A stretch of DNA of 64,000 nucleotides, taken from contig JABJJW010000012.1 in NCBI GenBank assembly GCA_018660685.1, positions 124,001 through 188,000 of the forward strand, written 5' to 3'. The notes below the pieces were generated by a model. That model searched no databases. It was not told the origin of the DNA and saw only the letters and a list, made by a program, of their open reading frames with translations. Source of the stretch: Flavobacteriales bacterium (lineage in GTDB: Bacteria; Bacteroidota; Bacteroidia; Flavobacteriales_G; Salibacteraceae). Position numbers and translations under genes: made by a program. Shown in pieces: positions 1-64,000 of the stretch (position 1 is the first letter of the stretch; every line of letters starts with the position of its first letter).

Positions 1-137
1 TTTGCTTGTGCTTCTTTGGAAGCATTTCGCAATGCATTGAATTTCTCCATCAAGTCATTGTACTTCGTGCGATCAGCAGCGAAGTTTTCCTGATTGACCC
101 AATTTTGAAATTCGATGACGATTTCTTCTTTAGACAT
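1..137 (-). CDS. N-terminal fragment of an unidentified protein, cut by the window edge
   Basis: An ATG at 137 on the minus strand opens a frame that runs off the left edge: 45 codons beginning MSKEEIVIEFQNWVNQ, with no stop. The piece is charged and looks helical (repeated E/K/N with spaced hydrophobics), so a coiled coil or helical bundle is likely. A DUF349-like protein is possible because those are helical and common in this phylum, but 45 residues are too few to decide. The frame starts 90 bp from the divergent gene at 228. Confidence 0.6.
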   Translation of the reverse strand, partial: MSKEEIVIEFQNWVNQENFAADRTKYNDLMEKFNALRNASKEAQA

Positions 138-227
138 CGTTAGTGGGTATTGTCTTTCAAAAATAGTTGATGCAATCGAAAACGCTTAGGATTATCGACG
201 TACTCGGCTGAGTACATTTGCCCGCTT

Positions 228-1223
228 ATGCTCTTTGTCCCGATTAACAGCATTGATTTATCACAAGACGACTCTCAATGGAAGAAGGTCTTTGATAAAA
301 CATGGCCAGCTTATAAAGCTTGGTTTATGAAGGAAGGATTGAAGGCTAGACCTGGCTACTTAACCTCTGTTCGCGCCTTCGAACAGCACTTCCCTGAACT
401 CCTTCCAATTTTTCAACATTTGAGCAAAATGGTCAGCGCCGGCGACGTGGCATCTCGTTTTCTAACCATGTATTCCCCTCCACCCTACATGAGTGGCTGC
501 AGTCAAATTGCATGGACGAGAGATATTCCGATGCTCATCAGAAACTATGATTACAGCCCGAAGTATTTTGAAGGATTGGTGATGAAAACCAAGTGGAACA
601 AGGAAATTATTGGAATGAGCGACTGCATGTGGGGTCTTCTTGACGGAGTCAATGAGGATGGGCTGTGCGCGTCTCTCACATTTGGTGGGAGAAGAATTAC
701 AGGGGATGGATTTGGGATCCCTATAGTTCTCAGGTATTGCCTAGAAACATGCTCCACAACGGCCGAAGCCATTGAGACCATGCTGAAGATTCCAGTGCAT
801 ATGGCCTATAACATCACGCTACTGGATGCAGATTTGAACTTCGCCACCATTTATTTTGCTCCAGGTCAGAAAACTCAAGTAACGGCGAGTGCTGTTGGCA
901 CGAATCATCAAGAAGAAGTGACATGGCCAGACTATGCCGTGATGACACAGACAGTAGAGCGCCGAACTATTCTTGAGCACTGCCTTGTCGATCCGTATGA
1001 GACTAACGAGTCACTTCTGCATCGGTTTCTTCAACCGCCATTATTCAATACGTCCTATGAAAAGTCGTTCGGCACGCTTTACTCAGCTGCCTACAATCCG
1101 ATTGAAAAATCGGTTAACTATTTCTGGAGAGGAAAGTCGATTAAACAGTCACTAGATAATTTTGTTCCTGGCAAACAAAAAGTGACGTTGCAAGCATCGG
1201 CTCATCGGTTAATGACGATTTAG
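228..1223 (+). CDS. C45-family Ntn-hydrolase (acyl-CoA:6-APA acyltransferase-like / choloylglycine hydrolase-like)
   Basis: The 331-residue protein resembles peptidase family C45, which are N-terminal nucleophile hydrolases that cleave themselves to expose a catalytic cysteine. The candidate nucleophile is Cys91 in the MSGCSQIAW stretch, followed by RNYDYSP at 105-111, matching the RNxD motif of the family. Residues 1-90 would be the part removed at maturation. Later blocks (GVNEDGLCASLTFGG, YNITLLD, GTNHQ) also fit Ntn acyltransferases. Bacterial members are mostly of unknown substrate, acting on amide bonds of acyl-amino acids or penicillin-like compounds. No signal peptide is evident, so it is probably cytoplasmic. 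The gene stands alone, followed by a long repeat-bearing spacer. Confidence 0.8.
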   Translation: MLFVPINSIDLSQDDSQWKKVFDKTWPAYKAWFMKEGLKARPGYLTSVRAFEQHFPELLPIFQHLSKMVSAGDVASRFLTMYSPPPYMSGCSQIAWTRDIPMLIRNYDYSPKYFEGLVMKTKWNKEIIGMSDCMWGLLDGVNEDGLCASLTFGGRRITGDGFGIPIVLRYCLETCSTTAEAIETMLKIPVHMAYNITLLDADLNFATIYFAPGQKTQVTASAVGTNHQEEVTWPDYAVMTQTVERRTILEHCLVDPYETNESLLHRFLQPPLFNTSYEKSFGTLYSAAYNPIEKSVNYFWRGKSIKQSLDNFVPGKQKVTLQASAHRLMTI

Positions 1224-1930
1224 GAGAGCTTCTCGCCACTCGCTCCTAGCCATCCCGTGGATATACTCCTTCTTCCACTTTGTCTTCCTGCCCGTCCGGG
1301 CTCCTGCGCTGAAGCTTCAGCGCCAGCCTGCAGGCCGGGACTTCTCTCCTCCTGTTCTTTTCCTTGATGAAAAGAACCAAAAATCACGGCTGCGAATGAG
1401 AGTGCTATTTCGCTAACAACCCGCATCCACTATCGCAACCAAGCCGTTCGCATGATTCTCTTCACCCCTCTTTACATTCGCTGATGCTCACTTCCGGGTT
1501 GCGCCGTCTGGCCACCTCTGCTTGTTGCTCAATAACACATTCACATTCAAGGCCGATCCTTTTTAGAAAGTGAAGCTTTCCAGCATTATCCTGAATCTAC
1601 AGTGATTGCCTTGAGATTATGCCGGAAAGAAGTGAAATTTGGCCTTGGGGCGCGAAGGTGTTCTGGACGAAGTACAGCCTTAGCGAAAGTGGGAAGCTCT
1701 ATTGCAGATCACCCAGCTGAGGTTAGGATGTACAAGAGACAGGTTGCCTTTGCGGACCACAGCCTTGACCTTTTCTTTGCTTCTTTCTTTTGTGTCAAGA
1801 CAAAAGGAAAGAAGATTGAAAAAGGCTCATAGAAGTCAATAGACATCAAGAGGCAATGGTCGTTCTCGTCCTTCGCAGGGCTCAGGACTCAGGCTCGAAA
1901 TGACAACTTTATGAGGTCATTGCCAGCGGC
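1224..1930. other. 707-bp gene-free spacer made of repeat modules
   Basis: No convincing gene lies here. The spacer holds a hairpin with arms GTTCTTTT (1354-1361) and AAAAGAAC (1370-1377) around a CCTTGATG loop; a 17-bp segment at 1573-1589 that recurs inverted near 15231; a 207-bp repeat at 1608-1814 shared with 15296-15502; and GGTCGTTCTCG at 1858-1868, which recurs at 14838 and 15007. The frame at 1602-1832 is open but its codons change freely between the two copies, so I treat it as non-coding repeat DNA. Confidence 0.7.
1608..1814 (+). repeat. Interspersed 207-bp repeat, copy 1
   Basis: This segment aligns without gaps to 15296-15502 with about 25 differences counted by eye (near 88 percent identity); the last 80 bp differ at only two positions. 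The 3' end carries a hairpin, arms CTTTTGT (1787-1793) and ACAAAAG (1800-1806) around GTCAAG. Both copies lie in the same orientation in otherwise gene-free DNA. There is no transposase and I found no terminal inverted repeats or target duplication. Confidence 0.85.
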
Positions 1931-2515
1931 TTACCCATGGATTTGCTCCTTCTTTCCGTACTTGGCGATGACGATGGCTTCATACTCAAGGAAATCTTCC
2001 CAAATGGCATCCACATCACAGACTTCAGCGCCGTATTGACGTGCAAACTTAAAGAACATGGTATAGTGCATGGCTTCGCTCTTCATTAATTCAGCATAGA
2101 AATCAGCCAGTTCTGGATCAGATATATTCTCTGACAATACTCTAAACCGCTCGCAGCTTCTTGCCTCAATCATCGCCGCGGTCAGAAGGTTATTAATCAA
2201 GTGTCGTCTTCTATTGGATCCTTGCGAAAAGAACTTTCGCAAATCTTTGACATATGGATCCTTTCGCTCTCGTCCTAACTTCAACCCTCGCTTAACAATA
2301 TGCTCATGAACTCTTTTGAAATGATCCATCTCTTCGATGGCTAATTCAGCCATGGCCGTCGTCAATTCGTCCAACTCTGGATGAGAAATGATGAAGGAGA
2401 TGGCAGCACTGGCTGCCTTTTGTTCACAATAGGCGTGGTCCGTCAGAATCTCGTCAATGTTCTTTTCCGCAATATTTACCCACCTCGGATCGGTTGGAAG
2501 TTTAAGTCGAAGCAT
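1931..2515 (-). CDS. miaE: tRNA-(ms2io6A)-hydroxylase-like diiron protein
   Basis: The 194-residue protein matches the MiaE family, a ferritin-like four-helix diiron enzyme that hydroxylates the ms2i6A modification at position 37 of tRNAs reading UNN codons. Likely iron ligands are Glu31 (AYCEQKAA), Glu62 and His65 (EEMDHFKRVH), Glu117 (IEARSCERF) and Glu147 with His150 (SEAMHYTMF), in the spacing of two ExnExxH half-sites. Length is typical. No miaA or miaB is in the window. A CAAAAGTA on the plus strand at 2532-2539 (TACTTTTG read on the minus strand) fits the phylum's -7 element just upstream. Confidence 0.85.
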   Translation of the reverse strand: MLRLKLPTDPRWVNIAEKNIDEILTDHAYCEQKAASAAISFIISHPELDELTTAMAELAIEEMDHFKRVHEHIVKRGLKLGRERKDPYVKDLRKFFSQGSNRRRHLINNLLTAAMIEARSCERFRVLSENISDPELADFYAELMKSEAMHYTMFFKFARQYGAEVCDVDAIWEDFLEYEAIVIAKYGKKEQIHG

Positions 2516-2531
2516 AATTCTAATTGTTAGA

Positions 2532-2539
2532 CAAAAGTA
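2532..2539 (-). promoter_or_regulatory. Candidate -7 element for miaE
   Basis: On the minus strand this reads TACTTTTG, matching the TAnnTTTG -7 element of Bacteroidota promoters, 16 bp before the miaE ATG. No clear TTG -33 element is seen at the expected distance. Confidence 0.35.
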
Positions 2540-2587
2540 ATGGCGGGCGTCATTGCGCGTTTTATGGTATCAGATATTTGCACCTGA

Positions 2588-3301
2588 ATGTTTGGAAGAA
2601 TTTGGATAATGATATTGAGCACCTTGCTGGTTGCTTCCTGTGGAAACGATGGGTGTCAGCGGCTTGAAGGTCCAAGAGAATCGGTTATTCGCTACCTCGA
2701 CCCTATTCATTCCATCAACCTTGTTACTCCGGTCAACACCTCTGTGGAGGTCGACTCAAGCCTAGAACAATCAAAAATTGAAGTTCGAGCCCAAGCCGAA
2801 GTTCATCCTAGCTTGAACACGCGGGTTAAGAACAGGCAAGTGAATATCTTCCTCGAAGGATGTTTCAAAGATCAGTCTGAAATCTTCATCGATGCCAAAG
2901 TACAGGCCCTCGAAAGCATCAGACTGCAGTCAGCCGGCGACATTATCTCGACTAAGAGAATTGAGCAAGACTCCATTAGCATATACAATTCAGGGTTAGG
3001 CGATATTGATTTGGTATTGAATAGTCAAAGAGTGGAAAGCTTCATTTTGGCATCTGGAGACATCATCTTATCTGGCGACAGCGAACATCTCGTGGTCCGC
3101 ACTGAAGGATCAGGCGAACTGAGCGCATTTAATCTTTATGCAGATTCCGTCGTCATCAACAACATTGGAGGCTCTGTCATTCAAGTCTTCGCGGCTAAAT
3201 ATCTAGAGGTGAACTTTTTTGAAGAAACGACTATTGAATACAGAGGACACCCAACAATCAAAATTTTAGGAGAGGGCAACCTCGTGGACGCAAATTTTTA
3301 G
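2588..3301 (+). CDS. Head-GIN (DUF2807) domain lipoprotein
   Basis: The N-terminus MFGRIWIMILSTLLVASCGND is a lipoprotein signal with lipobox VASC. The rest is a repetitive beta-rich domain with short alternating strands (ESIRLQSAGDI, SISIYNSGLGDI, SFILASGDI, LVVRTEGSGEL) ending in a conserved-looking tail, the pattern of the putative auto-transporter adhesin head GIN domain, DUF2807. The protein is probably anchored in the outer membrane and folds as a right-handed beta-solenoid. Its ligand is unknown. It precedes the broken secreted gene at 3329 by 27 bp on the same strand and could be cotranscribed. Confidence 0.7.
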   Translation: MFGRIWIMILSTLLVASCGNDGCQRLEGPRESVIRYLDPIHSINLVTPVNTSVEVDSSLEQSKIEVRAQAEVHPSLNTRVKNRQVNIFLEGCFKDQSEIFIDAKVQALESIRLQSAGDIISTKRIEQDSISIYNSGLGDIDLVLNSQRVESFILASGDIILSGDSEHLVVRTEGSGELSAFNLYADSVVINNIGGSVIQVFAAKYLEVNFFEETTIEYRGHPTIKILGEGNLVDANF

Positions 3302-3328
3302 TCAATTGTTAGATTTGAAGCCAGAACT

Positions 3329-3829
3329 ATGGAACGACTACTTCTTTCACTATTAATGATCACTCTCTCCTCCGGCCTCTTTGCACAGCATTTTGCCGAA
3401 TGAGATGAATGGTGCGAAAAAACAGATCTTACACACGTCAGTTACAAAGTAGAAGAGATCGTCGTGAGAGGATTTGATGGCGTAAACACGCCTCCGCGTC
3501 TCGATCAAAAGGAACGACAGTTGTTTTATTCCTATGGCATTACCGCTTACTGGTGGTATTATGACCAGTTAGAATTTTTTCATCTACTCTATCTCGAAGC
3601 AGTGCATCGCGATTCGACTGGTGCGGAGATTAAGCGATTTCCAATGAATGGGCATTTTTCTGAAGAATTCAAGCATTACTTTAAGTCAGAAATACCCGCA
3701 GAAAGAAAGAAGAACATATTTTTCGAGCGTATTTATTTGAAGGATACCGATGAAAACTATTTACGACTTGAAAAACCACAGACTTTTTGCCCGCACTGTT
3801 CTTGGGAAGAAGAGGAATCTGAGGAATAG
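3329..3829 (+). pseudogene. Secreted protein of unknown function interrupted by an in-frame TGA
   Basis: An ATG at 3329 encodes a clean signal peptide (MERLLLSLLMITLSSGLFAQ) followed by HFAE and then TGA at 3401-3403. The same frame continues without further stops to 3829 (DEWCEKTDLTHVSYKVEE onward), giving one 166-codon gene with a single nonsense codon at codon 25. A GTG at 3464 could restart translation, but the product would lack its export signal. Trp (TGG) is a likely ancestral codon because one transition makes TGA. I do not recognise the family; the mature part is rich in aromatic residues and ends in an acidic tail. The 3' end overlaps the DPP IV gene by 80 bp. Confidence 0.75.
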
Positions 3830-5996
3830 AACTCTAGCTTCCGCACTTGCACTTCTTTTCAGCTTCGGAGCTTTTGCACAGCAAGAACTCACGCTGGAAG
3901 ATGCAATTCTCAAACGATTTTCTGAGCTCGGACCTGAGCGACTCAGCGGGCTGTTGTGGATTCCTGACAGCGAACAATACTGTTACATTAAGGAGGACGT
4001 CCTCGAAATTTACGAAGCCGGAGAAGCGGCTGCTTCGTCGACCATCTCGTATTCAGACATCAATAATGAAAGTGAAGGAATTGTCAATTTAGAGTCCTTT
4101 CCGCGAATTCAATGGCTCAGCAATTCCACTTTTGCCTTTAACGACCAACAAAAGAGATACGCCTACAATACAACATCGAAAGCCGTCAATCTCCTCTTCA
4201 CCTATCCAAACGAGAGTGATCACCTTAAACTCAACGATCAAAACACGCAGTGTGCCTACATCAAGGATGATGATCTATACATCCTTGACAACAACGGCGT
4301 TGAGAAGCAGGTGACAACAGACGGAGGAGATGGAATCGTGTACGGTCAAGCCGTTCACCGCAACGAGTTTGGAATTTCTGGTGGAATGTTCTGGTCGAGC
4401 GACGGCCAAAAGTTGGCATTTTACAGAATGGATGAATCAATGGTCGAAGAGTATCCGCTCGTCGATGTGACATCCATGCCCGCCTCAACGAACTTCATTA
4501 AATATCCAATGGCCGGAAGGACCAGTCATCAAGTCAGTATTGGAGTTTTTGATCCAGCAAAGGGAGAAGTTTTCTACCTCAAAACTGGAGAACCGTTCGA
4601 GCAGTACCTCTGTTCTGTGACGTGGAATCCAAGTAATTCTGAGATTTATGTTGCCCACCTGAATCGGGATCAAAACCATATGGAACTCAAGAGCTATTCG
4701 TCTAAAAGTGGTGACCTGCTAAAAACGCTATTTGAAGAGAAGGACGAGAAGTATGTGGAACCAGAAAACAATCCCACATTTTTACCCTGGGATGACTCAA
4801 AGTTTCTTTGGTTCAGTGAGCGGGATGGATTCAATCACCTGTACCTCTACTCTACTGATGGAACCATGATGAGGCAGATTACATATGGACTGTGGGAAGT
4901 TCTCAGCTTAGAAGGATTTGACTCGGAAAGAAAGAACTTGCTACTGAAAGGTACTGGTGAAGTGGTCGAAGACGGCCCAAAAAGAGATGACTCCAGAAAT
5001 GGAACACAGACTTATGTGTACACCCTAAACATTGAGTCAGGTGTCAAAGTCATCGTTGATGATCGGATTGGAACGCATTCGTGCCGAGTCAGTTCGAACG
5101 GAAGGTTGCTGGTTGATTGGTTCACTAATCTCGAAACACCACTCGAATACACCCTCTTTGATGCACAAGGCGAACAGATATCGACGCTTTTGTCCTCGGC
5201 GGATCCGCTGGCTGACCATAAAATCGGATCGACTGAATTAGGCGAAATTGTGGGTCCGGATGGATCTTCTCTGTACACGAGAATTATCAAACCTTCCGGC
5301 TTCGAGTCCGGGTTAAAGTATCCTGTATTGATTTATCTCTACGGCGGGCCGCACGCTCAGTTGGTAACGAACAGATACTTAGCCGGCGCACCTCTTTGGA
5401 TGCATTGGTTTGCGGAGCAAGGCTACATTATTGCAACGGTTGACAATAGAGGTTCTGCGCATCGAGGACTCGAATTTGAACAAGCGACATTCAGAACACT
5501 TGGTGAAGCAGAGATGGAAGACCAAAAGCTCTTCGTGGACTATTTAAAAACATTGGACTATGTAGATGAAGAGCGTTTAGCGATTCACGGTTGGAGTTAT
5601 GGTGGTTTTATGACAACCAACATGCTCATGACATTCCCAGGGACATTCAAAGCTGGTGTGGCTGGTGGCCCTGTAATTGACTGGAAGTACTATGAAGTCA
5701 TGTATACAGAACGATATATGGACACACCTGAGACAAACCCTGAGGGATATAGCAAAACCAGCCTTCTCAATAAAGCGCAGAACTTAAAGGATGACCTCCT
5801 AATAATACATGGAACTGCTGACCCAGTCGTTGTTTGGCAACACAGCCAGAAATTTCTAAAAAAATGCATTGATCAAGGAATTCAACTCGACTACTTCGTT
5901 TATCCGGAGCATCCGCACAATGTGAGAGGAAAGGACAGGATTCACTTGATTCAAAAAATCTTCAACTACGTTGACGCCCGAATCGGAGACGATTAA
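3750..5996 (+). CDS. Dipeptidyl peptidase IV-type S9 serine protease
   Basis: This is a full-length DPP IV family exopeptidase (748 residues), which removes Xaa-Pro or Xaa-Ala dipeptides from peptides in the periplasm. An N-terminal beta-propeller with WSSDGQKLAFYRMDES and SERDGFNHLYLY precedes an alpha/beta hydrolase domain. The likely triad is Ser616 (HGWSYGGF), Asp691 (HGTADPVV) and His723 (YPEHPHN). The start is uncertain: the ATG at 3750 puts 27 extra residues before a signal peptide ending SFGAFAQ, while an in-frame CTG at 3819 would give an ideal short one starting RNRTLASALALLFSF. The stop overlaps the convergent ATP-grasp gene by four bases. Confidence 0.9.
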   Translation: MKTIYDLKNHRLFARTVLGKKRNLRNRTLASALALLFSFGAFAQQELTLEDAILKRFSELGPERLSGLLWIPDSEQYCYIKEDVLEIYEAGEAAASSTISYSDINNESEGIVNLESFPRIQWLSNSTFAFNDQQKRYAYNTTSKAVNLLFTYPNESDHLKLNDQNTQCAYIKDDDLYILDNNGVEKQVTTDGGDGIVYGQAVHRNEFGISGGMFWSSDGQKLAFYRMDESMVEEYPLVDVTSMPASTNFIKYPMAGRTSHQVSIGVFDPAKGEVFYLKTGEPFEQYLCSVTWNPSNSEIYVAHLNRDQNHMELKSYSSKSGDLLKTLFEEKDEKYVEPENNPTFLPWDDSKFLWFSERDGFNHLYLYSTDGTMMRQITYGLWEVLSLEGFDSERKNLLLKGTGEVVEDGPKRDDSRNGTQTYVYTLNIESGVKVIVDDRIGTHSCRVSSNGRLLVDWFTNLETPLEYTLFDAQGEQISTLLSSADPLADHKIGSTELGEIVGPDGSSLYTRIIKPSGFESGLKYPVLIYLYGGPHAQLVTNRYLAGAPLWMHWFAEQGYIIATVDNRGSAHRGLEFEQATFRTLGEAEMEDQKLFVDYLKTLDYVDEERLAIHGWSYGGFMTTNMLMTFPGTFKAGVAGGPVIDWKYYEVMYTERYMDTPETNPEGYSKTSLLNKAQNLKDDLLIIHGTADPVVVWQHSQKFLKKCIDQGIQLDYFVYPEHPHNVRGKDRIHLIQKIFNYVDARIGDD

Positions 5997-6880
5997 ATTG
6001 CAAATTCCTCGTCGAACGTTTTAGCTAAGAGATCGACCGCTGCGGCCTTCTCTTCCAAACTCAAATTCTTGGGCGGGCCTTGAGGTGTGTTGTTAGCATC
6101 AACGACATATATTTTCAAGTCATCACAGTCACGCAAAACATCCAACTCTCCATAGTCAAGCCCGATCGATTTACAAAAATTCAATATCGACACTTGCTCC
6201 TCCTTACTTAGATGATCGTCTACTGTCACTACTAATTCAGACCGATCCGGAACATTCTTAAACCTTTCGAAGTTGTTTCTGTAATTGAGATAAACGTGAG
6301 GAATCTTCTGATTAATTATCACCACCCGAATATCCATGACTTCGGTCTGACTAACGGAACTGTCTATGAACTTCTGATAGATAAAACCTTCTTCTGGATC
6401 TATGGGACATTCAATGTTCTGACCATCGTGTAATGCATTGATATTACTCTTTCTGACTGCCGTTCCTTGGAAGGTTATTGGGTCAATTCGTGTGGAATAG
6501 CCAAATACCTTTAGCATGTGCTCATCAACGAAGTCCTTGGCAATGTTCAAGCTATTCAAGTTGATAACCGATTTATCTAGCTCTCGGAGTGGTTTATCTT
6601 CTTCCCTTATCGTACCGTACTCCCAAAACATGGCTAGGTCAAACTGACGCGATGGTTTGTTTGTGATCTGCCATCCAAGAGTTTTGGCAATTCGTGCAAT
6701 GGTTGATCCTCGGCTTGGAAAATGAGGAAAACAGAGAATAGTCTTAGAAGAGCTTGATAGGATTGTCGACCTCAGAATTCCACCGAACGCAACTAGGTCC
6801 TTGAACATCATTTCTGGCCAAGGCATTCCCTTTCGATATCTATTGAATACTCCCCGCTGATATGTTTTGAGGAAGTACAC
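5993..6880 (-). CDS. ATP-grasp-fold protein of unknown specificity
   Basis: The C-terminal half has ATP-grasp features: EVMDIRVVII (a DxR motif), DYGELDVLRD and YVVDANNTPQGPP, which carries the acidic/Asn metal ligands of ligases such as RimK-like proteins. The N-terminal part is a poorly conserved Rossmann-like region. An open frame extends up to 6928 inside the upstream gene, but a GTG at 6880 overlaps the TAG stop of that gene by one base (TAGTG), so I place the start there, implying translational coupling. ATP-grasp enzymes ligate a carboxylate to an amine; the substrates cannot be read from sequence. Confidence 0.65.
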   Translation of the reverse strand: MYFLKTYQRGVFNRYRKGMPWPEMMFKDLVAFGGILRSTILSSSSKTILCFPHFPSRGSTIARIAKTLGWQITNKPSRQFDLAMFWEYGTIREEDKPLRELDKSVINLNSLNIAKDFVDEHMLKVFGYSTRIDPITFQGTAVRKSNINALHDGQNIECPIDPEEGFIYQKFIDSSVSQTEVMDIRVVIINQKIPHVYLNYRNNFERFKNVPDRSELVVTVDDHLSKEEQVSILNFCKSIGLDYGELDVLRDCDDLKIYVVDANNTPQGPPKNLSLEEKAAAVDLLAKTFDEEFAI

Positions 6881-7452
6881 TAATTCAGATAATCCTGGAG
6901 CTTGTGCACAATTCTTGATTCGGACCAATCCATTCCACCGATGTGTTTCAGGACGACTTGACCTTCCTCATTCAAGATAAACGTGGCAGGAATGGCTTGA
7001 TGTCTTAACTCCTCTGGTATAGGCGTCATCAGCCTCCAAAAAGGAAGGGCATGATCTGTCTTCTCAACGTACTTGGCAAAAGACTCTTGATCCTCCAAGT
7101 TGACGAAAATGAAGGATGAGTTCGGAAACTTCGCCTTCAGTTTTTCCATAGCCTCGAATTCTGCGAGACAAGGCACGCACCAACTTGCCCAAAAATTTAC
7201 AAATAAGGTCTTTCCCTGAAAGTCAGATAGTTGCGTGGATTCTCCCTCCGCATTCTCAAATTCGATTGAATACTTATAGACAGATTGAGTAGGTTCTGAA
7301 AGTCCTTTAAAGTCGGCAGGAGCTTCCAATCTCATCTTGGTTAGCTGAACGTTGATCCACTTCGGAACATCGGTAAAATAGATGATGGCGAGTATCCCAA
7401 AGAAAACTCCATTCTTAACCCATTGCTTTTTCCATATTTCCTTCACCCTCAT
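6880..7452 (-). CDS. TlpA-like membrane-anchored thioredoxin
   Basis: One N-terminal membrane segment (VFFGILAIIYFTDVPKW) anchors a periplasmic thioredoxin fold with active site WCVPC in FVNFWASWCVPCLAEF and the cis-proline region AIPATFILNEEG, typical of TlpA/ResA reductases that reduce disulfides outside the cytoplasm. I choose the ATG at 7452 over the one at 7467 because AAGGAGAG sits just before it, one of the few Shine-Dalgarno-like sites in this window. The following ATP-grasp gene begins on its stop codon. Confidence 0.85.
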   Translation of the reverse strand: MRVKEIWKKQWVKNGVFFGILAIIYFTDVPKWINVQLTKMRLEAPADFKGLSEPTQSVYKYSIEFENAEGESTQLSDFQGKTLFVNFWASWCVPCLAEFEAMEKLKAKFPNSSFIFVNLEDQESFAKYVEKTDHALPFWRLMTPIPEELRHQAIPATFILNEEGQVVLKHIGGMDWSESRIVHKLQDYLN

Positions 7453-7582
7453 ATGCTCTCCTTTCAAAGCGCAAATTTATTGGTTCTTCATCCTCAGGAT
7501 TCGGAAGGCCATCAACTTATCGGTTCCAAGAGGTATGAATTTCATGATAGGATTTGTAATTTCGGGACAAACTGACCTAACT

Positions 7583-9871
7583 ATGAACCGATTACTACTT
7601 CTTTTCATTGCTACTCTAGTCTCCACATACTCATTCTCTCAAACGGTAATTTTTGAGGACGACTTTGAAAGTGGAACATCCCAATGGTCACTTACGGGCC
7701 AGTGGGGAACAACAACATCACAAGCCTTCAGTGGTTCCAATTCACTCACGGACAGCCCAAGTGGTGATTATCTCAATAATCAAACGACCTATGCTACCAT
7801 GGTTGACTCAGTGAATTTAAGTACAGCTCTTGACGCAGATGTCCATATGAGAATCAAGTTTGACATTGAGAACGGCTTTGATTATTGCTACATGGAATTC
7901 AGCACCAATGGAGGAAGTTCATGGACAACAGCATACACTTTCAACGGAGAAAATCAACTTACCAATTGGCTTAGCTTCACTCAAAACATCGGCGGATTCT
8001 GCGGGAATAGCAACGTGAAGATGAGATTTAGGTTCTACACTGATGCTGGCTATCAAGCCGATGGTATTTATATAGACAGTCTGAGAATCGTAAGTGATAC
8101 GGTTGACAATGCACCACCGCTGATCATTCATGATCCAGATCCACACTATGAGGGACAGATTGATACCAATTTCCGAACGGTTCTAATTCAGGATATATCA
8201 GGAGTAGCTTCTGCCACTTTGTATTATGAAGTTGATGGTAATTCTGCATTAACGCTAAGTCCCTACTATCAATCCAACGACACTTTTCTTTTTGCCTTTC
8301 CTGCATTAGACCCAGGAGCGTGGGTTGAATATTGGGTTATTGCGACAGATTCGTCGCCCCAAAACAATTCGGCTACATCCGATACATACTCCTACATAGC
8401 GGGTAATTATATCAAACACGACAACGGGGTCGTCAACTTCATAACAAGCTTCTCATCTACCGGCTTCTACACTGGAGTGGCTAATCGCATAACGTTGTCC
8501 GGGATGGCGACGCTAACAACAGCGTTGATCAGAAATTACACGGATATTAATAACCCCAACGATAGCATAGAGGTCCATATTTGGGATGACAACAATGGTA
8601 ATCCTGGTTCTGATTTGATTGATCCAATAATGGTGTTTCCGGAACCTACGTTACTCACTCCCCAGGCTATGACAAGAATTGATCTGCGCCCATATGAGGA
8701 TGATCTTGATAGCCTCACAGGTAATATATTTATTGGTTTTGAAGTGCCGTCAGGAACAACTTGGATTACACAAACTACTGGATCAAATGGTCGAGGAAGG
8801 AATTACAATGGATCAGCATGGTCTGCGGCAACCTACACCTATCACTTCCGCGCCATTACGGGTGAATCTGAAACTTCACCAAATGCATTCTTTGTATATG
8901 ACAGCTCCGCTGATCCTGAGGTGACTTTCACCGATTCATCGGCAAACAACCCTAGCGCTTGGAGTTGGGATTTTGGTGATGGAAACTCAGATACTGTTCA
9001 GCATCCAACTCATCAATATTCGAACCCAGGTATTTACAACGTATGCTTGACGGCGACCAACTTTGTTGGAAGCGCAAACTATTGCGAATATGTTACGATT
9101 AGCAATGCTGCTCCAATTGCCGCTTTCACGGCGAACACTAGTGGAGATCCAGTAGTCGAATTCACCGACTATTCAATTTACAACCCAACTGATTGGGTAT
9201 GGCAATTTGGAGATGGTGGAACTGACACCGCTCAGAACCCAACATACACATACGCCGATTCAGGGACGTATAACGTATGTCTCATTGCGAGCAACAGTTA
9301 TGGGTCAGATACGGCATGCCAAGAGATCACCCTGTTCAACTATCTACCAATACCATTGTATTTGTGGGATGCTCCTTTTGACAACAACAAGGTCTACTTC
9401 GAGAACTTAACAGCGGACGGTTTTCCTCTTCCTACCGAATACAAGTGGGATTTCGATATGAACGGCGACACATCCGATGTATTTGAGCCAAATTATCAAT
9501 ACCCAGAGACAGGAGGCACATTCAATGTCTGTTTAACCGCCAAAAACTCAATTGGGACCTCAACACCTTATTGCCAAGATGTTGATCTGGATGACCTGAC
9601 CATCGGCGTTAGTGAGATAGATTTTAACGGCATCAAACTCATTCCAAATCCTGCATCTGACTTCGTAGAAATTCAGATAGATGCTTCGATATGGAACGAT
9701 CAGCTCAACCTGAGAATTCTGAGGATCGATGGCTCACTAGTCGGTATTCAGTCAGTTGCTTCGGCTAGCGGCTGGCAACTTAATGTTCAGGGAATGGAAT
9801 CTGGAGTCTATATTCTGGAGATTTCCGATGAAAAGGAATCCATGGCTCGACTTCCTCTCGTAATCAAATAA
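7583..9871 (+). CDS. Secreted multidomain PKD protein with type IX secretion sorting domain
   Basis: The 762-residue protein starts at the ATG at 7583, where a signal peptide (MNRLLLLFIATLVSTYSFSQ) begins; the frame is open further upstream but that part overlaps the divergent thioredoxin gene. After a jelly-roll-like region (VIFEDDFESGTSQWSLTGQW) and a beta-sandwich region come three PKD domains, each with the WxWDFGDG-like core and xYNVCLxAxN ending, near residues 430-680. The C-terminal 80 residues (GIKLIPNPASDFVEIQI ... GVYILEI) form a T9SS type A sorting domain, so it is exported across the outer membrane and attached to the surface or released. No catalytic domain is visible; adhesion or polymer binding is likely. 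Confidence 0.88.
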   Translation: MNRLLLLFIATLVSTYSFSQTVIFEDDFESGTSQWSLTGQWGTTTSQAFSGSNSLTDSPSGDYLNNQTTYATMVDSVNLSTALDADVHMRIKFDIENGFDYCYMEFSTNGGSSWTTAYTFNGENQLTNWLSFTQNIGGFCGNSNVKMRFRFYTDAGYQADGIYIDSLRIVSDTVDNAPPLIIHDPDPHYEGQIDTNFRTVLIQDISGVASATLYYEVDGNSALTLSPYYQSNDTFLFAFPALDPGAWVEYWVIATDSSPQNNSATSDTYSYIAGNYIKHDNGVVNFITSFSSTGFYTGVANRITLSGMATLTTALIRNYTDINNPNDSIEVHIWDDNNGNPGSDLIDPIMVFPEPTLLTPQAMTRIDLRPYEDDLDSLTGNIFIGFEVPSGTTWITQTTGSNGRGRNYNGSAWSAATYTYHFRAITGESETSPNAFFVYDSSADPEVTFTDSSANNPSAWSWDFGDGNSDTVQHPTHQYSNPGIYNVCLTATNFVGSANYCEYVTISNAAPIAAFTANTSGDPVVEFTDYSIYNPTDWVWQFGDGGTDTAQNPTYTYADSGTYNVCLIASNSYGSDTACQEITLFNYLPIPLYLWDAPFDNNKVYFENLTADGFPLPTEYKWDFDMNGDTSDVFEPNYQYPETGGTFNVCLTAKNSIGTSTPYCQDVDLDDLTIGVSEIDFNGIKLIPNPASDFVEIQIDASIWNDQLNLRILRIDGSLVGIQSVASASGWQLNVQGMESGVYILEISDEKESMARLPLVIK

Positions 9872-9881
9872 AACATCAATT

Positions 9882-9915
9882 AAAGCCCCGGGACCCAAAC
9901 ATTTCGGGGCTTTTT
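9882..9915 (+). terminator. Rho-independent terminator after the PKD protein
   Basis: Arms AAAGCCCCG (9882-9890) and CGGGGCTTT (9905-9913) pair perfectly around a 14-base loop and run into five T residues at 9911-9915, 10 bp past the stop codon. Confidence 0.9.
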
Positions 9916-10023
9916 ACGTCTTATCAAAAAGGACGGAGATCATTTGAACACTACGTATTGAGCAAACATCGCCATTGCATTGTACTTGGTCGAATAAGTG
10001 CTATCGGTACCGTATAAACCACA

Positions 10024-10031
10024 TAGATTTG
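10024..10031 (+). promoter_or_regulatory. Candidate -7 element for the gene at 10052
   Basis: TAGATTTG matches TAnnTTTG and lies 20 bp before the ATG. A TTG at the -33 position is not evident. Confidence 0.35.
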
Positions 10032-10051
10032 ACGTTGTACAATAGCTAAGG

Positions 10052-11476
10052 ATGAGCGCATACAGACAAATCGGAATCAGAGAAAAGGCTCTAGCCATAA
10101 ATCTTGACCCAAGAATTTACGGCTCATTCGCCGAAATTGGGGCTGGCCAAGAAGTCTCCGCAAACTTTTTCGCGGCTGGAGGAGCATCGGGTACGATTGC
10201 ATTGACCACCTCAGCTTACGACATGAAGATCTCCGATTCTATTTACGGAGCTTCAAAGAAATACGTCGCAGAACCTAGGTTGATGACCATGATCGATCGG
10301 GAGTACACCAACCTGAGCGAAAAACTCAATCACAGGAAGAAGGAATCCCTGTTTTTTTCCTTTGCCAATACGGTAGAGGTTCTCAACTATTACAAAACCA
10401 ATCGCGGTCACGGATGGCTCGGGCTTCGATTTCAATTGTCTCCAGACACACCACCTAATACCGCAATCATTCACGTAGTTCTCCACGATAATGATGGTTT
10501 GATGCAACAAAAAGCTCTTGGGCGAGTCGGTGTCAACTTGCTTTACGGAGTATATCACTACAATCAAGATCCAGAACTGCTAATCAATAGCCTTCTTGAT
10601 GGACTAGGACACGGTCGAATCGAAATCGACATGATGCGCTTGACCGGACCGGACTTTCAGCACATCGACAACCGACTAATGTCTCTTTTATTGGTTAAGA
10701 ATGGACTGACTGATGCCGCCTTATTCGGCCCTGACGGAGATGTACTTCAAGCATCACAAGCACTTTACAAAAAGAACATTTTAGTCCTAAGAGGACGCTT
10801 CAGACCATTGACCCACGTAAATCTTGACATGCTCAAGATGGGACTGAAGGAGTTTAGAAAGGAAGAAGACATCGATGTCGATCGAATTCAAATTCTGTTC
10901 GAACTGACACTCAAAGATTTGAGTGCCGATGGCAAGATCGATGAGAAAGACTTCTTAGACCGGGTTGATATTATTTCAAGTCTGGGCTACACCGTTCTAA
11001 TTTCCAACTATCAAAAATATTACACTCTTGTCTCCTATTTGAGCGATTCAGTTCGCAATCGAAAGGTGGGTGTCATTCTTGGCGTTGACAATCTGAAGCA
11101 GATTTTTGAAAACAAGTACTACGACACGCTCAAAGGACAGCTTTTAGAAGCATACGGCAGGTTGTTTGGAAGAAACGTCAAGGTCTATGTTTATCCAGCG
11201 CTTGGCGAGGAAGAAGGTGCAATGAGAACTCTAGACAACATCGAGTTGGAAAGTGATGACCTCTACCACCTCATCAATTACTTGAAGCAAGTTGAGAAAA
11301 TTGAAGACATTCAGTGCTCCAATCGAGACATCCTTCACATATTCTCAGATCAAGTTGTCCAAATGATTAAGGACAACGATGAAGGTTGGGAATTCATGGT
11401 GCCAAGCATCGTGGCAAAGCGAATCAAGGAGAACCAACTATTTGGATGTAAACCAGAGTTGGTGGAGAATATTTAA
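10052..11476 (+). CDS. Uncharacterised conserved 474-residue cytosolic protein
   Basis: I recognise the family by its opening (REKALAINLDPRIYGSFAEIGAGQEV, then FFAAGGASGTIA and YGASKKYVAEPRL) but no function is established. Names attached to it in databases, as I remember them, conflict and are not supported by anything here: there is no TonB box or beta-barrel, and no nucleotidyltransferase HxGH signature. There are no signal peptide or membrane segments. The middle contains RGRFRPLTHVNLDMLKMGLKEF and a stretch GVILGVDNLKQIFENKYYDTLKG; the acidic DLSADGKIDEKDF resembles an EF-hand-like loop by composition but may be chance. The gene is followed closely by a VOC protein. Confidence 0.75.
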   Translation: MSAYRQIGIREKALAINLDPRIYGSFAEIGAGQEVSANFFAAGGASGTIALTTSAYDMKISDSIYGASKKYVAEPRLMTMIDREYTNLSEKLNHRKKESLFFSFANTVEVLNYYKTNRGHGWLGLRFQLSPDTPPNTAIIHVVLHDNDGLMQQKALGRVGVNLLYGVYHYNQDPELLINSLLDGLGHGRIEIDMMRLTGPDFQHIDNRLMSLLLVKNGLTDAALFGPDGDVLQASQALYKKNILVLRGRFRPLTHVNLDMLKMGLKEFRKEEDIDVDRIQILFELTLKDLSADGKIDEKDFLDRVDIISSLGYTVLISNYQKYYTLVSYLSDSVRNRKVGVILGVDNLKQIFENKYYDTLKGQLLEAYGRLFGRNVKVYVYPALGEEEGAMRTLDNIELESDDLYHLINYLKQVEKIEDIQCSNRDILHIFSDQVVQMIKDNDEGWEFMVPSIVAKRIKENQLFGCKPELVENI

Positions 11477-11495
11477 TTTCTCCGCAAAATTCCAC

Positions 11496-12161
11496 TTGAA
11501 AATTTCCCAACTCTTTCTTGAGTCTCACGACTTAGAAGCCCTTTTTGAATTCTATGCTGGCACATTGGGCATGCCCGCAGCGCTGCATGATGACCAGCTT
11601 TTAATTCGCACGGCAGAGACACAATTACATTTCAAGAAGAGCGACGAAAAGCGACTCTATCACTTCGCTTTTAATATTCCTTTAAACAAGATTGATTCTT
11701 GCCACCGCTGGCTAAAAGAACGAGCGTCCATCTTGCCGTTTGAAGGAGAAGAAATCATTCATCATGTCAACTGGAATTCGAAGGCTATCTATGCTTTTGA
11801 TTCGAGTCAAAACATCATTGAGTTCATCGCTCGCCCTTCTTCCATGGAAGTTGATGGAGAGGATTTTGATCCGACCGAAGACGTCCTCAATGTGAGCGAG
11901 ATTGGAATGGTGGTGAATTCAATTCCAGAAGTCCGTGAATTGGTGAAGAAAGCAGGTATCGAACGGTTTTCGGAAGCAGACGAATATTTCTCAGCATTTG
12001 GATCTGAGGAAGGTCTTTTCATCGCCATGGATCGTCAAAAAGACTTTTGGCTTCCTACAGACATCAAACCCGAAGCCTTTCCATTCGAAGCCATCATTGA
12101 GAATGACAAGAATCAGTACCGCGCGTCCTTTGATTCATCGTTAACTTTGAAAGGACTATGA
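11496..12161 (+). CDS. VOC-family (glyoxalase/dioxygenase-fold) protein
   Basis: The sequence begins LKISQLFLESHDLEALFEFYAGTLGMPA, the classic entry to a vicinal oxygen chelate domain, and has a second half (NVSEIGMVVNSIPEVRELVKKAG ... EYFSAFGSEEGLFIAMDR) that looks like the paired module. An ATG at 11379 is in frame but lies inside the upstream gene; the TTG at 11496 gives a start directly at the domain boundary and I use it. Members are metal-dependent lyases, isomerases or dioxygenases; the reaction cannot be assigned. The gene's end overlaps the next ATG (ATGA). Confidence 0.75.
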   Translation: MKISQLFLESHDLEALFEFYAGTLGMPAALHDDQLLIRTAETQLHFKKSDEKRLYHFAFNIPLNKIDSCHRWLKERASILPFEGEEIIHHVNWNSKAIYAFDSSQNIIEFIARPSSMEVDGEDFDPTEDVLNVSEIGMVVNSIPEVRELVKKAGIERFSEADEYFSAFGSEEGLFIAMDRQKDFWLPTDIKPEAFPFEAIIENDKNQYRASFDSSLTLKGL

Positions 12162-12763
12162 AATCTCTTACCTGCCTTCTCATAGGATTCTTCTTCATGC
12201 TCTCGTCCTTGTCTGCTCAAGAAGCATCCATTGGTCAATTTGGCGATTGGTTAACTGGGAGCTATTCAAAAGAAGAACCTGCTGAATCTGGAGATGACTT
12301 CGTCGATGAACGGGTCGAAATTATACGGATTTGGACCCACGATGATGACATCTGGCTTTACTACGAGCGCTTCCCAACCAAAGACAAAAAGAACCCATCG
12401 TCGCAAGAAATATGGAGATTGGATCAAGATGGAAAGAATAAATTCTCGATTGTACGTTCTGATTTCCCAGATAGAGACCACTTCGTTGGTGCTTACAAAA
12501 AGACGTCAGAGTTCGAGCTATTGGATCGCAAAGAAATCCGAAGAAGAAAAGGATGTGAGTTGAGGATGATTTTTGCTGAAGACAAATTCATGGGCAACAA
12601 TCATGAACCCTGTGATCCAATTGCAAAAGATGCGGCGATTGAAACGTTTGAAGTCGAGGTCGGCAACGGAAAATTGAAATTAAAAGTTCAGAATTGGACG
12701 GACATGGGAGAATACATCCGAGGTCCTAAGGAAGTCCACGAAGTTTTTGTCCGAAAGAACTAG
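12158..12763 (+). CDS. CpcT/CpeT-like secreted protein
   Basis: A signal peptide (MKSLTCLLIGFFFMLSSLSAQ) precedes a domain resembling the CpcT/CpeT family: LTGSYSKEEPAE near the start, a central DxxWLYYERFP, and GCELRMIFAEDKFMGNNHEPC late, matching the Gly-Cys motif pattern of that fold. In cyanobacteria these lyases attach bilins to phycobiliproteins; here there are no phycobiliproteins, so a lipocalin-like binding role is more likely. The gene starts on the VOC stop (ATGA) and converges on ispE with a four-base overlap of their 3' ends. Confidence 0.65.
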   Translation: MKSLTCLLIGFFFMLSSLSAQEASIGQFGDWLTGSYSKEEPAESGDDFVDERVEIIRIWTHDDDIWLYYERFPTKDKKNPSSQEIWRLDQDGKNKFSIVRSDFPDRDHFVGAYKKTSEFELLDRKEIRRRKGCELRMIFAEDKFMGNNHEPCDPIAKDAAIETFEVEVGNGKLKLKVQNWTDMGEYIRGPKEVHEVFVRKN

Positions 12764-13614
12764 AGGTCACCGGACCAACCAGACAGGTTCTGATACACCA
12801 AAGGCAGTTCTGGCAACGTATCAAAGATTCCATACACGGTAGATCCACTTCCGGTCATGCTCGCATAAGCGGCTCCTTCTGAATACATCCACTTCTTCAA
12901 TTCTTCTATGCTCGGATGACCTGGAAAGATGCTTTCCTCAAAATCGTTTCTAACTACTTGCTCCCACTCTTCTACATCTATACTAGGAAGCAATTGCAAA
13001 TCGATTGGTGGATCATTTGGTTTCACACCTGAATATGCTTCTTTGGTCGAGACATGAATGCCCGGATTCAGCAATAGAATTTTCCAACCTTTCAAATCCA
13101 ACTCGATTGGATGCATCTTCTCCCCTCTTCCATAAACGAATGCTGGTCGATTCTTCCAAAAGAAAGGACAGTCGCTTCCAACCTTAGCTAGCAACTCCAT
13201 GGCTTCTACATCCGATATTCTTAATTCAAAATATTCTTTGAGCGCTCGCAACATGAATGCTGCGTCTGCACTTCCACCGCCGAGTCCTGCACCGGTTGGA
13301 ACTTGTTTAAGCAAATGCATGTCAATTGAGGGGAGGTTAAACCACTCCTCGAGCAACTGAAAGACTTGGATGCACAAATTGTCACTGGGCTCGCCTGGAA
13401 TTGCATCCCCGTAGCTGATGAAACGCACTTTTCCGACTTCAGTCATGTGATGAGCAACACCTTCCAAGTTCAAGTGAGGATTTCGATCCGTAATTTCAAG
13501 GCTTTCTTTCCAGTCGACTGGATAGAATACAGATTCGATGTTGTGAAACCCATCGGGTCGCTTGCCTGCAATGAAAAGGCCGATGTTGATTTTGATGTTT
13601 GGAAAGACAACCAT
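12760..13614 (-). CDS. ispE: 4-diphosphocytidyl-2-C-methyl-D-erythritol kinase
   Basis: This GHMP kinase phosphorylates CDP-methylerythritol, the fourth step of the methylerythritol phosphate pathway to isoprenoids. Diagnostic parts are the N-terminal FPNIKINIGLFIAGKRPDGFHNIESVF, the ATP-binding PTGAGLGGGSADAAF, and the C-terminal YASMTGSGSTVYGIF. At 284 residues it is normal length. It is divergent from the hotdog thioesterase gene at 13662, sharing a 47-bp promoter space. No other pathway genes are in the window. Confidence 0.95.
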   Translation of the reverse strand: MVVFPNIKINIGLFIAGKRPDGFHNIESVFYPVDWKESLEITDRNPHLNLEGVAHHMTEVGKVRFISYGDAIPGEPSDNLCIQVFQLLEEWFNLPSIDMHLLKQVPTGAGLGGGSADAAFMLRALKEYFELRISDVEAMELLAKVGSDCPFFWKNRPAFVYGRGEKMHPIELDLKGWKILLLNPGIHVSTKEAYSGVKPNDPPIDLQLLPSIDVEEWEQVVRNDFEESIFPGHPSIEELKKWMYSEGAAYASMTGSGSTVYGIFDTLPELPLVYQNLSGWSGDL

Positions 13615-13661
13615 GCGGAGAATCGCGAAGATTGAATTTTATTTGTTGAAAATGTAGGACT

Positions 13662-14105
13662 ATGGGAATATGGTACGGTGAAGTAGATCAGGATAAAGCA
13701 CAAACGTTTAGGAAGGGAACGCTTCTCGATACACTTGATATTAACATCACGGAATTGGGAGATGATTATATCAAAGGAACGATGCCAGTAGACCAAAGAA
13801 CCCGTCAAACGTATGGCGTGCTGCACGGAGGAGCTTCCTGCGCTCTCGCCGAAACGCTGGGTAGCATCGGAGCCCATTTGGTTGTTGACTCCTCAAAATT
13901 CTTTACCGTGGGCATGGAAATCAACGCCAATCATCTCTGTCCTGTCATGAGCGGTATTGTCACCGGTACAGCAAAACCTATCCATTTGGGACGAACTTCT
14001 CAAGTCTGGGGCATCGAAATCGTGAACGAAAACGGAAAAATGGTTTGTATTTCGAGAATTACAATGGCAGTTGTTCCGAGAGAAAAACTGGAGAAGAAAA
14101 AATGA
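13662..14105 (+). CDS. Hotdog-fold acyl-CoA thioesterase (PaaI/MenI-like)
   Basis: The 147-residue protein has the PaaI-type motif GVLHGGASCALAETLGS, in which the Glu of ALAET acts in thioester hydrolysis, plus GMEINANHLCPV and the C-terminal GRTSQVWGIEIVNENGKMVCISRITMAVV. It most resembles YdiI/EntH, which hydrolyse aryl-CoA or 1,4-dihydroxy-2-naphthoyl-CoA esters; a menaquinone role is plausible but unproven without neighbouring men genes. The DUF2490 gene starts on its stop codon (ATGA overlap). Confidence 0.85.
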   Translation: MGIWYGEVDQDKAQTFRKGTLLDTLDINITELGDDYIKGTMPVDQRTRQTYGVLHGGASCALAETLGSIGAHLVVDSSKFFTVGMEINANHLCPVMSGIVTGTAKPIHLGRTSQVWGIEIVNENGKMVCISRITMAVVPREKLEKKK

Positions 14106-14827
14106 AAAATCCCTTTTTAATTTTTGCGGCTTGTATAGCGTTTACGAGCGTGGTTGCCCAACCAGAGGGCGACAAACTCGGGGCTTGGTATATGTACTTC
14201 TGGAATCTAAACCTCAATGAAAGCCAATGGGGTTTTCAAGGCGACCTTCAATATCGAAACTGGAATTTGGGCGGTGATATGGAACAGCTCATGCTTCGAG
14301 GAGGACCTACTTGGAGACTTAAAGACAAAGGGGCAAAGTTCACGCTGGGTGCGGCTTTTATCAGGACAGAAGAATATGGTTCTTCAATCGTGGGAGTCGA
14401 GGAAACCAGATTCTATCAGGAAGCGCTTGTCCTTAATAATTTGCTCGAAGGTCGGCTTCGGTTGACACATCGCTTCAGGTATGAGCAACGCTTAGTAGAC
14501 AATCAAAATTTTAGAACGAGATACCGTTACATGCTCTTCGCAAACATTCTATTCAATGCGAAGTCATATGAAAAAGGAGTTTGGTATTTGGCTCTGTACA
14601 ATGAGCTCTTCATAAACGGAGAAAGAGGCATTGGATCCGGTCGACGAGTAGAAGTTTTTGATCGAAATCGAACTTATGGTGCTATCGGCTACACGATCAA
14701 ACCAAACTTGAGGACTCAAGTTGGAGTGATGCGCCAAATCACCAATTCCTGGATGAAGAATCAGCTTCAGATTAGTCTGCATCACACTATTAATGTGAAA
14801 ACAGCATCAGTAGAATTGCCGGAGTAA
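14102..14827 (+). CDS. DUF2490 outer-membrane protein
   Basis: Translation is best placed at the ATG at 14102, overlapping the thioesterase stop as ATGA, because it opens a signal peptide (MKNPFLIFAACIAFTSVVAQ). The mature part alternates aromatic and polar residues in strands (WGFQGDLQYRNWNL, EGRLRLTHRFRYEQRL, RTRYRYMLFANILF) and ends in a beta-barrel-like tail, as in DUF2490 proteins. It is probably a small beta-barrel in the outer membrane. Why it is coupled to a cytosolic thioesterase is unclear. Confidence 0.8.
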   Translation: MKNPFLIFAACIAFTSVVAQPEGDKLGAWYMYFWNLNLNESQWGFQGDLQYRNWNLGGDMEQLMLRGGPTWRLKDKGAKFTLGAAFIRTEEYGSSIVGVEETRFYQEALVLNNLLEGRLRLTHRFRYEQRLVDNQNFRTRYRYMLFANILFNAKSYEKGVWYLALYNELFINGERGIGSGRRVEVFDRNRTYGAIGYTIKPNLRTQVGVMRQITNSWMKNQLQISLHHTINVKTASVELPE

Positions 14828-15030
14828 CGAGCGTTGAGGTCGTTCTCGACTCTTCTTCGCTTCGCTGCGCGACCGCTCCCTGCCCGCGGCAGGCGGGGAA
14901 CTGGCCGATTCGAAAGATTGCCCAGTCCAACTAACAAAATTGAGTGTCACTTCGAGCCCATGCGAATATCATGAGCATGGAAAAGTCGAGAAGTAGACAC
15001 CGCGCCGGTCGTTCTCGACTTCTTGTTCTT

Positions 15031-15054
15031 CCACTTTGTCTTGATACAAAGTGG
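15031..15054. repeat. Perfect 9-bp-arm hairpin in the repeat spacer
   Basis: CCACTTTGT (15031-15039) and ACAAAGTGG (15046-15054) flank the loop CTTGAT, followed by AATCAAGAAG. The same layout, with different arms but a TTGAT or TCAAG loop, occurs at 1354-1377 and at 1787-1806. Confidence 0.8.
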
Positions 15055-15295
15055 AGTAAAAATCAAGAAGCTTCCCTGAGGCATTTTCTCAACCGCCCAT
15101 GCCGAAGCATCGACGGTCTTCGAACCGCGGACATCCTTCTCTAATCCACTTATGCAATGCATTTCAATGATCTGGGTTGCCGCACCGTTCATTCGAAACA
15201 ATAATTTAAATCTCGCCGAAGGCTGCTCGCATAATGCTGGAAAAGCTTCATTCAGAAACCGGAAGCATACTGCGTTGAAATGGCAGCCAATGCTT

Positions 15296-15502
15296 GCCTT
15301 GAGATTGTGCAAGAGTGAAGAGAAATTTGGCCTTGGGGCGCGAAGGTATTCTAGACGAAGTGCGGCCTTAGCGAGACCGGGAAGCTCCACAGGAGATCAG
15401 CCGGCCGAGGTTAGGTTGCACGAGAGACAGGTTGCCTTCGCGGACCACAGCCTTGACCTTTTCTTTGCTTCTTTCTTTTGTGTCAAGACAAAAGCAAAGA
15501 AG
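15296..15502 (+). repeat. Interspersed 207-bp repeat, copy 2
   Basis: This is the partner of 1608-1814, aligned without a single gap and with the final 80 bp almost identical. It also ends in the CTTTTGT-GTCAAG-ACAAAAG hairpin. Differences concentrate in the first 120 bp, so the 3' part appears to be under constraint or was more recently homogenised. Confidence 0.85.
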
Positions 15503-15612
15503 AGGTAATCTAATTCTTGCCCTTCAATAAACTCATGATGACTCTCAAGGCTGATGGATTAACCCTTTCCAAAATCCTTGATTTACAATAACTTAGCTCA
15601 AACTAGTAAATC

Positions 15613-15795
15613 ATGAAGGACAGAAGTCACACCAACAGCGCCAGCAATGCTGTCTACGGACTGGGATTCATTGGAGCAGCCATCTACTACGTCTCGACAA
15701 CATCAGGCTTTTGGGCGGGAGCAATCGGAATACTCAAGGCCATTGTTTGGCCTGCGTTTCTAGTCTATGAAGCAATGGCTTCTTTAGGGCTTTGA
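15613..15795 (+). CDS. Small conserved membrane protein (60 aa)
   Basis: The 60-residue product has two hydrophobic helices (AVYGLGFIGAAIYYVSTTSGFW and GILKAIVWPAFLVYEAMASLGL) after a short polar head. The core NAVYGLGFIGAAIYY followed by KAIVWPAFLVYE is one I recognise from small proteins found in several bacterial phyla, which supports a real gene despite its size. The function is unknown. It lies 43 bp before the aquaporin gene on the same strand and may share its transcript. Confidence 0.75.
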   Translation: MKDRSHTNSASNAVYGLGFIGAAIYYVSTTSGFWAGAIGILKAIVWPAFLVYEAMASLGL

Positions 15796-15838
15796 GAAAG
15801 CAAATCGCATTACTTTAGCCGACCTAAACACAGACAAG

Positions 15839-16486
15839 TTGAACAAGTATTTCGCCGAGTTTATTGGAACTTATGGGCTGGTTTTTTTTGGGACTGGAGC
15901 CATTGTAATCAATGAAGTAAGTGGCGGACAAATTGGTCATCTTGGAATCTCGGTCATCTTCGGACTCATTGTCATGGCAATGGTTTACAGCTTCGGGAAT
16001 TTAAGTGGTGCTCATATTAATCCAGCCGTAACGCTTGCCTTTTGGGTTTCAGGCAGGTTCAAGGCTTCACAACTAGCCCCATACATTGGATCACAACTTC
16101 TTGGAGCCATTTGCGCAAGTGCCACCTTACTATTCCTTTTTCCCGAAGCTACGACGCTTGGTGAGACGCTGCCAGCCAATGGTGCAACTCAGACTTTTCT
16201 GCTTGAAGTAATCATGAGTTTCTTTCTCATGCTGGTGATTCTATATGTTTCAACGGGATCGCTCGAAACGGGAACCGTTGCAGGTTTAGCGATTGGCATG
16301 ACCGTATTGCTCGAAGCCGCACTCGGCGGTCCCATTTCGGGAGCATCTATGAACCCTGCACGTTCGATCGGACCTGCCTTGATGAATCGTATTTTTATGC
16401 ATCAATGGATTTACGTTGTCGCCCCAATTGTCGGAATGATTCTGGCCGTGGCAGCACATCGAATTTTTAAAGAAGAAGGATCATGA
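15839..16486 (+). CDS. Aquaporin / MIP-family channel
   Basis: The 215-residue protein has six membrane helices and both hallmark half-helix motifs, SGAHINPAVTLAFW and GASMNPARSIGPALM, with the selectivity-filter Arg after the second NPA. It would let water, and possibly small neutral solutes, cross the inner membrane. The start is a TTG at 15839; no ATG precedes the first helix. The stop overlaps the next gene (ATGA at 16483). Confidence 0.93.
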   Translation: MNKYFAEFIGTYGLVFFGTGAIVINEVSGGQIGHLGISVIFGLIVMAMVYSFGNLSGAHINPAVTLAFWVSGRFKASQLAPYIGSQLLGAICASATLLFLFPEATTLGETLPANGATQTFLLEVIMSFFLMLVILYVSTGSLETGTVAGLAIGMTVLLEAALGGPISGASMNPARSIGPALMNRIFMHQWIYVVAPIVGMILAVAAHRIFKEEGS

Positions 16487-16731
16487 GTTGGACAGAAGAA
16501 GATCTTGGTGAAGGAAAATCAGCATTGGCTGCAACCTTTGAGTTTGAGGATTTCAAATCAGCTTGGAGTTTCATGAATCAGGTGGCTGAAATTGCCGAGG
16601 AGATGGATCACCACCCAAACTGGAGTAACGTTTATAATCGGGTTTCCATCGTGCTTTCCACGCATGATAAAGGAGACATCATTACAGAACGAGACCGAGC
16701 GCTCGCAGCGGCCATTGACGAACTCGTGTGA
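16483..16731 (+). CDS. 4a-hydroxytetrahydrobiopterin dehydratase (PCD)
   Basis: The 82-residue protein carries the family signature EMDHHPNWSNVYNRVSIVLSTHDKG, in which the paired histidines and the Pro dehydrate 4a-hydroxytetrahydropterin to regenerate the cofactor of aromatic amino acid hydroxylases. In many bacteria PCD genes lie apart from a hydroxylase, as here. It overlaps the aquaporin and WD40 genes by four bases at each end, so the three are probably one operon. Confidence 0.93.
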   Translation: MSWTEEDLGEGKSALAATFEFEDFKSAWSFMNQVAEIAEEMDHHPNWSNVYNRVSIVLSTHDKGDIITERDRALAAAIDELV

Positions 16732-17630
16732 AGGCAGAACGCGTTCACCAACTCACAGCGCACAGTGCAGCTCTTTACGCGTTGGCTGTTGGAAACGAGT
16801 CCAATACCTTGTTCAGTGGAGGTTCAGATAAGGTCGTTGCCCTTTGGAATATCGAGGATGGGGAAGTTCTTCCATTTGCAATTCGGACGGAAGAAACAAT
16901 CTACTCACTCTGCAACATCAACGATATGTATTTGTGTGTAGGCACCATTCGCGGCAGCATCCACATTATCGATCTGAAGAGCAAATCTGAAATCAAGCAT
17001 CTAAAGCTCCACGACGACGGAGTTTTCCATTTGCTCTTTGATCCAATTTCAAATCGTGTTTATGCTAGTTCTGCGGATGGGTCAATTAGCATTTGGGATG
17101 TTCAGGATTGGACGCTTCTTTGGCATTTGAAATTAGGAGCAGACAAAGTCCGACGATTGGCATTGAATGGAGACTCAAGTCTTTTGGCCATTACTGGTGG
17201 AAATGGAAAGCTCTTCATTCTGGAAACAACCGAGCACCGAATCATCCATGAGGTTGAAGCCCATGAATTATCCACGAATTCAGTTGCTTTTCTGGGAGAT
17301 TCTAAAATCGTTTCGGGAGGCAAAGACGCTTATATCAGAATCTGGAATTTGCATGGAGGAATGGAGATGGTGAAAGAAATTCCCGCGCATAACTATGCGG
17401 TATACGACATCGTTGTCAATCAGTCGGATGGATGGGTTGCAACAGCCAGTCGAGATAAAACAGTGAAAATCTGGGATTTAGAATTTGAAGAATTACCACT
17501 CCGGCTTGATCGTGCGAAGGCCGACGGGCATATAAATTCGGTAAATCGACTTTTATGGATTCCGGAATCGGGAGTTTTGGCTTCTTGCAGCGATGATCGT
17601 TCGATCATTACTTGGAAAATCCAACACTAG
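16728..17630 (+). CDS. WD40-repeat protein
   Basis: The 300-residue protein consists of about seven WD40 blades and nothing else. Clear repeat ends are DKVVALWNIEDG, GSISIWDVQDW, DAYIRIWNLHGG, DKTVKIWDLEFE and DRSIITWKIQ, with GH/AH starts. It has no signal peptide, so it is a cytosolic scaffold. It starts with GTG overlapping the PCD stop. Free-standing single-propeller WD40 proteins in this phylum have no known partner; coupling to PCD and aquaporin is an observation, not an explanation. Confidence 0.9.
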   Translation: MKAERVHQLTAHSAALYALAVGNESNTLFSGGSDKVVALWNIEDGEVLPFAIRTEETIYSLCNINDMYLCVGTIRGSIHIIDLKSKSEIKHLKLHDDGVFHLLFDPISNRVYASSADGSISIWDVQDWTLLWHLKLGADKVRRLALNGDSSLLAITGGNGKLFILETTEHRIIHEVEAHELSTNSVAFLGDSKIVSGGKDAYIRIWNLHGGMEMVKEIPAHNYAVYDIVVNQSDGWVATASRDKTVKIWDLEFEELPLRLDRAKADGHINSVNRLLWIPESGVLASCSDDRSIITWKIQH

Positions 17631-18589
17631 TCGCCGTGGATTCTTCCAAGGATTTTCTGCTGACCTTTCTTGGCTTCCAGCTCGTCCTGCTCTTGTTCAA
17701 ATTGTTCAAGGTCAAGAGGGTTCGTCGAGCTCAGGTCGGGTTTACCAGCTTCAACCCAAGCCGAATACCACAAGCTTCCAACTGAGATGATTGCCCTCCG
17801 CATTCTGCGTTCAACCATTCCATCCATAGACAGATAGTACTCCGCAGAATAATCGCGTGAATAGGTTTGGACAGTGCTGCGCCCTTTATCCTCAAATGAA
17901 TATTTCCGATCGCTCGGATAATCAGAGCTCAGCGCTTTCTCGAAGCCCAAGACTGAATCGACCGCATGATGACTTTTCTCCACCTCGTCCCAGACATAGT
18001 CAAGTGGTGATTCAATGTAGAAAGCACGACCCGTGAAAAGGTCAAAATCGTCGGTGTAAAGCTCGGGTAGTCTTGACTCCCAAAAGCCATGAATCCCTTT
18101 TTGATCAGTCAGCTGTCCGTTGTAATTTTCAGTGGTATGCAGCGGTACATGAGCATCCGCGATATAATGCCCAATGTCAGCAGAGGTTTTCAAGATTCCC
18201 GATAGATCGCGACTCTCAAACTTCTTGACCAAAATGCGGTACATTAAATTGATGTGCCAAGGAACGACGCCATATGCTTGGAGCGTGTCTTCGGTGTATT
18301 TCGTTACAGCGCTATCCCAACGTCGAGGAACTTCATCAAAAGGACTTTCACCATAGTGGTCAATGTCGATGTAATGTCGAGGGGCCTCTGCCGGCAAAAC
18401 ATATCGACGCATGTCTGGATCAACCGCATGATTGGTGATGAATTCAATGTTTTCCTTGTAAAATGCCATCAACTCGGATGGCAAGGTGAAGACCGCGATG
18501 CGGTTGATCTTCTTATGACCAAAGAATCCCCAACTACCGCTAATGAGAGGAAAAACAAGAACCAATGATATGAGCAGCAATCGCTTCAT
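17627..18589 (-). CDS. Zinc-dependent phospholipase C / S1-P1 nuclease-like secreted protein
   Basis: A signal peptide (MKRLLLISLVLVFPLISGSWG) releases a mature chain beginning near WGFFGHKKINRIAV, where a Trp and His sit as in the trinuclear zinc site of S1/P1 nucleases and phospholipase C. More candidate ligands follow: DIDHYGE, DIGHYIADAHVPLHTTENYNGQ and GIHGFWE. The order H, D, H, HxxxDxH, H fits this fold. Whether it cleaves phosphodiester bonds in lipids or nucleic acids cannot be told. The last 30 residues are charged and low in complexity. Its 3' end overlaps that of the WD40 gene by four bases. Confidence 0.75.
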   Translation of the reverse strand: MKRLLLISLVLVFPLISGSWGFFGHKKINRIAVFTLPSELMAFYKENIEFITNHAVDPDMRRYVLPAEAPRHYIDIDHYGESPFDEVPRRWDSAVTKYTEDTLQAYGVVPWHINLMYRILVKKFESRDLSGILKTSADIGHYIADAHVPLHTTENYNGQLTDQKGIHGFWESRLPELYTDDFDLFTGRAFYIESPLDYVWDEVEKSHHAVDSVLGFEKALSSDYPSDRKYSFEDKGRSTVQTYSRDYSAEYYLSMDGMVERRMRRAIISVGSLWYSAWVEAGKPDLSSTNPLDLEQFEQEQDELEAKKGQQKILGRIHGD

Positions 18590-18642
18590 TCTATCCGAAA
18601 ATAGAGATATGCCGTGGTCAAAATGGAAAGTCTCGCGATTTC

Positions 18643-19725
18643 TTACTTCAGAAAAGGAAACTTCATGACCCGTGCAGCCAGAAGCTTATTTCGAATTGCG
18701 ATCTTGACATCAGTGCCTTCGCTAAAATGAGGTCGATCTACATAACCCATGGCAATTGCCTTACCTAGAGAAGGGGACATAGTACCGCTCGTGACGATTC
18801 CAATGACATTTCCTTCCATGTCTTGAATCTCATGTCCTTGACGGGGAATCGGACCTTTATCGAGTATGTCAAAGCCAACCAATTTCTTGGACACTCCAGC
18901 CTCTTTCTGAGCGGCCAATGCACTGGAATTGGTAAATTCTTTTGAGAATTTCGTAATCCACCCAAGTCCTGCTTCAAGCGGCGAAGTAGCATCGTCAATG
19001 TCGTTTCCATAGAGACAGAATCCCATCTCCATTCTAAGCGTGTCCCGAGCTCCAAGTCCAGTTGGTAAAATGCTGCATCCCTGCCCCGCTTCCATCACCG
19101 CATCCCAAATTTTATCTGCTTGATCATTCTTGAAGTATATCTCAAACCCGCCTGCCCCAGTATATCCAGTTGTAGAAACAATGACGTCTTCTACTCCAGC
19201 AAACGTTCCGACCTGTAAAGTGTAATACTTCATAGAAGCTACATCAAGGTCAGTCAGAGAGCTAATCGCTTCGACGGCTTTCGGACCTTGCACAGCCAGC
19301 AAGGAGTAATCATCAGAGTCGTTAGTCATTTCAACATTTCCTGTGTTTCTGCTGGCTATCCAGTCCCAATCCTTATCCATGTTGGATGCATTTACCACGA
19401 GCATGAAATGATCTTCTCCAATGCAATAGACCAATAGGTCATCGACTATTCCACCTGTTTCGTTGGGAAGACATGAATACTGGACCTTTCCTGGTTCAAG
19501 CTTGGACGCATCATTCGATGTGACTCGTTGGATCAAATCAACGGCTCCTTCTCCTTTCAAGAAAAACTCACCCATGTGGGAAACATCAAATACACCAACA
19601 TTGTTTCTCACATTGTGATGCTCTTCTAACAATCCAGAGTACTGAACTGGCATTTCATATCCTGCAAACGGGACCATCTTGGCTCCCAATGCAACGTGCT
19701 TGTCATAAAGTGCGGTCTTCTTCAT
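18643..19725 (-). CDS. gcvT: Aminomethyltransferase (glycine cleavage T protein)
   Basis: The 360-residue protein matches GcvT throughout: [28 protein letters not shown] at the start, [26 protein letters not shown], and [20 protein letters not shown], with the folate-binding Asp region. It transfers the methylene group of glycine to tetrahydrofolate in the glycine cleavage complex. It stands alone; no gcvH or gcvP is in the window, as is usual for this phylum. Confidence 0.95.
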
Positions 19726-19745
19726 AGCTTCTGATAATTGCGGCG

Positions 19746-19753
19746 CAAACGTA
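19746..19753 (-). promoter_or_regulatory. Candidate -7 element for gcvT
   Basis: On the minus strand this reads TACGTTTG, matching TAnnTTTG, 20 bp before the gcvT ATG. Confidence 0.35.
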
Positions 19754-19789
19754 AAAGATTTGTCCGATTAAATTGCTCGTGTGGTATTC

Positions 19790-20902
19790 CTAGTCAACAA
19801 GAGAATCCAGCAACGACAAGAGTTGGTCCTGCGTGGCATTGACAGAGTATTTCTCTTCAATTGTCTTTCTCCCAGCTTGACCAATCTCATTTCTTAAATC
19901 CTCATAATCAATAAGTTGCGTTAAGTAATCAACCCATTGTTCATCACTTTCAGGAAGGAAACCGTTGACTCCATGAGTTACAATCTCTGGGTTGACACCT
20001 ACTGGCGACATGACAGACGGTTTGCCCAAACTCATGTATTGAATGCCTTTAAATCCGCACTTCCCTCTACTCCATTCATCCTTCGGGAGTGGCATAATAC
20101 CAATGTCAATTTGATCAAGGTTCTCAATTTCTCTTTCCTTATCCCATCTGATAAAGTCAACATCGACGCCGTCTATTTCAATTTCCCGTTCTGTGACTGC
20201 TGCAATGCGAAGCATGTCTCCATACTTTTCTTTCAGAGTCCTAAGAAAAGGAGCAGCGAGTTCAAAGTGTTTGTTTGTTGTCTGAGAGCCGGTCCACCCG
20301 ATCGTTATACTGCCATTCGATTTTGGAAACTTGCTTTGATAATATTCGGTATCCACCACGGTTGGGATAACACTGACGGTTTCATTAAATTGGAGAGCGT
20401 ATTCTGCCAAAAATTTGTTGCCCGCGATAACATGATCACTGATGGAGATGATCTTTTTCGTTTTAGACGGATCCTTTAACCAGCTCAAGTTCTTGTTTGC
20501 ATCGGAAATGTCCAACATCCAAATGGCATCGTCGAAGTCAAATACAATCTTAGCTCCCTTTTTTGCAAACCTTCTCTCAAAATAGGTTGAACCAGACACG
20601 AATGATTCGCGTTGAATAAAGATGACATCGTAATCCGCCGCTGAGCTTAGATGGGATATCCTCTTTTTAAACCCTTTCAACACAATACGAGCCTTACTGA
20701 AATACGCTCCTGGTGTGTAAAATGCCTTATCATCCTGTTCATCAAGCATGTAGGCGTAGTCGCATTGCCACCCATTCTTCTCTAAATAGGGAACGAACTG
20801 CTCAAAACGGAATCGCTGCGAAGGCGAACGTCCCGGTCGATGAAGAGCCACAAAAAGAAGTTGTTTGGGATTTGACATCTTCGACAAATTTATTTCTTCC
20901 AT
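19790..20902 (-). CDS. Glycosyltransferase, family 4-like
   Basis: The C-terminal half has the GT-B donor-binding layout: IGWTGSQTTNKHFELAAPFL, IGIMPLPKDEWSRGKCGFKGIQYMSLGKPSVMSPVGVNPEIV with the conserved Glu of the family replaced in part by NPEIV, and GRKTIEEKYSVN. The N-terminal half (RPGRSPSQRFRFEQFVPYLEKNGW) is an acceptor domain typical of Bacteroidota surface-polysaccharide enzymes. A second ATG at 20878 is the more likely start (MSNPKQLLFVAL). It is divergent from the GT2 gene at 20945, so the two probably act in the same envelope glycan pathway. Confidence 0.85.
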   Translation of the reverse strand: MEEINLSKMSNPKQLLFVALHRPGRSPSQRFRFEQFVPYLEKNGWQCDYAYMLDEQDDKAFYTPGAYFSKARIVLKGFKKRISHLSSAADYDVIFIQRESFVSGSTYFERRFAKKGAKIVFDFDDAIWMLDISDANKNLSWLKDPSKTKKIISISDHVIAGNKFLAEYALQFNETVSVIPTVVDTEYYQSKFPKSNGSITIGWTGSQTTNKHFELAAPFLRTLKEKYGDMLRIAAVTEREIEIDGVDVDFIRWDKEREIENLDQIDIGIMPLPKDEWSRGKCGFKGIQYMSLGKPSVMSPVGVNPEIVTHGVNGFLPESDEQWVDYLTQLIDYEDLRNEIGQAGRKTIEEKYSVNATQDQLLSLLDSLVD

Positions 20903-20944
20903 GGTCAGGATGATTGAAGATTTGCGATGTAGCTTCGAACAACG

Positions 20945-21892
20945 ATGAGTAATCTGATATCCGTCATCATGCCGGTGAGAAATGCTGAGCCTTGGATTAA
21001 GGAATGCTTAGAGAGCATTCAAGCCCAGTCCTTGACGAATTGGGAGCTCATCGTAGTGGACGATCATTCTGACGATAACTCATTGGAAATCACGCAATCA
21101 GCCAGCGTTGAGGATAAGCGTATCCGTGCGCTCTCGAACGACGGATCAGGCATCATTCAAGCGCTTGAAAAGGCGATCAAATCTTCCTCAGGTACTTGGA
21201 TTACCAGAATGGATGCGGATGACATCATGCCTCCAAATAAGTTGGACCTCCTACTCAAAACGCTCGACAGCAGCAAAACCAGCGTTTCAACAGGCAAGGT
21301 GGAATACTTCAGCGAAGATGTCATTACTGAAGGCTATCGAACGTATGAAGCATGGATTAACCAGCGAGTCGAAGCACAAGACCATGACCAATGGATTTAT
21401 CGTGAATGCACAATAGCTGGTGCGAACTGGATGACACACCGCGACAACTTGAAATGGGGCGATTTAAAGTATCCTGAAGACTATGATCTTGTCTTTCATT
21501 GGTACAAGATTGGTTGTTCTATAATCTGTGTTGATCAAGTCACTCATCAATGGCGAGATCATGCAGCAAGAACGTCCAAAAATTCGCAGAACTATAAGCA
21601 GAAAGCATTTTTCAAATTGAAGATCAACCGATTCATAGAGATGGACATGGATAATTCGAAATCTCTTTTCATTCTTGGAGATAACCGCAAGTCCAAACTA
21701 GCATCCGAAATCCTCAAGGAAGGTGATATTGAGTTTAAAGTGATCGGAAAAGATGACATCGACTTACTCGGACCACATTTGGAAGCTCAGGTGTTGGTGG
21801 CTGTATTTCCACCTCTTTTTGAAAGAAACCAGATTAGAAAATTCCTCAGCTACAATCGTTTTCAAGAAGGGGTGAACTGGTGGTGGTTGTAA
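20945..21892 (+). CDS. Glycosyltransferase family 2
   Basis: The opening SVIMPVRNAEPWIKECLESIQAQSLTNWELIVVDDHSDDNS is a textbook GT2 nucleotide-binding start, and WITRMDADDIM supplies the DxD-type metal motif. After about residue 230 comes a second small Rossmann-like segment (SLFILGDNRKSKLASEILKEG) unlike a plain GT2, perhaps a sugar-nucleotide or regulatory module. There are no membrane helices. Confidence 0.88.
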   Translation: MSNLISVIMPVRNAEPWIKECLESIQAQSLTNWELIVVDDHSDDNSLEITQSASVEDKRIRALSNDGSGIIQALEKAIKSSSGTWITRMDADDIMPPNKLDLLLKTLDSSKTSVSTGKVEYFSEDVITEGYRTYEAWINQRVEAQDHDQWIYRECTIAGANWMTHRDNLKWGDLKYPEDYDLVFHWYKIGCSIICVDQVTHQWRDHAARTSKNSQNYKQKAFFKLKINRFIEMDMDNSKSLFILGDNRKSKLASEILKEGDIEFKVIGKDDIDLLGPHLEAQVLVAVFPPLFERNQIRKFLSYNRFQEGVNWWWL

Positions 21893-21926
21893 CCTAATCG
21901 CGAAGGAATCGTTTATTTTGACAGAG

Positions 21927-22331
21927 ATGAAACTAACCCACGAACAGAAACTCAGCCTTCTTTCTCAGCTCATAAAAATGGCTTCTGCTGACGGTCATCA
22001 TAGAGATGAGGAGTATGATATGCTCCATCTCGTTGCAGAACAATTAGAGATCGAACCCATGGAAATGGAGGCGTTATTCACAACTCAACAAGAATTCATC
22101 CCACCAAAGACAGAGTCGAAGCGTATCGTTATTTTTTATCACCTATTGAAGATGGTTTGGGCTGATGGAGAATTAGAGTTGGATGAAATCCATCTTTTGA
22201 AGGAATATAGCATGAATATGGGGCTTCCAATTCAGGCGGTAAACGCAATTATTGAGCGCTCAAGGGTATACGATCAAGGTAATATTCCTGTACAAGAAAT
22301 CGTTGACATCTTTCAAGTGCATCACAACTAA
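21927..22331 (+). CDS. TerB-like acidic protein
   Basis: The protein has two TerB half-repeats, each with the LxxMxxADGxxxxxExxxL pattern: LIKMASADGHHRDEEYDML and LLKMVWADGELELDEIHLL. TerB domains are all-helical, acidic, and occur in tellurite-resistance, stress and membrane-associated contexts; the function is not defined. A TTG nine bases upstream is in frame, but the ATG at 21927 is the simpler start. Confidence 0.8.
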   Translation: MKLTHEQKLSLLSQLIKMASADGHHRDEEYDMLHLVAEQLEIEPMEMEALFTTQQEFIPPKTESKRIVIFYHLLKMVWADGELELDEIHLLKEYSMNMGLPIQAVNAIIERSRVYDQGNIPVQEIVDIFQVHHN

Positions 22332-22431
22332 AAAACTGTCTTTTCCTTGCACTATCGATACCAAGGAAGGATATCCATTATCTTTCAAAATCAACCAATT
22401 AGTGTAATTTAGTTTGCACCTACTCCATCCT

Positions 22432-22929
22432 ATGAATCGCTGGTTACTGGTTGGGCTTGTCGCAATTTCCCTGCTCCTGATATTTGGCGTCTGGTACAAG
22501 GTCACTTTCTCTATGGATCGAGCATCGGGTTTTGAAATTGGGACAGAGGACGCAGAAGTCCAAATTCTGATTGTTTACCAAGGAAGCCCTTATAAGAACC
22601 GGATGATCGAGATTATCACAGAACATTACTTCATCTCCGACGTTTTTCTCAAAGGAATAGACATTGAGCATCTCGATTTGATTAATCCGAATCATTGGGA
22701 TGCGGTCATGCTTATTCATACTTGGGAAGTCTGGCAACCACCAGAAGAGATAGAACGATTCATCAACGCTCACTATGATCCTCTTAAAATGGTGGTGCAT
22801 ACAACTTCAGGCAATGGAAATAGAAAAATGGATAGTGTTGACGCGCTTACTTCAGCCTCGGTCATCGACTCGGTTTATACGGATACTAAGCGAGCCCTTG
22901 AAAAACTGGACTCATTGATCCATAGATGA
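22432..22929 (+). CDS. Membrane-anchored flavodoxin-like protein, unknown
   Basis: One N-terminal membrane helix (WLLVGLVAISLLLIFGVWY) is followed by a soluble domain starting EVQILIVYQGSPYKNRMIEIIT and including WDAVMLIHTWEVWQPPEEIERFI and KMVVHTTSGNG. The order of a beta-strand, a Ser-rich loop and a helix, then the strand-loop TTSGNG, resembles a flavodoxin fold, but the usual T/SxTGxT phosphate loop is not intact, so cofactor binding is doubtful. The start is set at the ATG at 22432. Confidence 0.6.
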   Translation: MNRWLLVGLVAISLLLIFGVWYKVTFSMDRASGFEIGTEDAEVQILIVYQGSPYKNRMIEIITEHYFISDVFLKGIDIEHLDLINPNHWDAVMLIHTWEVWQPPEEIERFINAHYDPLKMVVHTTSGNGNRKMDSVDALTSASVIDSVYTDTKRALEKLDSLIHR

Positions 22930-23013
22930 TTGGAACCGTCCATCCTTGGTGCAAGATTTCTATCAAAGAATTCAAGACGTTCAGTATTTAGCGGTTAATC
23001 TTGCGTCCTATTT

Positions 23014-24123
23014 ATGAAAACATTCAAAAAGATTTTGATAGTCATTATTATTCTCGCAGCGGTCATCGCCATTGGTGGAATGTATGTTCTGAACCTCCCC
23101 CAGTTCGGTAAAACGCCCTCTGGTAAGTACTTAGAATCGTTAAAAAGCTCTCCTCAGCACAATGGATCCATCTTTAAAAATTATGGAGAAGTATCACTCG
23201 ACATGAAGGCTGGCCAAGTGTGGAAGATGTTGAAACCTTACTGGAATAAACCCAAAGATGCTACTCCCCAAAAGCCAATTGAGATCAGAGATTTAGACCC
23301 AACTGTTATAGATTCGGACGATAGTAGCGCACATTTAACCTGGTTTGGGCACAGTGCATTTCTACTAGAAATGGAAGGGAAGGTCATTCTGCTCGATCCA
23401 ATGTTTGGACCCGCAGCGGCTCCTTTCGAGTTTCAAGTTCAAAGATTCGAGCAGAAGCTTCCTCTGGAGGTAGAGGCATTTCCCCAAATCGACTATGTCA
23501 TCTATTCACACGATCACTATGATCATCTAGATTATCCCACTATTCTGAAGTTAAAAGATCGGGTTGGCCATTTCTATGTGCCTTTGGGACTTAAATCTCA
23601 CCTGTTACACTGGGGTGTTGAGGATAGCAAGATAACCGAGCTTGACTGGTGGGATGAACTTGAAATAGATGGAATTACGCTCACCTGCACCCCAGCACAA
23701 CACTTCTCTGGTCGTGGTGTCACCGACAGATCGAAGACACTTTGGGCTTCTTGGGTATTAAAAGGAAAACAAAACAGCATATACTTCAGCGGTGACTCGG
23801 GATACTTTGGAGAGTTCAAAAAGATAGGTGAGAAATATGGCCCGTTTGATATCGCCTTGATGGAATGCGGACAGTACAACGAATTGTGGCATGCAATCCA
23901 CATGATGCCTGAAGAAACAGCTCAAGCTGGAATCGATGTTCAGGCCAAGGCTATTATGCCAATTCACTGGGGCATGTTTGACCTTTCATTGCATTCTTGG
24001 ACTGAACCCGTAGAGCGAGTTTCGGTTGCAGCTGCCAAACTCAACCTTCCTCTTGTGACACCCGTCATAGGAGAGAGATTTGACATTCAAAATCTTCTTG
24101 TTTCAAATCAATGGTGGAATTAA
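23014..24123 (+). CDS. Metallo-beta-lactamase-fold hydrolase, NAPE-PLD/UlaG-like
   Basis: After an N-terminal membrane helix (ILIVIIILAAVIAIGGMYVL) comes LTWFGHSAFLLEMEGKVILLDP, then the zinc motif YSHDHYDHLDYPTI (HxHxDH), CTPAQHFSGRG, YFSGDSGYF and MPIHWGMF. This set and the 369-residue length match the branch containing NAPE-hydrolysing phospholipase D and UlaG. The active site would face the periplasm, where a phospholipid-derived substrate is plausible but unproven. Confidence 0.88.
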   Translation: MKTFKKILIVIIILAAVIAIGGMYVLNLPQFGKTPSGKYLESLKSSPQHNGSIFKNYGEVSLDMKAGQVWKMLKPYWNKPKDATPQKPIEIRDLDPTVIDSDDSSAHLTWFGHSAFLLEMEGKVILLDPMFGPAAAPFEFQVQRFEQKLPLEVEAFPQIDYVIYSHDHYDHLDYPTILKLKDRVGHFYVPLGLKSHLLHWGVEDSKITELDWWDELEIDGITLTCTPAQHFSGRGVTDRSKTLWASWVLKGKQNSIYFSGDSGYFGEFKKIGEKYGPFDIALMECGQYNELWHAIHMMPEETAQAGIDVQAKAIMPIHWGMFDLSLHSWTEPVERVSVAAAKLNLPLVTPVIGERFDIQNLLVSNQWWN

Positions 24124-24137
24124 TACTTTACGGCTGA

Positions 24138-24683
24138 ATGCATTGGGTTAGATTCATAGGGTTACTCGCTCTCTTAGTTTCCGCGACACACGCTTATCCT
24201 CAAGGGTTGGAAGTGATGGAGGAAGATTCGACGGAGACGAGATCAAAACTTAATCTTCAGGATCGCTTGTTCACCGGAGGAAACCTCGGGGCTCAATTCG
24301 GCTATTACACTTTCGTCAACGTTTCCCCAATGCTCGGTTATAAAGTCAGCGATCGGTATATAGTTGGGATTCGGGGCACCTATCAATATTTCTCTATTCG
24401 TAACACAGATTGGGATTCACACGTTCTAGGTGGATCGGTCTTCAATCGATTTTTCGTTTTCGAAAATCTCTTTGCTCATGCAGAATACGAAGTCTTGAAT
24501 GGCTTCTGGGACCCAAGCGGAAGACGGAGTAACATTCCTCACTTTTTTGTGGGCGGAGGTTACCTGTACAGAATGGGTGGCGGAACGAGTCTGAGTGTCA
24601 TGGCGTTGTATGAGCTTATTCAACGAACTTACTCCCCGTACATCAATCCTATCATCCGAGTCGGATTCAATGTCGGGCTGTAG
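24138..24683 (+). CDS. Small outer-membrane beta-barrel protein, unknown
   Basis: A signal peptide (MHWVRFIGLLALLVSATHAYPQG) precedes alternating beta-strands with Gly/aromatic turns (GGNLGAQFGYYTFVNVSPMLGYKV, YIVGIRGTYQYFS, PHFFVGGGYLYRMGGG) and a C-terminal strand PIIRVGFNVGL ending in a hydrophobic residue. This is the layout of an eight-stranded outer-membrane barrel common in Bacteroidota. It starts 15 bp after the metallo-hydrolase stop and may be in its operon. Confidence 0.7.
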   Translation: MHWVRFIGLLALLVSATHAYPQGLEVMEEDSTETRSKLNLQDRLFTGGNLGAQFGYYTFVNVSPMLGYKVSDRYIVGIRGTYQYFSIRNTDWDSHVLGGSVFNRFFVFENLFAHAEYEVLNGFWDPSGRRSNIPHFFVGGGYLYRMGGGTSLSVMALYELIQRTYSPYINPIIRVGFNVGL

Positions 24684-24725
24684 GCTTTTGGATGATTAAT
24701 ATTGCATTGAATCAAATGACTACTC

Positions 24726-25208
24726 ATGATTAGATCGCTTTCGCTAGCCGCTTTGTTATTGTTGTTCATGAACACTTCGTATGCACAAGGTGGATGCACG
24801 ACCTTGCTAGAATCCTTAGAGGCTGCTAGTGCCACCGAGTTGTGTGGAGAACACAAACGCCTTCGGTCATACAAGAATCCTTACTGCGACACAACCAACA
24901 GCATCTTTCATGACATCATGAAACAGATTGGTATCAAAGCTGCCAAGGAAGGCTTGACCAAGGAGGTTGTTCTCAGCAATATGGGGGAGCCTTACTACCA
25001 TGGTCCACTAGCAGATTACGAGAAGCAAAAAGTGAGCGTAGGTCGAAACGGCACGCGAACCGGGAAGGCACTACCGCCTGCATACAAGATTCCAACAGGC
25101 GAGTATTACATCGTTTATTTCTGGCGTGAAACGGATTACCTCGTATTTGCTCTCAAAGGAGGCGTTGTGGTAGAGACACGCTGGTGGGAAAAGGGCAACT
25201 TCAGATAA
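24726..25208 (+). CDS. Secreted protein of unknown function
   Basis: MIRSLSLAALLLLFMNTSYAQ is a signal peptide. The mature part has three early cysteines (GGCTT, TELCGEH, NPYCDTT) that could form disulfides, then LTKEVVLSNMGEPYYHG, a pattern reminiscent of BamE-like lipoproteins in which a Gly-Pro/Glu-Pro turn follows a helix, and ends in strands (TGEYYIVYFWRETDYLVFAL, KGGVVVETRWW). The resemblance to a BamE-like fold is weak, so I leave it unnamed. Confidence 0.65.
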   Translation: MIRSLSLAALLLLFMNTSYAQGGCTTLLESLEAASATELCGEHKRLRSYKNPYCDTTNSIFHDIMKQIGIKAAKEGLTKEVVLSNMGEPYYHGPLADYEKQKVSVGRNGTRTGKALPPAYKIPTGEYYIVYFWRETDYLVFALKGGVVVETRWWEKGNFR

Positions 25209-25244
25209 TACCTGTCTTAAGATCGTTGCCCTCCCCTGAACTTG

Positions 25245-25589
25245 CTACTCTGAAGCTTCGGGATTTTGTTTCACCGTATTTTCATCGTAACAATGGTGGG
25301 CATAGGATGTTTTGTATGAATCCCGTTGCTCAGGTGACATACTCATCCATCGTCTCTTCATACGATGCTTCCATCGTTTTCCACCGTGACTTCTTCCTCC
25401 CCTTCCAAATCCACCGAAGATGATTTTACTGAGGATTAGTAAACCAATCGCTTGCCAGAACGTGATTAGGGGCAATCCGAAAATTACTGGCAAAAGCCAA
25501 TTCCACAGTGACATGGTTACGTATGCGAAGAGACCCATGGCACCAATGGCCAGTAGTCCAAAACCTAATACAATCAATACTTTTTTCAT
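25245..25589 (-). CDS. Small membrane protein with basic tail, sigma-factor neighbour
   Basis: Two membrane helices (VLIVLGFGLLAIGAMGLFAYV and IFGLPLITFWQAIGLLILSKIIF) precede a Gly/His/Arg-rich basic stretch (GGRSHGGKRWKHRMKRRW) and a tail MSMSPEQRDSYKTSYAHHC. It begins eight bases after the stop of the sigma-factor fragment and was probably its operon partner. It may be an anti-sigma or regulatory target, but no anti-sigma motif is visible. Confidence 0.65.
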   Translation of the reverse strand: MKKVLIVLGFGLLAIGAMGLFAYVTMSLWNWLLPVIFGLPLITFWQAIGLLILSKIIFGGFGRGGRSHGGKRWKHRMKRRWMSMSPEQRDSYKTSYAHHCYDENTVKQNPEASE

Positions 25590-25596
25590 TTCAACT

Positions 25597-25896
25597 TTAA
25601 TTTTGAGTTAATTCATAAAAGAGCTGCTGTAACCTGCTTCTTAGTTGTAACACGGCGTATCTCTTCCTCGATAAGAGGGTCGATACTTTTTGCCCTGTTT
25701 CCTCACTTATGCTTTTGAATGATTCCCCTTCCATTTCGTGACGTACAAAAACATCCCGCTGGTCATATGGTAATTCATTAATCGCTGATTCGAGTTCTTC
25801 TCGAATCATCTTGGTGAACATCTCATCCTCCGGATTCGATTCGAAAAGCAGGAACAACTCAGGCATGTCATGCTCAGCTTCACCGCTGAACTCCAT
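25597..25896 (-). pseudogene. Truncated ECF-type sigma factor (region 4 only)
   Basis: The 99 residues match only sigma region 4: ELESAINELPYDQRDVFVRHEMEGESFKSISEETGQKVSTLLSRKRYAVLQLRSRL is the helix-turn-helix that contacts the -35 element. Region 2, which binds core polymerase and the -10 element and should occupy about 90 residues before it, is absent. Upstream in frame there are only six codons (NRAASF) before a TAG. The missing part is replaced by a Dps gene tail on the other strand, so the gene appears cut by a deletion and is unlikely to work as a sigma factor. Confidence 0.75.
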
Positions 25897-25905
25897 GAAT
25901 GATGC

Positions 25906-26022
25906 AGCTCTATTCTAGATATGGCTGATGAACTTGGTGATGAAGGAACCAATGCACTCATGAGCGATTACATCCGTGAGCAAGAAAAGCTGATATGGAT
26001 GTATTCTGCATTCCTTTCATAG
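25906..26022 (+). pseudogene. C-terminal remnant of a Dps-family gene
   Basis: Translated on the plus strand, this gives ILDMADELGDEGTNALMSDY then IREQEKLIWMYSAFLS and a TAG at 26020-26022. The block (GDEGTxxxMxxYIxxxEKxxWM) is the last helix and tail of Dps, the ferritin-like DNA-protection protein of about 155 residues. Everything upstream of about 25903 is missing; an in-frame TGA sits at 25900-25902. The first ATG, at 25921, could only make a 33-residue tail. It is a remnant abutting the truncated sigma gene. Confidence 0.75.
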
Positions 26023-26051
26023 GTCTGAACAGAGTTGTTGATATTTGGGGT

Positions 26052-26486
26052 ATGAGGATGATCATACCCCTTTTTTGTGTCTTGCTGATCGCTTGTAGTG
26101 AAAACCCACCGGCTGATGAAGGAGAAAGTGGAATGATCATAGTCAATGGCGTTGAACGAAGTGAATTAGCGCGATTGATGCGCCAGATGTACGACGAAAT
26201 GAAGTTGGTCAGTGATTCCCTCGAATCTGGAAGTTCGGTGAGCCCCAAATTCTATACGAACTACGAAAGAATTACCTCGGCCCATGCTACGGAACCAGAG
26301 AAAATTGACGAGCTCTATCAGAGCATGGCTGACGCATTTCTTGACAATTATGAGTCTTTCGAGGGTGATGAAGATGGGCAGATCCCCGCCTTCAACATCA
26401 TGGTTGATAATTGCCTCGTCTGTCACCAAAACAAATGTCCGGGCCCCGTGAAAGCGATTAAAAAGCTGAAAATTAAGCCTCAATAA
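26052..26486 (+). CDS. Lipoprotein with a single CxxCH heme-type motif
   Basis: MRMIIPLFCVLLIACS is a lipoprotein signal with lipobox LIAC. Most of the mature chain is helical (LARLMRQMYDEMKLVSDSLESG, KIDELYQSMADAFLDNYESF), and near the C-terminus lies NCLVCHQNKCPGP, a CxxCH c-type heme site in a four-helix-like protein, as in some diheme or cytochrome c'-type sensors. The downstream Cys-Pro may be structural. The frame is open from 25995, but that region is the Dps remnant, so the ATG at 26052 is chosen. Confidence 0.7.
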   Translation: MRMIIPLFCVLLIACSENPPADEGESGMIIVNGVERSELARLMRQMYDEMKLVSDSLESGSSVSPKFYTNYERITSAHATEPEKIDELYQSMADAFLDNYESFEGDEDGQIPAFNIMVDNCLVCHQNKCPGPVKAIKKLKIKPQ

Positions 26487-26534
26487 TCGAGTCCTTCGAC
26501 GCAATTTGTATTTTCTTGCCCTAAAATCCGAACC

Positions 26535-27326
26535 ATGCGAAGTCTTATCTACCTATTCCTCCTTTTGATTCTTTCATCATGTGGCACCCAACATGACGCA
26601 TCGATTGTCGGAGAAGAAATCATGTATGAAGGAGACAGCATCACGATGAAAGGATATCTGGCCTATGATAAAAATGCCACAGATAAACGTCCGGGCATTA
26701 TCGTAGTCCATGAATGGTGGGGCCACAACGATCATTCAAGAAACAGCGCACTAAAATTGGCGGAGGCCGGATACGTTGCTTTTGCTCTCGACATGTACGG
26801 CGACGGGAGGCAAGCGGACCACCCAGAGGACGCGGGGTCATTTGCCGGAGCTGTCATGCAGAATTTTGACGGAGCCAAAGAGAGGTTCAACGCTGCCGTA
26901 GAAACACTCAAAAAAAGCGAGCACTGCGATAATGCGAACATAGGTGCAATCGGATATTGCTTTGGTGGTGGAGTCGTTCTAAATATGGCCCGCCAAGGAG
27001 CAGAGCTCAATGCGGTAGCTACCTTCCATGGGAGCATCGGTCCAATTGAAGCGGCAACACCCGGTTCTGTCAACGCGAGAATTTTAGTGATGAATGGAGC
27101 AGATGATCCTTTCGTGTCAGCGGAGGCGATTGAGTCATTCAAGGATGAAATGGATTCAGCTGGCGTGACATATGAGTTTGTGAACTATCCAGGGGCAGTT
27201 CACGCTTTCACCAATCCTGGAGCCACAGAAAAAGGTGAGAAATTTGATCTTCCATTGGCATACAACAAAGAAGTTGATGAGGAAAGCTGGACTAAACTCC
27301 TTGAGTTTCTAAGCCAGTCATTTTAA
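26535..27326 (+). CDS. Dienelactone hydrolase-family lipoprotein
   Basis: A lipoprotein signal (MRSLIYLFLLLILSSCGTQ) precedes an alpha/beta hydrolase of the dienelactone hydrolase family: GIIVVHEWWGHNDHSRNSALKLAEAGYVAFALDMYG, the nucleophile elbow GAIGYCFGGGVV with Cys as nucleophile, an acid in NGADDPFV, and YPGAVHAFTNPGA supplying His. Family members hydrolyse lactones and esters. The exported location suggests action on environmental esters rather than on chlorocatechol intermediates. Confidence 0.9.
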   Translation: MRSLIYLFLLLILSSCGTQHDASIVGEEIMYEGDSITMKGYLAYDKNATDKRPGIIVVHEWWGHNDHSRNSALKLAEAGYVAFALDMYGDGRQADHPEDAGSFAGAVMQNFDGAKERFNAAVETLKKSEHCDNANIGAIGYCFGGGVVLNMARQGAELNAVATFHGSIGPIEAATPGSVNARILVMNGADDPFVSAEAIESFKDEMDSAGVTYEFVNYPGAVHAFTNPGATEKGEKFDLPLAYNKEVDEESWTKLLEFLSQSF

Positions 27327-27363
27327 TCGGCCGAGTTGAGAAGATCGGGTAATCTACAGCTAC

Positions 27364-27497
27364 GATACTGGCCTCCCCTTCAAAGAGAGCGCTCGTTATT
27401 TGTCCTAGAGAACAGAATTCTTCATATACGTTCAGCAAGTGCTCAAACATCTTGTGGTTATTGACAGCAGTTCCAAGGATGGACCGCTTCAGATCTT
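27364..27497 (-). pseudogene. Decayed copy of the icmF 3' end
   Basis: Read on the minus strand this segment encodes AVNNHKMFEHLLNVYEEFCS then LGQITSALFE, parallel to [20 protein letters not shown] then [18 protein letters not shown] at the end of IcmF. At the DNA level the two segments are roughly four-fifths identical by eye, with a three-base insertion and a one-base deletion that breaks the final VGGQYR into another frame. Its start overlaps the end of the methyltransferase gene. There is no upstream mutase sequence, so this is a remnant, not a gene. Confidence 0.85.
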
Positions 27498-28304
27498 TCT
27501 CGAAATGATATGCATATAAACAGTCTCGCCTGAGCTCAGATCAGTAAAGAATTTCGATCCGGGCACACCTGCAAACTGCTTTACCGTCGTTCTCATCCAC
27601 CATGGAACATGGGCTTTGATCAACTCATCCCTATTGGGCTCGTCAGCCTTTAGTGCCAGCAATACATTTGGGGAGATATCATTGTAAACTTCAATTTGAA
27701 ACCCTGCTGACTCTATTGATTTTTTAATGGAATCTACTTTCTCGGCCTGTCTGAAATCAGCATAACAAAAATGTCCTCCCGGTTTTAGCACTCTGCAAGC
27801 CTCTTTCACAAAGGCATCAAAATCAGGATAAGTATGAGATGATTCAACATTTATCAACGTGTCCATCGTATCCGAATCTAATGGAAGGTCGTCTGCCGAT
27901 CCCTGAATGTATCTCAAGCCCTTATCAGGAAAACGTTTGTTGCAAAACGAAATGCTCCGATGGCTCAGGTCAAGACCTACAGATGCTTTCGGGCTGAATC
28001 GTTCGTGGAGATGATGTAGACCTCCTCCTCTTCCGCAGCCGACCTCGAGGACATCTTTGTCGCTGATATTTACACCGTTGACGACTTGCTGGTAAAGATT
28101 CTTGCTAACTTCTTCATGCGCGGCAGACCCCACAAATCCTTCTGGTAAATATCCATAGTTCATGCACGTCCATTCAGTCAAGTTGCTATACTTTCTAGAG
28201 AGAAAGTTATACCACCATTTCCATAAAGACTGACGAAAAGAAGCATTGCCTCTCATGAATGATGAAAGCCATTTATAGAAGCTTTGGTTACCAGCTACTG
28301 CCAT
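27489..28304 (-). CDS. Class I SAM-dependent methyltransferase
   Basis: The core motif I is DVLEVGCGRGGGLHHLHERF with motif II-like VGLDLSHRSISFCNKRF and motif III-like VLKPGGHFCYADFRQAEKV, the usual order for small-molecule methyltransferases. An N-terminal helical extension of about 80 residues contains SNLTEWTCMNYGYLPEGF, which resembles the phthiotriol/rebeccamycin-type O-methyltransferase entry. It starts seven bases after the icmF stop, so it is probably cotranscribed, but the substrate is not evident. Confidence 0.85.
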   Translation of the reverse strand: MAVAGNQSFYKWLSSFMRGNASFRQSLWKWWYNFLSRKYSNLTEWTCMNYGYLPEGFVGSAAHEEVSKNLYQQVVNGVNISDKDVLEVGCGRGGGLHHLHERFSPKASVGLDLSHRSISFCNKRFPDKGLRYIQGSADDLPLDSDTMDTLINVESSHTYPDFDAFVKEACRVLKPGGHFCYADFRQAEKVDSIKKSIESAGFQIEVYNDISPNVLLALKADEPNRDELIKAHVPWWMRTTVKQFAGVPGSKFFTDLSSGETVYMHIISRKI

Positions 28305-28311
28305 AGGATAT

Positions 28312-31300
28312 TTACATGTTTCTTCGATACTGACCTCCCACTTCGAAGAGGGCGCTCGTAATGTGTCCCAGAGAACAGAATTTACATACGTTCATCAAAT
28401 GATCAAACATGTTGTCATTGTTGATGGCAGCCACCTGCAAATCACGAAGAAGTGTGGCTTGTTCCGAAGATGTGCTCTCGTGGAGCCGATTTAGCATTGA
28501 AATCTGATATTCCTTTTCCTCCTTGGTTGCGCGAATAACTTCTTTTGGAAGAACAGTTGGACTTCCTTTTGAACTCAAGAAAGTATTGACGCCGATAATC
28601 GGAAATTCTCCTGTGTGCTTGAGCGTTTCGTAGTACAAACTCTCTTCCTGAATTTTGCTACGCTGGTACATGGTTTCCATGGCACCTAGCACTCCTCCCC
28701 TTTCCGTGATTCTATCAAATTCAGTGAGTACCGCCTCTTCGACTAGATCTGTAAGTTGTTCGATGATGAACGACCCTTGAATCGGGTTCTCATTTTTAGC
28801 CAGACCCAATTCCTTATTGATAATCAATTGGATTGCCATGGCACGACGAACACTTTCCTCAGTAGGCGTTGTAATGGCTTCATCGTAAGCATTTGTGTGC
28901 AGCGAGTTGCAATTATCATAAATCGCGTATAGCGCCTGAAGCGCCGTACGGATGTCGTTAAAGTCTATTTCTTGAGCATGCAAGCTTCGTCCAGAAGTCT
29001 GTATATGATACTTCAGCATTTGAGCGCGAGCGTTCGCTCCGTACTTCTGTTTGAGTGCTTTCGCCCAGATTCTTCTCGCTACTCTGCCTATAACGGCATA
29101 CTCAGGATCAATACCATTGCTGAAGAAGAAGCTCAAATTCGGTCCAAAAGCATTGATGTCCATACCTCGGCTGAGATAGTATTCTACATATGTAAATCCA
29201 TTGGCCAGCGTAAAGGCCAGCTGGGTTATTGGGTTCGCCCCAGCTTCAGCAATGTGATAACCGCTAATTGAAACAGAATAGAAGTTTCTGACTTTGTTCT
29301 CAATGAAACTCTCTTGGACGTCGCCCATTAATCGCAGCGCAAATTCTGTGCTGAAAATGCAGGTATTTTGAGCTTGATCTTCTTTGAGTATGTCTGCTTG
29401 AACCGTCCCACGCACGACACTCATTGTTTCGGTTTTGATCTTGGCGTAAACATCTTCTGGGAGGACCTGATCACCAGTTACTCCCAAGAGCATCAATCCG
29501 AGACCGTCATTTCCTTCCGGAATATCTCCTTGATACTTCGGCCGCTCCAAACCCTTATCATCCCAAAGCTCCTTGAGCTTTGCTTCTACTTGATCTTCAA
29601 GTCCATTTTCTTTAATGTACTTCTCAGAGGCTTGATCAATGGCCGCATTCATGAAAAAGCCCAAAAGCATTGGAGCAGGTCCATTGATAGTCATCGATAC
29701 CGATGTCTTTGGGTCGGCGAGATCAAAACCTGAATAAAGTTTCTTCGCATCATCAAGGCAGCAGATGCTCACTCCTGAATTCCCGACCTTCCCATAGATA
29801 TCAGGGCGATGATCTGGATCATTTCCATAAAGAGTCACAGAATCAAATGCAGTACTAAGTCGCTTTGCGGGCATCCCAAGACTCACATAATGGAATCGTC
29901 TGTTAGTCCTTTCCGGTCCGCCTTCTCCTGCAAACATTCGAGTTGGATCTTCTCCTTCTCTCTTGAACGGATAGATTCCAGCTGTGTATGGGAATTGACC
30001 AGGAACGTTTTCTTGCAAAGCCCAATCCAGCCAATCTCCCCAGGATCGATAAACTGGCGTCGCAACCTTCGGGATTTGAGAATGACTCAATGATTCGGTA
30101 TGGGTTCGAACTTTGATTTCTTTGTCACGAACCTTGAACGAGTAGAACTCATTCTTATAACGATTCATCTGATTTTCAAAGTCCTCGATCAAATCCCAAT
30201 TTCGGGGGTCGAGGTCTTTTTTGACATCCTCAAACTTTGCCTCCAAGGCAGTTCGGAGGTCTGTACCTACCTCCAGCTCTTGAATAGCCATGTCAAGTGA
30301 ATAGAGTCTACCAGCAATATTGCTCTGTTCTTCGACCCACTTATCGTACGCTCGATTATTCTCTGAAATCTCGCTCAAGTATCTTGTTCTGGCTGGAGGA
30401 ATGATGAATATCTTTTCACTCATCTCATCCGTAATTTCGAACGTCGACCTGAGTTGTTCAGCGCCAGTTTTGTCGACGATAAGATCCATGATAGCCTTAT
30501 AGAGTGTGTTGGTACCTGGGTCGTTAAATTGACTGGCAATTGTACCATAGACCGGAATTTCTTCGTCCGACGTATCCCAGAGCTGGTGATTTCTTTTGTA
30601 TTGTTTCTTCACATCGCGCACCGCATCCAGGGAGCCCCGTTTGTCGAATTTGTTTACTGCAACTATATCAGCAAAGTCCAACATGTCAATTTTCTCCAAC
30701 TGCGTCGCTGCGCCAAATTCAGGGGTCATCACATAAAGACTCGCATCACTGTGATCAAGAATTTCCGTATCACTCTGTCCAATACCAGATGTTTCTAGAA
30801 TGATAAGGTCGAATTGGGCTGCTTTAAGAATATCAAGGGCTTCTTTCACGTGCTTGCTCAATGCTAGGTTGCTCTGGCGAGTGGCGAGCGAACGCATGTA
30901 GACTCGATCGTTTCTGATAGCATTCATGCGAATTCTATCTCCTAGGAGAGCTCCACCTGTTTTGCGTTTGGATGGATCGACCGACACAATTGCTAGGGTC
31001 TTCTCCGGAAAGTCAAGTAAGAATCTCCGTACAAGCTCATCAACCAAGGAGCTTTTCCCTGAACCACCTGTACCTGTAATACCTAAGATTGGTGTGTTAC
31101 TTTGACCAGCAATATCTCTGACCTTGTTTAGGTCATCTTTATGTTCTTCAGGATTGTTTTCAGCTGCTGAGATCAAGCGTGCTATTGAACCTCTGTCTTT
31201 CCCAGTGAGGCGAGAAATTTCTCCATTCAGATTTACTCCAGTTGCAAAGTCACATTGCTCGAGCATGTCATTGATCATCCCTTGCAGCCCCATTGATCTT

Positions 31301-31680
31301 CCATCATCAGGATGATAAATGCGAGTGATTCCGTAGTCATGGAGTTCTTTAATTTCCTCCGGCAGGATTGTACCACCGCCGCCGCCAAATACCTTGACGT
31401 GACTTGCTCCTTTCTCCTTCAGCAGGTCAAACATGTACTTGAAGTATTCCATGTGACCTCCTTGGTAGCTTGTCATCGCGATTGCTTGAGCATCCTCTTG
31501 GATGGCACAATTGACCACTTCTTCTACGCTCCGATCGTGCCCGAGATGGATGACTTCCGCTCCTGTACTTTGAATGATTCGTCGCATGATATTAATGGCA
31601 GCATCATGCCCATCAAATAAAGAAGCCGCCGTTACGACACGAATTTTGTTCTTAGGAGTATATGGCGCTACAATCTGCAT
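28312..31680 (-). CDS. icmF: Fused isobutyryl-CoA mutase IcmF (B12 domain, G-protein chaperone, mutase)
   Basis: At 1122 residues this matches IcmF in length and order. Residues 1-150 are the cobalamin-binding domain with DGHD at 23-26, where His25 is the lower cobalt ligand. Residues about 195-420 are a MeaI/ArgK-type GTPase with P-loop GTGGSGKSS at 203-211 and [19 protein letters not shown]. The rest is the TIM-barrel acyl-CoA-binding mutase domain ([24 protein letters not shown] and [20 protein letters not shown]) ending VGGQYRRNM. It interconverts isobutyryl-CoA and n-butyryl-CoA, or related branched acyl-CoAs. The methyltransferase gene follows directly. Confidence 0.93.
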
Positions 31681-31855
31681 GCTCAGTACAATTTAAAGGG
31701 CAACGAAAGTAATGAAACGAGTAGGGATTAAGAGGCGAAGTCAATGCTTGTAAGCCTCGTTGGCATACGTGAATCTCCTAATCATCATGATCCAATCATG
31801 GGACATCAAGAATCGCCTTAAAAACAATACCAATTTGACCTGCGGGTAGGTCCAG

Positions 31856-32575
31856 TTAAAGCCCGGTTTTTACGCTCCCCTTAGCTGGGTTCGGCACTTT
31901 TCTACCATCAGAACCATCACCGTCATCTTTCCCTTGGTCATTTGGTCTTGGTGGTGGGGTATTACCTCCACCCATTCCTCCTTCGGGGGGTGGCTGCTCA
32001 CCAGCTTCTCCTCCTGAGGGAGGTGGAGGTGGTGGAGCTCCCTGACTTGACCCACCGCCTGACCCACCTTGATTCGTTGATCCCCCGCCAGCGCCTCCAT
32101 GATTCATGGATCCGCCGCCTTGACCTCTTCTTCCTCCGCCGTTGCGGCCACCACCTTGGCCACTTCCAGGACGATTCTTTTGCTCTTTTCTCATTTGCCT
32201 CTTTTGGTCATTCGGTCTTTGATTGTTCATTTCTCTTCCAGGCATTACGGGCATTTCCATTCGAGAATTTTGAAGAATGTATTGATAGTGGTAGTGCATT
32301 CCTTTTTTAAACCAATGCCAATGCTTGTGACTACTAATCGTGGAGGCAGCGATTTCAAAACCATCCTTCTGAAGGTCTTCGAGCATCTTCAACAATTCCT
32401 TCTTGGCTGCGGTGATGTCTTCATAAACTGCCGTTTTAGGCTCTGAAGCCTTAGCGAGGTAGTGAATGACATACTCGTCTTCGATTGTCTTTTCTGTGTA
32501 GTCAATGATGATTGTCTGTGCCAACAAACTCGTTGAGAGGACAAGAAAGGTGGAGAGTAAATAAATGCGTTTCAT
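31856..32575 (-). CDS. Secreted protein with a Gly/Pro/Gln-rich low-complexity tail
   Basis: The ATG at 32575 begins a signal peptide (MKRIYLLSTFLVLSTSLLAQ); an upstream in-frame start at 32620 adds 15 non-signal residues. A small folded domain of about 110 residues (TIIIDYTEKTIEDEYVIHYL ... HKHWHWFKKGMHYHYQYIL) is rich in His and aromatic residues. The remaining half is disordered: GGG/GQGGG runs, a run of Pro, and a Gly-Gly-Met-Gly-Gly-Gly tract. I do not know the family. Possible roles include surface or matrix association. Confidence 0.65.
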   Translation of the reverse strand: MKRIYLLSTFLVLSTSLLAQTIIIDYTEKTIEDEYVIHYLAKASEPKTAVYEDITAAKKELLKMLEDLQKDGFEIAASTISSHKHWHWFKKGMHYHYQYILQNSRMEMPVMPGREMNNQRPNDQKRQMRKEQKNRPGSGQGGGRNGGGRRGQGGGSMNHGGAGGGSTNQGGSGGGSSQGAPPPPPPSGGEAGEQPPPEGGMGGGNTPPPRPNDQGKDDGDGSDGRKVPNPAKGSVKTGL

Positions 32576-32620
32576 AGAACCAATTTCACGCAAAATACGC
32601 ATTGAAGACCTGACCAACAA

Positions 32621-34411
32621 TTATTCCTCGAACAGACGATATCGGCTCATATTAGTCTCAAAAGAAGACATCGATATATGAACATCAACGAGCGACTGAA
32701 GGTCTCGGTTCCATACGTACGATTTAAGGAGTCCGTGGTCTGAAAGTGTATGCAAATCTCGGCTATCGACCATTGTTACCGCCCGGTACATATGTTCAGA
32801 GTTCAAAGTTTGATGAAATGATGTTCCTCGCCATTGCAGGGCTCCGTCTTCTTCTTTGTATTCTGTCACAAGCTGATTGGCACTTCCTCTTCTCGATGCG
32901 ATAAAATGGCTTTTTATAATTACCAATTGTGGGTTGGAAACAACCTGAAACGGAATTTCAAGAGCGGTGGAATATTCATCTGACTCCTGAACTCGATCTA
33001 CGTCAGTTGATTCAAATTCTTCGAGGCTGCAGGATCGGGCGAGTAAATACGTGGCTGTCGTGTGATATTCGTGCTTCTCCACAAGGCAAGGAAACTCATC
33101 AACTGCTGCGGCTAGAATTTCGGGTGGGCTGCCAGGGTTCGTGATTACCAAAAGCGTGTCTTTTGAAGATTGCTTGAGATGGGTGCTCCAATTTTCATAT
33201 CCTACTTGTCGAATCGAGACTACTTCCTCATGAGCTTCTCCAATATTTTGCAACAACAACACGGCATCCTCTCGAAGGTCAAAATGCAATGGGATGTCCA
33301 GCTTTTGAGACCACTCAAATGAATCGCCATAGGCCGTCTGATAATTGAGTTGAAAATGATCTCTGTCTTCAATCAATGAATAAACCCCTACCAATGTATA
33401 AGAGAACATGATGATCCACGCAATTTCGGCATCAGCCTTATACAAAAGCGAACCAATGAGAAGGCAGACCAAGGGCACCACGAAAGACATTGTTCCAAAA
33501 TGGAGCAAAGCCTCCACGTTCACTGAATAATAATACGTGAGAATGTAGGTCAATACGACGGTGCTGAACAATACAATTCGCTTCGGAAGTATATGCCATA
33601 AAACACGCAGTCTTGTTGCGTAATAGAGAATTGAAAATCCGATGGGAATCAGAAAAAGGAAGTTATAGTGGAAGGTGTACATGATCAATGTCCACCAGAA
33701 GTCAGATCGAGGAGTTTGGAGCCAATCCCCAATTCCTCCAAGGCTGAGATGATGAAGAGTAATTGATAGATGTGGAACCCAGAATAAAAACCCTCCCAAT
33801 CCAGCTGCAAGCACGTACAACTTTTGATTCCTGTTCAAAGAGATTAGCCAATAGAAAAAGGTAAATACCAAAAGTGTAAGAAGGGCGAAGTAGTGAGTAT
33901 AAGCCGTCAGAGCAACAGAAATAGTGAATCCAAGAAGGCTGATCAGCTTGTTTTCCTTTTGATAAGTGATGAGGAAGAATAGTGCCAATAACAAGAACAA
34001 TGTTCCGAAAGCATAGGGTCTTGCCCATTGAGAATAGACAATGGCATATTGGAGTACTGCGAAAAGCGTCGCCGAAACATATCCAGTTCGACTATCAAGT
34101 AAAAGAGTCCCTAGTTTAAATACAAGCCAAATTGAAACGATTCCGGCAACGATAAAAGGCAACTTCACAAGCATCGGATCCATTCCCACCAAATTGGTCC
34201 AAAACCAAAGAAACACTTGAGTCAATGCAGGATGACCATCGGGAATCACACCAAAGTTGATGAGATCTGTGAGAGAATCGAAACGACACCTAAGTAAAGC
34301 ACTGAGCTCATCGTGATGATAGTTCATTCCAGCCGTGTTCCATATTCTTAGGATGCTCCCAAGAACCAGAATAAGCAACAACTTGGTGTCTTTGAAGATG
34401 CTCAAAATCAA
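32621..34411 (-). CDS. GT39-like multi-pass glycosyltransferase
   Basis: At least eight membrane helices fill residues 1-350, with the periplasmic catalytic loop near the start: MNYHHDELSALLRCRF carries the acidic DE of the GT39/ArnT-like superfamily. A soluble C-terminal domain of about 200 residues follows. These enzymes use a polyprenyl-phosphate sugar to glycosylate a lipid or protein on the outer face of the inner membrane. The start is TTG overlapping the upstream TGA as TTGA. It ends the run of three minus-strand glycan genes (36206 to 32621). Confidence 0.8.
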   Translation of the reverse strand: MILSIFKDTKLLLILVLGSILRIWNTAGMNYHHDELSALLRCRFDSLTDLINFGVIPDGHPALTQVFLWFWTNLVGMDPMLVKLPFIVAGIVSIWLVFKLGTLLLDSRTGYVSATLFAVLQYAIVYSQWARPYAFGTLFLLLALFFLITYQKENKLISLLGFTISVALTAYTHYFALLTLLVFTFFYWLISLNRNQKLYVLAAGLGGFLFWVPHLSITLHHLSLGGIGDWLQTPRSDFWWTLIMYTFHYNFLFLIPIGFSILYYATRLRVLWHILPKRIVLFSTVVLTYILTYYYSVNVEALLHFGTMSFVVPLVCLLIGSLLYKADAEIAWIIMFSYTLVGVYSLIEDRDHFQLNYQTAYGDSFEWSQKLDIPLHFDLREDAVLLLQNIGEAHEEVVSIRQVGYENWSTHLKQSSKDTLLVITNPGSPPEILAAAVDEFPCLVEKHEYHTTATYLLARSCSLEEFESTDVDRVQESDEYSTALEIPFQVVSNPQLVIIKSHFIASRRGSANQLVTEYKEEDGALQWRGTSFHQTLNSEHMYRAVTMVDSRDLHTLSDHGLLKSYVWNRDLQSLVDVHISMSSFETNMSRYRLFEE

Positions 34412-35082
34412 ATTTTTGAAGCGTTCACATAGACTGATTGGTAGTCATCATTACGAGGCGGGAATTCAGGGTAAGCATCAATCAGATCCTTCTCCTCTAC
34501 TCTGGTTACATGATCATAGCCAACCTGATTCAATACCCACTCAAGCAGCTCAAAGTCGAATAGATTCCGATGCTCGAGGCCCTGATGAAACATGTCATTC
34601 ACAAAATGCTGCGAAGGGTAATCACCGAAATTCCAATCTGGCAATCGACTTTGCCTGTCTTGGATCATATCATCGCTGTCCTGCTCGATGTAGCTCTTAG
34701 CAACCTTTCGCATATCAGGGGTTGACAGCCAAATTTTCCCATCAGTTTTGGTGCATCTAAAACATTCCTTCAGGAGCGGGATGAGTTCATCTTCCAAGGT
34801 CAAGTGTTCTATAACATGCTGCGAGACGATGACGCTAAATTGGTCATCACTGAACGGTAGTTGTCCATCAGCAATGTCGAGATCCAAATCACTGCCAATC
34901 ATGTCAACATTAAGCCACCCTTGAAGTTTCCTATCTCCGGATCCAAGATGAAGTCTTACTATATCAGTAACATATGATTTAGGTGCCGAGATTCTGCATT
35001 TCCATCTCTTGTATTCAAACGCAAGCATGCGCAACAATTCATATTGCCGCTTTGATGTTCGCTTTTTTAACCACTCTTTCAT
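34408..35082 (-). CDS. Class I SAM-dependent methyltransferase in glycan cluster
   Basis: The motifs are RLHLGSGDRKLQGWLNVDMIGSDLDLDIADGQLPFSDDQFSVIVSQHVIEHL, with an SGD-type glycine loop followed by DMI, typical of methyltransferases embedded in polysaccharide clusters. The likely role is to methylate a sugar or lipid carrier, or to act as a regulator. It overlaps the upstream GT4 (ATGA) and the downstream GT39-like gene, so translation of the three is coupled. Confidence 0.85.
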   Translation of the reverse strand: MKEWLKKRTSKRQYELLRMLAFEYKRWKCRISAPKSYVTDIVRLHLGSGDRKLQGWLNVDMIGSDLDLDIADGQLPFSDDQFSVIVSQHVIEHLTLEDELIPLLKECFRCTKTDGKIWLSTPDMRKVAKSYIEQDSDDMIQDRQSRLPDWNFGDYPSQHFVNDMFHQGLEHRNLFDFELLEWVLNQVGYDHVTRVEEKDLIDAYPEFPPRNDDYQSVYVNASKI

Positions 35083-36206
35083 CTAGCTCGGTTGTACATT
35101 TCGATAATTGAATCTACCATGGTAGACCAAAGAAATCTTTTCTTTTCCGCTTTGACTCCTTCAATCAATCGAGATTGATCCCCTTGAAAAAATTGCTCGA
35201 TTGATGTGGCGAGACTATTTGAATCAGGTTCACATATCAGACCCGAAACACCATGGGGCACAATCTCGGAAAGCCCGCCGACATTCGTGACAATCATTGG
35301 TTTCTCAAAGTGATACGCAATCTGTGTCACACCGCTCTGCGTAGCAGACTTGTAAGGTTGAACAATCACATCCGCAGCGCTGAAATAGTACCTCACTTCA
35401 TCATCGGCAATGAACTCTGTTTTAAGAATTACACTCTCCTCAATTCCTAACCTTTCGATCAGGTTGAGGTATTTCTCCTCATTGCTATAAAACTCGCCAG
35501 CAACAATGACTTTAACATCTTGTGATCCTACCTTTCTGAGGGCCAAAGCCTCCAAAAGCAAATCCAATCCCTTGTAGTCTCGAATGAAACCGAAAAAGAG
35601 AATGTAATTGTCTTCAGATGAAATTCCCAAATACTGGCAGGCATCCTCTTTTGAAAGACCTTTTCCAAAATTGTCAAAAACAGGATGGGGATTGAGCTTT
35701 CTTGGCTTATGCTTATCGAACTCTTCCGTATCGGCCAGAACAGACCGTGACTGCGCGATGAACGCATCGACGGGGCCGACAAAGTAGTTTGTGAATGGAC
35801 GATCTCCAATCCTTGATTCGTGAGGAATAATGTTATCTAGAATTGAAACAACCTTGGCTCCGTTTCTCTTGGCAATTCTCAAGATCGTTCCAAAGCATGG
35901 CCCCATGAAAGGGAGCCAATATTTTACCACGATTAAGTCAGGATTACCTTTTCGGATTCTATGACCTGTTTTAATCCAGTTAAATGGATTCACAGAATTT
36001 ACATCCTCGTGTATTTGTAAATCCGATGGCTTATCCCAGCTCGCAAGTTGCGTTTTCCCTGGGAAAAGAAAGCCAGGATATTGCAAAGAGAATGTGTGAA
36101 TGACCACTTGGTGGCCTTGAGCGATAAATTCCCTTGCCAACCTCTCATTGTAAGCTGCCAACCCGCCTCTGAATGGCCAGGTAGTTCCGAGGATTGCTAT
36201 TTTCAT
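35079..36206 (-). CDS. Glycosyltransferase family 4
   Basis: The N-terminus MKIAILGTTWPFRGGLAAYNERLAREFIAQGHQV is the GT4 acceptor start with the GG loop. The C-terminal domain has YILFFGFIRDYKGLDLLLEAL, VIVQPYKSATQSGVTQIAYHFEKPMIVTNVGGLSEIV (the E-x7-E donor-binding region, in part) and GVSGLICEPDS. It retains the stereochemistry of a nucleotide sugar donor in envelope glycan assembly. It is the first gene of the coupled minus-strand trio. Confidence 0.92.
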   Translation of the reverse strand: MKIAILGTTWPFRGGLAAYNERLAREFIAQGHQVVIHTFSLQYPGFLFPGKTQLASWDKPSDLQIHEDVNSVNPFNWIKTGHRIRKGNPDLIVVKYWLPFMGPCFGTILRIAKRNGAKVVSILDNIIPHESRIGDRPFTNYFVGPVDAFIAQSRSVLADTEEFDKHKPRKLNPHPVFDNFGKGLSKEDACQYLGISSEDNYILFFGFIRDYKGLDLLLEALALRKVGSQDVKVIVAGEFYSNEEKYLNLIERLGIEESVILKTEFIADDEVRYYFSAADVIVQPYKSATQSGVTQIAYHFEKPMIVTNVGGLSEIVPHGVSGLICEPDSNSLATSIEQFFQGDQSRLIEGVKAEKKRFLWSTMVDSIIEMYNRAR

Positions 36207-36213
36207 GAAAGAG

Positions 36214-36221
36214 CAAATGTA
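36214..36221 (-). promoter_or_regulatory. Candidate -7 element for the GT4 operon
   Basis: On the minus strand this reads TACATTTG, matching TAnnTTTG, only seven bases before the ATG at 36206. Transcription would give a nearly leaderless mRNA. Confidence 0.3.
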
Positions 36222-36256
36222 GCTATTGCCCCATCGTTGATTTTATCGAAGTTTGG

Positions 36257-38008
36257 ATGGTGAAATTGTGGCACTACCTTCTCGTTTTTTGTGTAGCATT
36301 TAGTTGCTTCATCAATACTCTTAACCATGATTTTGTCCTAGATGATAAGGCTATCATCACGCAAAACCAGTTTACACAAAAAGGGTTTGAGGGCATCACA
36401 GACCATTTTGCACATAGCTATTGGTATGGTCTGAATGGAAAAGATCAGGGGAATTATCGACCGTTGAGTGGAGCAAGTTTTTCCATTGAGCAAGGGTTAT
36501 TCGGAAATACCCCTCTTCCATTTCATTTATTGAATATCCTCTTCTATTCCCTCCTCTGCGTTGTCTTGTTGAAATGGCTCGAGCAACTTGGGTTTTTCAA
36601 ACCTCTGTGGGCTGTCATTGCTGTCTTGCTTTTCGCTGCACACCCCTTACACAGCGAGGTTGTTGCCAACATCAAGAGCAGAGACGAAATCTACGCGTTT
36701 ATATTTGTGGTTTTAAGCTTCATTGCCTTTACCAATTCACTGAGAAAACAGAACAAGCCCCTACTCATTTTATCCGGAGTTTTATTTTTAGCTTCTCTGC
36801 TTTCAAAGGAAACTACCCTTTCTCTATTGCCTGTCTTCTTGATCTTGGCGATAGCTGAAAAGAACGATAGACAGACTTCTATTTTCTCATTGAGTATTCC
36901 TTTCGCAGTCACAATCATCTACCTAGTGATCTATTTGGGTGTGACGGATATTCTGCTGGATCAGGAGTATCACCTTTTCGATAACTCACTGACCCAAGAG
37001 GCAAGCGGCCTTAGTCTTTTCCTATCGAAAATTGCCATACTTGGAAGATACTTGGGCTTGATGTTGATTCCCTATCCACTTCGATATGATTATAGTTTTA
37101 ATACCATTCCCTTATCAGACATTGGTGATCCTTTCCTCTGGTTGGGGATCATGGTTATAATCGGCGCTATACTGCTCACATATATCTCCCTTCGTGGCAT
37201 TAGTGCTGAAAAGCGAACCAAAATATTACTCTTTCTCGGTATCTGCACATTGCCTCTAATTCCAGTGAGCAACTTTCTATTTCTGATCGGTTCGACAATG
37301 GCAGAACGATTCATGTTTATCCCGTCATTCGGAGTTATTTGTATACTACTCCTGAGCTTTGACGTCCCTAGTGTAAATAAGCTGCCCAAATCTGTTCCGA
37401 TGGTGATCGGAGGGTCATTGATCATTCTGCTTGGCGTTCTGACTCTAAACAGGAATAAGGCATGGTCCAGTGACGAAGATCTCTTTGCAAACGATCTGAA
37501 GGTTCTGAGCAACAATGCCAAAGCCCATCACAACCTCGCAAACATCTATGAGCGACATGGCAATGAAGCCGCAGACGAAGCCACGAAAAGGACATATTAT
37601 GAGGGGGCGATTTCATTGATTGAAAAAGCCGAGACCATCCACCCTGTTCCGGAATTCTACAAGCAGTTGGGTGGATTGTATGGTAATGTTCAACGTTGGG
37701 ACGGTTCGATCAAAGCTCTCAACTCCTATCTCGAATTATTCCCAAATGAAGTAGCGGTTTTAAATCAGCTAGGAATGGCTTATGGCATAAGCGGTGATTT
37801 GAATTCAGCCCAAAAAGTATTTAAGCGATCATTTGAACTCAACCCCAACGACGTCCAAGTGTGCATCAATCTTGGTAAGACCTATGGAATGCTTGGTGAC
37901 TACAATAATTCTCTTAGAATATTGGAGAAGGCGCTGATTCTCGAACCTGGAAACGCAGAAGCATCTCGGGCCTATCAAACAACACAGCAAATCGTTGGAG
38001 GATTATAA
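36257..38008 (+). CDS. TMTC-like membrane protein: multi-pass glycosyltransferase plus TPR repeats
   Basis: Residues 1-390 are a multi-pass membrane region starting FINTLNHDFVLDDKAIITQN; the DD just after the first helix and HPLHSEVVANIKSRDEIY are features of the GT-C family seen in protein O-mannosyltransferases and TMTC proteins. Residues about 420-583 hold TPR units (EFYKQLGGLYGNVQRWDGSIKALNSYL, VLNQLGMAYGISGDLNSAQKVFKRSFELNP, VCINLGKTYGMLGDYNNSLRILEKALILEP). A membrane transferase joined to C-terminal TPRs is the arrangement of animal TMTC proteins, which O-mannosylate cadherins. It likely glycosylates an envelope target. Confidence 0.75.
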   Translation: MVKLWHYLLVFCVAFSCFINTLNHDFVLDDKAIITQNQFTQKGFEGITDHFAHSYWYGLNGKDQGNYRPLSGASFSIEQGLFGNTPLPFHLLNILFYSLLCVVLLKWLEQLGFFKPLWAVIAVLLFAAHPLHSEVVANIKSRDEIYAFIFVVLSFIAFTNSLRKQNKPLLILSGVLFLASLLSKETTLSLLPVFLILAIAEKNDRQTSIFSLSIPFAVTIIYLVIYLGVTDILLDQEYHLFDNSLTQEASGLSLFLSKIAILGRYLGLMLIPYPLRYDYSFNTIPLSDIGDPFLWLGIMVIIGAILLTYISLRGISAEKRTKILLFLGICTLPLIPVSNFLFLIGSTMAERFMFIPSFGVICILLLSFDVPSVNKLPKSVPMVIGGSLIILLGVLTLNRNKAWSSDEDLFANDLKVLSNNAKAHHNLANIYERHGNEAADEATKRTYYEGAISLIEKAETIHPVPEFYKQLGGLYGNVQRWDGSIKALNSYLELFPNEVAVLNQLGMAYGISGDLNSAQKVFKRSFELNPNDVQVCINLGKTYGMLGDYNNSLRILEKALILEPGNAEASRAYQTTQQIVGGL

Positions 38009-38965
38009 AAGTCGTTTTGACTCCAAGTAGTTATTTCTGTCGGGAGAGTTCCTTGAAACGAGCTCACCTAGGAATCCCGCTAAAAATAGTTGGACACCAA
38101 TTATCATTGTCACCAAAGCCATGTAAAACCAAGGCCGATCTGTGATCAAAGGAGCGTGAACTTTTACAGAAAGGTAGTACAGCTTCTCTGCTCCCAAGTA
38201 CGCTGCCAGTATGAATCCGATGAAGAACATGAGCGTCCCTATGAGTCCAAAGAGGTGCATTGGTTTCTTCCCAAACTTGCTCACAAACGTGATTGAAATG
38301 AGATCTAAGAATCCATTGATGAATCGCTCGAGACCGAACTTGGTCGTCCCGTACTTGCGTTCCTGATGTTGAACTTCCTTCTCACCAATCTTCCTAAATC
38401 CCGCCCACTTGGCAATTACAGGAATGTATCGATGCATTTCGCCATAGACCTCCACGGTTTTAATGACTTCGTTCTTGTATGCTTTTAGCCCACAGTTGAA
38501 ATCATGTAGGTAGATACCACTCATTTTTCGAGTTGCCCAATTGAATAGTTTAGTCGGAATCGTCTTGGTGATCGGATCAAATCGCTTCTTTTTCCATCCC
38601 GAAACCAAATCGTATCCTTCATCCATCACCATTCTATACAGGTCTGGAATCTCATCGGGGCTGTCTTGGAGGTCTGCATCAAGTGTAAACACGACATCTC
38701 CAGTAGCGGCTTCAAACCCGACATTCAATGCCCCGCTTTTACCGTAATTTCTTCGAAACCGGATACCTTTCACATTCGGATCGGATGCGTGGAGCTGTTC
38801 AATAATTTCCCAAGAATTATCCTTACTTCCGTCATCTATGAACCAAATTTCATAGGTGAACTGGTTGGCATCCATTACGCGCTTGATCCAAGCGTGTAAT
38901 TCAGGAAGAGATTCTGCTTCGTCCAGCAAAGGAATAACACATGAAATATCTAGTCTATTGCTCAT
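38003..38965 (-). CDS. GT2 polyprenyl-phosphate glycosyltransferase (DPM1/GtrB-like)
   Basis: The protein starts DISCVIPLLDEAESLPELHAWIKRVM with the GT2 domain (IWFIDDGSKDNS, VVFTLDADLQDSPDEIPDL with DxDxxD, GWKKKRFDP) and ends in two membrane helices (GLIGTLMFFIGFILAAYLG and ALVTMIIGVQLFLAGFLGELV). This is the layout of dolichyl/undecaprenyl-phosphate sugar synthases, which supply lipid-linked sugar to GT-C enzymes such as those at 32621 and 36257. The 3' end overlaps that of the TMTC-like gene by six bases. Confidence 0.92.
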   Translation of the reverse strand: MSNRLDISCVIPLLDEAESLPELHAWIKRVMDANQFTYEIWFIDDGSKDNSWEIIEQLHASDPNVKGIRFRRNYGKSGALNVGFEAATGDVVFTLDADLQDSPDEIPDLYRMVMDEGYDLVSGWKKKRFDPITKTIPTKLFNWATRKMSGIYLHDFNCGLKAYKNEVIKTVEVYGEMHRYIPVIAKWAGFRKIGEKEVQHQERKYGTTKFGLERFINGFLDLISITFVSKFGKKPMHLFGLIGTLMFFIGFILAAYLGAEKLYYLSVKVHAPLITDRPWFYMALVTMIIGVQLFLAGFLGELVSRNSPDRNNYLESKRLL

Positions 38966-39494
38966 CGCTTACCTCAAAGGTCGGGGGATTTTGCTTTACT
39001 ACCGCCGCAACAATCAGTGCAATCAATATCGATCCGAGCGACTTGGACTGAAAATCATTGAGCGCAAGGCTTTGGAGATCAAATGCCTTATTGTATTCAA
39101 GCATTTCTTCATACGTGTCCTTACCCAGAAGAGAGATGACCTGATCTTTGCCTTCACCAAGTGCTGCCAAGTTTTCATTGATGACTAGGTCAACAAATCC
39201 ACCGTCGATCGTTAAACCAAACAGGTATACGAGCATTCCACACAAAGAGGAGTAAATGAAACTAAACAGGACACCGAGCATGAAACCTCTTCCGTATTTA
39301 AGGAAGCCTTCACCTTCAGTTTCTCTAAAACTCACAAGCGCTCTGTACATAAATAGAGCAGGAATTGCGAGACCTAGAAATTTCCAAGCGCCGAGAGGAT
39401 TCGAGTTTAAAACGTAGTATACAATTAAGAAGTAGGCGAACGCTGCTAAACCCGCTATACTTCCATTGTTGAGTATTGGTGCGTACTTTTTCAT
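38955..39494 (-). CDS. DUF4199 membrane protein
   Basis: The ATG at 39494 (MKKYAPILNNGSIAGLAAFA) is favoured over an in-frame start at 39539. Four membrane helices with FLKYGRGFMLGVLFSFIYSSLCGMLVYLF form the Bacteroidota-specific DUF4199 domain; the function is unknown. It overlaps the GT2 gene by 11 bases, and this pairing is one I associate with the family, suggesting a role beside lipid-linked sugar synthesis. A candidate -7 (TACATTTG on the minus strand, 39503-39510) lies just upstream. Confidence 0.85.
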   Translation of the reverse strand: MKKYAPILNNGSIAGLAAFAYFLIVYYVLNSNPLGAWKFLGLAIPALFMYRALVSFRETEGEGFLKYGRGFMLGVLFSFIYSSLCGMLVYLFGLTIDGGFVDLVINENLAALGEGKDQVISLLGKDTYEEMLEYNKAFDLQSLALNDFQSKSLGSILIALIVAAVVKQNPPTFEVSDEQ

Positions 39495-39570
39495 TGGGGT
39501 GGCAAATGTAACACAGACCGACGCAATTGCCACTTGCATGGGTGAGCATCAATTGTACTTTTGCAGCCTT

Positions 39571-39671
39571 AAGGGCAAGTCTTATACGACCAGCTCCTGG
39601 TGAACTCCCCCAGGTCAGGAATGAAGCAAGGGTAACCGGTTGTAGCGGTGCGATGTAAGTAGCTTGCCCTT
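39571..39671 (+). ncRNA. ffs: Signal recognition particle RNA (4.5S-type)
   Basis: GGGCAAG (39573-39579) pairs with CTTGCCC (39663-39669) to close the hairpin. Inside are CTCCTGGTGAACTCCCCCAGG, then TCAGGAATGAAGCAAGGGTA, which is the conserved SRP54-binding helix 8 with its GGAA-type apical region. The RNA of about 100 nt works with Ffh to target membrane proteins. A T8 run at 39673-39680 supplies the terminator, but these bases are also the 3' end of the kinase fusion gene read from the other strand. Confidence 0.93.
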
Positions 39672-40779
39672 ATTTTTTTTCCTCTAGGCTAGGAAAGTGG
39701 AAAGTGTACTTGGTAAACTCTCCTTTCCTGGATTTGAGTTCGAAATTCCCTTTAAGTTTTTTAGCCGTTTGGTCAACGATGTACATTCCTATTCCACTTC
39801 CAAGTTCGCTTGACGGTTCGCGAAAGAAGATCTGAGAAATCTTGTCAATGTTCTCTTCCTTGATTCCAACACCATTATCAGAAACAATAAGGTGTAGCCC
39901 GTTGTCATCAGCCATGGCAACGATATTCAGCTCATTCGTGTCCTTCTCAACATCTCTGTACTTGATCACATTAGAAATAAGGTTAGATAGAATCCTGTTC
40001 AATCTATGTCTATCGGAAACGAATGGTGCATTTTGTTGAATCCTCATGTTTACACTCAGTTCCGAGAAATCTGGATGAGGTTCAAATTCTTTCAGATTAA
40101 AGTCGATCAACTCCTGAACATCAATCTCACGAATGTCAACCGGTTCAACCTTGTTTTTATTGAAGGCTATGATATTCTTCAGATGATTTCTCATCGCCAA
40201 CGCGGTGTTTTCGATGTAGTTGATTAAATCATCTATGTTCTCAGGTGTGATTCCTTCATCCAGAGTCTCAATTGACAAAAAGGGGTCGAGCTCATGAAGC
40301 TCTTGCTGGACTGACAACGTCTTCTTCAATCCTAAATCTCGAATCGGAGCTTTAAGTCTGTTTAAATTAGACAAGTCCAACGTGTCCATGTCTGCAATCT
40401 TAAGGTGGCCAAAGACCCGCTCCATTGCCATAGTCGTTGCAATAGAACGACCCACAGACATTCCTATAATTCCTATTCGCTTTTCACCCAACTTCTCCTG
40501 TTCGGACAACGTGATTTTATTTTGGTTGCGATTCGTTCTCACTTTATTAAAATCGGCTCTGTTTAGAGTTCGAACTAGTGTTTTGCTCCAATCGAAAAAA
40601 ACCCAGCACCCTGGATAATTTTCTGGAATTTCTTCTCCCGTAACCGCATTGATTTTCCTCAATTCCTCAACCTGGTGAGTCAGTCTATCGATTACCTCAA
40701 CCGACTCATCATCAATGAGTTGAGATATTCGAGACATATCAATTGGCACATCAGATTCAAGAATCTCGGGAGGAATCAT
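39670..40779 (-). CDS. Fusion of a ThiF/E1-like N-terminal domain to a histidine kinase core
   Basis: Residues about 88-186 resemble the adenylate/NAD-binding half of ThiF/E1-like enzymes, closest in my memory to the Rv1355c family: KRIGIIGMSVGRSIATTMAME (glycine loop), then HLKIADMDTLDLSNLNRLKAPIRDLGLKK, the E1 motif with DxDxxxxSNLNR. The domain stops before the conserved catalytic-Asp strand. Residues about 187-369 are a kinase half: NTALAMRNHLKNIIAF (a possible DHp helix), RLNRILSNLISNVIKY (N box), SDNGVGIKEENIDKI (G1), GSGIGMYIV (G2). No sensor or membrane segments are seen. A response regulator diverges from its 5' end. Confidence 0.8.
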   Translation of the reverse strand: MIPPEILESDVPIDMSRISQLIDDESVEVIDRLTHQVEELRKINAVTGEEIPENYPGCWVFFDWSKTLVRTLNRADFNKVRTNRNQNKITLSEQEKLGEKRIGIIGMSVGRSIATTMAMERVFGHLKIADMDTLDLSNLNRLKAPIRDLGLKKTLSVQQELHELDPFLSIETLDEGITPENIDDLINYIENTALAMRNHLKNIIAFNKNKVEPVDIREIDVQELIDFNLKEFEPHPDFSELSVNMRIQQNAPFVSDRHRLNRILSNLISNVIKYRDVEKDTNELNIVAMADDNGLHLIVSDNGVGIKEENIDKISQIFFREPSSELGSGIGMYIVDQTAKKLKGNFELKSRKGEFTKYTFHFPSLEEKK

Positions 40780-40882
40780 GTTTGGGAACTAACTAAATTA
40801 GACAAGTGAGGTTAAAGGCTTTGAGGAAGAATATTCCTTATTATTGACTGACTAATTTAATTCTTTAAAGGCCCTCTCGTAC

Positions 40883-41365
40883 ATGAATGGAAGTAGTTCG
40901 AATATGGATGACGCGGTAAATGTGCTTTATGTTGATGATGAACAAACGAATCTGTTCAGTTTCAAAGCATCGTTTCGAAAGGATTTTAACGTGTTCACCG
41001 CAGAAACGGGCGCCGAGGGACTCGAAATACTGCAGAATGAGGTCATTCACATCGCCATATCGGATCAGCGCATGCCTGAAATGAGTGGTATTGAGTTTTT
41101 TCAGACTGCCAAAAAGAAGTACCCAGACCCTATTCGGATTCTGCTCACAGGGTATGCCGACATCAATGCCGTTATTGATGCGATCAACATGGGAGAGGTT
41201 TATCGATACCTCACCAAACCGTGGAATGCGGAAGAAGTTAAGTCTGTTATCCGGGATGGCTTTGATTTGTTCCGTCTCCGAGAAGAGAATCGGATCCTCA
41301 CAGAACGCCTGATAAAAGCGAACGAACAGCTCGAATTCCTGCTTCGCCAGAATCTAATCAGCTGA
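40883..41365 (+). CDS. Response regulator, receiver domain with helical tail
   Basis: The receiver domain has the acidic pair Asp18/Asp19 (YVDDE), phospho-acceptor Asp61 (AISDQRMPEMSG), ILLTGYAD with Thr, and YLTKPWNAEE with the conserved Lys. The AISDQRMPxMxG/LTGYADxxAVxxAIN pattern is that of RpfG-type receivers, but no HD-GYP domain follows; the last 35 residues are a coiled-coil helix (LFRLREENRILTERLIKANEQLEFLL), an output or dimer helix. A second ATG at 40904 is also possible. It shares a 103-bp intergenic space with the kinase fusion. Confidence 0.9.
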   Translation: MNGSSSNMDDAVNVLYVDDEQTNLFSFKASFRKDFNVFTAETGAEGLEILQNEVIHIAISDQRMPEMSGIEFFQTAKKKYPDPIRILLTGYADINAVIDAINMGEVYRYLTKPWNAEEVKSVIRDGFDLFRLREENRILTERLIKANEQLEFLLRQNLIS

Positions 41366-41439
41366 TTGACGACAACTTGTTGATAATCTGAGTCGCGGAG
41401 GGCCCAAACACCTAAGGCCCTGACATACTTTCGGATAGG

Positions 41440-44409
41440 ATGAAGTATGTTACTCTATCACTATTCTTTTTTGTCTTAATGCTCGGCTTATCGAGCGAAG
41501 CTCAAATTGTGTTTAATCGAACCGAACACGACTTCGGGAATATCTCCACTTCTCAACACAGTTTTGAGCAAGATTTCATCTTTCGAAACACCGGAATTGC
41601 CCCAATTAAAATTCTCTCGGTTAAAGCCGTGAGTGGAGTTCTGTCCTTCGTTCATACAAGATCAGAGGTTCTTAGCAAGGAGTATGGGTTTGTCAAAATC
41701 AAATTATTGACTGAAGAAAGCGACGGGCTCTTTCACGATGAGGTTTACATTACTCTGAAACAAGGTGATGAACTATTAAGTGAAGTTCTGTATGTCCGTG
41801 CCAACATATCAGATGATGGGACGACCCAAGAACGACAGTTTCAAGATGGTGTGATTTCTACTTCCGTGGAAGTATCGCCAGAAGACATTGAGACGATGGA
41901 AGGGTTTATGGGTGATGACAAGCTTAAAAAAGCTGAATCAGAGTTAGTCTACTTAAAGAAGCAAGTTTCACTAAAAGATGAGTTAATCTCCAAACTGAGT
42001 AGTGATCTTTATCAGCAGTCAGAGGAGAAAAATGAAAATTTGAACCGCCTTGCAGAGCTCGAAAAAACTTTGCAGACAGATGGGGCTAGTAGCTCAGAGG
42101 CTGTGGCTCAAATTCAAGAACTCACTACTCGACTGATGTCGATGAAATCTTCAGACAGTCTTCTACGCCAAGAAATTGACTCACAGGAAGACCTTTTCGC
42201 ACGATTGCAAACTCAAGCTGATTCAGCTCAACAGCACGCAGTTAATCTAAGTACAGAGCTAAAAACACGATTTGACTCTGAAGCGAAAGCGATCGAAAAA
42301 GCCCAAGATCTTCAAGCAGATTTGGATGCTCAGAAAGACCGAGAGCTCTTGCAACAAGCTCACATAGATTCACTGCAGTACGTGCTCAGCGCAACTCAAT
42401 CTTCGAGTGAATCTACCCAAGATGAGATTCAGCGCCTACAGGGGGAGTTGGCAATGAAAGTGAAGGAACAAGATATGCAGAGCGATCACATGAACGAGCA
42501 GCAGCAGAAGATCGAATTACTGAAATCAGAAAAGGAATTATTCGCCAATTCGACCGATAGTCTCAATCAATATTTAGCCAAAAGCAACAAGAGCAATGAA
42601 GAGCTTGAATCCAAGCTCACTGCGAGTTCCAGCAGATTGAATGAATATGAAAATCGGCTAGATAGTTTGAACTATCTCGTGAAAATCACGAGTACTCAGA
42701 GCGACAGCTCAACCACGGAACTTCTAGCCCTTCGAAAGAAACTATCGGAGATGGAAAGTGCCGACGAAAAGCTTCATATCCAACTCAATGATCGAGAGGC
42801 TGAATTGACCGCTCTCCAACAAGAAAAGGCCTATTTAGAACATTCAAGCGACAGCGTTTCGTCTTATCTTTCTGAAGCAGCCAAAGCCAATGAACAACTA
42901 CAAGATGAGTTGAAAAGCAGTAGTTCTCTTGTGGAAACCTATGCCAATCAAATCGATAGCCTATCCATAGTCGCGAGTCAACGTGGAGCAAACTCGGATA
43001 GTACTGCTGCCCAACTCGTTCAATTGAATTCCGTTATTAAGTCCTATGAAAAGTCCGAGTTGGCGCTTGCATCTCAACTAAAACTTCGAGAAGAGGAATT
43101 GACTTCTATACAAGATGAGAAAGCGACACTTGAAGTTTCGAGTGATAGCATCTCCACTTTCTTGGAAAACGCTGCAGAAGAAAATGCTGATCTTCAAGAA
43201 AAGCTGATGGCGAGTTCATCGCTTGTCAAATCCTATGCTACTCGCATCGATAGTATTTCAAATCTTGCTGTGTCATCACGTTCCTATACGGACAGTTCTT
43301 CTCAGGCACTTCAGGAGATGAAGTCCAAACTTGCCTCGATTCGGGATCAAGATTCAAAACTCAGAGATGAACTTGAGACGAAGGACAACCAAATAGAATA
43401 GATAACAGAAGAAAAGAATCTTGCTAGGAAGAACATGAAGGCACTGGAACACGCCCCTGGACGACAAGTTGACCTTGCTCAATCCTTAATGCATAAAATC
43501 AACTCTCTTTCGAAAAAGGAGAGTGAAGCCAGAATTGAACTTACCATACTCCAAGATGATTTTAAGCAGAGTAGGATTAAAGAAGACAGTGCTCGCAAAG
43601 CGGTGTACAATTTGACTCTCATCATGCAAGAAAAGCAAGAGTCCATCAGCCAATTAGAGGACAAATTATACAACAAGGATGAAGAATTAGCGGACTCCAA
43701 AAAAGAGATAAACCACATTCAAGCTGCACTCAATGACAAGAACGACGCGTTAAAAACTGCGGATCGTCGAGCCGATTCATTACGCACCATTGTCCAAAGG
43801 TCGGAATCTGGTTCGGGCGATTATCAAAATCAAATTAACTCCCTAAAACAACAGATTGCTAGTACAGAACGGAATAAGACTGAGCTGACTGCGGAGGCTA
43901 TCGAACTCGAGAGCAAGCTTCAAAATGCCCACATGAGTAACGAAATTGTGTTCAAGGAACTCAAGTCGGAAGTCGACCTCATCAGAAACGATCGGGATGA
44001 CTATCGCACGAAGTATCGAGAAGCAATGAAAGAAGTGGAGATGTTGAATGAGGCATTAGCTGAAAGTCGAACCAGCGAAGCAAATTTGAAAGCCTTCGTC
44101 AATGAAATGGATGTCAATCCAAAATCCTTTTCAACCAAAGATGTAGCGGGTGTGGTATTTCGGGTGAGCTTCAGAACGAGTAAAGCACGCCTATCGACCA
44201 ATTCATTTCCTGACATTCAAGAAGAGGTATTTGAGTATGAAGAAAATGAAAAATACCGTTATGCCGCTGGCGAGTTGATTGACATTAATTCAGCCTTCGC
44301 ATTGAAGAACAAACTCAAATCACAAGGGTATAATCTAGCTGCAATAGTCGCATTCCGTGATGGTAAAAGAATCACGCTGAAAGAAGCGCTCGAAACAGCC
44401 GAAAACTAG
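41440..44409 (+). pseudogene. Large secreted coiled-coil protein with SPOR-like end, interrupted by TAG
   Basis: One frame of 990 codons is broken only by a TAG at 43399-43401 (codon 654). It encodes a signal peptide (MKYVTLSLFFFVLMLGLSSEAQ), a DUF1573-like domain (FNRTEHDFGNISTSQHSFEQ), a long coiled coil, and a SPOR-like C-terminus ending AFRDGKRITLKEALE. Three tandem 98-residue repeats start at residues 371, 469 and 567 (nt 42550, 42844, 43138). The stop falls on the column that is Ala in unit 1 and Ser in unit 2 (LTALQQEK, LTSIQDEK), so TCG to TAG is a simple origin. A 324-residue restart at 43435 would lack the export signal. Confidence 0.8.
42550..43400 (+). repeat. Tandem 98-residue coding repeats
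   Basis: Units of about 294 bp start at 42550, 42844 and 43138; each opens S-x-D-S-(V/I/L)-xx-(Y/F)-L and contains ASSSxxxxYxxxIDSL. Unit 3 is cut by the TAG. Residue divergence is large, so the duplication is old. Confidence 0.75.
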
Positions 44410-46331
44410 TCTATCACTACAAATATCAAGTGAGCTACGTTCGATCCAGCGACGTACTGAGCGGTGTAAACCCCAACCGGGAGACCGTTTACTTCCACTC
44501 CATTTCCTTGCAGGTTTTGAGAGCTCACTAACTGACCAGATTGGTTGAATATTTGAAGGGTTCCTCCTAACTCGCCGTCAACTTGGATGATCAAGTTGTC
44601 AGAAGTCGGGTTTGGATAAGCCTTCATTCCGATCGTTCCTAATTCTGCAATGCCAGTTGGATAATCCATGGTCTCTTCTTCACCAATTTGATACCCCACT
44701 GTGAATGACAGCTCTTGCTCGCATCCAAACTCATTGTCGAACATATGCAACGGTGGGAAGAACTCCCCATCTTCTCCACTGTGAAGCCAAATTCGGCCAT
44801 TACCATCATTGTTCGCAAAGAAGCTGAGTCCATCACATCCAGAATCGGTTACTTTCAGTGTATAACAACCTGGGCTATCAAACTTGACCGTATCAGTGTA
44901 GGCGGTGTTTGAAAAACCTGAATTGCGCTCATAGATAACGTCACCACGATCAGATACAACTTTATACTTCGTCTCATTACCAGCAGCATTCGAATTGTAT
45001 GCGATTACAATTTTGTCCGGGAAAACTGGGGTGTCCTCAAATCTAGATTGAAAATGATTGTTTCCTTCATAGCCGTCTTCACCTAGATTCACTCCAACGA
45101 TTTTTACGTGAAAGATATTCTTCGTTTTTCCTCCAAACAGCCATTTGTCATAGGCCGGAAGTGATACTGTGGTACTATGTCCAGGAGCAAGAGACCCGGT
45201 CCATTCGTGACGGATTATTTCTGGACTTCCTTCGACCCAGAATTCGAAACTGACTTTCGTAACATTGTCCGCTCCAGAATTGGAAATCACAACCTCTGGA
45301 TTGTTGCAAATTGGATTGACATCCCAAACGCGGTCATTCATTGATGGCTTCGTCACGTCATCAATAGCCACATCTGTTTGAAAATTCCAATCACCGTACT
45401 GAAAAATCGTCGATTCGATAATATACTGCGGATCAAATCCCGCGCCTCCTGTGTAGTTGTATGACTCCCAATCAATATTGAACTCGTTGTCTTGTCCAGC
45501 AGTTATAAAAAGGCCAATTTCTGTGTCGAACCTTTTAGTCTGGGCACCTGGACACCATCCAGCTCTGTCGTAGATCCATGTCCCAGTTTGACCTTCAAGA
45601 GGATTGCTTCCACAATCGTCTCTCCAAACATCTTCCTTAACCGCTTCTGTATTATTCACTTTTAAGCTGTACCACTTTTTGCAGAATTCTGCGCAATTTT
45701 CATTTCCGCCAAAACTGTGACCAGAAGCAACCAAACGGTGCTTAGCGCTTGCAGCATCTGCATGGATAGCAATGTCCGTAGGAACAAGATGATCTTCTAT
45801 AGGATTCGTCGAGAAACCATATTTAAATGTGCCGTCATAGAGCGTTGAAACCTCAAGGACCTCGCGCGGAGGCGTCCCTTCAATGAAATCGAAATCCACG
45901 GTCACTGTGAAACCATTTTGCCAGCCGCCGTAATGTGCTCGAACGATTCGCTCACCATTGAGAATCGGAGCATAATCTGTAACGTCGATGACCCATGTAT
46001 GTTTCCAACTAGAATTCTTGTCACCTGCATAGGGCGTAATGATTCGAGTCATTTCAACCCATCGCGTGGTTGAATCATTGACTTCATCCCCAATTTCAAT
46101 TTTGGTCGTATAATCCCATTCGCTGCAGCCGACTCCCGGACAACCGAGCGTGTAGTACATCAGAATTCTGCGGTATTCACCTGTTGCTGGAAACTGAGTT
46201 GTATCATACCAATTTCCATTCCAATCCCAATGAGTATTCTGATGGGATTGGACTCTTGTTGTGTCTCCTTCTGCGGCTTTAATGTTCGCTAGAAAAAACA
46301 ATATGGCTAAAACAGTAAATAATGATTTCAT
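44406..46331 (-). CDS. PNGase F-like secreted protein with type IX sorting domain
   Basis: A signal peptide (MKSLFTVLAILFFLANIKA) precedes two beta-sandwich lobes like the N- and C-domains of peptide-N-glycosidase F: LMYYTLGCPGVGCSEWDYTTKIEI, GHSFGGNENCAEFCKKWYSL and TWIYDRAGWCPGAQTKRFD. Family enzymes remove N-glycans from glycoproteins; the acidic catalytic residues could not be placed confidently, so activity is an inference. The C-terminus (GMKAYPNPTSDNLIIQVDG ... GVYTAQYVAG) is a T9SS type A sorting domain. Its 3' end overlaps the coiled-coil pseudogene by four bases. Confidence 0.8.
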   Translation of the reverse strand: MKSLFTVLAILFFLANIKAAEGDTTRVQSHQNTHWDWNGNWYDTTQFPATGEYRRILMYYTLGCPGVGCSEWDYTTKIEIGDEVNDSTTRWVEMTRIITPYAGDKNSSWKHTWVIDVTDYAPILNGERIVRAHYGGWQNGFTVTVDFDFIEGTPPREVLEVSTLYDGTFKYGFSTNPIEDHLVPTDIAIHADAASAKHRLVASGHSFGGNENCAEFCKKWYSLKVNNTEAVKEDVWRDDCGSNPLEGQTGTWIYDRAGWCPGAQTKRFDTEIGLFITAGQDNEFNIDWESYNYTGGAGFDPQYIIESTIFQYGDWNFQTDVAIDDVTKPSMNDRVWDVNPICNNPEVVISNSGADNVTKVSFEFWVEGSPEIIRHEWTGSLAPGHSTTVSLPAYDKWLFGGKTKNIFHVKIVGVNLGEDGYEGNNHFQSRFEDTPVFPDKIVIAYNSNAAGNETKYKVVSDRGDVIYERNSGFSNTAYTDTVKFDSPGCYTLKVTDSGCDGLSFFANNDGNGRIWLHSGEDGEFFPPLHMFDNEFGCEQELSFTVGYQIGEEETMDYPTGIAELGTIGMKAYPNPTSDNLIIQVDGELGGTLQIFNQSGQLVSSQNLQGNGVEVNGLPVGVYTAQYVAGSNVAHLIFVVID

Positions 46332-46383
46332 AGTAGACAGAATTATTCAGTCGTTGAAGATAAGAGTTCTCTTGATCGTCATA

Positions 46384-46391
46384 TAGATTTG
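46384..46391 (+). promoter_or_regulatory. Candidate -7 element for aat
   Basis: TAGATTTG matches TAnnTTTG, eight bases before the aat ATG at 46400, so the leader would be very short. Confidence 0.35.
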
Positions 46392-46399
46392 CAAGCATT

Positions 46400-47086
46400 A
46401 TGCGAGGCCCTAGGATACCTAGCTTAGAATTTCCACCTGTTGAATTAGCAGATGACAATGGTCTGCTTGCCTATGGAGGGGATCTGACGATAGAGCGTTT
46501 GGTTTCTGCGTATGAATCTGGCGTATTCCCATGGTACGAAGCCACACAGCCAATTCTATGGTGGGCACCTCCAAAAAGAATGGTTCTTTATCCTCAAGAA
46601 CTAAAAATGAGCAAATCCCTGGCTCAGTCTATCCGGAATCGGGGGTTTGAACTAAGGATTGATACCGCTTTCTCCAACATGATTGAACTATGCGCTGAAA
46701 CTCCAAGGTCCGGTCAAAATGGAACTTGGCTGACCGAAGAAATGCAAAAAGCATATGTGAAACTTCACGACGAAGGGTTTGCTCATTCATTCGAAATTTG
46801 GCGGGATGATGAGTTGGTCGGCGGTTTGTATGGCCTGTGCTTAGGGAAGGCATTCTTTGGTGAATCAATGTTCAGCAAGGCGAGAGATGCGAGCAAAGTC
46901 GCATTTTATCACTTATCGGAATTCTCGAAGAAACACGACATCAAGTTCATCGATTGTCAGTTGCACACTACCCACTTGGAGTCTTTAGGCGCGAAGGAAG
47001 TTGCAAGAAAACAGTTTATGAAAGAGCTAAAAGAGGCACTTGCCTATCCAGATCGCTGTGAAAAGTGGACTAACGAGATAAAGTAA
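46400..47086 (+). CDS. aat: Leucyl/phenylalanyl-tRNA--protein transferase
   Basis: The 228-residue protein matches Aat throughout: GLLAYGGDLTIERLVSAYESGVFPWYE, PILWWAPPKRMVLYPQELKMSKSL, GTWLTEEMQKAYVKLHDEGFAHSFEIW and GLYGLCLGKAFFGESMFS. It transfers Leu or Phe from tRNA to proteins with N-terminal Arg or Lys, marking them for ClpS/ClpAP degradation. The gene stands alone. A ClpP-like protease lies 11 kb away, but no clpA or clpS is in the window. Confidence 0.96.
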   Translation: MRGPRIPSLEFPPVELADDNGLLAYGGDLTIERLVSAYESGVFPWYEATQPILWWAPPKRMVLYPQELKMSKSLAQSIRNRGFELRIDTAFSNMIELCAETPRSGQNGTWLTEEMQKAYVKLHDEGFAHSFEIWRDDELVGGLYGLCLGKAFFGESMFSKARDASKVAFYHLSEFSKKHDIKFIDCQLHTTHLESLGAKEVARKQFMKELKEALAYPDRCEKWTNEIK

Positions 47087-47247
47087 CCGCATTGAAATTC
47101 TTATGAAAAGAAACCATTCCTTTGCGCGCTCAAATCGATTGGTATTTGATTGGTTGTCAAGCATTAGTCTTCAGCCTGTTCAAATCGCTAGGAAATCGAG
47201 TAAACATTCACAATACTCAGCAACTATGACTGAGAAATTGATCTAGT

Positions 47248-47523
47248 ATGGCAGAAGTTACCATAGAAATCGACGGAAAGGATCGGGTTATTCAAGTTAG
47301 AGAAGACCAAAAAATTCTTGATGTAGCACTTGATAATGGAATCGATGCTCCATTCTCATGCAGAAGCGCAATTTGTTCAACTTGCATGGCGAAGCTCGTG
47401 GAAGGGAAGGTTGAAATGGAAATGAACCATGTTCTGACCGATGAAGAATTGGAAGAAGGATTCATCGTAACATGTCAGTCGCATCCAAAAACTGACAAAG
47501 TCAAGATTAGCTACGACGTCTAG
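47248..47523 (+). CDS. 2Fe-2S ferredoxin
   Basis: The 91-residue plant-type ferredoxin has cluster ligands in PFSCRSAICSTCMAKL (Cys at spacing 4 and 2) and the fourth in FIVTCQSHP. It resembles the C-terminal ferredoxin domain of PaaE-like reductases but stands free. It carries electrons for oxygenases or other redox enzymes; no partner is adjacent. Its 3' end overlaps the convergent DUF3108 gene by four bases. Confidence 0.93.
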   Translation: MAEVTIEIDGKDRVIQVREDQKILDVALDNGIDAPFSCRSAICSTCMAKLVEGKVEMEMNHVLTDEELEEGFIVTCQSHPKTDKVKISYDV

Positions 47524-48335
47524 CCTCCAAGCGGATATTTCAAGCCTTTAATTTTCTTTATTTCAGACCGAATTGATCCAATTCTAATATCGGTTTCAAC
47601 GTAGATTGGAATTCTGTTCTGATCCGCGGTAAACCAAACTTTCATTCGTTCGCCTTCCCGGAAGATGGATCCGGCAACTAGGAGCGGTGCAATTACATGG
47701 CACTGTAACTCCCCAAATTCATCATGGTCGTATGTGTCTCTTCCGAGATACTTCAGATATAAGTCATGGGTCTCTCGATCAATGACCATTTTGATTGGGA
47801 TGCGCTGTCCTATTTCATACGAATCAAAATCGAGATTTCGATAGTGGTACATCATTGTAAGAACATCGAAGCTCCCATCAATCAATTGAACGGTATCCAC
47901 CTTAATCGGGCGCTCTTTTTCCTTTAGTACGGAGTAAATTTTTTGCGATGAATGATCGTAAAGATTTTGCTCGTAGAAGTAAAAACTCCCCTCGTTTACA
48001 TCTCGCGTAAAACGCTGTGGTTTAAGTCCATCAATCGCAGAGTAAGCAGAATATGTGTCTCTCACTTCGAAGAACCAATCATACCTTTTATGGGTCTTCC
48101 CAAACCCTTGAAATCGAAAACAAATCTGACCCCTAAAGATTTCTTCTTGAATCGAAAAAGTCACAGAACCTGCCCCAACCCACATTCCCCACAAATGATA
48201 GAACACCTCATAGGAGAGTTCTTCACCCGCATCGAAATGGTTTTGCTGAGCACTGGATTCTCTTGAAGATAGAAATGCAGCCGCGAAAATTAAAATCAGG
48301 ATAAAGGACCTAGTATTAAGCCTAGCCTTCCTCAA
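47520..48335 (-). CDS. DUF3108 secreted protein
   Basis: After a basic head and hydrophobic segment (SFILILIFAAAFLSSRESSAQ) comes FDAGEELSYEVFYHLWGMWVGAGSVTFSIQEE, the beta-sandwich start of DUF3108. The domain is thought to be periplasmic or outer-membrane-associated, with unknown function. The start must be TTG at 48335, since no ATG or GTG precedes the signal. That TTG lies inside the end of the DUF1573 gene, a 14-base overlap, so the pair is translationally coupled. Confidence 0.85.
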   Translation of the reverse strand: MRKARLNTRSFILILIFAAAFLSSRESSAQQNHFDAGEELSYEVFYHLWGMWVGAGSVTFSIQEEIFRGQICFRFQGFGKTHKRYDWFFEVRDTYSAYSAIDGLKPQRFTRDVNEGSFYFYEQNLYDHSSQKIYSVLKEKERPIKVDTVQLIDGSFDVLTMMYHYRNLDFDSYEIGQRIPIKMVIDRETHDLYLKYLGRDTYDHDEFGELQCHVIAPLLVAGSIFREGERMKVWFTADQNRIPIYVETDIRIGSIRSEIKKIKGLKYPLGG

Positions 48336-48876
48336 CCTCCTCGACCATGGCTGTAATTTGTAAAACAGTCTGCTCTGGTTGCGTGTTCGCTGTTAGCGTA
48401 ACAGCTTTCGTTTGATTTCCTTTCTGAGTTCCCGGCTTGTATTCAACTTCAATTTCACCTGTTGCTCCTGGAGCGATTGGCTCTTTTGGATATTTTGGTA
48501 CCGTACAACCACATGATCCCTTAGCATCTTGTATAATCAAAGGTTCATTACCCGTGTTGGTAAATTCGAAGATGTGTGTGTTTTCAGAATTTTGCTCAAT
48601 ATTCCCAAAATCCCATTCTTGTACAGCAAAGGCCATGGATGTAGTCGGTCCAACAGGCTTCGCAACTTCTTCGGGAGCATCATAATTCAATTGTTCTCCA
48701 AATTGTACACTTTGTGATTCTTCGTTCGGAATGGTCGATTCGACAATTCCTTCAGACATTGAAGGCGTTTCAATCACACGTCCTCCACCTCGGTCCATGG
48801 TGAATATTAGTGCCGTATTTAATACTGTCAAGGCTGCGACGCCATACAGAATATAAGTTTTCATTTGATCATCCAT
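48322..48876 (-). CDS. Membrane-anchored DUF1573 protein
   Basis: An N-terminal membrane helix (YILYGVAALTVLNTALIFTM) is followed by a linker rich in Glu and Pro and a DUF1573 immunoglobulin-like domain (AFAVQEWDFGNIEQNSENTHIFEFTNTGNEPLIIQDAKGSCGCTVPKYPKEPIAPGATGEIEVEY). The paired Cys of GSCGCTVP is characteristic of this Bacteroidota periplasmic family. The role is not known; it is coupled to DUF3108. Confidence 0.88.
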   Translation of the reverse strand: MDDQMKTYILYGVAALTVLNTALIFTMDRGGGRVIETPSMSEGIVESTIPNEESQSVQFGEQLNYDAPEEVAKPVGPTTSMAFAVQEWDFGNIEQNSENTHIFEFTNTGNEPLIIQDAKGSCGCTVPKYPKEPIAPGATGEIEVEYKPGTQKGNQTKAVTLTANTQPEQTVLQITAMVEEVEEG

Positions 48877-48911
48877 CTTTCTTTGATTTGAACTGCGAAA
48901 TTATAAATTGA

Positions 48912-50489
48912 CTACTTCAATCCGAGATCGTTTATTGTTCCATTTTCAAGTTGGTCCAATGCCGTTTGAATGTCATCGTCAAATGCAGAAGAAACAACGA
49001 AGTGGTCAGAGTAGCCAAAGGAAAAACGAGCAATGAGTGATTTCACATCTCCTTCTATCAGATCCCGATTGGCTTCATATTCCTTCTTACTCATCTTGAT
49101 TCCTCTTCGTTCGACAAACTCTCTAAATAAGAATCGATCTGAAGCTGACACAACATATTCCTCATCGAACTTTTCAATGTTCTTAAACTTCGTTTGAATT
49201 GCGATGTAATGAATGCGAGAGTAACGCATCGCAAACCCCATGATTAAGTTCCGAGTTTGAATCTCGCTGATCGACGCTTCTGAACTTAGCTCTCTTACAG
49301 GGACGAACACATCCGGAATAATTCCTCCGCCTCCATAAACTTTGCGATGGAGTGGGGTGTAATAAACCTCTGCCTCATCTACATTAATCGAATCCTGTGA
49401 AAAGTACTCACCTCGTTCACGCCTCTCTTTCAAATCAGATTTGTACTCCTTTAAATCATGATTATACGGTCGCTGAATCGATCTTCCTGTGGGTGTGTAA
49501 TATCGTGACATCGTAAGTCTCATTGCTGAACCATCGCTGAATTCTATCGTCCTTTGCACAAGGCCTTTCCCGTATGATCGCCTTCCTACAAGCAACCCTC
49601 GATCGAGATCTTGGATGGCACCGGCGAGAATTTCACTTGCCGAAGCAGAATGCTGGTCAATGAGTACGATAAGGTCGCCATCTGTGAATCTCCCTCCGGA
49701 AGTAGCATAGGTTTCACGTCGTGGTTGGTGCAATCCTTCGGTATAGACAATCATCTTTCGGTCCTCTAAAAATTCATCTGCAATTTTAATCGCCACGTTC
49801 AGGTATCCGCCTCCATTTCCGCGAAGGTCAAGGATGAGGTTTCTGCACTTCTTTCGCTTCAGCTTGTCCAACGATTTTCTGAATTCATCTAGGCTCGTCG
49901 AACTGAAGCGAGTTAGTTTAATGTAGCCAGTACGAGAGTTGAGCATGAAAAAAGCGGGTACACTAATCATAGCCACTTCATCCTTTTTGATATCAAAAGA
50001 CTTCTGAAAAAACACATCCTTTCTCGTCGCGATCATGTTAATTGACTCCATCCCCTCTCCTTTGAGCAACTCATTCATCTTGCTCATTCGAGATGTATTT
50101 CCAGAAATTGAATCTCCCGAAATAACGATAAGTTGATCCCCTACTTCGAGCCCCACTTTGTCTGCTGGGCTCTTTTTAGAAACGTCGACAAGAACCAGCG
50201 TATCATCAATAATCTGATATCGAATCCCAATACCCTCATATTTTCCCTTCAGTGGCTCACTAGCGAGCTCGTATGCTCTCTTATCCAGATAAATGCTGTG
50301 AGGGTCTAATTCCTCCAACATACGTCTCATACCTTCTTCAATCAGTCCGTGTGTTTCCACGCTATCAACATATTTCTGATCGAGGCTGATCAGAAACTTG
50401 TGAAACTTGGTTATGTCCGATTGGAGGTCGTTTTGAGCAAAACCAACGACAGGTACAATCAACAAAAGAAATAGGACGATCCTACTCAT
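48912..50489 (-). CDS. S41-family C-terminal processing peptidase
   Basis: A signal peptide (MSRIVLFLLLIVPVVGFAQ) precedes a PDZ domain (EGIGIRYQIIDDTLVLVDVSKKSPADKVGLEVGDQLI) and the S41 catalytic domain, with nucleophile Ser in DQHSASASEILAGAIQDL and Lys in GRRSYGKGLVQ (Ser-Lys dyad). A C-terminal helical tail of about 150 residues is longer than in E. coli Prc-type short forms. It trims C-termini in the periplasm and probably processes envelope proteins. Confidence 0.92.
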   Translation of the reverse strand: MSRIVLFLLLIVPVVGFAQNDLQSDITKFHKFLISLDQKYVDSVETHGLIEEGMRRMLEELDPHSIYLDKRAYELASEPLKGKYEGIGIRYQIIDDTLVLVDVSKKSPADKVGLEVGDQLIVISGDSISGNTSRMSKMNELLKGEGMESINMIATRKDVFFQKSFDIKKDEVAMISVPAFFMLNSRTGYIKLTRFSSTSLDEFRKSLDKLKRKKCRNLILDLRGNGGGYLNVAIKIADEFLEDRKMIVYTEGLHQPRRETYATSGGRFTDGDLIVLIDQHSASASEILAGAIQDLDRGLLVGRRSYGKGLVQRTIEFSDGSAMRLTMSRYYTPTGRSIQRPYNHDLKEYKSDLKERRERGEYFSQDSINVDEAEVYYTPLHRKVYGGGGIIPDVFVPVRELSSEASISEIQTRNLIMGFAMRYSRIHYIAIQTKFKNIEKFDEEYVVSASDRFLFREFVERRGIKMSKKEYEANRDLIEGDVKSLIARFSFGYSDHFVVSSAFDDDIQTALDQLENGTINDLGLK

Positions 50490-50586
50490 GCATTCGAAGT
50501 TAGAGGATTCTAATATGGATACCTACATCGGAGTTTCGAAGTTTCAACATTGCATTTTGGCATAAGCCTTGCTTCTTGCATAGAAA

Positions 50587-51279
50587 ATGGAGGTAATCAT
50601 GATTAAAGTAAAAAGTATCAAAATCGCATTTGTTGGAATGATCGTCTTCTTGTCGCTCGGCTCATCGGCCTCTTCCTTCAACTTGAGAATGGCTCATCCT
50701 GGAATCTACGATGTCTATATAGATGGCCAAGTATTTACAGTTCGCGGAAATCAGCTCGAATTGAACCATCTCAATCCCGGGATTATGGAAATTCAAATTG
50801 TGCGTCACTCTCGAGATCCAAGGAGAAACCCAAGGGCCGCGTCTCGACTCGTCTTTCGAGAAATGATTCGAATCCCAGCTCACACGAGGATTCAGGCCAG
50901 GTTTGGACGTCAAGGAATGGACATTGATTACATGCCATTAAGAAGAAATCATCCAACACAATGTGTTGTTGAGACAAAGCCATACACATCGCCAGTTTAT
51001 GGAATGCACTCGCAAGATTTTGATCGACTGATGTTCGACTTAGATCAAACCGCATTCGATCAAACCAAAATCAGCATTGCACGGGCTGCAATTCGCAACA
51101 ACGGAATAACAACAGATCAAATGGCGATCATCCTGGAATCTGTCAGTTTTGATTCTCGCAGATTGGAACTCGCTAAATATGCGTATCAATATTGTGTCGA
51201 TCCAATGAATTACTATCAGCTTGCTGGCACATTCACATTTGACAGCAATGCACGCCGATTGATGCAATATATAGGATAA
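50587..51279 (+). CDS. DUF4476 secreted protein
   Basis: The N-terminal region has a signal-like segment (IKIAFVGMIVFLSLGSSASS), a small beta domain, and a C-terminal DUF4476 helical bundle: AFDQTKISIARAAIRNNGITTDQMAIILESVSFDSRRLELAKYAYQYCVDPMNYY. DUF4476 resembles a helical repeat used in Bacteroidota envelope proteins; function is unknown. It ends just before a perfect bidirectional terminator. Confidence 0.8.
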   Translation: MEVIMIKVKSIKIAFVGMIVFLSLGSSASSFNLRMAHPGIYDVYIDGQVFTVRGNQLELNHLNPGIMEIQIVRHSRDPRRNPRAASRLVFREMIRIPAHTRIQARFGRQGMDIDYMPLRRNHPTQCVVETKPYTSPVYGMHSQDFDRLMFDLDQTAFDQTKISIARAAIRNNGITTDQMAIILESVSFDSRRLELAKYAYQYCVDPMNYYQLAGTFTFDSNARRLMQYIG

Positions 51280-51280
51280 A

Positions 51281-51304
51281 AAAAGGGCTCGTATGAGCCC
51301 TTTT
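51281..51304. terminator. Bidirectional terminator between convergent genes
   Basis: Arms AAAAGGGCTC (51281-51290) and GAGCCCTTTT (51295-51304) form a perfect 10-bp stem with a GTAT loop. A/T runs flank both sides, so it serves the DUF4476 gene and the nuclease gene that converge on it. Confidence 0.93.
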
Positions 51305-52326
51305 CATTTCAGTATTCCAATGATCACGGGTAGATGGTCCGAATAACCTCCATAGAATTTGTCTCGACCATATGCACGACTTGGATAGAGTTTACCGTCG
51401 TAGCTACTTTCATAGAGCATCCACTTTTTCTTGAATATTCTACCTGATTCCTTGGACGTTTTCAAATCGCTTTCTCCTTTTAATAACGACTGACTCACAA
51501 GGATGTGATCTAAAACCCCCCATTCTCCTTTATAGGCATGGCTTCCACGATCGGTCCCTTCGAATCGTGCATGTAAATCTTTAAGACACGATTCAGTTTC
51601 TTCACATTGTTCAAGACGCGATACACTCTCATTCGAAGGATAGTCATTGAGATCTCCAAGCACAACGACATGAGCATTCGCATAACGAAGTTTGAGAAGA
51701 GCAATAATTTCGGAGAGGCTTTCACTTGCCTTCACTCGCTTCCAATTGCTCGCCTCGGCACCACCATATCTCGACGGCCAATGATTAACAAAAACAAGAA
51801 GTTCCTCTTTGGTTGCCTTGTGCTTTAAACGACCCCATATGATGTCTCGAGTTGGGCGTTCATCTTCGCCGAGGCTCACTGTGTGCTTTCCGGATTCAAT
51901 GATTTTGAAGTGCTTCTTATCCACCAGAATCGCATTGTCGATTCCTCTTTCATCAGGGCTCTCTTCATGGATGATGGCATATTTAGAATAAGAGAGCTTG
52001 GACTCCAGATCATTGACTACAGCTAAATTTTCAACTTCACATAATCCAAGAATGCCCATGTTCCTAGATTCAGACATCGCATTGATAACCTTAGCTAGGT
52101 TCGCGATTTTGATCTTATAATTCTTTGACCCGTGTTGGAGTTTACTTGATGGAGTGAACTCTTCATCGTTCTTTTCAGGAGTGTCGATTGTATCAAATAG
52201 GTTTTCGACATTGTAAAAAGCAATGTGGAAGGCAGTGTCCTGGGCATCCACTGCTACAGCAGATGTCATCCCAATTATTAGGACAAGAAAAAAGCGGTCA
52301 ATTGACCGCTTTACAAATCTTGACAC
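51304..52326 (-). CDS. Secreted endonuclease/exonuclease/phosphatase-family protein
   Basis: The EEP fold is clear: HIAFYNVENLFDTID, LGLCEVENLAVVNDLE, NHWPSRYGGAE, VVLGDLNDYPSNESV, and the final GGYSDHLPVII with catalytic His. The metal-bound acids and histidines for phosphodiester cleavage are all visible. The frame extends upstream to 52548, but that part overlaps a separate gene; a GTG at 52326 gives a 23-residue signal (SIDRFFLVLIIGMTSAVAVDAQ). It begins eight bases after the neighbour's stop. A perfect hairpin is embedded in the signal-peptide codons. Confidence 0.85.
   Translation of the reverse strand: MSRFVKRSIDRFFLVLIIGMTSAVAVDAQDTAFHIAFYNVENLFDTIDTPEKNDEEFTPSSKLQHGSKNYKIKIANLAKVINAMSESRNMGILGLCEVENLAVVNDLESKLSYSKYAIIHEESPDERGIDNAILVDKKHFKIIESGKHTVSLGEDERPTRDIIWGRLKHKATKEELLVFVNHWPSRYGGAEASNWKRVKASESLSEIIALLKLRYANAHVVVLGDLNDYPSNESVSRLEQCEETESCLKDLHARFEGTDRGSHAYKGEWGVLDHILVSQSLLKGESDLKTSKESGRIFKKKWMLYESSYDGKLYPSRAYGRDKFYGGYSDHLPVIIGILK
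52290..52312 (-). terminator. Terminator-like palindrome inside the nuclease signal-peptide coding region
   Basis: The perfect palindrome AAAGCGGTCAATTGACCGCT runs on the minus strand into TTTTTT, a classical intrinsic terminator for the 52334-52594 gene upstream, yet it lies inside the start of the nuclease gene. It may limit transcription into the nuclease. Confidence 0.65.
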
Positions 52327-52333
52327 AGTGATT

Positions 52334-52594
52334 TTAGGCTTTAGATGTACCGGAAGCAGTCGTCGCATTTTCTTCCTTGGTTCCTTTAGACTCTGTAGAG
52401 CTTGTGCTTTTACCTGACTTTGGTGCACAATTCTTTGACATTGCTTTACTGCAACATCCTGCTCCTGCTTTAGGAGCGCACTTCGCCTTAGCACTTTTAG
52501 TCGTTGAAGTTTCATTCTGGGTGCTCGAAGTTGATTGAGAAAATCCAATCGTTCCTACCAACATGGCAACCGCAAATACTATCGTCGTTTTCAT
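52334..52594 (-). CDS. Small secreted Cys/Ser/Thr/Lys-rich protein
   Basis: A signal peptide (MKTTIVFAVAMLVGTIGFSQ) releases a 66-residue chain almost wholly of Ser, Thr, Lys, Ala, and Cys, with KCAPKAGAGCCSKAMSKNC as the only ordered-looking part (four Cys in a short span). The composition suggests an unstructured, disulfide-bridged or metal-binding peptide. A larger frame on the same strand (to 52548) overlaps it but is read in another phase. It lies six bases after the preceding gene's end and is probably cotranscribed. Confidence 0.75.
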   Translation of the reverse strand: MKTTIVFAVAMLVGTIGFSQSTSSTQNETSTTKSAKAKCAPKAGAGCCSKAMSKNCAPKSGKSTSSTESKGTKEENATTASGTSKA

Positions 52595-52599
52595 AATTT

Positions 52600-54777
52600 C
52601 TATTTTAATAATTCGATGCCATCTTCAGCTGAAATGATTCTACCATCATACTCTGCGCCGATGAATGCTCCGTCAAATCCCTCCGAAATTAACTGATCTT
52701 TGAATGACTCAGCCTCTACATAGTTGTTAAATTCTCCTACGAAGTATCGAGTGACCCCATCAACTTCACGTTGATCGATCCTTCCAAGTCCCATCATTTT
52801 ATCCAACATATCTGTTGGAATGCCTTCGGAATATGCTCCGATCTGAACTTTGAATTTCACTTTACCATAGTTGGTAGAACTATTTGGAGTAATTGGCACA
52901 ACATTGTCCGCAGGCGTGGCTCCAGACTGACTCATTAGGTTTCGATTGCCATTCTTGAATGGAATTACGTGGGACCCATCAAAACCTTTCTCCAACATGT
53001 CAATCTTTCGACTAGCCGCTTGTTCGTATGAGGAGAATGCACCAGTGTAGTATCTCGTCAGTCCGTCCGAAGTCGTAATGACGATCAAGTCATTTACATC
53101 GTCAAAAATGTCATCAGCAAGTTTGTTTGCAAATGCGCCAACTTGAATCCTGTAGAGCGATTCCCCACCGAACATATCATCATTGGCTTTCGCGACGCTT
53201 CGCTCATCGATTGGACGATTCAACGTGTATTGATCTCGGTTCAGAATAAGTTCTGAAGGAGGTGGAAGCGTCCTGTTATTCTCGAGTGCTTCTTCCACGG
53301 TAATTCCTCCAAGAGAAGCAGGTAAAGCCTGCGTTTGTTCTATAGTCGTCACTCTTGAGGACTCACCAGAAGTTCCTGTTTCCATGACGTCCTGAGTCAA
53401 GACACCGCCTTTCTCCAGTTCCATCCTGCGTTGCATGGCTTCCGGCAGACTTTCAAAGTTTCCTACTTCTATAATGGTCTTACCATCTTCGGTCTGTCGA
53501 GTGGTAACATCTGGCATACTCAATAGAACATTAGCGAGACTGTCATTGACTCCTTCCTCAAATTCGCCAATCTTGACCGTGAACTTTGCTTTAGGGCGAA
53601 TTGTTTTACGCTCAGCAGTTTCAAGCGATCGAGCTGTATTCGTATAGGTCGAATACTTACCAGATTTGTCAGTGTATTCAAGATACATCTGCTCGAAGTC
53701 AGCATCCGTCATGGCTATACCATTTGAATCGACGATCGATCCCTCTGGTGAGTTCAACTCAGCGTCCACATAATCTGGCACGCCATCGCCATCGCTGTCA
53801 AGTGGGCAACCAACAAGATCCACTTCAACACCGAGTGGAGTTTCAGGGCACAAGTCTTCAAAATCAGGAATACTGTCTTGGTCTGTGTCAGCATTATCTC
53901 CACCGGAAAAGTCCGGGCCTTCCTCATGTGGAGTTGGCGTCAGGTTGAATGTAAACCTCATAAAGGTATGCATGAACTTGTCAGTCTGCTTATTTCCTGA
54001 CTCAGGCCGAGATTCCAGTGTTACGCCATCGATGTGATCGGTAAATGTCCAGTGGTATTCAAGCCCCATTTGGTAGCTCATTCGACTATTGAGAAGCAAG
54101 TTGAATCCTACGCCAAACGGAATTGCAAATGATCGTTCAGTGTATTGCTCATAGCTCGCTGTGCGGATGTCAGTTTCGTATTGGTAATCCCTCGTAATCT
54201 CAATTGCCGTGTTTAAATTCTCCCTTGTCTCTGCTTGATTTCTGAGGGTTCCGTCGGACCAATAGAAATAGGGGTTTCCGTACTGGTCGAAACGGTCTGT
54301 CTTTGAGAGGAATTCAAAAGCTTCAAAGCCTGCGAATACGATTGGCTCGAGAGAATGGTCTGGTTTAAGGAAGTGGTTAAAGTTATAGGAAAGCCCAATT
54401 CCTCCTGCAGTAATGGCGCTCTCAAAGTTCAGGTTGCGCACCAGTGTGCGCTCATCCGCACCCAACCTTCCATAGATCATGTAAAAATTAATATCAAAGT
54501 ATTCGTCAATTGGCTGGGCCACATTTACGTGGATCGACACCTTGTTCTGAAAAGGGTTGAAATAGCTGCGGCTACCTACTAGGTCGCCTTGATAATTCAT
54601 CATTCCCGCTCCAACTGAGATTTTAGGACGAATATTCCATTCTTTTACCTCATTAGAATCGGCGGCGCCGGCATCTTGTGAAAAGACGCTTACGCTAGGT
54701 ACCATCAGGCAAAGACAGAGAACTAAGCTGCTGAGATAGAAAGTCGTTCGGGCAGGTATGGAATTCCCCTTTTTCAA
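52600..54777 (-). CDS. Outer-membrane barrel with thrombospondin-3-type linker and three SPOR-like domains
   Basis: After a signal peptide (TTG start at 54777) comes an outer-membrane beta-barrel (KISVGAGMMNYQGDLVGSRSYF ... FMRFTFNLTPTP), then a calcium-type linker DTDQDSIPDFEDLCPETPLGVEVDLVGCPLDSDGDGVPDYVD like OmpA-family proteins. The C-terminal half has three SPOR-like units: KFTVKIGEFEEGV, LYRIQVGAFANKL and KFKVQIGAYSEGI, of about 75 residues each, ending in AEYDGRIISAEDGIELL. It would link outer membrane and peptidoglycan. The usual OmpA C-terminal domain is absent and replaced by SPOR units. Confidence 0.85.
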   Translation of the reverse strand: MKKGNSIPARTTFYLSSLVLCLCLMVPSVSVFSQDAGAADSNEVKEWNIRPKISVGAGMMNYQGDLVGSRSYFNPFQNKVSIHVNVAQPIDEYFDINFYMIYGRLGADERTLVRNLNFESAITAGGIGLSYNFNHFLKPDHSLEPIVFAGFEAFEFLSKTDRFDQYGNPYFYWSDGTLRNQAETRENLNTAIEITRDYQYETDIRTASYEQYTERSFAIPFGVGFNLLLNSRMSYQMGLEYHWTFTDHIDGVTLESRPESGNKQTDKFMHTFMRFTFNLTPTPHEEGPDFSGGDNADTDQDSIPDFEDLCPETPLGVEVDLVGCPLDSDGDGVPDYVDAELNSPEGSIVDSNGIAMTDADFEQMYLEYTDKSGKYSTYTNTARSLETAERKTIRPKAKFTVKIGEFEEGVNDSLANVLLSMPDVTTRQTEDGKTIIEVGNFESLPEAMQRRMELEKGGVLTQDVMETGTSGESSRVTTIEQTQALPASLGGITVEEALENNRTLPPPSELILNRDQYTLNRPIDERSVAKANDDMFGGESLYRIQVGAFANKLADDIFDDVNDLIVITTSDGLTRYYTGAFSSYEQAASRKIDMLEKGFDGSHVIPFKNGNRNLMSQSGATPADNVVPITPNSSTNYGKVKFKVQIGAYSEGIPTDMLDKMMGLGRIDQREVDGVTRYFVGEFNNYVEAESFKDQLISEGFDGAFIGAEYDGRIISAEDGIELLK

Positions 54778-54841
54778 GTAGCGAAAATTAGGAATGCTAA
54801 GGTAGTGAATGCCTTTACACAAGGCAATTTAATCTTCCGTA

Positions 54842-56209
54842 CTACTTGAACCACTTCTGATTGCTAATCATAAGGGCTTCCTGCACGGTAATGCGCTGGC
54901 CATCGTTGTATGCGGTGACAAATGGACCTGGGAAATTATGATTGGCCGCAACCAAGTCTTCACGCTTGTCACGGGCTTGTTTGTACACTCCGTATTCTCC
55001 AGTGATGTACTTGATCCAGCCTTCGTGATTCTCAGTCAAAAAGTTTGAACTATAAGAATACTTCTTCGAGACAAAGTCTTTGCTCACCATCTTGTGGCCA
55101 GCTAGGATTTGCACTCTATACATGACTCCACTTTCAGGATCTGGAATAGATGTTATTTCTGGTTCGTTCGAAGCAACTGGCTCAGCCTGCGGTGAAGGTG
55201 TAAAAGTTTCAACGGGCTTTTCTGTTTCAGTCTGGGCAATTTCTTCTACCTCTTCTCTCGTTTCTTCTATCTGTGCGACTTCTTCTTGGGTTTCTTCTAT
55301 CTGAGCAACTTCCTCTTGTGGTGCTTCGACCTCTGGCTCCTCCACAACTTCGGGAACATCAATCGTCTCGGTTTCTTCAGATTGAGCAATAGAACTCGCA
55401 ACCTCGTCTACCGGCGCGCCCATAATCGCAACCGTTTTAGTTTCATTGTTGTCAAGAAAAGCGAAGTTTCCTTCCATCGTTTCCAACTCGCTTGTAATAT
55501 CCGATGTAGCAGAAACCCTGTATGATATCTTCAAAACTTCATCTTCTGGAATGCTCATCCAAACAAATTTTGCTTTCTCATCAACTTGGCTAAATACAGC
55601 CTTGTTGTTTACCATCACTTCTGCTTCCGCTCCAACGGGCAAATACTCTTCTAACTTCCCAAAACCATACACTCCATCTTTTGCGATGCTCAATTCAACC
55701 TCGTAGGTGTTGTTCCCAAGATCTTTAACTGATCTATCTACTGCCGCTGTGGCCGGTGGTGCTGGTGGAGCAAGGTCTTCTTCAGAAATTACACGGATCG
55801 TTTGGTTACTCATGTCGTAACTCTTTCGCTCATTGTCCGAGATATACCAGAACTTCCCTCCAACGAGACTTTCGTCAGGAGCATCTGCCGTGGCTGTTAG
55901 GGCGTATGATATATTCACCTCACCCTTTTCTGGTATTGCCATCCAAATAAACTTCACTTTACCATCAGCAAATGTGAAGCTAGCTTCTTCCGTGTTTACC
56001 GGTTTGGCGATATAGCCTGCTGGAAAATTCTGTTGGTACTTGGCAAATCCAAATAACTCCCCCTTTTTTATATTGACTTCAACGATGTAAGTAGAATCTC
56101 TGACCAGCTCGGTTGGGAGGTTGGATGTGATCTCAATCCCGTCTGAAAACAGGAATGTCACGAATGACATTGAGAAGAGATTAAAGAGAAGGATGATTTG
56201 TTTAACCAT
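54842..56209 (-). CDS. Secreted protein with two Ig-like domains, acidic repeat and SPOR-like end
   Basis: A signal peptide (MVKQIILLFNLFSMSFVTFLFSDG) precedes two homologous beta domains: one with FGFAKYQQNFPAGYIAKPVNTEEASFTFADGKVKFIWMAIPE and one with YGFGKLEEYLPVGAEAEVMVNNKAVFSQVDEKAKFVWMSIPE. A low-complexity acidic stretch with repeats of EEVAQIEET follows (nt 55232-55320), and the C-terminus (YRVQILAG ... AYNDGQRITVQEALM) is a SPOR-like module. It precedes the barrel gene at 54777 by 64 bp on the same strand. Confidence 0.75.
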   Translation of the reverse strand: MVKQIILLFNLFSMSFVTFLFSDGIEITSNLPTELVRDSTYIVEVNIKKGELFGFAKYQQNFPAGYIAKPVNTEEASFTFADGKVKFIWMAIPEKGEVNISYALTATADAPDESLVGGKFWYISDNERKSYDMSNQTIRVISEEDLAPPAPPATAAVDRSVKDLGNNTYEVELSIAKDGVYGFGKLEEYLPVGAEAEVMVNNKAVFSQVDEKAKFVWMSIPEDEVLKISYRVSATSDITSELETMEGNFAFLDNNETKTVAIMGAPVDEVASSIAQSEETETIDVPEVVEEPEVEAPQEEVAQIEETQEEVAQIEETREEVEEIAQTETEKPVETFTPSPQAEPVASNEPEITSIPDPESGVMYRVQILAGHKMVSKDFVSKKYSYSSNFLTENHEGWIKYITGEYGVYKQARDKREDLVAANHNFPGPFVTAYNDGQRITVQEALMISNQKWFK

Positions 56210-56237
56210 TGTCCAAGGGCTTAATTTCCTTGGATAA

Positions 56238-56245
56238 CAAATCTA
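56238..56245 (-). promoter_or_regulatory. Candidate -7 element for the envelope operon at 56209
   Basis: On the minus strand it reads TAGATTTG (TAnnTTTG), 28 bp before the ATG. It lies directly beside a small hairpin with arms CCCCG (56246-56250) and CGGGG (56258-56262), which may be the preceding gene's terminator. Confidence 0.35.
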
Positions 56246-56309
56246 CCCCGCTATTTACGGGGCTTTTGGCGTGTTGCTACACAATTACAAACAGAAATTT
56301 GTTAATTGA

Positions 56310-57014
56310 CTAGAAGTTTGGTTTGATCAAGTAGCGCTGATAAAAATCATGAATGATACCAACGGCCTCATCCGCAGTGTCACAAACATGGAATAACTCA
56401 AGTTCGTTTTCGTTGATCATTCCATCAGCGAGCAACTGGTTTTTAATCCAATCTATTAATCCTCCCCAGTACGCTGAATTGACCAACACGATTGGGAAAC
56501 GTCCAATTTTCTTGGTCTGAATAAGCGTAAGCGCTTCAAACAATTCATCCATTGTTCCAAAGCCGCCAGGAAGAACAATAAATCCTTGGGCATACTTTAC
56601 AAACATCACCTTGCGAACGAAGAAGTATTCGAATGTGAGGAGCTTATCCTTATCAATAAAAGGGTTGTGATCTTGTTCGAAAGGAAGTTCAATATTTAGT
56701 CCAACTGATTTTCCTCCACCTCGCTGAGCACCCATATTGGCGGCTTCCATTATTCCTGGGCCACCTCCGCTAATGACGCCATATCCTTCCTGCGTGATCC
56801 TGAATGCAATCTCTTCGGCCAATCGGAAATTTGGATCGTCCAACTTCGTTCGCGCTGATCCAAAAATGGAAACACAAGGCCCTATCCGTGAGAGCTTCTC
56901 ATAAGCTTCCACAAACTCAGACATAATTTTAAAAATCGCCCAACTGTCGTTGGTCTTTATCTCATTCCAATCCTTAGGCTGGAACTTCGATTTAGCTTTT
57001 TCATCAAAATCCAT
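56310..57014 (-). CDS. LOG-family (TIGR00730) Rossmann-fold phosphoribohydrolase-like protein
   Basis: The hallmark LOG motif PGGFGTMDELFEAL (PGGxGTxxE) is intact, with ISGGGPGIMEAANMGAQRGGGKSVGLNIELPFE binding the phosphate. LOG enzymes cleave nucleotide 5'-monophosphates to base and ribose phosphate; bacterial members are variously cytokinin-activating or house-cleaning enzymes. The start is the ATG at 57014, whose first base is shared with the upstream stop (TGATG). Confidence 0.9.
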   Translation of the reverse strand: MDFDEKAKSKFQPKDWNEIKTNDSWAIFKIMSEFVEAYEKLSRIGPCVSIFGSARTKLDDPNFRLAEEIAFRITQEGYGVISGGGPGIMEAANMGAQRGGGKSVGLNIELPFEQDHNPFIDKDKLLTFEYFFVRKVMFVKYAQGFIVLPGGFGTMDELFEALTLIQTKKIGRFPIVLVNSAYWGGLIDWIKNQLLADGMINENELELFHVCDTADEAVGIIHDFYQRYLIKPNF

Positions 57015-57421
57015 CAATCCTTTCTTTTAAAGACGTATGATAAGAACGTAATGACAAGTACACCAATTGTCATGAGGCCAAAAAATTCCATAATGGCGAC
57101 GTGAAGATTGAATGTCAATTCATTTGTCCCTAGAGTTAGAATAAACCCCGACATTAAATATCCAACGAGTATATATGATATGACAGACACGAACAGGATG
57201 TTGAATCCACCAAACCAAGCGACACGAAAATCCAACTTTCCATTTGTCCTTGTCTTCAACGCGAGCACGCTGAAAATCTGAGTGACTGTAATTGCCACAG
57301 CCCAGCGAATGATTGTAAAATCATATAGCTCAAACTTCAGCTGCGCTACAAGCAGGGCGAAAAGAAACAATCCACTGGGAATGCCGTATTGTAAGGATTC
57401 TCTCACACTGCAAAGAAGCAC
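57014..57421 (-). CDS. Small multi-pass membrane protein, unknown
   Basis: The product has three or four hydrophobic helices (SGLFLFALLVAQLKFELYDF, WAVAITVTQIFSVLAL, WFGGFNILFVSVISYILVGYL, FFGLMTIGVLVITFLSYVF) and no recognisable motif. The frame starts with GTG at 57421; another GTG at 57406 is equally possible. Because it shares its stop region with the LOG gene (TGATG), the two are translationally coupled. It is divergent from the PD40 lipoprotein. Confidence 0.65.
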   Translation of the reverse strand: MLLCSVRESLQYGIPSGLFLFALLVAQLKFELYDFTIIRWAVAITVTQIFSVLALKTRTNGKLDFRVAWFGGFNILFVSVISYILVGYLMSGFILTLGTNELTFNLHVAIMEFFGLMTIGVLVITFLSYVFKRKD

Positions 57422-57504
57422 AGAATATGCATTTGGTATCCGTCATATCATCCAAACCTTTCCTTCTTGCATATTTATCGTCTTTATCTTCGAAGACTTA
57501 TCGA

Positions 57505-58521
57505 ATGATAGACACACGCATTATTGTGAGAGGGAATAGACTGATAGGATTATGCATCGCAGTTTTGGCTATTGGCCTTAACTTAACTAGCTGCACTAAG
57601 GAGCCCATAGAAGATTCGACCCCATACACGGCCGTATCCACTGGAAACAATGAAGGGTTTCTCTACTGCTCAGATTACAGTGGGAATTTCGAAATCTGGA
57701 AATTTGAAGACGAACAACACATACAGTTAACTGTCGATGAAGAGTGGGACTGCTGGTGGCCCCAAATTTCACCGAGTGGTGGGCAGATCCTTTATTATAA
57801 GTCTAAAGCAGGAAGAGATGCGAACGACTTTGATAATGCAAGCTTATGGGTGATGACCAAGAGCGGTCAAGCCCAGCAAGAACTGATTGCGCAGGATGCT
57901 TTTGGTTGGATTATGCAGGGGCTCGCCAACTGGTCTTATGATGAGACGCAAATTGTCATGGCTGCGGTGGATCCTGGAATCGGAACTTGGCAACTGTATC
58001 TTACAGATCCAGAAGGACGAAGTCCAGAACGAATTTCAACACGCGATGACGTGAACTATTTGGACCCCATATTTGATATTGATGACCAATTTGTTTTTTG
58101 TTCAGTAGCACCTGAAGGATTAACCGGAGAAGCAGACCATGAGATTTTCAAGATCGATATACTGACGGGAGAAGAAATTAGATTAACCAATAATTCAGTG
58201 AGTGATCACCACCCAGCTCTCTCTCCTGATGGTGAATTTTTGGTGTACGAGACCTTGGATGATCCTAGTTACTTGTCCATCGGAAAATGGTCGATAAATG
58301 AACTTAATCTAACGACATTTAGTGAGACTGTCATTCTTGAAGATGATCAGATAAATCTCTTTCCAAAATATGACGCAACAGGCGAGTACATCTACTATAC
58401 TCGACTGAACGTAGAGTCGTTTCTCATGACTGGAGCGCGTCTAAACCGAAGCGATTTAAGCAGCAGTTTGCTCGTTCCTACTGATAGGAATTCTTTCAAC
58501 CTCGATCCTTACTCTTTCTAG
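57505..58521 (+). CDS. PD40/TolB-like beta-propeller lipoprotein
   Basis: The ATG at 57505 leads into a lipoprotein signal (LIGLCIAVLAIGLNLTSC, lipobox LTSC). The rest is a WD40-like propeller with PD40-type units: GEIxxxxDYSGNFEIWKFE, PQISPSGGQILYYKSK, ANWSYDETQIVMAA, HHPALSPDGEFLVYETL and PKYDATGEYIYYTRL. It is exposed at the envelope and probably binds peptides or polysaccharide; it lacks the other TolB domain. An upstream in-frame ATG at 57427 would add 26 residues that hide the signal. Confidence 0.8.
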   Translation: MIDTRIIVRGNRLIGLCIAVLAIGLNLTSCTKEPIEDSTPYTAVSTGNNEGFLYCSDYSGNFEIWKFEDEQHIQLTVDEEWDCWWPQISPSGGQILYYKSKAGRDANDFDNASLWVMTKSGQAQQELIAQDAFGWIMQGLANWSYDETQIVMAAVDPGIGTWQLYLTDPEGRSPERISTRDDVNYLDPIFDIDDQFVFCSVAPEGLTGEADHEIFKIDILTGEEIRLTNNSVSDHHPALSPDGEFLVYETLDDPSYLSIGKWSINELNLTTFSETVILEDDQINLFPKYDATGEYIYYTRLNVESFLMTGARLNRSDLSSSLLVPTDRNSFNLDPYSF

Positions 58522-58613
58522 AACTAATTTCTATTTCGAGATTTTACCTAGGTCATTGAAGTAATACTCGATTTTTCATGTAGGTTTGAGCACTTCAAAC
58601 TGAACGATAGGCA

Positions 58614-59192
58614 ATGGCTGAGAAAAAAGAAAAAGAAGAAGAAAAGCAATCACCGCTACATCAGATTAGCAAACAAATGCTCGAAGACCGGAGGGTCTTT
58701 TTATGGGGCGGTGTTGACGACGATTCGGCAAAACACGTTATTGACAGACTACTCTTCTTTGACAGTCAAAAATCTGGCGAACCAATTCAGTTTTTCATCA
58801 ACTCTCCTGGGGGTTATGTTACCTCAGGCATGGCTATATATGACACAATGCAAGCCATCAAATCACCAATACACACTACGTGTATGGGCCTTGCAGCATC
58901 AATGGGCTCCATTCTTTTATCCGGAGGAGAAAAAGGAAATCGTAGCATTTTCAAACATGGCCGGGTGATGATACATCAGCCTAGCTTAGGTGGATTTCAA
59001 GGCACGGCAAGTGACTTAGAAATTCAGGCGAACGAGATTCAAAAAACGAAGGAGCTCAGTGCTCAAATCCTCGCAGACAATTGCGGAAAAACCTTTGATG
59101 AAGTCATGAAAGACTTCAATCGAGACTACTGGCTCAATTGTGACGAAGCCGTCAAATATGGAATCGTCGACAATCTAAAAGATTCGATTTAA
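58614..59192 (+). CDS. ClpP-type serine protease, probable second paralogue
   Basis: The 192-residue protein has the ClpP fold: FFINSPGGYVTSGMAIYDTMQ, nucleophile Ser96 in GLAASMGSILLSGG, His121 in VMIHQPSLGG and Asp171 in FNRDYWLNCDEAVKYGIVD. The charged head (MAEKKEKEEEKQS) is not a normal ClpP propeptide. No clpX or tig lies beside it, unlike the canonical clpP, so it may be a second ClpP that forms mixed or separate tetradecamers with the main one. Confidence 0.85.
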   Translation: MAEKKEKEEEKQSPLHQISKQMLEDRRVFLWGGVDDDSAKHVIDRLLFFDSQKSGEPIQFFINSPGGYVTSGMAIYDTMQAIKSPIHTTCMGLAASMGSILLSGGEKGNRSIFKHGRVMIHQPSLGGFQGTASDLEIQANEIQKTKELSAQILADNCGKTFDEVMKDFNRDYWLNCDEAVKYGIVDNLKDSI

Positions 59193-59286
59193 CCAGGACG
59201 TGTTGAGGGTTTTTCGGAGCTCCTGAAACCTTTATTGGGTTTGAACGTATTTTTGAACCAATTACTTGATCTAATCACGATAGGAA

Positions 59287-59685
59287 ATGGATAAAGTGCG
59301 GAAAGTTTGTGTTATTGACGATGGTGATATCTACCAGTTTCTTCTCAACAAAGAACTGAAGAGCACGCAAATCGTTGACAAGATTTTGGTCTTTTCGGAT
59401 GGGGCTAAGGCTCTTGAATTTATGACCCAAGTGAAAGACACACCAGAGGAACTTCCAGACATTATTTTCTTGGATGTAAACATGCCTGTCATGAACAAAT
59501 GGGAGTTTTTGGACGAATTCATCCTGTTACGACCAAGGCTGTCAAAGGGCATCGTCATTTTAATAGTGAGTAGTTCTTTTGACAAGCGTGATATTGAGCG
59601 AGCCAAGCAATATGCTGAAGTCTCAGACTACATCATCAAGCCTGTTACGAGAAGTAATTTGGTGAATGTCCTGAGGACGATCTGA
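59287..59685 (+). CDS. Orphan single-domain response regulator
   Basis: The 132-residue receiver has acidic pair Asp11/Asp12 (VIDDGDIY), phospho-acceptor Asp63 (FLDVNMPVMN), VSSS at the Thr/Ser switch position and IKPV with Lys. There is no output domain. It stands next to no kinase in the window and may work in a phosphorelay or bind a partner protein. Confidence 0.9.
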   Translation: MDKVRKVCVIDDGDIYQFLLNKELKSTQIVDKILVFSDGAKALEFMTQVKDTPEELPDIIFLDVNMPVMNKWEFLDEFILLRPRLSKGIVILIVSSSFDKRDIERAKQYAEVSDYIIKPVTRSNLVNVLRTI

Positions 59686-60603
59686 TTAGCGCGTCCCTTC
59701 CCTAATTGAAGTATACTTTGTGGAATTGGCTGGATCAATAGTTTCCAGCAGTCCAACTATTTCATTCTTTTCCGACGGTTCTGCCTTACTGAATAGCTTA
59801 ATTATCTCATCATTTTTCGCCGTAAAAAATAGTCGAACATTAAATGAGTTGGGCTCCGCTTGGTGAACTTTCTCAATGAGCTTTACAGCGGCCAAGACTG
59901 ATTTCCTACCCGTCTGTACGTTTTCATTCAACACATCAAAACCCTGTCGATGATACATTGAATTGGCCTGCCTCAGGGGTTTAAAACGAGCATTTAGATA
60001 ATTGTTTACAAACCAATATCGGTTATTCCGCGAGGAGAATGACTGCCAACCTTTTTCGCCAGATGTCTGAGCATTGCTCACAACTTGCTGTGCCTTTTGC
60101 CACTGCTCCTGCCCCCCGTATTCAGCATAGGAATCGTTATCCATAGCGAGAATTACGTATGCATAAAATCCAAGAATTGCAGTCAGCTCTGATATGTAGG
60201 CATTGTCGCTAAAATCGAGTACGTCAAACTGCATGTACTTGAATCTCACTTGTTCATCCTGAAATCTGAATAAAGTGCTGGTATAAGTACTCCCATACAC
60301 CGGACGGGAAGATGAAATCTGAAAGGTGGCTTCGTAAAATCCTGTACTCAGTTGCTTGTCAATCTGAATGACCATGCTACAATCGATTCTCTCCGTCGGT
60401 GCGTACTTGTCATTCGTCCATCTTCTCGTGTTCATGAACTCATAGACCGATCTCTGCATGGCATCGAACATGGCGTTGTCGCCCATTGCAATTTGTTGTG
60501 CATTAATCTGCACCTGACAATTGAGTTCTTGTGCAAATGTCCCAGAACTCAGGAGGATGAGTATCCCAAGAATGAGGATGTTATATGAGTGCTTCCAATT
60601 CAT
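59686..60603 (-). CDS. DUF4835 secreted protein
   Basis: A signal peptide (MNWKHSYNILILGILILLSSGTFAQ) precedes LNCQVQINAQQIAMGDNAMFDAMQRSVYEFMNTRRWTNDKYAPTERIDC, the diagnostic beginning of DUF4835, followed by YGSTYTSTLFRFQDEQVRFKYM and QSFSSRNNRYWFVNNYLNARFKPLRQANSMYHRQGFD. DUF4835 sits with coaBC, rpoZ and bamD in many Bacteroidota and is envelope-associated; its function is unknown. It overlaps the coaBC end by 23 bases. Confidence 0.92.
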   Translation of the reverse strand: MNWKHSYNILILGILILLSSGTFAQELNCQVQINAQQIAMGDNAMFDAMQRSVYEFMNTRRWTNDKYAPTERIDCSMVIQIDKQLSTGFYEATFQISSSRPVYGSTYTSTLFRFQDEQVRFKYMQFDVLDFSDNAYISELTAILGFYAYVILAMDNDSYAEYGGQEQWQKAQQVVSNAQTSGEKGWQSFSSRNNRYWFVNNYLNARFKPLRQANSMYHRQGFDVLNENVQTGRKSVLAAVKLIEKVHQAEPNSFNVRLFFTAKNDEIIKLFSKAEPSEKNEIVGLLETIDPANSTKYTSIREGTR

Positions 60604-61777
60604 TTACGATGTCTTTGGCTACTTCTGTTTTGGCTTTTAGCTCCAAGGTTAACTCTCTATCGGGAAAGATAAGAGTTACCTTGTTTGTATCTGTTTTGAA
60701 TCCCGCTCCTTTGTCGTTCAGCGAATTGAGCACGACCATGTCAAGATTCTTTTTCTGAAGCTTCTTTTTGGCATTTTCAATCTCATTTTCCGTTTCAAGT
60801 GCAAATCCAATAACGCGCCTCCCTTCCTTTTGGTGCCCGAAATGGCTCAGAATATCCTTGGTTTTCTGAAGTTCAATAGACGTAAGGTCAACATCTTCCT
60901 TTTTAACTTTTTGTTCGAACACTGTTTTTGGAGTGTAATCGGCAACTGCAGCAGACATGATCAATGCATCCGCGTTTCCAAATTGCTCTTCAACGGCTTT
61001 GAACATTTCTTCTGCGGTCGTAATATCGAAGCGTTCCACTCCAGAATCACTGACAGAAAGTGAAGAAGGTCCTGTAACCAATTTAACTTGGGCCCCTCTG
61101 GTTGCCAATTCTTCTGCCAGGGCGAATCCCATCTTTCCTGAAGAGTGATTTCCGATGAATCTTACAGGGTCGATTGGCTCGTAGGTTGGGCCGGCCGTTA
61201 CAATTACCGTCTTGCTCTTCAATGAAGATGCCGGTTCAAAATGAGCTTTGATGGTTTCAAAGATTGCTTCTGGCTCGGCCATTCGACCTTTACCGCTAAG
61301 CCCGCTCGCCAGTTCCCCCTCACCGAACTCGCAAACCACCACGCCATTGTCCTTCAATGTTTGAATATTCTTTTCGGTAGTCCAATGGTCTGACATATCA
61401 AGATCCATTGCTGGAGCCACCATGATCGGACAGTCAGCGCTCAGATAAACCGCCATGAGAAGGTTATCACATTCACCAGTAGTCATTTTGGCTAGTGTAT
61501 TGGCGGACACGGGGGCTATAATCATGAGGTCTCCCCATTTACCTAGATCCACATGATTTGTCCATTCTCCAGTTTCTTCATCCTCTATGTAGGCTGAGTA
61601 AACTGGGTTTTTCGAAAGTGTAGAAAATGTGAGTGGGGTCACAAATGACAAAGCCGAAGGGGTCATGACGACTTTTACTTCGGCTCCGGCTTTTATTAAC
61701 GCTCTGACGAGCGACGCAATCTTGTAGGCTGCAATACTTCCGGTAACTCCTAGAAGTATTTTCTTTCCCCTTAACAT
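60581..61777 (-). CDS. coaBC: Bifunctional phosphopantothenoylcysteine decarboxylase/synthetase
   Basis: The N-terminal flavin decarboxylase domain (CoaC) starts KKILLGVTGSIAAYKIASLVRALIKAGAEVKVVMT, with active-site His in WTNHVDLG and Cys in TGECDNLLMAVY. The CoaB synthetase domain follows with VTAGPTYEPIDPVRFIGNHSSGKMG. It joins cysteine to phosphopantothenate with CTP, then decarboxylates, in coenzyme A synthesis. The PAMD in VAPAMDLDM differs from the usual PAMN, a substitution of the substrate loop worth noting. Confidence 0.96.
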   Translation of the reverse strand: MLRGKKILLGVTGSIAAYKIASLVRALIKAGAEVKVVMTPSALSFVTPLTFSTLSKNPVYSAYIEDEETGEWTNHVDLGKWGDLMIIAPVSANTLAKMTTGECDNLLMAVYLSADCPIMVAPAMDLDMSDHWTTEKNIQTLKDNGVVVCEFGEGELASGLSGKGRMAEPEAIFETIKAHFEPASSLKSKTVIVTAGPTYEPIDPVRFIGNHSSGKMGFALAEELATRGAQVKLVTGPSSLSVSDSGVERFDITTAEEMFKAVEEQFGNADALIMSAAVADYTPKTVFEQKVKKEDVDLTSIELQKTKDILSHFGHQKEGRRVIGFALETENEIENAKKKLQKKNLDMVVLNSLNDKGAGFKTDTNKVTLIFPDRELTLELKAKTEVAKDIVNELEALI

Positions 61778-61786
61778 GGGATGAAG

Positions 61787-62143
61787 TTACGCTTCCTCTG
61801 ACTCTTCTTCTTCCGTTTCTTCTTGACGACGGAAATAAACTTTGTCTTCGAGAAATTCTTCTAAGGCTAGCGCACTAGGCTTAGGAAGGCGCTCATACAT
61901 TTTTGAAATTTCGATCTGCTCTCTATTCTCAAAAATCTCTTCTAAACTATCTGTAACGGATGCAAACTCTTGAAGTTTAGCATCAAGCTCTTGTTTCAAT
62001 TGAGTTCCAACTTGATTGGAACGCTTAGCGACAATGGTGATCGCTTCGTATAGATTTCCGCACTTCTCCTCCATTTTGTCAACATTTCTGGTAACAGCAC
62101 TTGCTGGAGCTTCCAACTTTTGATAATCCTTCAATAAATCCAT
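61787..62143 (-). CDS. rpoZ: RNA polymerase omega subunit, Bacteroidota type
   Basis: The 118-residue product (NVDKMEEKCGNLYEAITIVAKRSNQVGTQLKQELDAKL) has the RpoZ core in which Asn and Lys-Arg of the first helices contact the beta' subunit. It lies between bamD and coaBC, as expected, and ends in an acidic tail (RRQEETEEEESEE). Confidence 0.88.
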   Translation of the reverse strand: MDLLKDYQKLEAPASAVTRNVDKMEEKCGNLYEAITIVAKRSNQVGTQLKQELDAKLQEFASVTDSLEEIFENREQIEISKMYERLPKPSALALEEFLEDKVYFRRQEETEEEESEEA

Positions 62144-62152
62144 ATGTATGCT

Positions 62153-62947
62153 TTATGTGTCTCCCTTTTGCTTCTGAAGCGAATCGAACATCGACTCTGC
62201 TTCCCTTAAATATTTGCTCTCTGGAAAACGGTCGACAAAAGTAACGTAAGCTTTCATAGCCTGATCAATTCTCTCATTTTTTTTGTCGTCTACGCTATTG
62301 AAAGCCAAGAGATAACCGGCCTTGTATTCTAAGAACCAGCATTCCTCTTTGTGTTCGCTATAAGGATATTCCTTATTGAAGTTGGACAGTGCTTGTTGAG
62401 CAGCACGGTAGCTCGATGTTTTATAGTACAACATTGACGCCCTGTAGTCCTTGTGTTCTAATTTACCTCTCAACTCATCCAACAGCATATTACAGCTATC
62501 GATTCGTTTGCTATCTGGATAATCAATCGCAAATAGTTGGAAGGAGCGAATTGCCTTGTAAGTTTCGTTTTGATCGAGAGAAAACTTCGGAGACAACTGA
62601 TAGTTACAATATGCAGCTAAAAATTCCGCTTCCTCCGCCATTTTTGAACTCGGGTAATTGCGATAGAATTGCTGAAATCGATGAGAGCCGAGCATATAAT
62701 CTCTTAATAAGTAATCGCACTTGGCCTGGTAATAGGCAATCTTTTCCCCTTTTTCTGTTCCTCTGTAGGCTATGTTGAGTTCCTCAAAAAGTGGGTAGGC
62801 TTTGGCGTATTTTCCGTCCTTATAGAACTCCAAGGCAGTATCGTATTTGTACTGCATGTCCGTGGATTTCAACACTTTCCTGTAATCAGAACAGGAAGAA
62901 ATCAAGATCAAAGCCAAAAGCGCTGTCGCGAAAGAAATTCCTCTCAT
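62153..62947 (-). CDS. bamD: Outer-membrane protein assembly lipoprotein BamD
   Basis: A lipoprotein signal (MRGISFATALLALILISSCSDY, lipobox ISSC) precedes TPR-like helical repeats: YDTALEFYKDGKYAKAYPLFEEL, GSHRFQQFYRNYPSSKMAEEAEFLAAYCNY, AIRSFQLFAIDYPDSKRID and AMKAYVTFVDRFPESKYLREAESMF. These five TPRs form BamD, an essential scaffold for beta-barrel insertion with BamA. Confidence 0.9.
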   Translation of the reverse strand: MRGISFATALLALILISSCSDYRKVLKSTDMQYKYDTALEFYKDGKYAKAYPLFEELNIAYRGTEKGEKIAYYQAKCDYLLRDYMLGSHRFQQFYRNYPSSKMAEEAEFLAAYCNYQLSPKFSLDQNETYKAIRSFQLFAIDYPDSKRIDSCNMLLDELRGKLEHKDYRASMLYYKTSSYRAAQQALSNFNKEYPYSEHKEECWFLEYKAGYLLAFNSVDDKKNERIDQAMKAYVTFVDRFPESKYLREAESMFDSLQKQKGDT

Positions 62948-62955
62948 AAAGCGTG

Positions 62956-62963
62956 CAAAACTA
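62956..62963 (-). promoter_or_regulatory. Candidate -7 element for bamD
   Basis: On the minus strand this reads TAGTTTTG (TAnnTTTG), eight bases before the bamD ATG. It would drive bamD-rpoZ-coaBC. Confidence 0.35.
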
Positions 62964-63041
62964 ATGCTCTTACTGACTTATAGCTGTTAATAAGTGCTTC
63001 TTAGTCTAGACATTATTAATAGCCTTGATTTAAGTTAATAT

Positions 63042-63049
63042 TAAATTTG
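63042..63049 (+). promoter_or_regulatory. Candidate -7 element for the aminotransferase at 63074
   Basis: TAAATTTG matches TAnnTTTG, 24 bp before the ATG. A TTG 14 bp upstream is closer than the usual -33 spacing. Confidence 0.4.
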
Positions 63050-63073
63050 CAGCACAGACTGAATCTGCGATTT

Positions 63074-64000
63074 ATGAGGGATATTTTCGAGAAAATCAGG
63101 GAGAACAAAGGTCCATTAGGTCAATACTCTCAAGTAGGACATGGTTACTTTTTCTTCCCTAAGCTAGAAGGTCCAATTGGCAATAAGATGAAATTCAGGG
63201 GCAAGGACGCCCTTACCTGGAGTCTCAATAATTATTTAGGACTGGCCAATCATCCAGAAGTAAGAGAAGCTGATGCGAAAGCGGCTGAAGAGTGGGGATT
63301 GGCTTATCCAATGGGCGCTCGTATGATGTCCGGAAACTCAAATCAGCATGAGGAGCTCGAAGCAGAGCTCACCTCTTTCGTTAATAAAGAAGATACCATC
63401 CTCTTGAACTATGGATATCAAGGCATGTCATCGTCCATTGATGCATTGGTTGATCGGAATGATGTAATCGTTTATGACAGTGAGTCGCATGCTTGTATCA
63501 TGGATGGAATGCGAATGCACATCGGAAAACGATTTGTTTATAAGCACAACGACATGGAAAGCCTCAGGGCTCAGCTTGCAAGAGCAACAAAGCTTGTAGC
63601 AGATACCACTGGAGGAATTTTGGTCATTACCGAAGGAGTTTTCGGCATGGCCGGAGATCAAGGTCTTCTAAAAGAAATAGTAGATCTGAAATCTGATTTT
63701 GATTTCAGACTTTTCGTTGATGATGCTCACGGAATCGGAACTTTAGGTCCGACTGGCGCAGGCACAGGTGAAGAACAAGGTTGCATGGACGGAATTGACG
63801 TCTACTTTGGCACCTTCGCCAAATCATTTTCACTCATCGGCGGCTTCATCTCGAGTGAAGAAAAAGTCATTGAGTACTTGCGGTACAATACGAGGTCTCA
63901 AATTTTCGCTAAGTCACTGCCAATGCCGCTAGTGATTGGTGCGCTGAAGCGCCTTGAGTTAATGCGAACACAACCTGAGCACAAAGAAAATCTATGGAAG
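63074..64000 (+). CDS. Alpha-oxoamine synthase, serine palmitoyltransferase-like (partial)
   Basis: The frame is open from the ATG at 63074 to the right edge (309 codons; no stop). It is a PLP-dependent alpha-oxoamine synthase: NNYLGLANHPEV, GARMMSGNSNQHEELEAELTSF, the aspartate motif VDDAHGIGTLG (residues 215-225) and the cofactor lysine Lys250 in YFGTFAKSFSLIGG. In Bacteroidota this subfamily makes 3-ketodihydrosphingosine from serine and palmitoyl-CoA for sphingolipids; glycine C-acetyltransferase or 8-amino-7-oxononanoate synthase are the alternatives. The last part of the protein lies outside the window. Confidence 0.85.
   Translation, partial: MRDIFEKIRENKGPLGQYSQVGHGYFFFPKLEGPIGNKMKFRGKDALTWSLNNYLGLANHPEVREADAKAAEEWGLAYPMGARMMSGNSNQHEELEAELTSFVNKEDTILLNYGYQGMSSSIDALVDRNDVIVYDSESHACIMDGMRMHIGKRFVYKHNDMESLRAQLARATKLVADTTGGILVITEGVFGMAGDQGLLKEIVDLKSDFDFRLFVDDAHGIGTLGPTGAGTGEEQGCMDGIDVYFGTFAKSFSLIGGFISSEEKVIEYLRYNTRSQIFAKSLPMPLVIGALKRLELMRTQPEHKENLWK

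Follow-up and report, generated by a model that had tools for sequence, protein, structure and literature searches.

A probable deletion scar joining the 3' remnants of an ECF-like sigma factor gene and a dps gene in a Flavobacteriales draft genome

Introduction

How do two genes come to lack their facing ends at one and the same point? The question is raised by a short interval (25597-26022) of a 64,000-nucleotide stretch of DNA, referred to here as the window, from a Flavobacteriales bacterium (assembly GCA_018660685.1, contig JABJJW010000012.1; G000:C22:124001-188000). On the minus strand lies the end of a sigma factor gene and on the plus strand the end of a dps gene. An earlier note read their junction as a deletion scar. 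The genome (G000) is a 2.58 Mb draft in 28 contigs with a completeness of 96.4%, and the up to ~4% that may be absent from the assembly bounds every statement below that something was not found in it.

The same-genus comparison set comprised 12 genomes besides G000. The sigma and dps pair was searched for in a set of 41 genomes including G000 and in a set of 35 family genomes, G000 included, and the neighboring lipoprotein gene in 42 order-level genomes, again counting G000. The lipoprotein alignment was scanned over named GTDB contigs, giving 28 loci, and gene content was read for 8 of these.

The Two Remnants

The minus-strand remnant belongs to an ECF-like sigma-70 gene and covers region 4 with part of the linker (25597..25914), as recognized by Pfam Sigma70_r4_2 and by alignment with homologues. 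Its ATG-initiated part forms a 99-codon open reading frame (25597-25896), and from the ATG at 25896 the frame stays open back to 25914, giving 105 residues without internal stops or frameshifts. The Sigma70_r4_2 match lies above the Pfam cut-off (1.6e-9) and the conserved region 4 residues are retained, while no Pfam match to region 2 is obtained in the window ORF, which bears out the earlier note's reading that only region 4 is left. The homologue in G009, 195 residues long, is matched by both region 2 (2.3e-8) and region 4. The remnant shares 48-51% identity with the full-length homologues of G007 and G009 (~49% and 51%, respectively), and its homology with the sigma factor of G020 begins at 25914. 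The next-best same-genus sigma matches reach at most 36% identity, and at that level are read as paralogues rather than as this sigma factor. Region 2 mediates core binding and recognition of the -10 element; since it is absent, the remnant alone cannot be a working sigma factor. Compared with an ECF-like sigma-70 factor carrying Sigma70_r2 and Sigma70_r4_2 and accompanied by a membrane protein gene, the window keeps region 4 and the membrane gene, as in G007 and G009, but differs in missing region 2.

The plus-strand remnant holds the last 36-38 codons of dps and its stop (about 25909..26022). The Pfam Ferritin profile (PF00210) is covered at positions 102-136 of 142, with a score of 29.6 bits (cut-off 24.5), so that the ferritin-like domain is not whole and its C-terminal positions alone are represented, again in line with what had been noticed from the letters. 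The tail shows 77-80% identity to the full-length Dps proteins of G023, G048, G021 and G010, the best match having 80% identity over 35 residues (E 9.5e-16), and it also matches residues 123-158 of the 159 in PDB chain 3iq1_A (E 9.5e-13). The window copy thus resembles full-length Dps proteins over its last 36-38 residues, at up to 80% identity, and differs from them in that roughly three quarters of Dps are gone, the metal-binding residues of its first helices among them. Like its counterpart, the dps remnant contains no internal stops or frameshifts. Judged from these alignments, neither remnant is a chance match.

The Join

The two genes are in divergent orientation, sigma on the minus strand at the left and dps on the plus strand at the right, with their 5' ends facing; of the two arrangements that the earlier note had left open, convergent or divergent, only the latter fits. 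Read back across the junction, the Dps frame ends on the sigma side (TGA, 25900-25902), and the sigma frame ends on the Dps side (TAG, 25915-25917). These two stops bracket the join and place it at about 25903..25914, where the homologies of both sigma and Dps reach their limit. The single join that had been claimed is therefore present, slightly to the right of the position first given for it (25897-25908). A promoter scan gave 5 promoter-like sites against 2.8 expected.

Neighboring Genes and Synteny Within the Genus

Behind the sigma remnant lies a gene for a small membrane protein (25245..25589, minus strand), taken from the ORF table and 45.5% identical to the G009 homologue; the earlier note had suggested looking for such a partner gene, and it is intact here. 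To its left is the gene for a 160-aa protein with a signal-like start (24726..25208, plus strand; 55-61% identity to its counterparts in loci L138-L143), which serves as left synteny anchor. The right anchor is a lipoprotein-like gene with a C-x-x-C-H stretch (26052..26486, plus strand; 59-67% identity in the alignment), whose start is taken at 26052, the ORF as listed starting at 25995. Its start lies 29 bp after the dps stop. A terminator-like hairpin of 9 pairs followed by six T (26047-26070) is located 24 bp past the dps stop and overlaps the lipoprotein ATG at 26052.

Close full-length homologues of the window sigma factor are found in two of the 12 other same-genus genomes, G007 and G009. 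To the left of sigma, both carry the counterparts of the genes at 21918, 23014, 24138, 24726 and 25245 in unchanged order and strand. To the right follow a gene X (174-197 aa), a gene Y (476-479 aa), whose product carries a secretion-tail domain in Pfam, and then the counterpart of the lipoprotein gene 26052-26486; the counterpart of the hydrolase gene 26535-27326 lies 5.0-5.7 kb beyond the latter, and these two right-hand counterparts likewise keep the order and strand that they have in the window. For the sigma half, the window flanks are thus colinear with those of relatives that hold the missing part. In L138, L139 and L140 (judged by contig position, the loci of G002, G011 and G006) gene 24726 directly adjoins the lipoprotein gene with no sigma in between, and in L143, which shares the X match with the G004 locus, X precedes the lipoprotein gene and no sigma was matched. 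Gene 24726 was not near the lipoprotein gene in the short loci of G001, G003, G005, G010 and G012, and the lipoprotein had no match in G008. Altogether, six of the 12 genomes share with the window this interval bounded by gene 24726 and the lipoprotein gene.

The content of this interval varies: it is empty in L138-L140, holds X in L143, and holds the membrane gene, sigma, X and Y in G007 and G009. Genes may have been gained and lost here repeatedly.

The small membrane gene also adjoins sigma in G007, G009, G020, G023, G019 and G044. In six of the seven relatives' loci read (L005, L006, L008, L079, L080 and L081), sigma has a small membrane protein gene behind it, and the encoded proteins share a W-N-x-x-x-P and F/Y-W-Q-A pattern; in the seventh, L078, no such protein was listed behind sigma. 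The window protein has no Pfam match. It is possibly a regulator of the sigma factor, and a limited literature search found nothing on small membrane anti-sigma proteins of ECF sigma factors in Bacteroidetes.

Another local rearrangement, the second in this region, lies 1.5 kb from the scar. The 3' end of a gene for a 1122-aa mutase (28312-31680, minus strand) occurs twice, at 28322-28415 and as a degenerate copy at 27360-27455, with 84% identity over 97 bp and about 1 kb between the copies; a methyltransferase ORF (27489-28304) sits between them.

Missing Halves and the Source of the dps Tail

Are the missing halves elsewhere in the genome? A Dps N-terminal query found nothing in G000 within E<=1; the same query, as a control, matched eight of the 12 other genus genomes (none in G005, G008, G009 and G012) and both control genomes of other genera. 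Matches to PF00210 in G000 comprise a ferritin, a MiaE hydroxylase and the window dps tail only. The sigma N-terminal query recovered only weak paralogues; the strongest of them lies in a complete 198-residue frame and reaches 8.3e-6, compared with 1.9e-46 for the same query in G009. A second dps or a second copy of this sigma gene was thus not detected in G000, where sigma paralogues are present, and in these control-backed searches the intact copies elsewhere that the earlier note had named as a counter-finding did not turn up.

No dps was found between sigma and the lipoprotein gene in any of the relatives' loci examined, including those of G007 and G009; in G023 and G043 sigma and dps share a contig, but at distances of some 30 kb and 49 kb. 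In G002, G004, G006, G007 and G011 dps adjoins an OxyR-like regulator gene (the name OxyR is our reading of a LysR-type sequence), and the dps genes of G001, G003 and G010 were not seen beside such a gene. The window tail has 74-77% identity to those of G001 and G010, 67% to that of G003 and 63-72% to the OxyR-linked ones, and so seems somewhat nearer the kind not seen beside an OxyR-like gene. G000 has an OxyR-like gene with no dps alongside.

Origin of the Scar

What event could leave two 3' ends joined in this way? The scar probably reflects a single local deletion in the G000 lineage, in which sigma and dps, as divergent genes, lost their 5' parts. Such a deletion would have taken about 88-95 codons of the ECF-like sigma gene, about 121-127 codons of dps and everything between them, in all some 630 bp or more besides the intergenic DNA. 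It would have left the two 3' remnants joined at about 25903-25914 and spared the downstream gene on either side, that for the membrane protein behind sigma and that for the lipoprotein behind dps. An intact dps would once have stood between sigma and the lipoprotein gene, and one event would have made the scar; both remnants are most likely without function. One deletion accounts for the scar most simply; its sigma half draws on direct comparison with relatives, its dps half on an inferred parent arrangement. The deletion between neighboring genes that had been proposed at the outset, to be compared with relatives in which both genes are whole and adjacent, therefore holds for sigma, full-length at the same place in G007 and G009, but finds no relative with dps there. 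What speaks against a single deletion is that this parent sigma-dps arrangement is seen in no relative examined, and that G007 and G009 carry X and Y at the site; in addition, the OxyR-like gene of G000, whose counterpart adjoins dps in five genus members, has no dps beside it.

Alternatively, more than one event may have been involved, with a dps 3' fragment or a dps-bearing segment arriving first and sigma truncated then or later, so that no intact divergent pair ever stood at the site. The absence of dps at this place in the relatives examined and the variable content of the interval from gene 24726 to the lipoprotein gene are consistent with such a history, which we nevertheless consider unlikely: both remnants miss exactly their 5' ends, facing each other at one point, which one deletion explains most simply, and the dps remnant retains its stop, 29 bp before the lipoprotein start. 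Joins of this kind can also arise in assembly, from a chimera or a mixture of strains, both genes then being whole in the organism, and G000 is a draft in 28 contigs. However, synteny with G007 and G009 unites both sides of the join, as would not be expected of a random chimera, and the other G000 contigs yielded neither missing half, making an artefact very improbable. An inversion or translocation with breaks inside sigma and dps would likewise leave two 3' ends joined at this point, with the two 5' halves joined elsewhere. It has hardly any probability, since the right flank is undisplaced and is the one that follows sigma in relatives, and searches of G000 did not recover the 5' halves. 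Flanks shared with relatives argue against chimera and inversion alike.

Could the deletion be real and the sigma remnant still be in use? The region-4-only ORF (25597-25896) might be expressed as a small DNA-binding regulator acting with the membrane protein; its frame runs for 105 codons without a stop, the conserved residues of region 4 are preserved, and the neighboring membrane gene is still whole. Yet the ORF lacks the original 5' end and upstream region, and the dps remnant, which is unable to form Dps, is likewise free of stops; a frame still open is what a recent deletion would leave in the sigma remnant anyway. Expression in this role is accordingly given only a very slight chance, and it is just as doubtful that the remnant was kept as a promoter-binding decoy or as a partner of the membrane protein, a sigma factor turned new regulator.

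Implications

Pseudogene pairs derived from deletions are a general kind in bacterial genomes, and the scar is no notable exception, with two genes whose facing ends are lost at one join. Dps was found in eight and this sigma factor in two of the 12 other genomes of the genus; both being patchy, their loss is unremarkable, and that of Dps carries no unusual consequence. The effect on stress tolerance that the earlier note thought could follow from losing Dps and a stress-type sigma factor is possible, the sigma factor here being recognized only as ECF-like, and a limited literature search found nothing on dps gene loss and oxidative stress in Flavobacteriales. The scar represents ordinary pseudogene formation, with a relevance limited to the biology of the G000 lineage: if a single deletion was indeed responsible, one step of gene loss would have produced a member of the genus without detectable Dps and without this ECF-like sigma factor, while the membrane protein neighbor was kept.

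Follow-up and report, generated by a model that had tools for sequence, protein, structure and literature searches.

A ThiF–histidine kinase frame in a Salibacteraceae genome, very probably the deletion remnant of a four-gene operon

Reading frames that join domains not usually found together can mark a new signalling architecture or merely the place where DNA has been lost. This question is raised by a 369-residue frame with an ATG start (39670..40779, minus strand) in the window, i.e. the whole 64,000-nucleotide stretch of Flavobacteriales DNA analysed here. A sequence-only reading had described this frame as a ThiF/E1-like domain followed by a histidine-kinase core and had offered two explanations, namely a real sensor fusion that controls a divergent response regulator, or an in-frame deletion that brought an Rv1355c-type gene and a kinase gene together. 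The frame proved real, with profile matches to both halves, and the evidence strongly favours a more specific version of the second explanation, in which a loss of ~3.9 kb joined the first of four operon genes to the last. The frame is thus very probably a deletion chimera, the remnant of the two outer genes of a deleted operon, and as such a case of ordinary gene decay. An in-frame deletion can mimic a new domain architecture, and here the catalytic residues and the gene neighbours of relatives settle the question.

Anatomy of the chimeric frame

The ThiF/E1-like half (residues 1 to ~184; 40228..40779, minus strand) is delimited by alignments and by its match to the NCBIfam profile NF005901 ‘Rv1355c family’, which covers residues 4–187 with an E-value of 8.7e-61; the score of 206 bits falls short of the family cut-off (476 bits). 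The ThiF similarity is far above chance, and the Pfam ThiF profile also matches (residues 85–188, E 9.2e-15). This half is clearly of the family of Rv1355c/TrzS, OxzB and TyzB, and homologous to the N half of a cyclase of the Rv1355c/TrzS type. TrzS (Rv1355c), OxzB and TyzB use ATP to cyclize N-acyl amino acids to oxazolones (PMC12856293, PMC10404671), and the D217A substitution in TrzS abolishes cyclization (PMC12856293). In the alignment, the chimera retains the glycine loop and the SNLNR motif and has lost the VDECD Asp motif: homology stops at residue ~184, ahead of the VDECD/EVCD motif retained by relatives. On the 722-position NF005901 profile, the match of the chimera breaks off at position 195 and that of an intact relative covers positions 9–339, so that the ThiF part does end before the strand of the catalytic Asp, as had been noted from the sequence. 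Judged by its position, the D/E-x-C-D motif should hold the equivalent of TrzS D217. The chimera therefore differs from TrzS in stopping before the cyclization Asp, in having no flavin oxidase domain and in being joined to a kinase fragment.

The kinase half (39673..40230, minus strand) comprises the second DHp helix and a complete HATPase_c domain (Pfam match to residues 256–364, E 4.1e-19), in which the N, G1 and G2 boxes are intact in the alignment. The full HATPase reported earlier thus stands, while the ‘DHp-like helix’ turns out to be the second helix only, with the phosphoacceptor His missing. The column of this His is a gap in the chimera, and each of the 24 aligned relatives of the kinase concerned, the last one of the operon described below, has H there. 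Compared with REC-DHp-HATPase kinases, this half corresponds to their C-terminal part, without the N-terminal receiver, the first DHp helix and the phospho-His. An ELHELDP stretch considered as a candidate H-box was rejected; it is part of the ThiF fold and aligns with IFETDP or ISEIDP of intact ThiF proteins.

Alignment to relatives places the join at residues ~182–187, around IDDLIN (40218..40236, minus strand), where the similarity of the chimera passes from ThiF, ending with ‘...GITPENIDD’, to the last kinase, beginning at about ‘DLINYIENTALAMRNHLKNIIAFNKNK’. Divergent from the chimera lies a single-domain response regulator of 160 aa (40883..41365, plus strand). It had been called RpfG-like, a label that does not hold, since the protein consists of a receiver only, has no HD-GYP domain and covers only the receiver part (1–140 of 422) of its best NCBIfam match.

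The intact operon in the family and its loss in the genus

In several genomes of the family (G013, G015, G017, G028, G032 and others), the two halves of the chimera match separate frames that share a strand and are spaced by ~4 kb. The ten family loci that were read share one layout; nine are complete and the tenth is cut by a contig end. Their operon encodes, in order, a ThiF-like cyclase (~370 aa), a TrzA-like, GNAT-like N-acyltransferase (~240 aa), a 7TMR-DISM histidine kinase (~710 aa) and a REC-DHp-HATPase kinase (~370 aa), and is divergent from the orthologue of the 40883 regulator. G032 is the exception to this order: its full acyltransferase lies on the opposite, upstream side of ThiF, and directly after ThiF there is a second copy that has diverged and is shortened to 145 aa (L040:9144-9581 and L040:10945-11655).

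One of these relatives, G015, is from another genus of the same family, and its operon (L038:4208-9820) occupies exactly the site of the chimera between the same anchors. Collinearity extends to both sides of the window locus: a glycosyltransferase named by inspection (38003..38965, minus strand; 76% identical in G015), a conserved membrane protein as left anchor (38955..39539, minus strand), the Bacteroidales small SRP RNA (RF04183; 39566..39673, plus strand), then the operon, the regulator (71% identical to its G015 orthologue), a coiled-coil protein gene (41440..44409, plus strand) and, by inspection, a secreted protein with a C-terminal sorting-type domain (44406..46331, minus strand), the last two being the right anchors. 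The kinase half of the chimera is 43% identical to the last kinase of G015, and the sites matching the join lie 3,856 bp apart in that genome. Of the operon, the window retains only the beginning of gene 1 and the terminal part of gene 4, which keep their order and orientation and are joined in frame. It lacks the remainder of ThiF including the D/E-x-C-D motif, both middle genes (acyltransferase and 7TMR-DISM kinase) and, from the last kinase, the phospho-His along with the receiver and the first DHp helix. No undeleted copy of the operon close to the window in DNA sequence was found.

Two details of this region can be mentioned separately. At its 3′ end, the SRP RNA gene shares a few bases with the stop codon of the chimera, which converges on it; in G015, 2 nt separate this gene from the last kinase's stop codon. 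The coiled-coil gene is split by an in-frame TAG at 43399-43401, and its G015 homologue is one unbroken frame of 790 aa; this TAG is either a nonsense mutation or a sequence error.

The removed parts are also missing from the remainder of the window's genome. It contains no second ThiF of the Rv1355c type, the chimera being the sole one, and neither an acyltransferase, such as adjoins Rv1355c/TrzS-type cyclases, nor a DISM sensor domain was found there by queries that match the relatives; the 7TMR-DISM sensor kinase (PF07695/PF07696), third in the operon of relatives, is thus wholly deleted. These absences bear on the idea that the assembly skipped ~3.9 kb of an intact operon, which would be conceivable in a draft of 28 contigs. 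This explanation is nevertheless very unlikely, given that a genome 96% complete contains the missing genes at no other place, that the sequences meeting at the join are unrelated and so offer no known repeat to explain a collapse, and that loss of the operon is common in this genus.

Indeed, ThiF, the acyltransferase and a close relative of the regulator are absent from all 12 other genomes of the genus, which also speaks against a real sensor fusion. At eight sister loci, the anchors and the SRP RNA remain, and the regulator and the entire operon are gone. A tree built from three anchor proteins puts the window genome inside the genus, between two groups without the locus; because of this position, complete loss must have occurred at least twice, given vertical descent. 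Genomes of the genus measure 2.1–3.2 Mb, less than those of many operon-bearing relatives, which reach 5.3 Mb; this is a loose correlation with which general gene loss in the genus would fit. That the window genome alone in its genus has any part of the operon could instead suggest that it acquired these genes horizontally and rearranged them long ago. This is the least probable of the explanations considered: G015, although of another genus, has the operon at the same site between the same anchors, and the window adjoins G015 in the (unrooted) trees of ThiF, kinase and regulator.

State and origin of the chimera

The history that best accounts for the locus, by deletion within an inherited operon, would have started from an ancestor in which a lone receiver gene was divergent from genes for a ThiF cyclase, an acyltransferase, a 7TMR-DISM kinase and a REC-kinase, followed immediately by the SRP RNA gene. 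A stretch of ~3.9 kb would then have been lost, from codon ~184 of the first gene to the second DHp helix of the last one, and the ends would have been joined in frame by chance. The 40883 regulator would thereby have been left without both operon kinases, and the locus would represent a half-erased signalling system in a lineage otherwise rid of the operon entirely. With both the adenylation Asp and the phospho-His missing, the chimera should neither adenylate a substrate nor autophosphorylate. The loss of both catalytic residues, together with the lack of a second instance of the fusion, leads us to infer that the chimera is non-functional and the deletion recent, non-function being a weaker claim than deletion origin.

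Several features count against the deletion reading, namely the open frame, the intact HATPase motifs, the lack of a clear evolutionary speed-up and the draft state of the genome in 28 contigs. In a simple neutral simulation, a 369-codon frame stays open in <5% of runs beyond ~0.1 substitutions per site, so that a frame open over this length implies either a recent deletion or something that holds it open. Agreement at conserved sites is lowest for the chimera among the compared sequences in the ThiF half (34/39, next lowest 35/40) and tied for lowest in the kinase half (16/20), a weak sign that constraint may be relaxed; its branch length shows no clear increase over that of the intact G015 copy.

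Some of these features can be taken as signs of a functional fusion under selection, in which the ThiF half would bind a nucleotide or ligand, while the kinase half, though without its His, would regulate, dephosphorylate or inhibit the divergent receiver in an ATP-dependent manner. The open frame, the intact HATPase motifs, the conserved glycine loop of ThiF, the retention of the divergent receiver (missing from the rest of the genus) and the absence of a marked rate increase would agree with such a role. Yet the fusion was found in one genome only, while relatives carry separate intact genes; a search for it elsewhere yielded none in the other genomes of the genus, no other among 35 family genomes and none recognized in a 395-genome sample of the class, judged by frame lengths and the loci read, and searches of contigs with the chimera protein returned only partly matched kinases and ThiF proteins. 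As both catalytic residues are lost, agreement at conserved sites is lowest and sister genomes lack the locus entirely, a selected fusion is very improbable, and the sensor fusion of the sequence-only reading, controlling the divergent regulator, is not supported.

The ancestral operon across Bacteroidia

If the chimera is ordinary as a fusion, its interest lies in the intact operon from which it came, which is apparently undescribed: searches of the literature by titles and abstracts found no description of the four-gene arrangement. The ThiF of intact relatives adjoins an acyltransferase, as in trzAS and oxzAB, and a signalling role of oxazolones has been suggested from structural similarity (PMC12856293).

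Loci of this kind occur across Bacteroidia (L038:4208-9820, L039-L046, L153-L165, L168-L171, L176-L179, L181 and L182). When loci of the class were drawn from outside the family by ThiF similarity alone, the 7TMR-DISM kinase adjoined the synthases in 23 of the 24 loci from other families (the exception being L152), and the divergent lone receiver was also present at most of them; the REC-kinase is often found. The tailoring gene varies, being either ThiF alone, ThiF within a frame of 750–800 aa, or a SAM methyltransferase. The long frame is exemplified by G117, with a full-length match to NF005901, as in TrzS with its flavin oxidase. In three genomes of the family, a SAM-dependent methyltransferase replaces ThiF between the acyltransferase and the 7TMR-DISM kinase (L166:6967-7737, L167:7847-8614, L175:6278-7033), and the swap suggests an exchangeable tailoring step.

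The acyltransferase is probably TrzA/OxzA-like, as indicated by its place beside ThiF and by a profile comparison with the neighbour of Rv1355c on a Rhodococcus plasmid, which aligned 184 columns with an E-value of 2.6e-4 and an hhalign probability of only 42%. In Pfam it gives only weak GNAT/FeeM matches, no usable match to a PDB structure was obtained with the single sequence or a profile, and the GNAT beside a Streptomyces ThiF gave no alignment with it.

A constant acyltransferase and sensor kinase combined with an exchangeable tailoring enzyme are what would be expected if the kinase senses the product, and the 7TMR-DISM kinase of the operon may thus recognize the output of the putative synthases. 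Tentatively, with the odds close to even but leaning slightly against, the operon could represent a widespread Bacteroidia system in which acyltransferase and exchangeable tailoring enzyme make an acylated amino-acid (oxazolone-type) signal, sensed by the 7TMR-DISM kinase and relayed via the REC-kinase and the lone receiver. In placing a membrane sensor beside an acyltransferase that probably makes an acylated amino acid, the operon would recall, purely as an analogy, LuxI-type acyl-homoserine-lactone signalling; it differs in the family of its acyltransferase, its tailoring by ThiF or methyltransferase and its use of a 7TMR-DISM kinase rather than LuxR. By setting enzymes of oxazolone-type biosynthesis beside a dedicated sensor kinase, the intact operon makes the signalling idea directly testable.

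A further observation concerns the Rhodococcus plasmid, which carries a GGDEF gene near the Rv1355c gene (L183:1464-3199), an arrangement that recalls M. tuberculosis, where genes of c-di-GMP turnover have been reported next to trzAS (PMC12856293).
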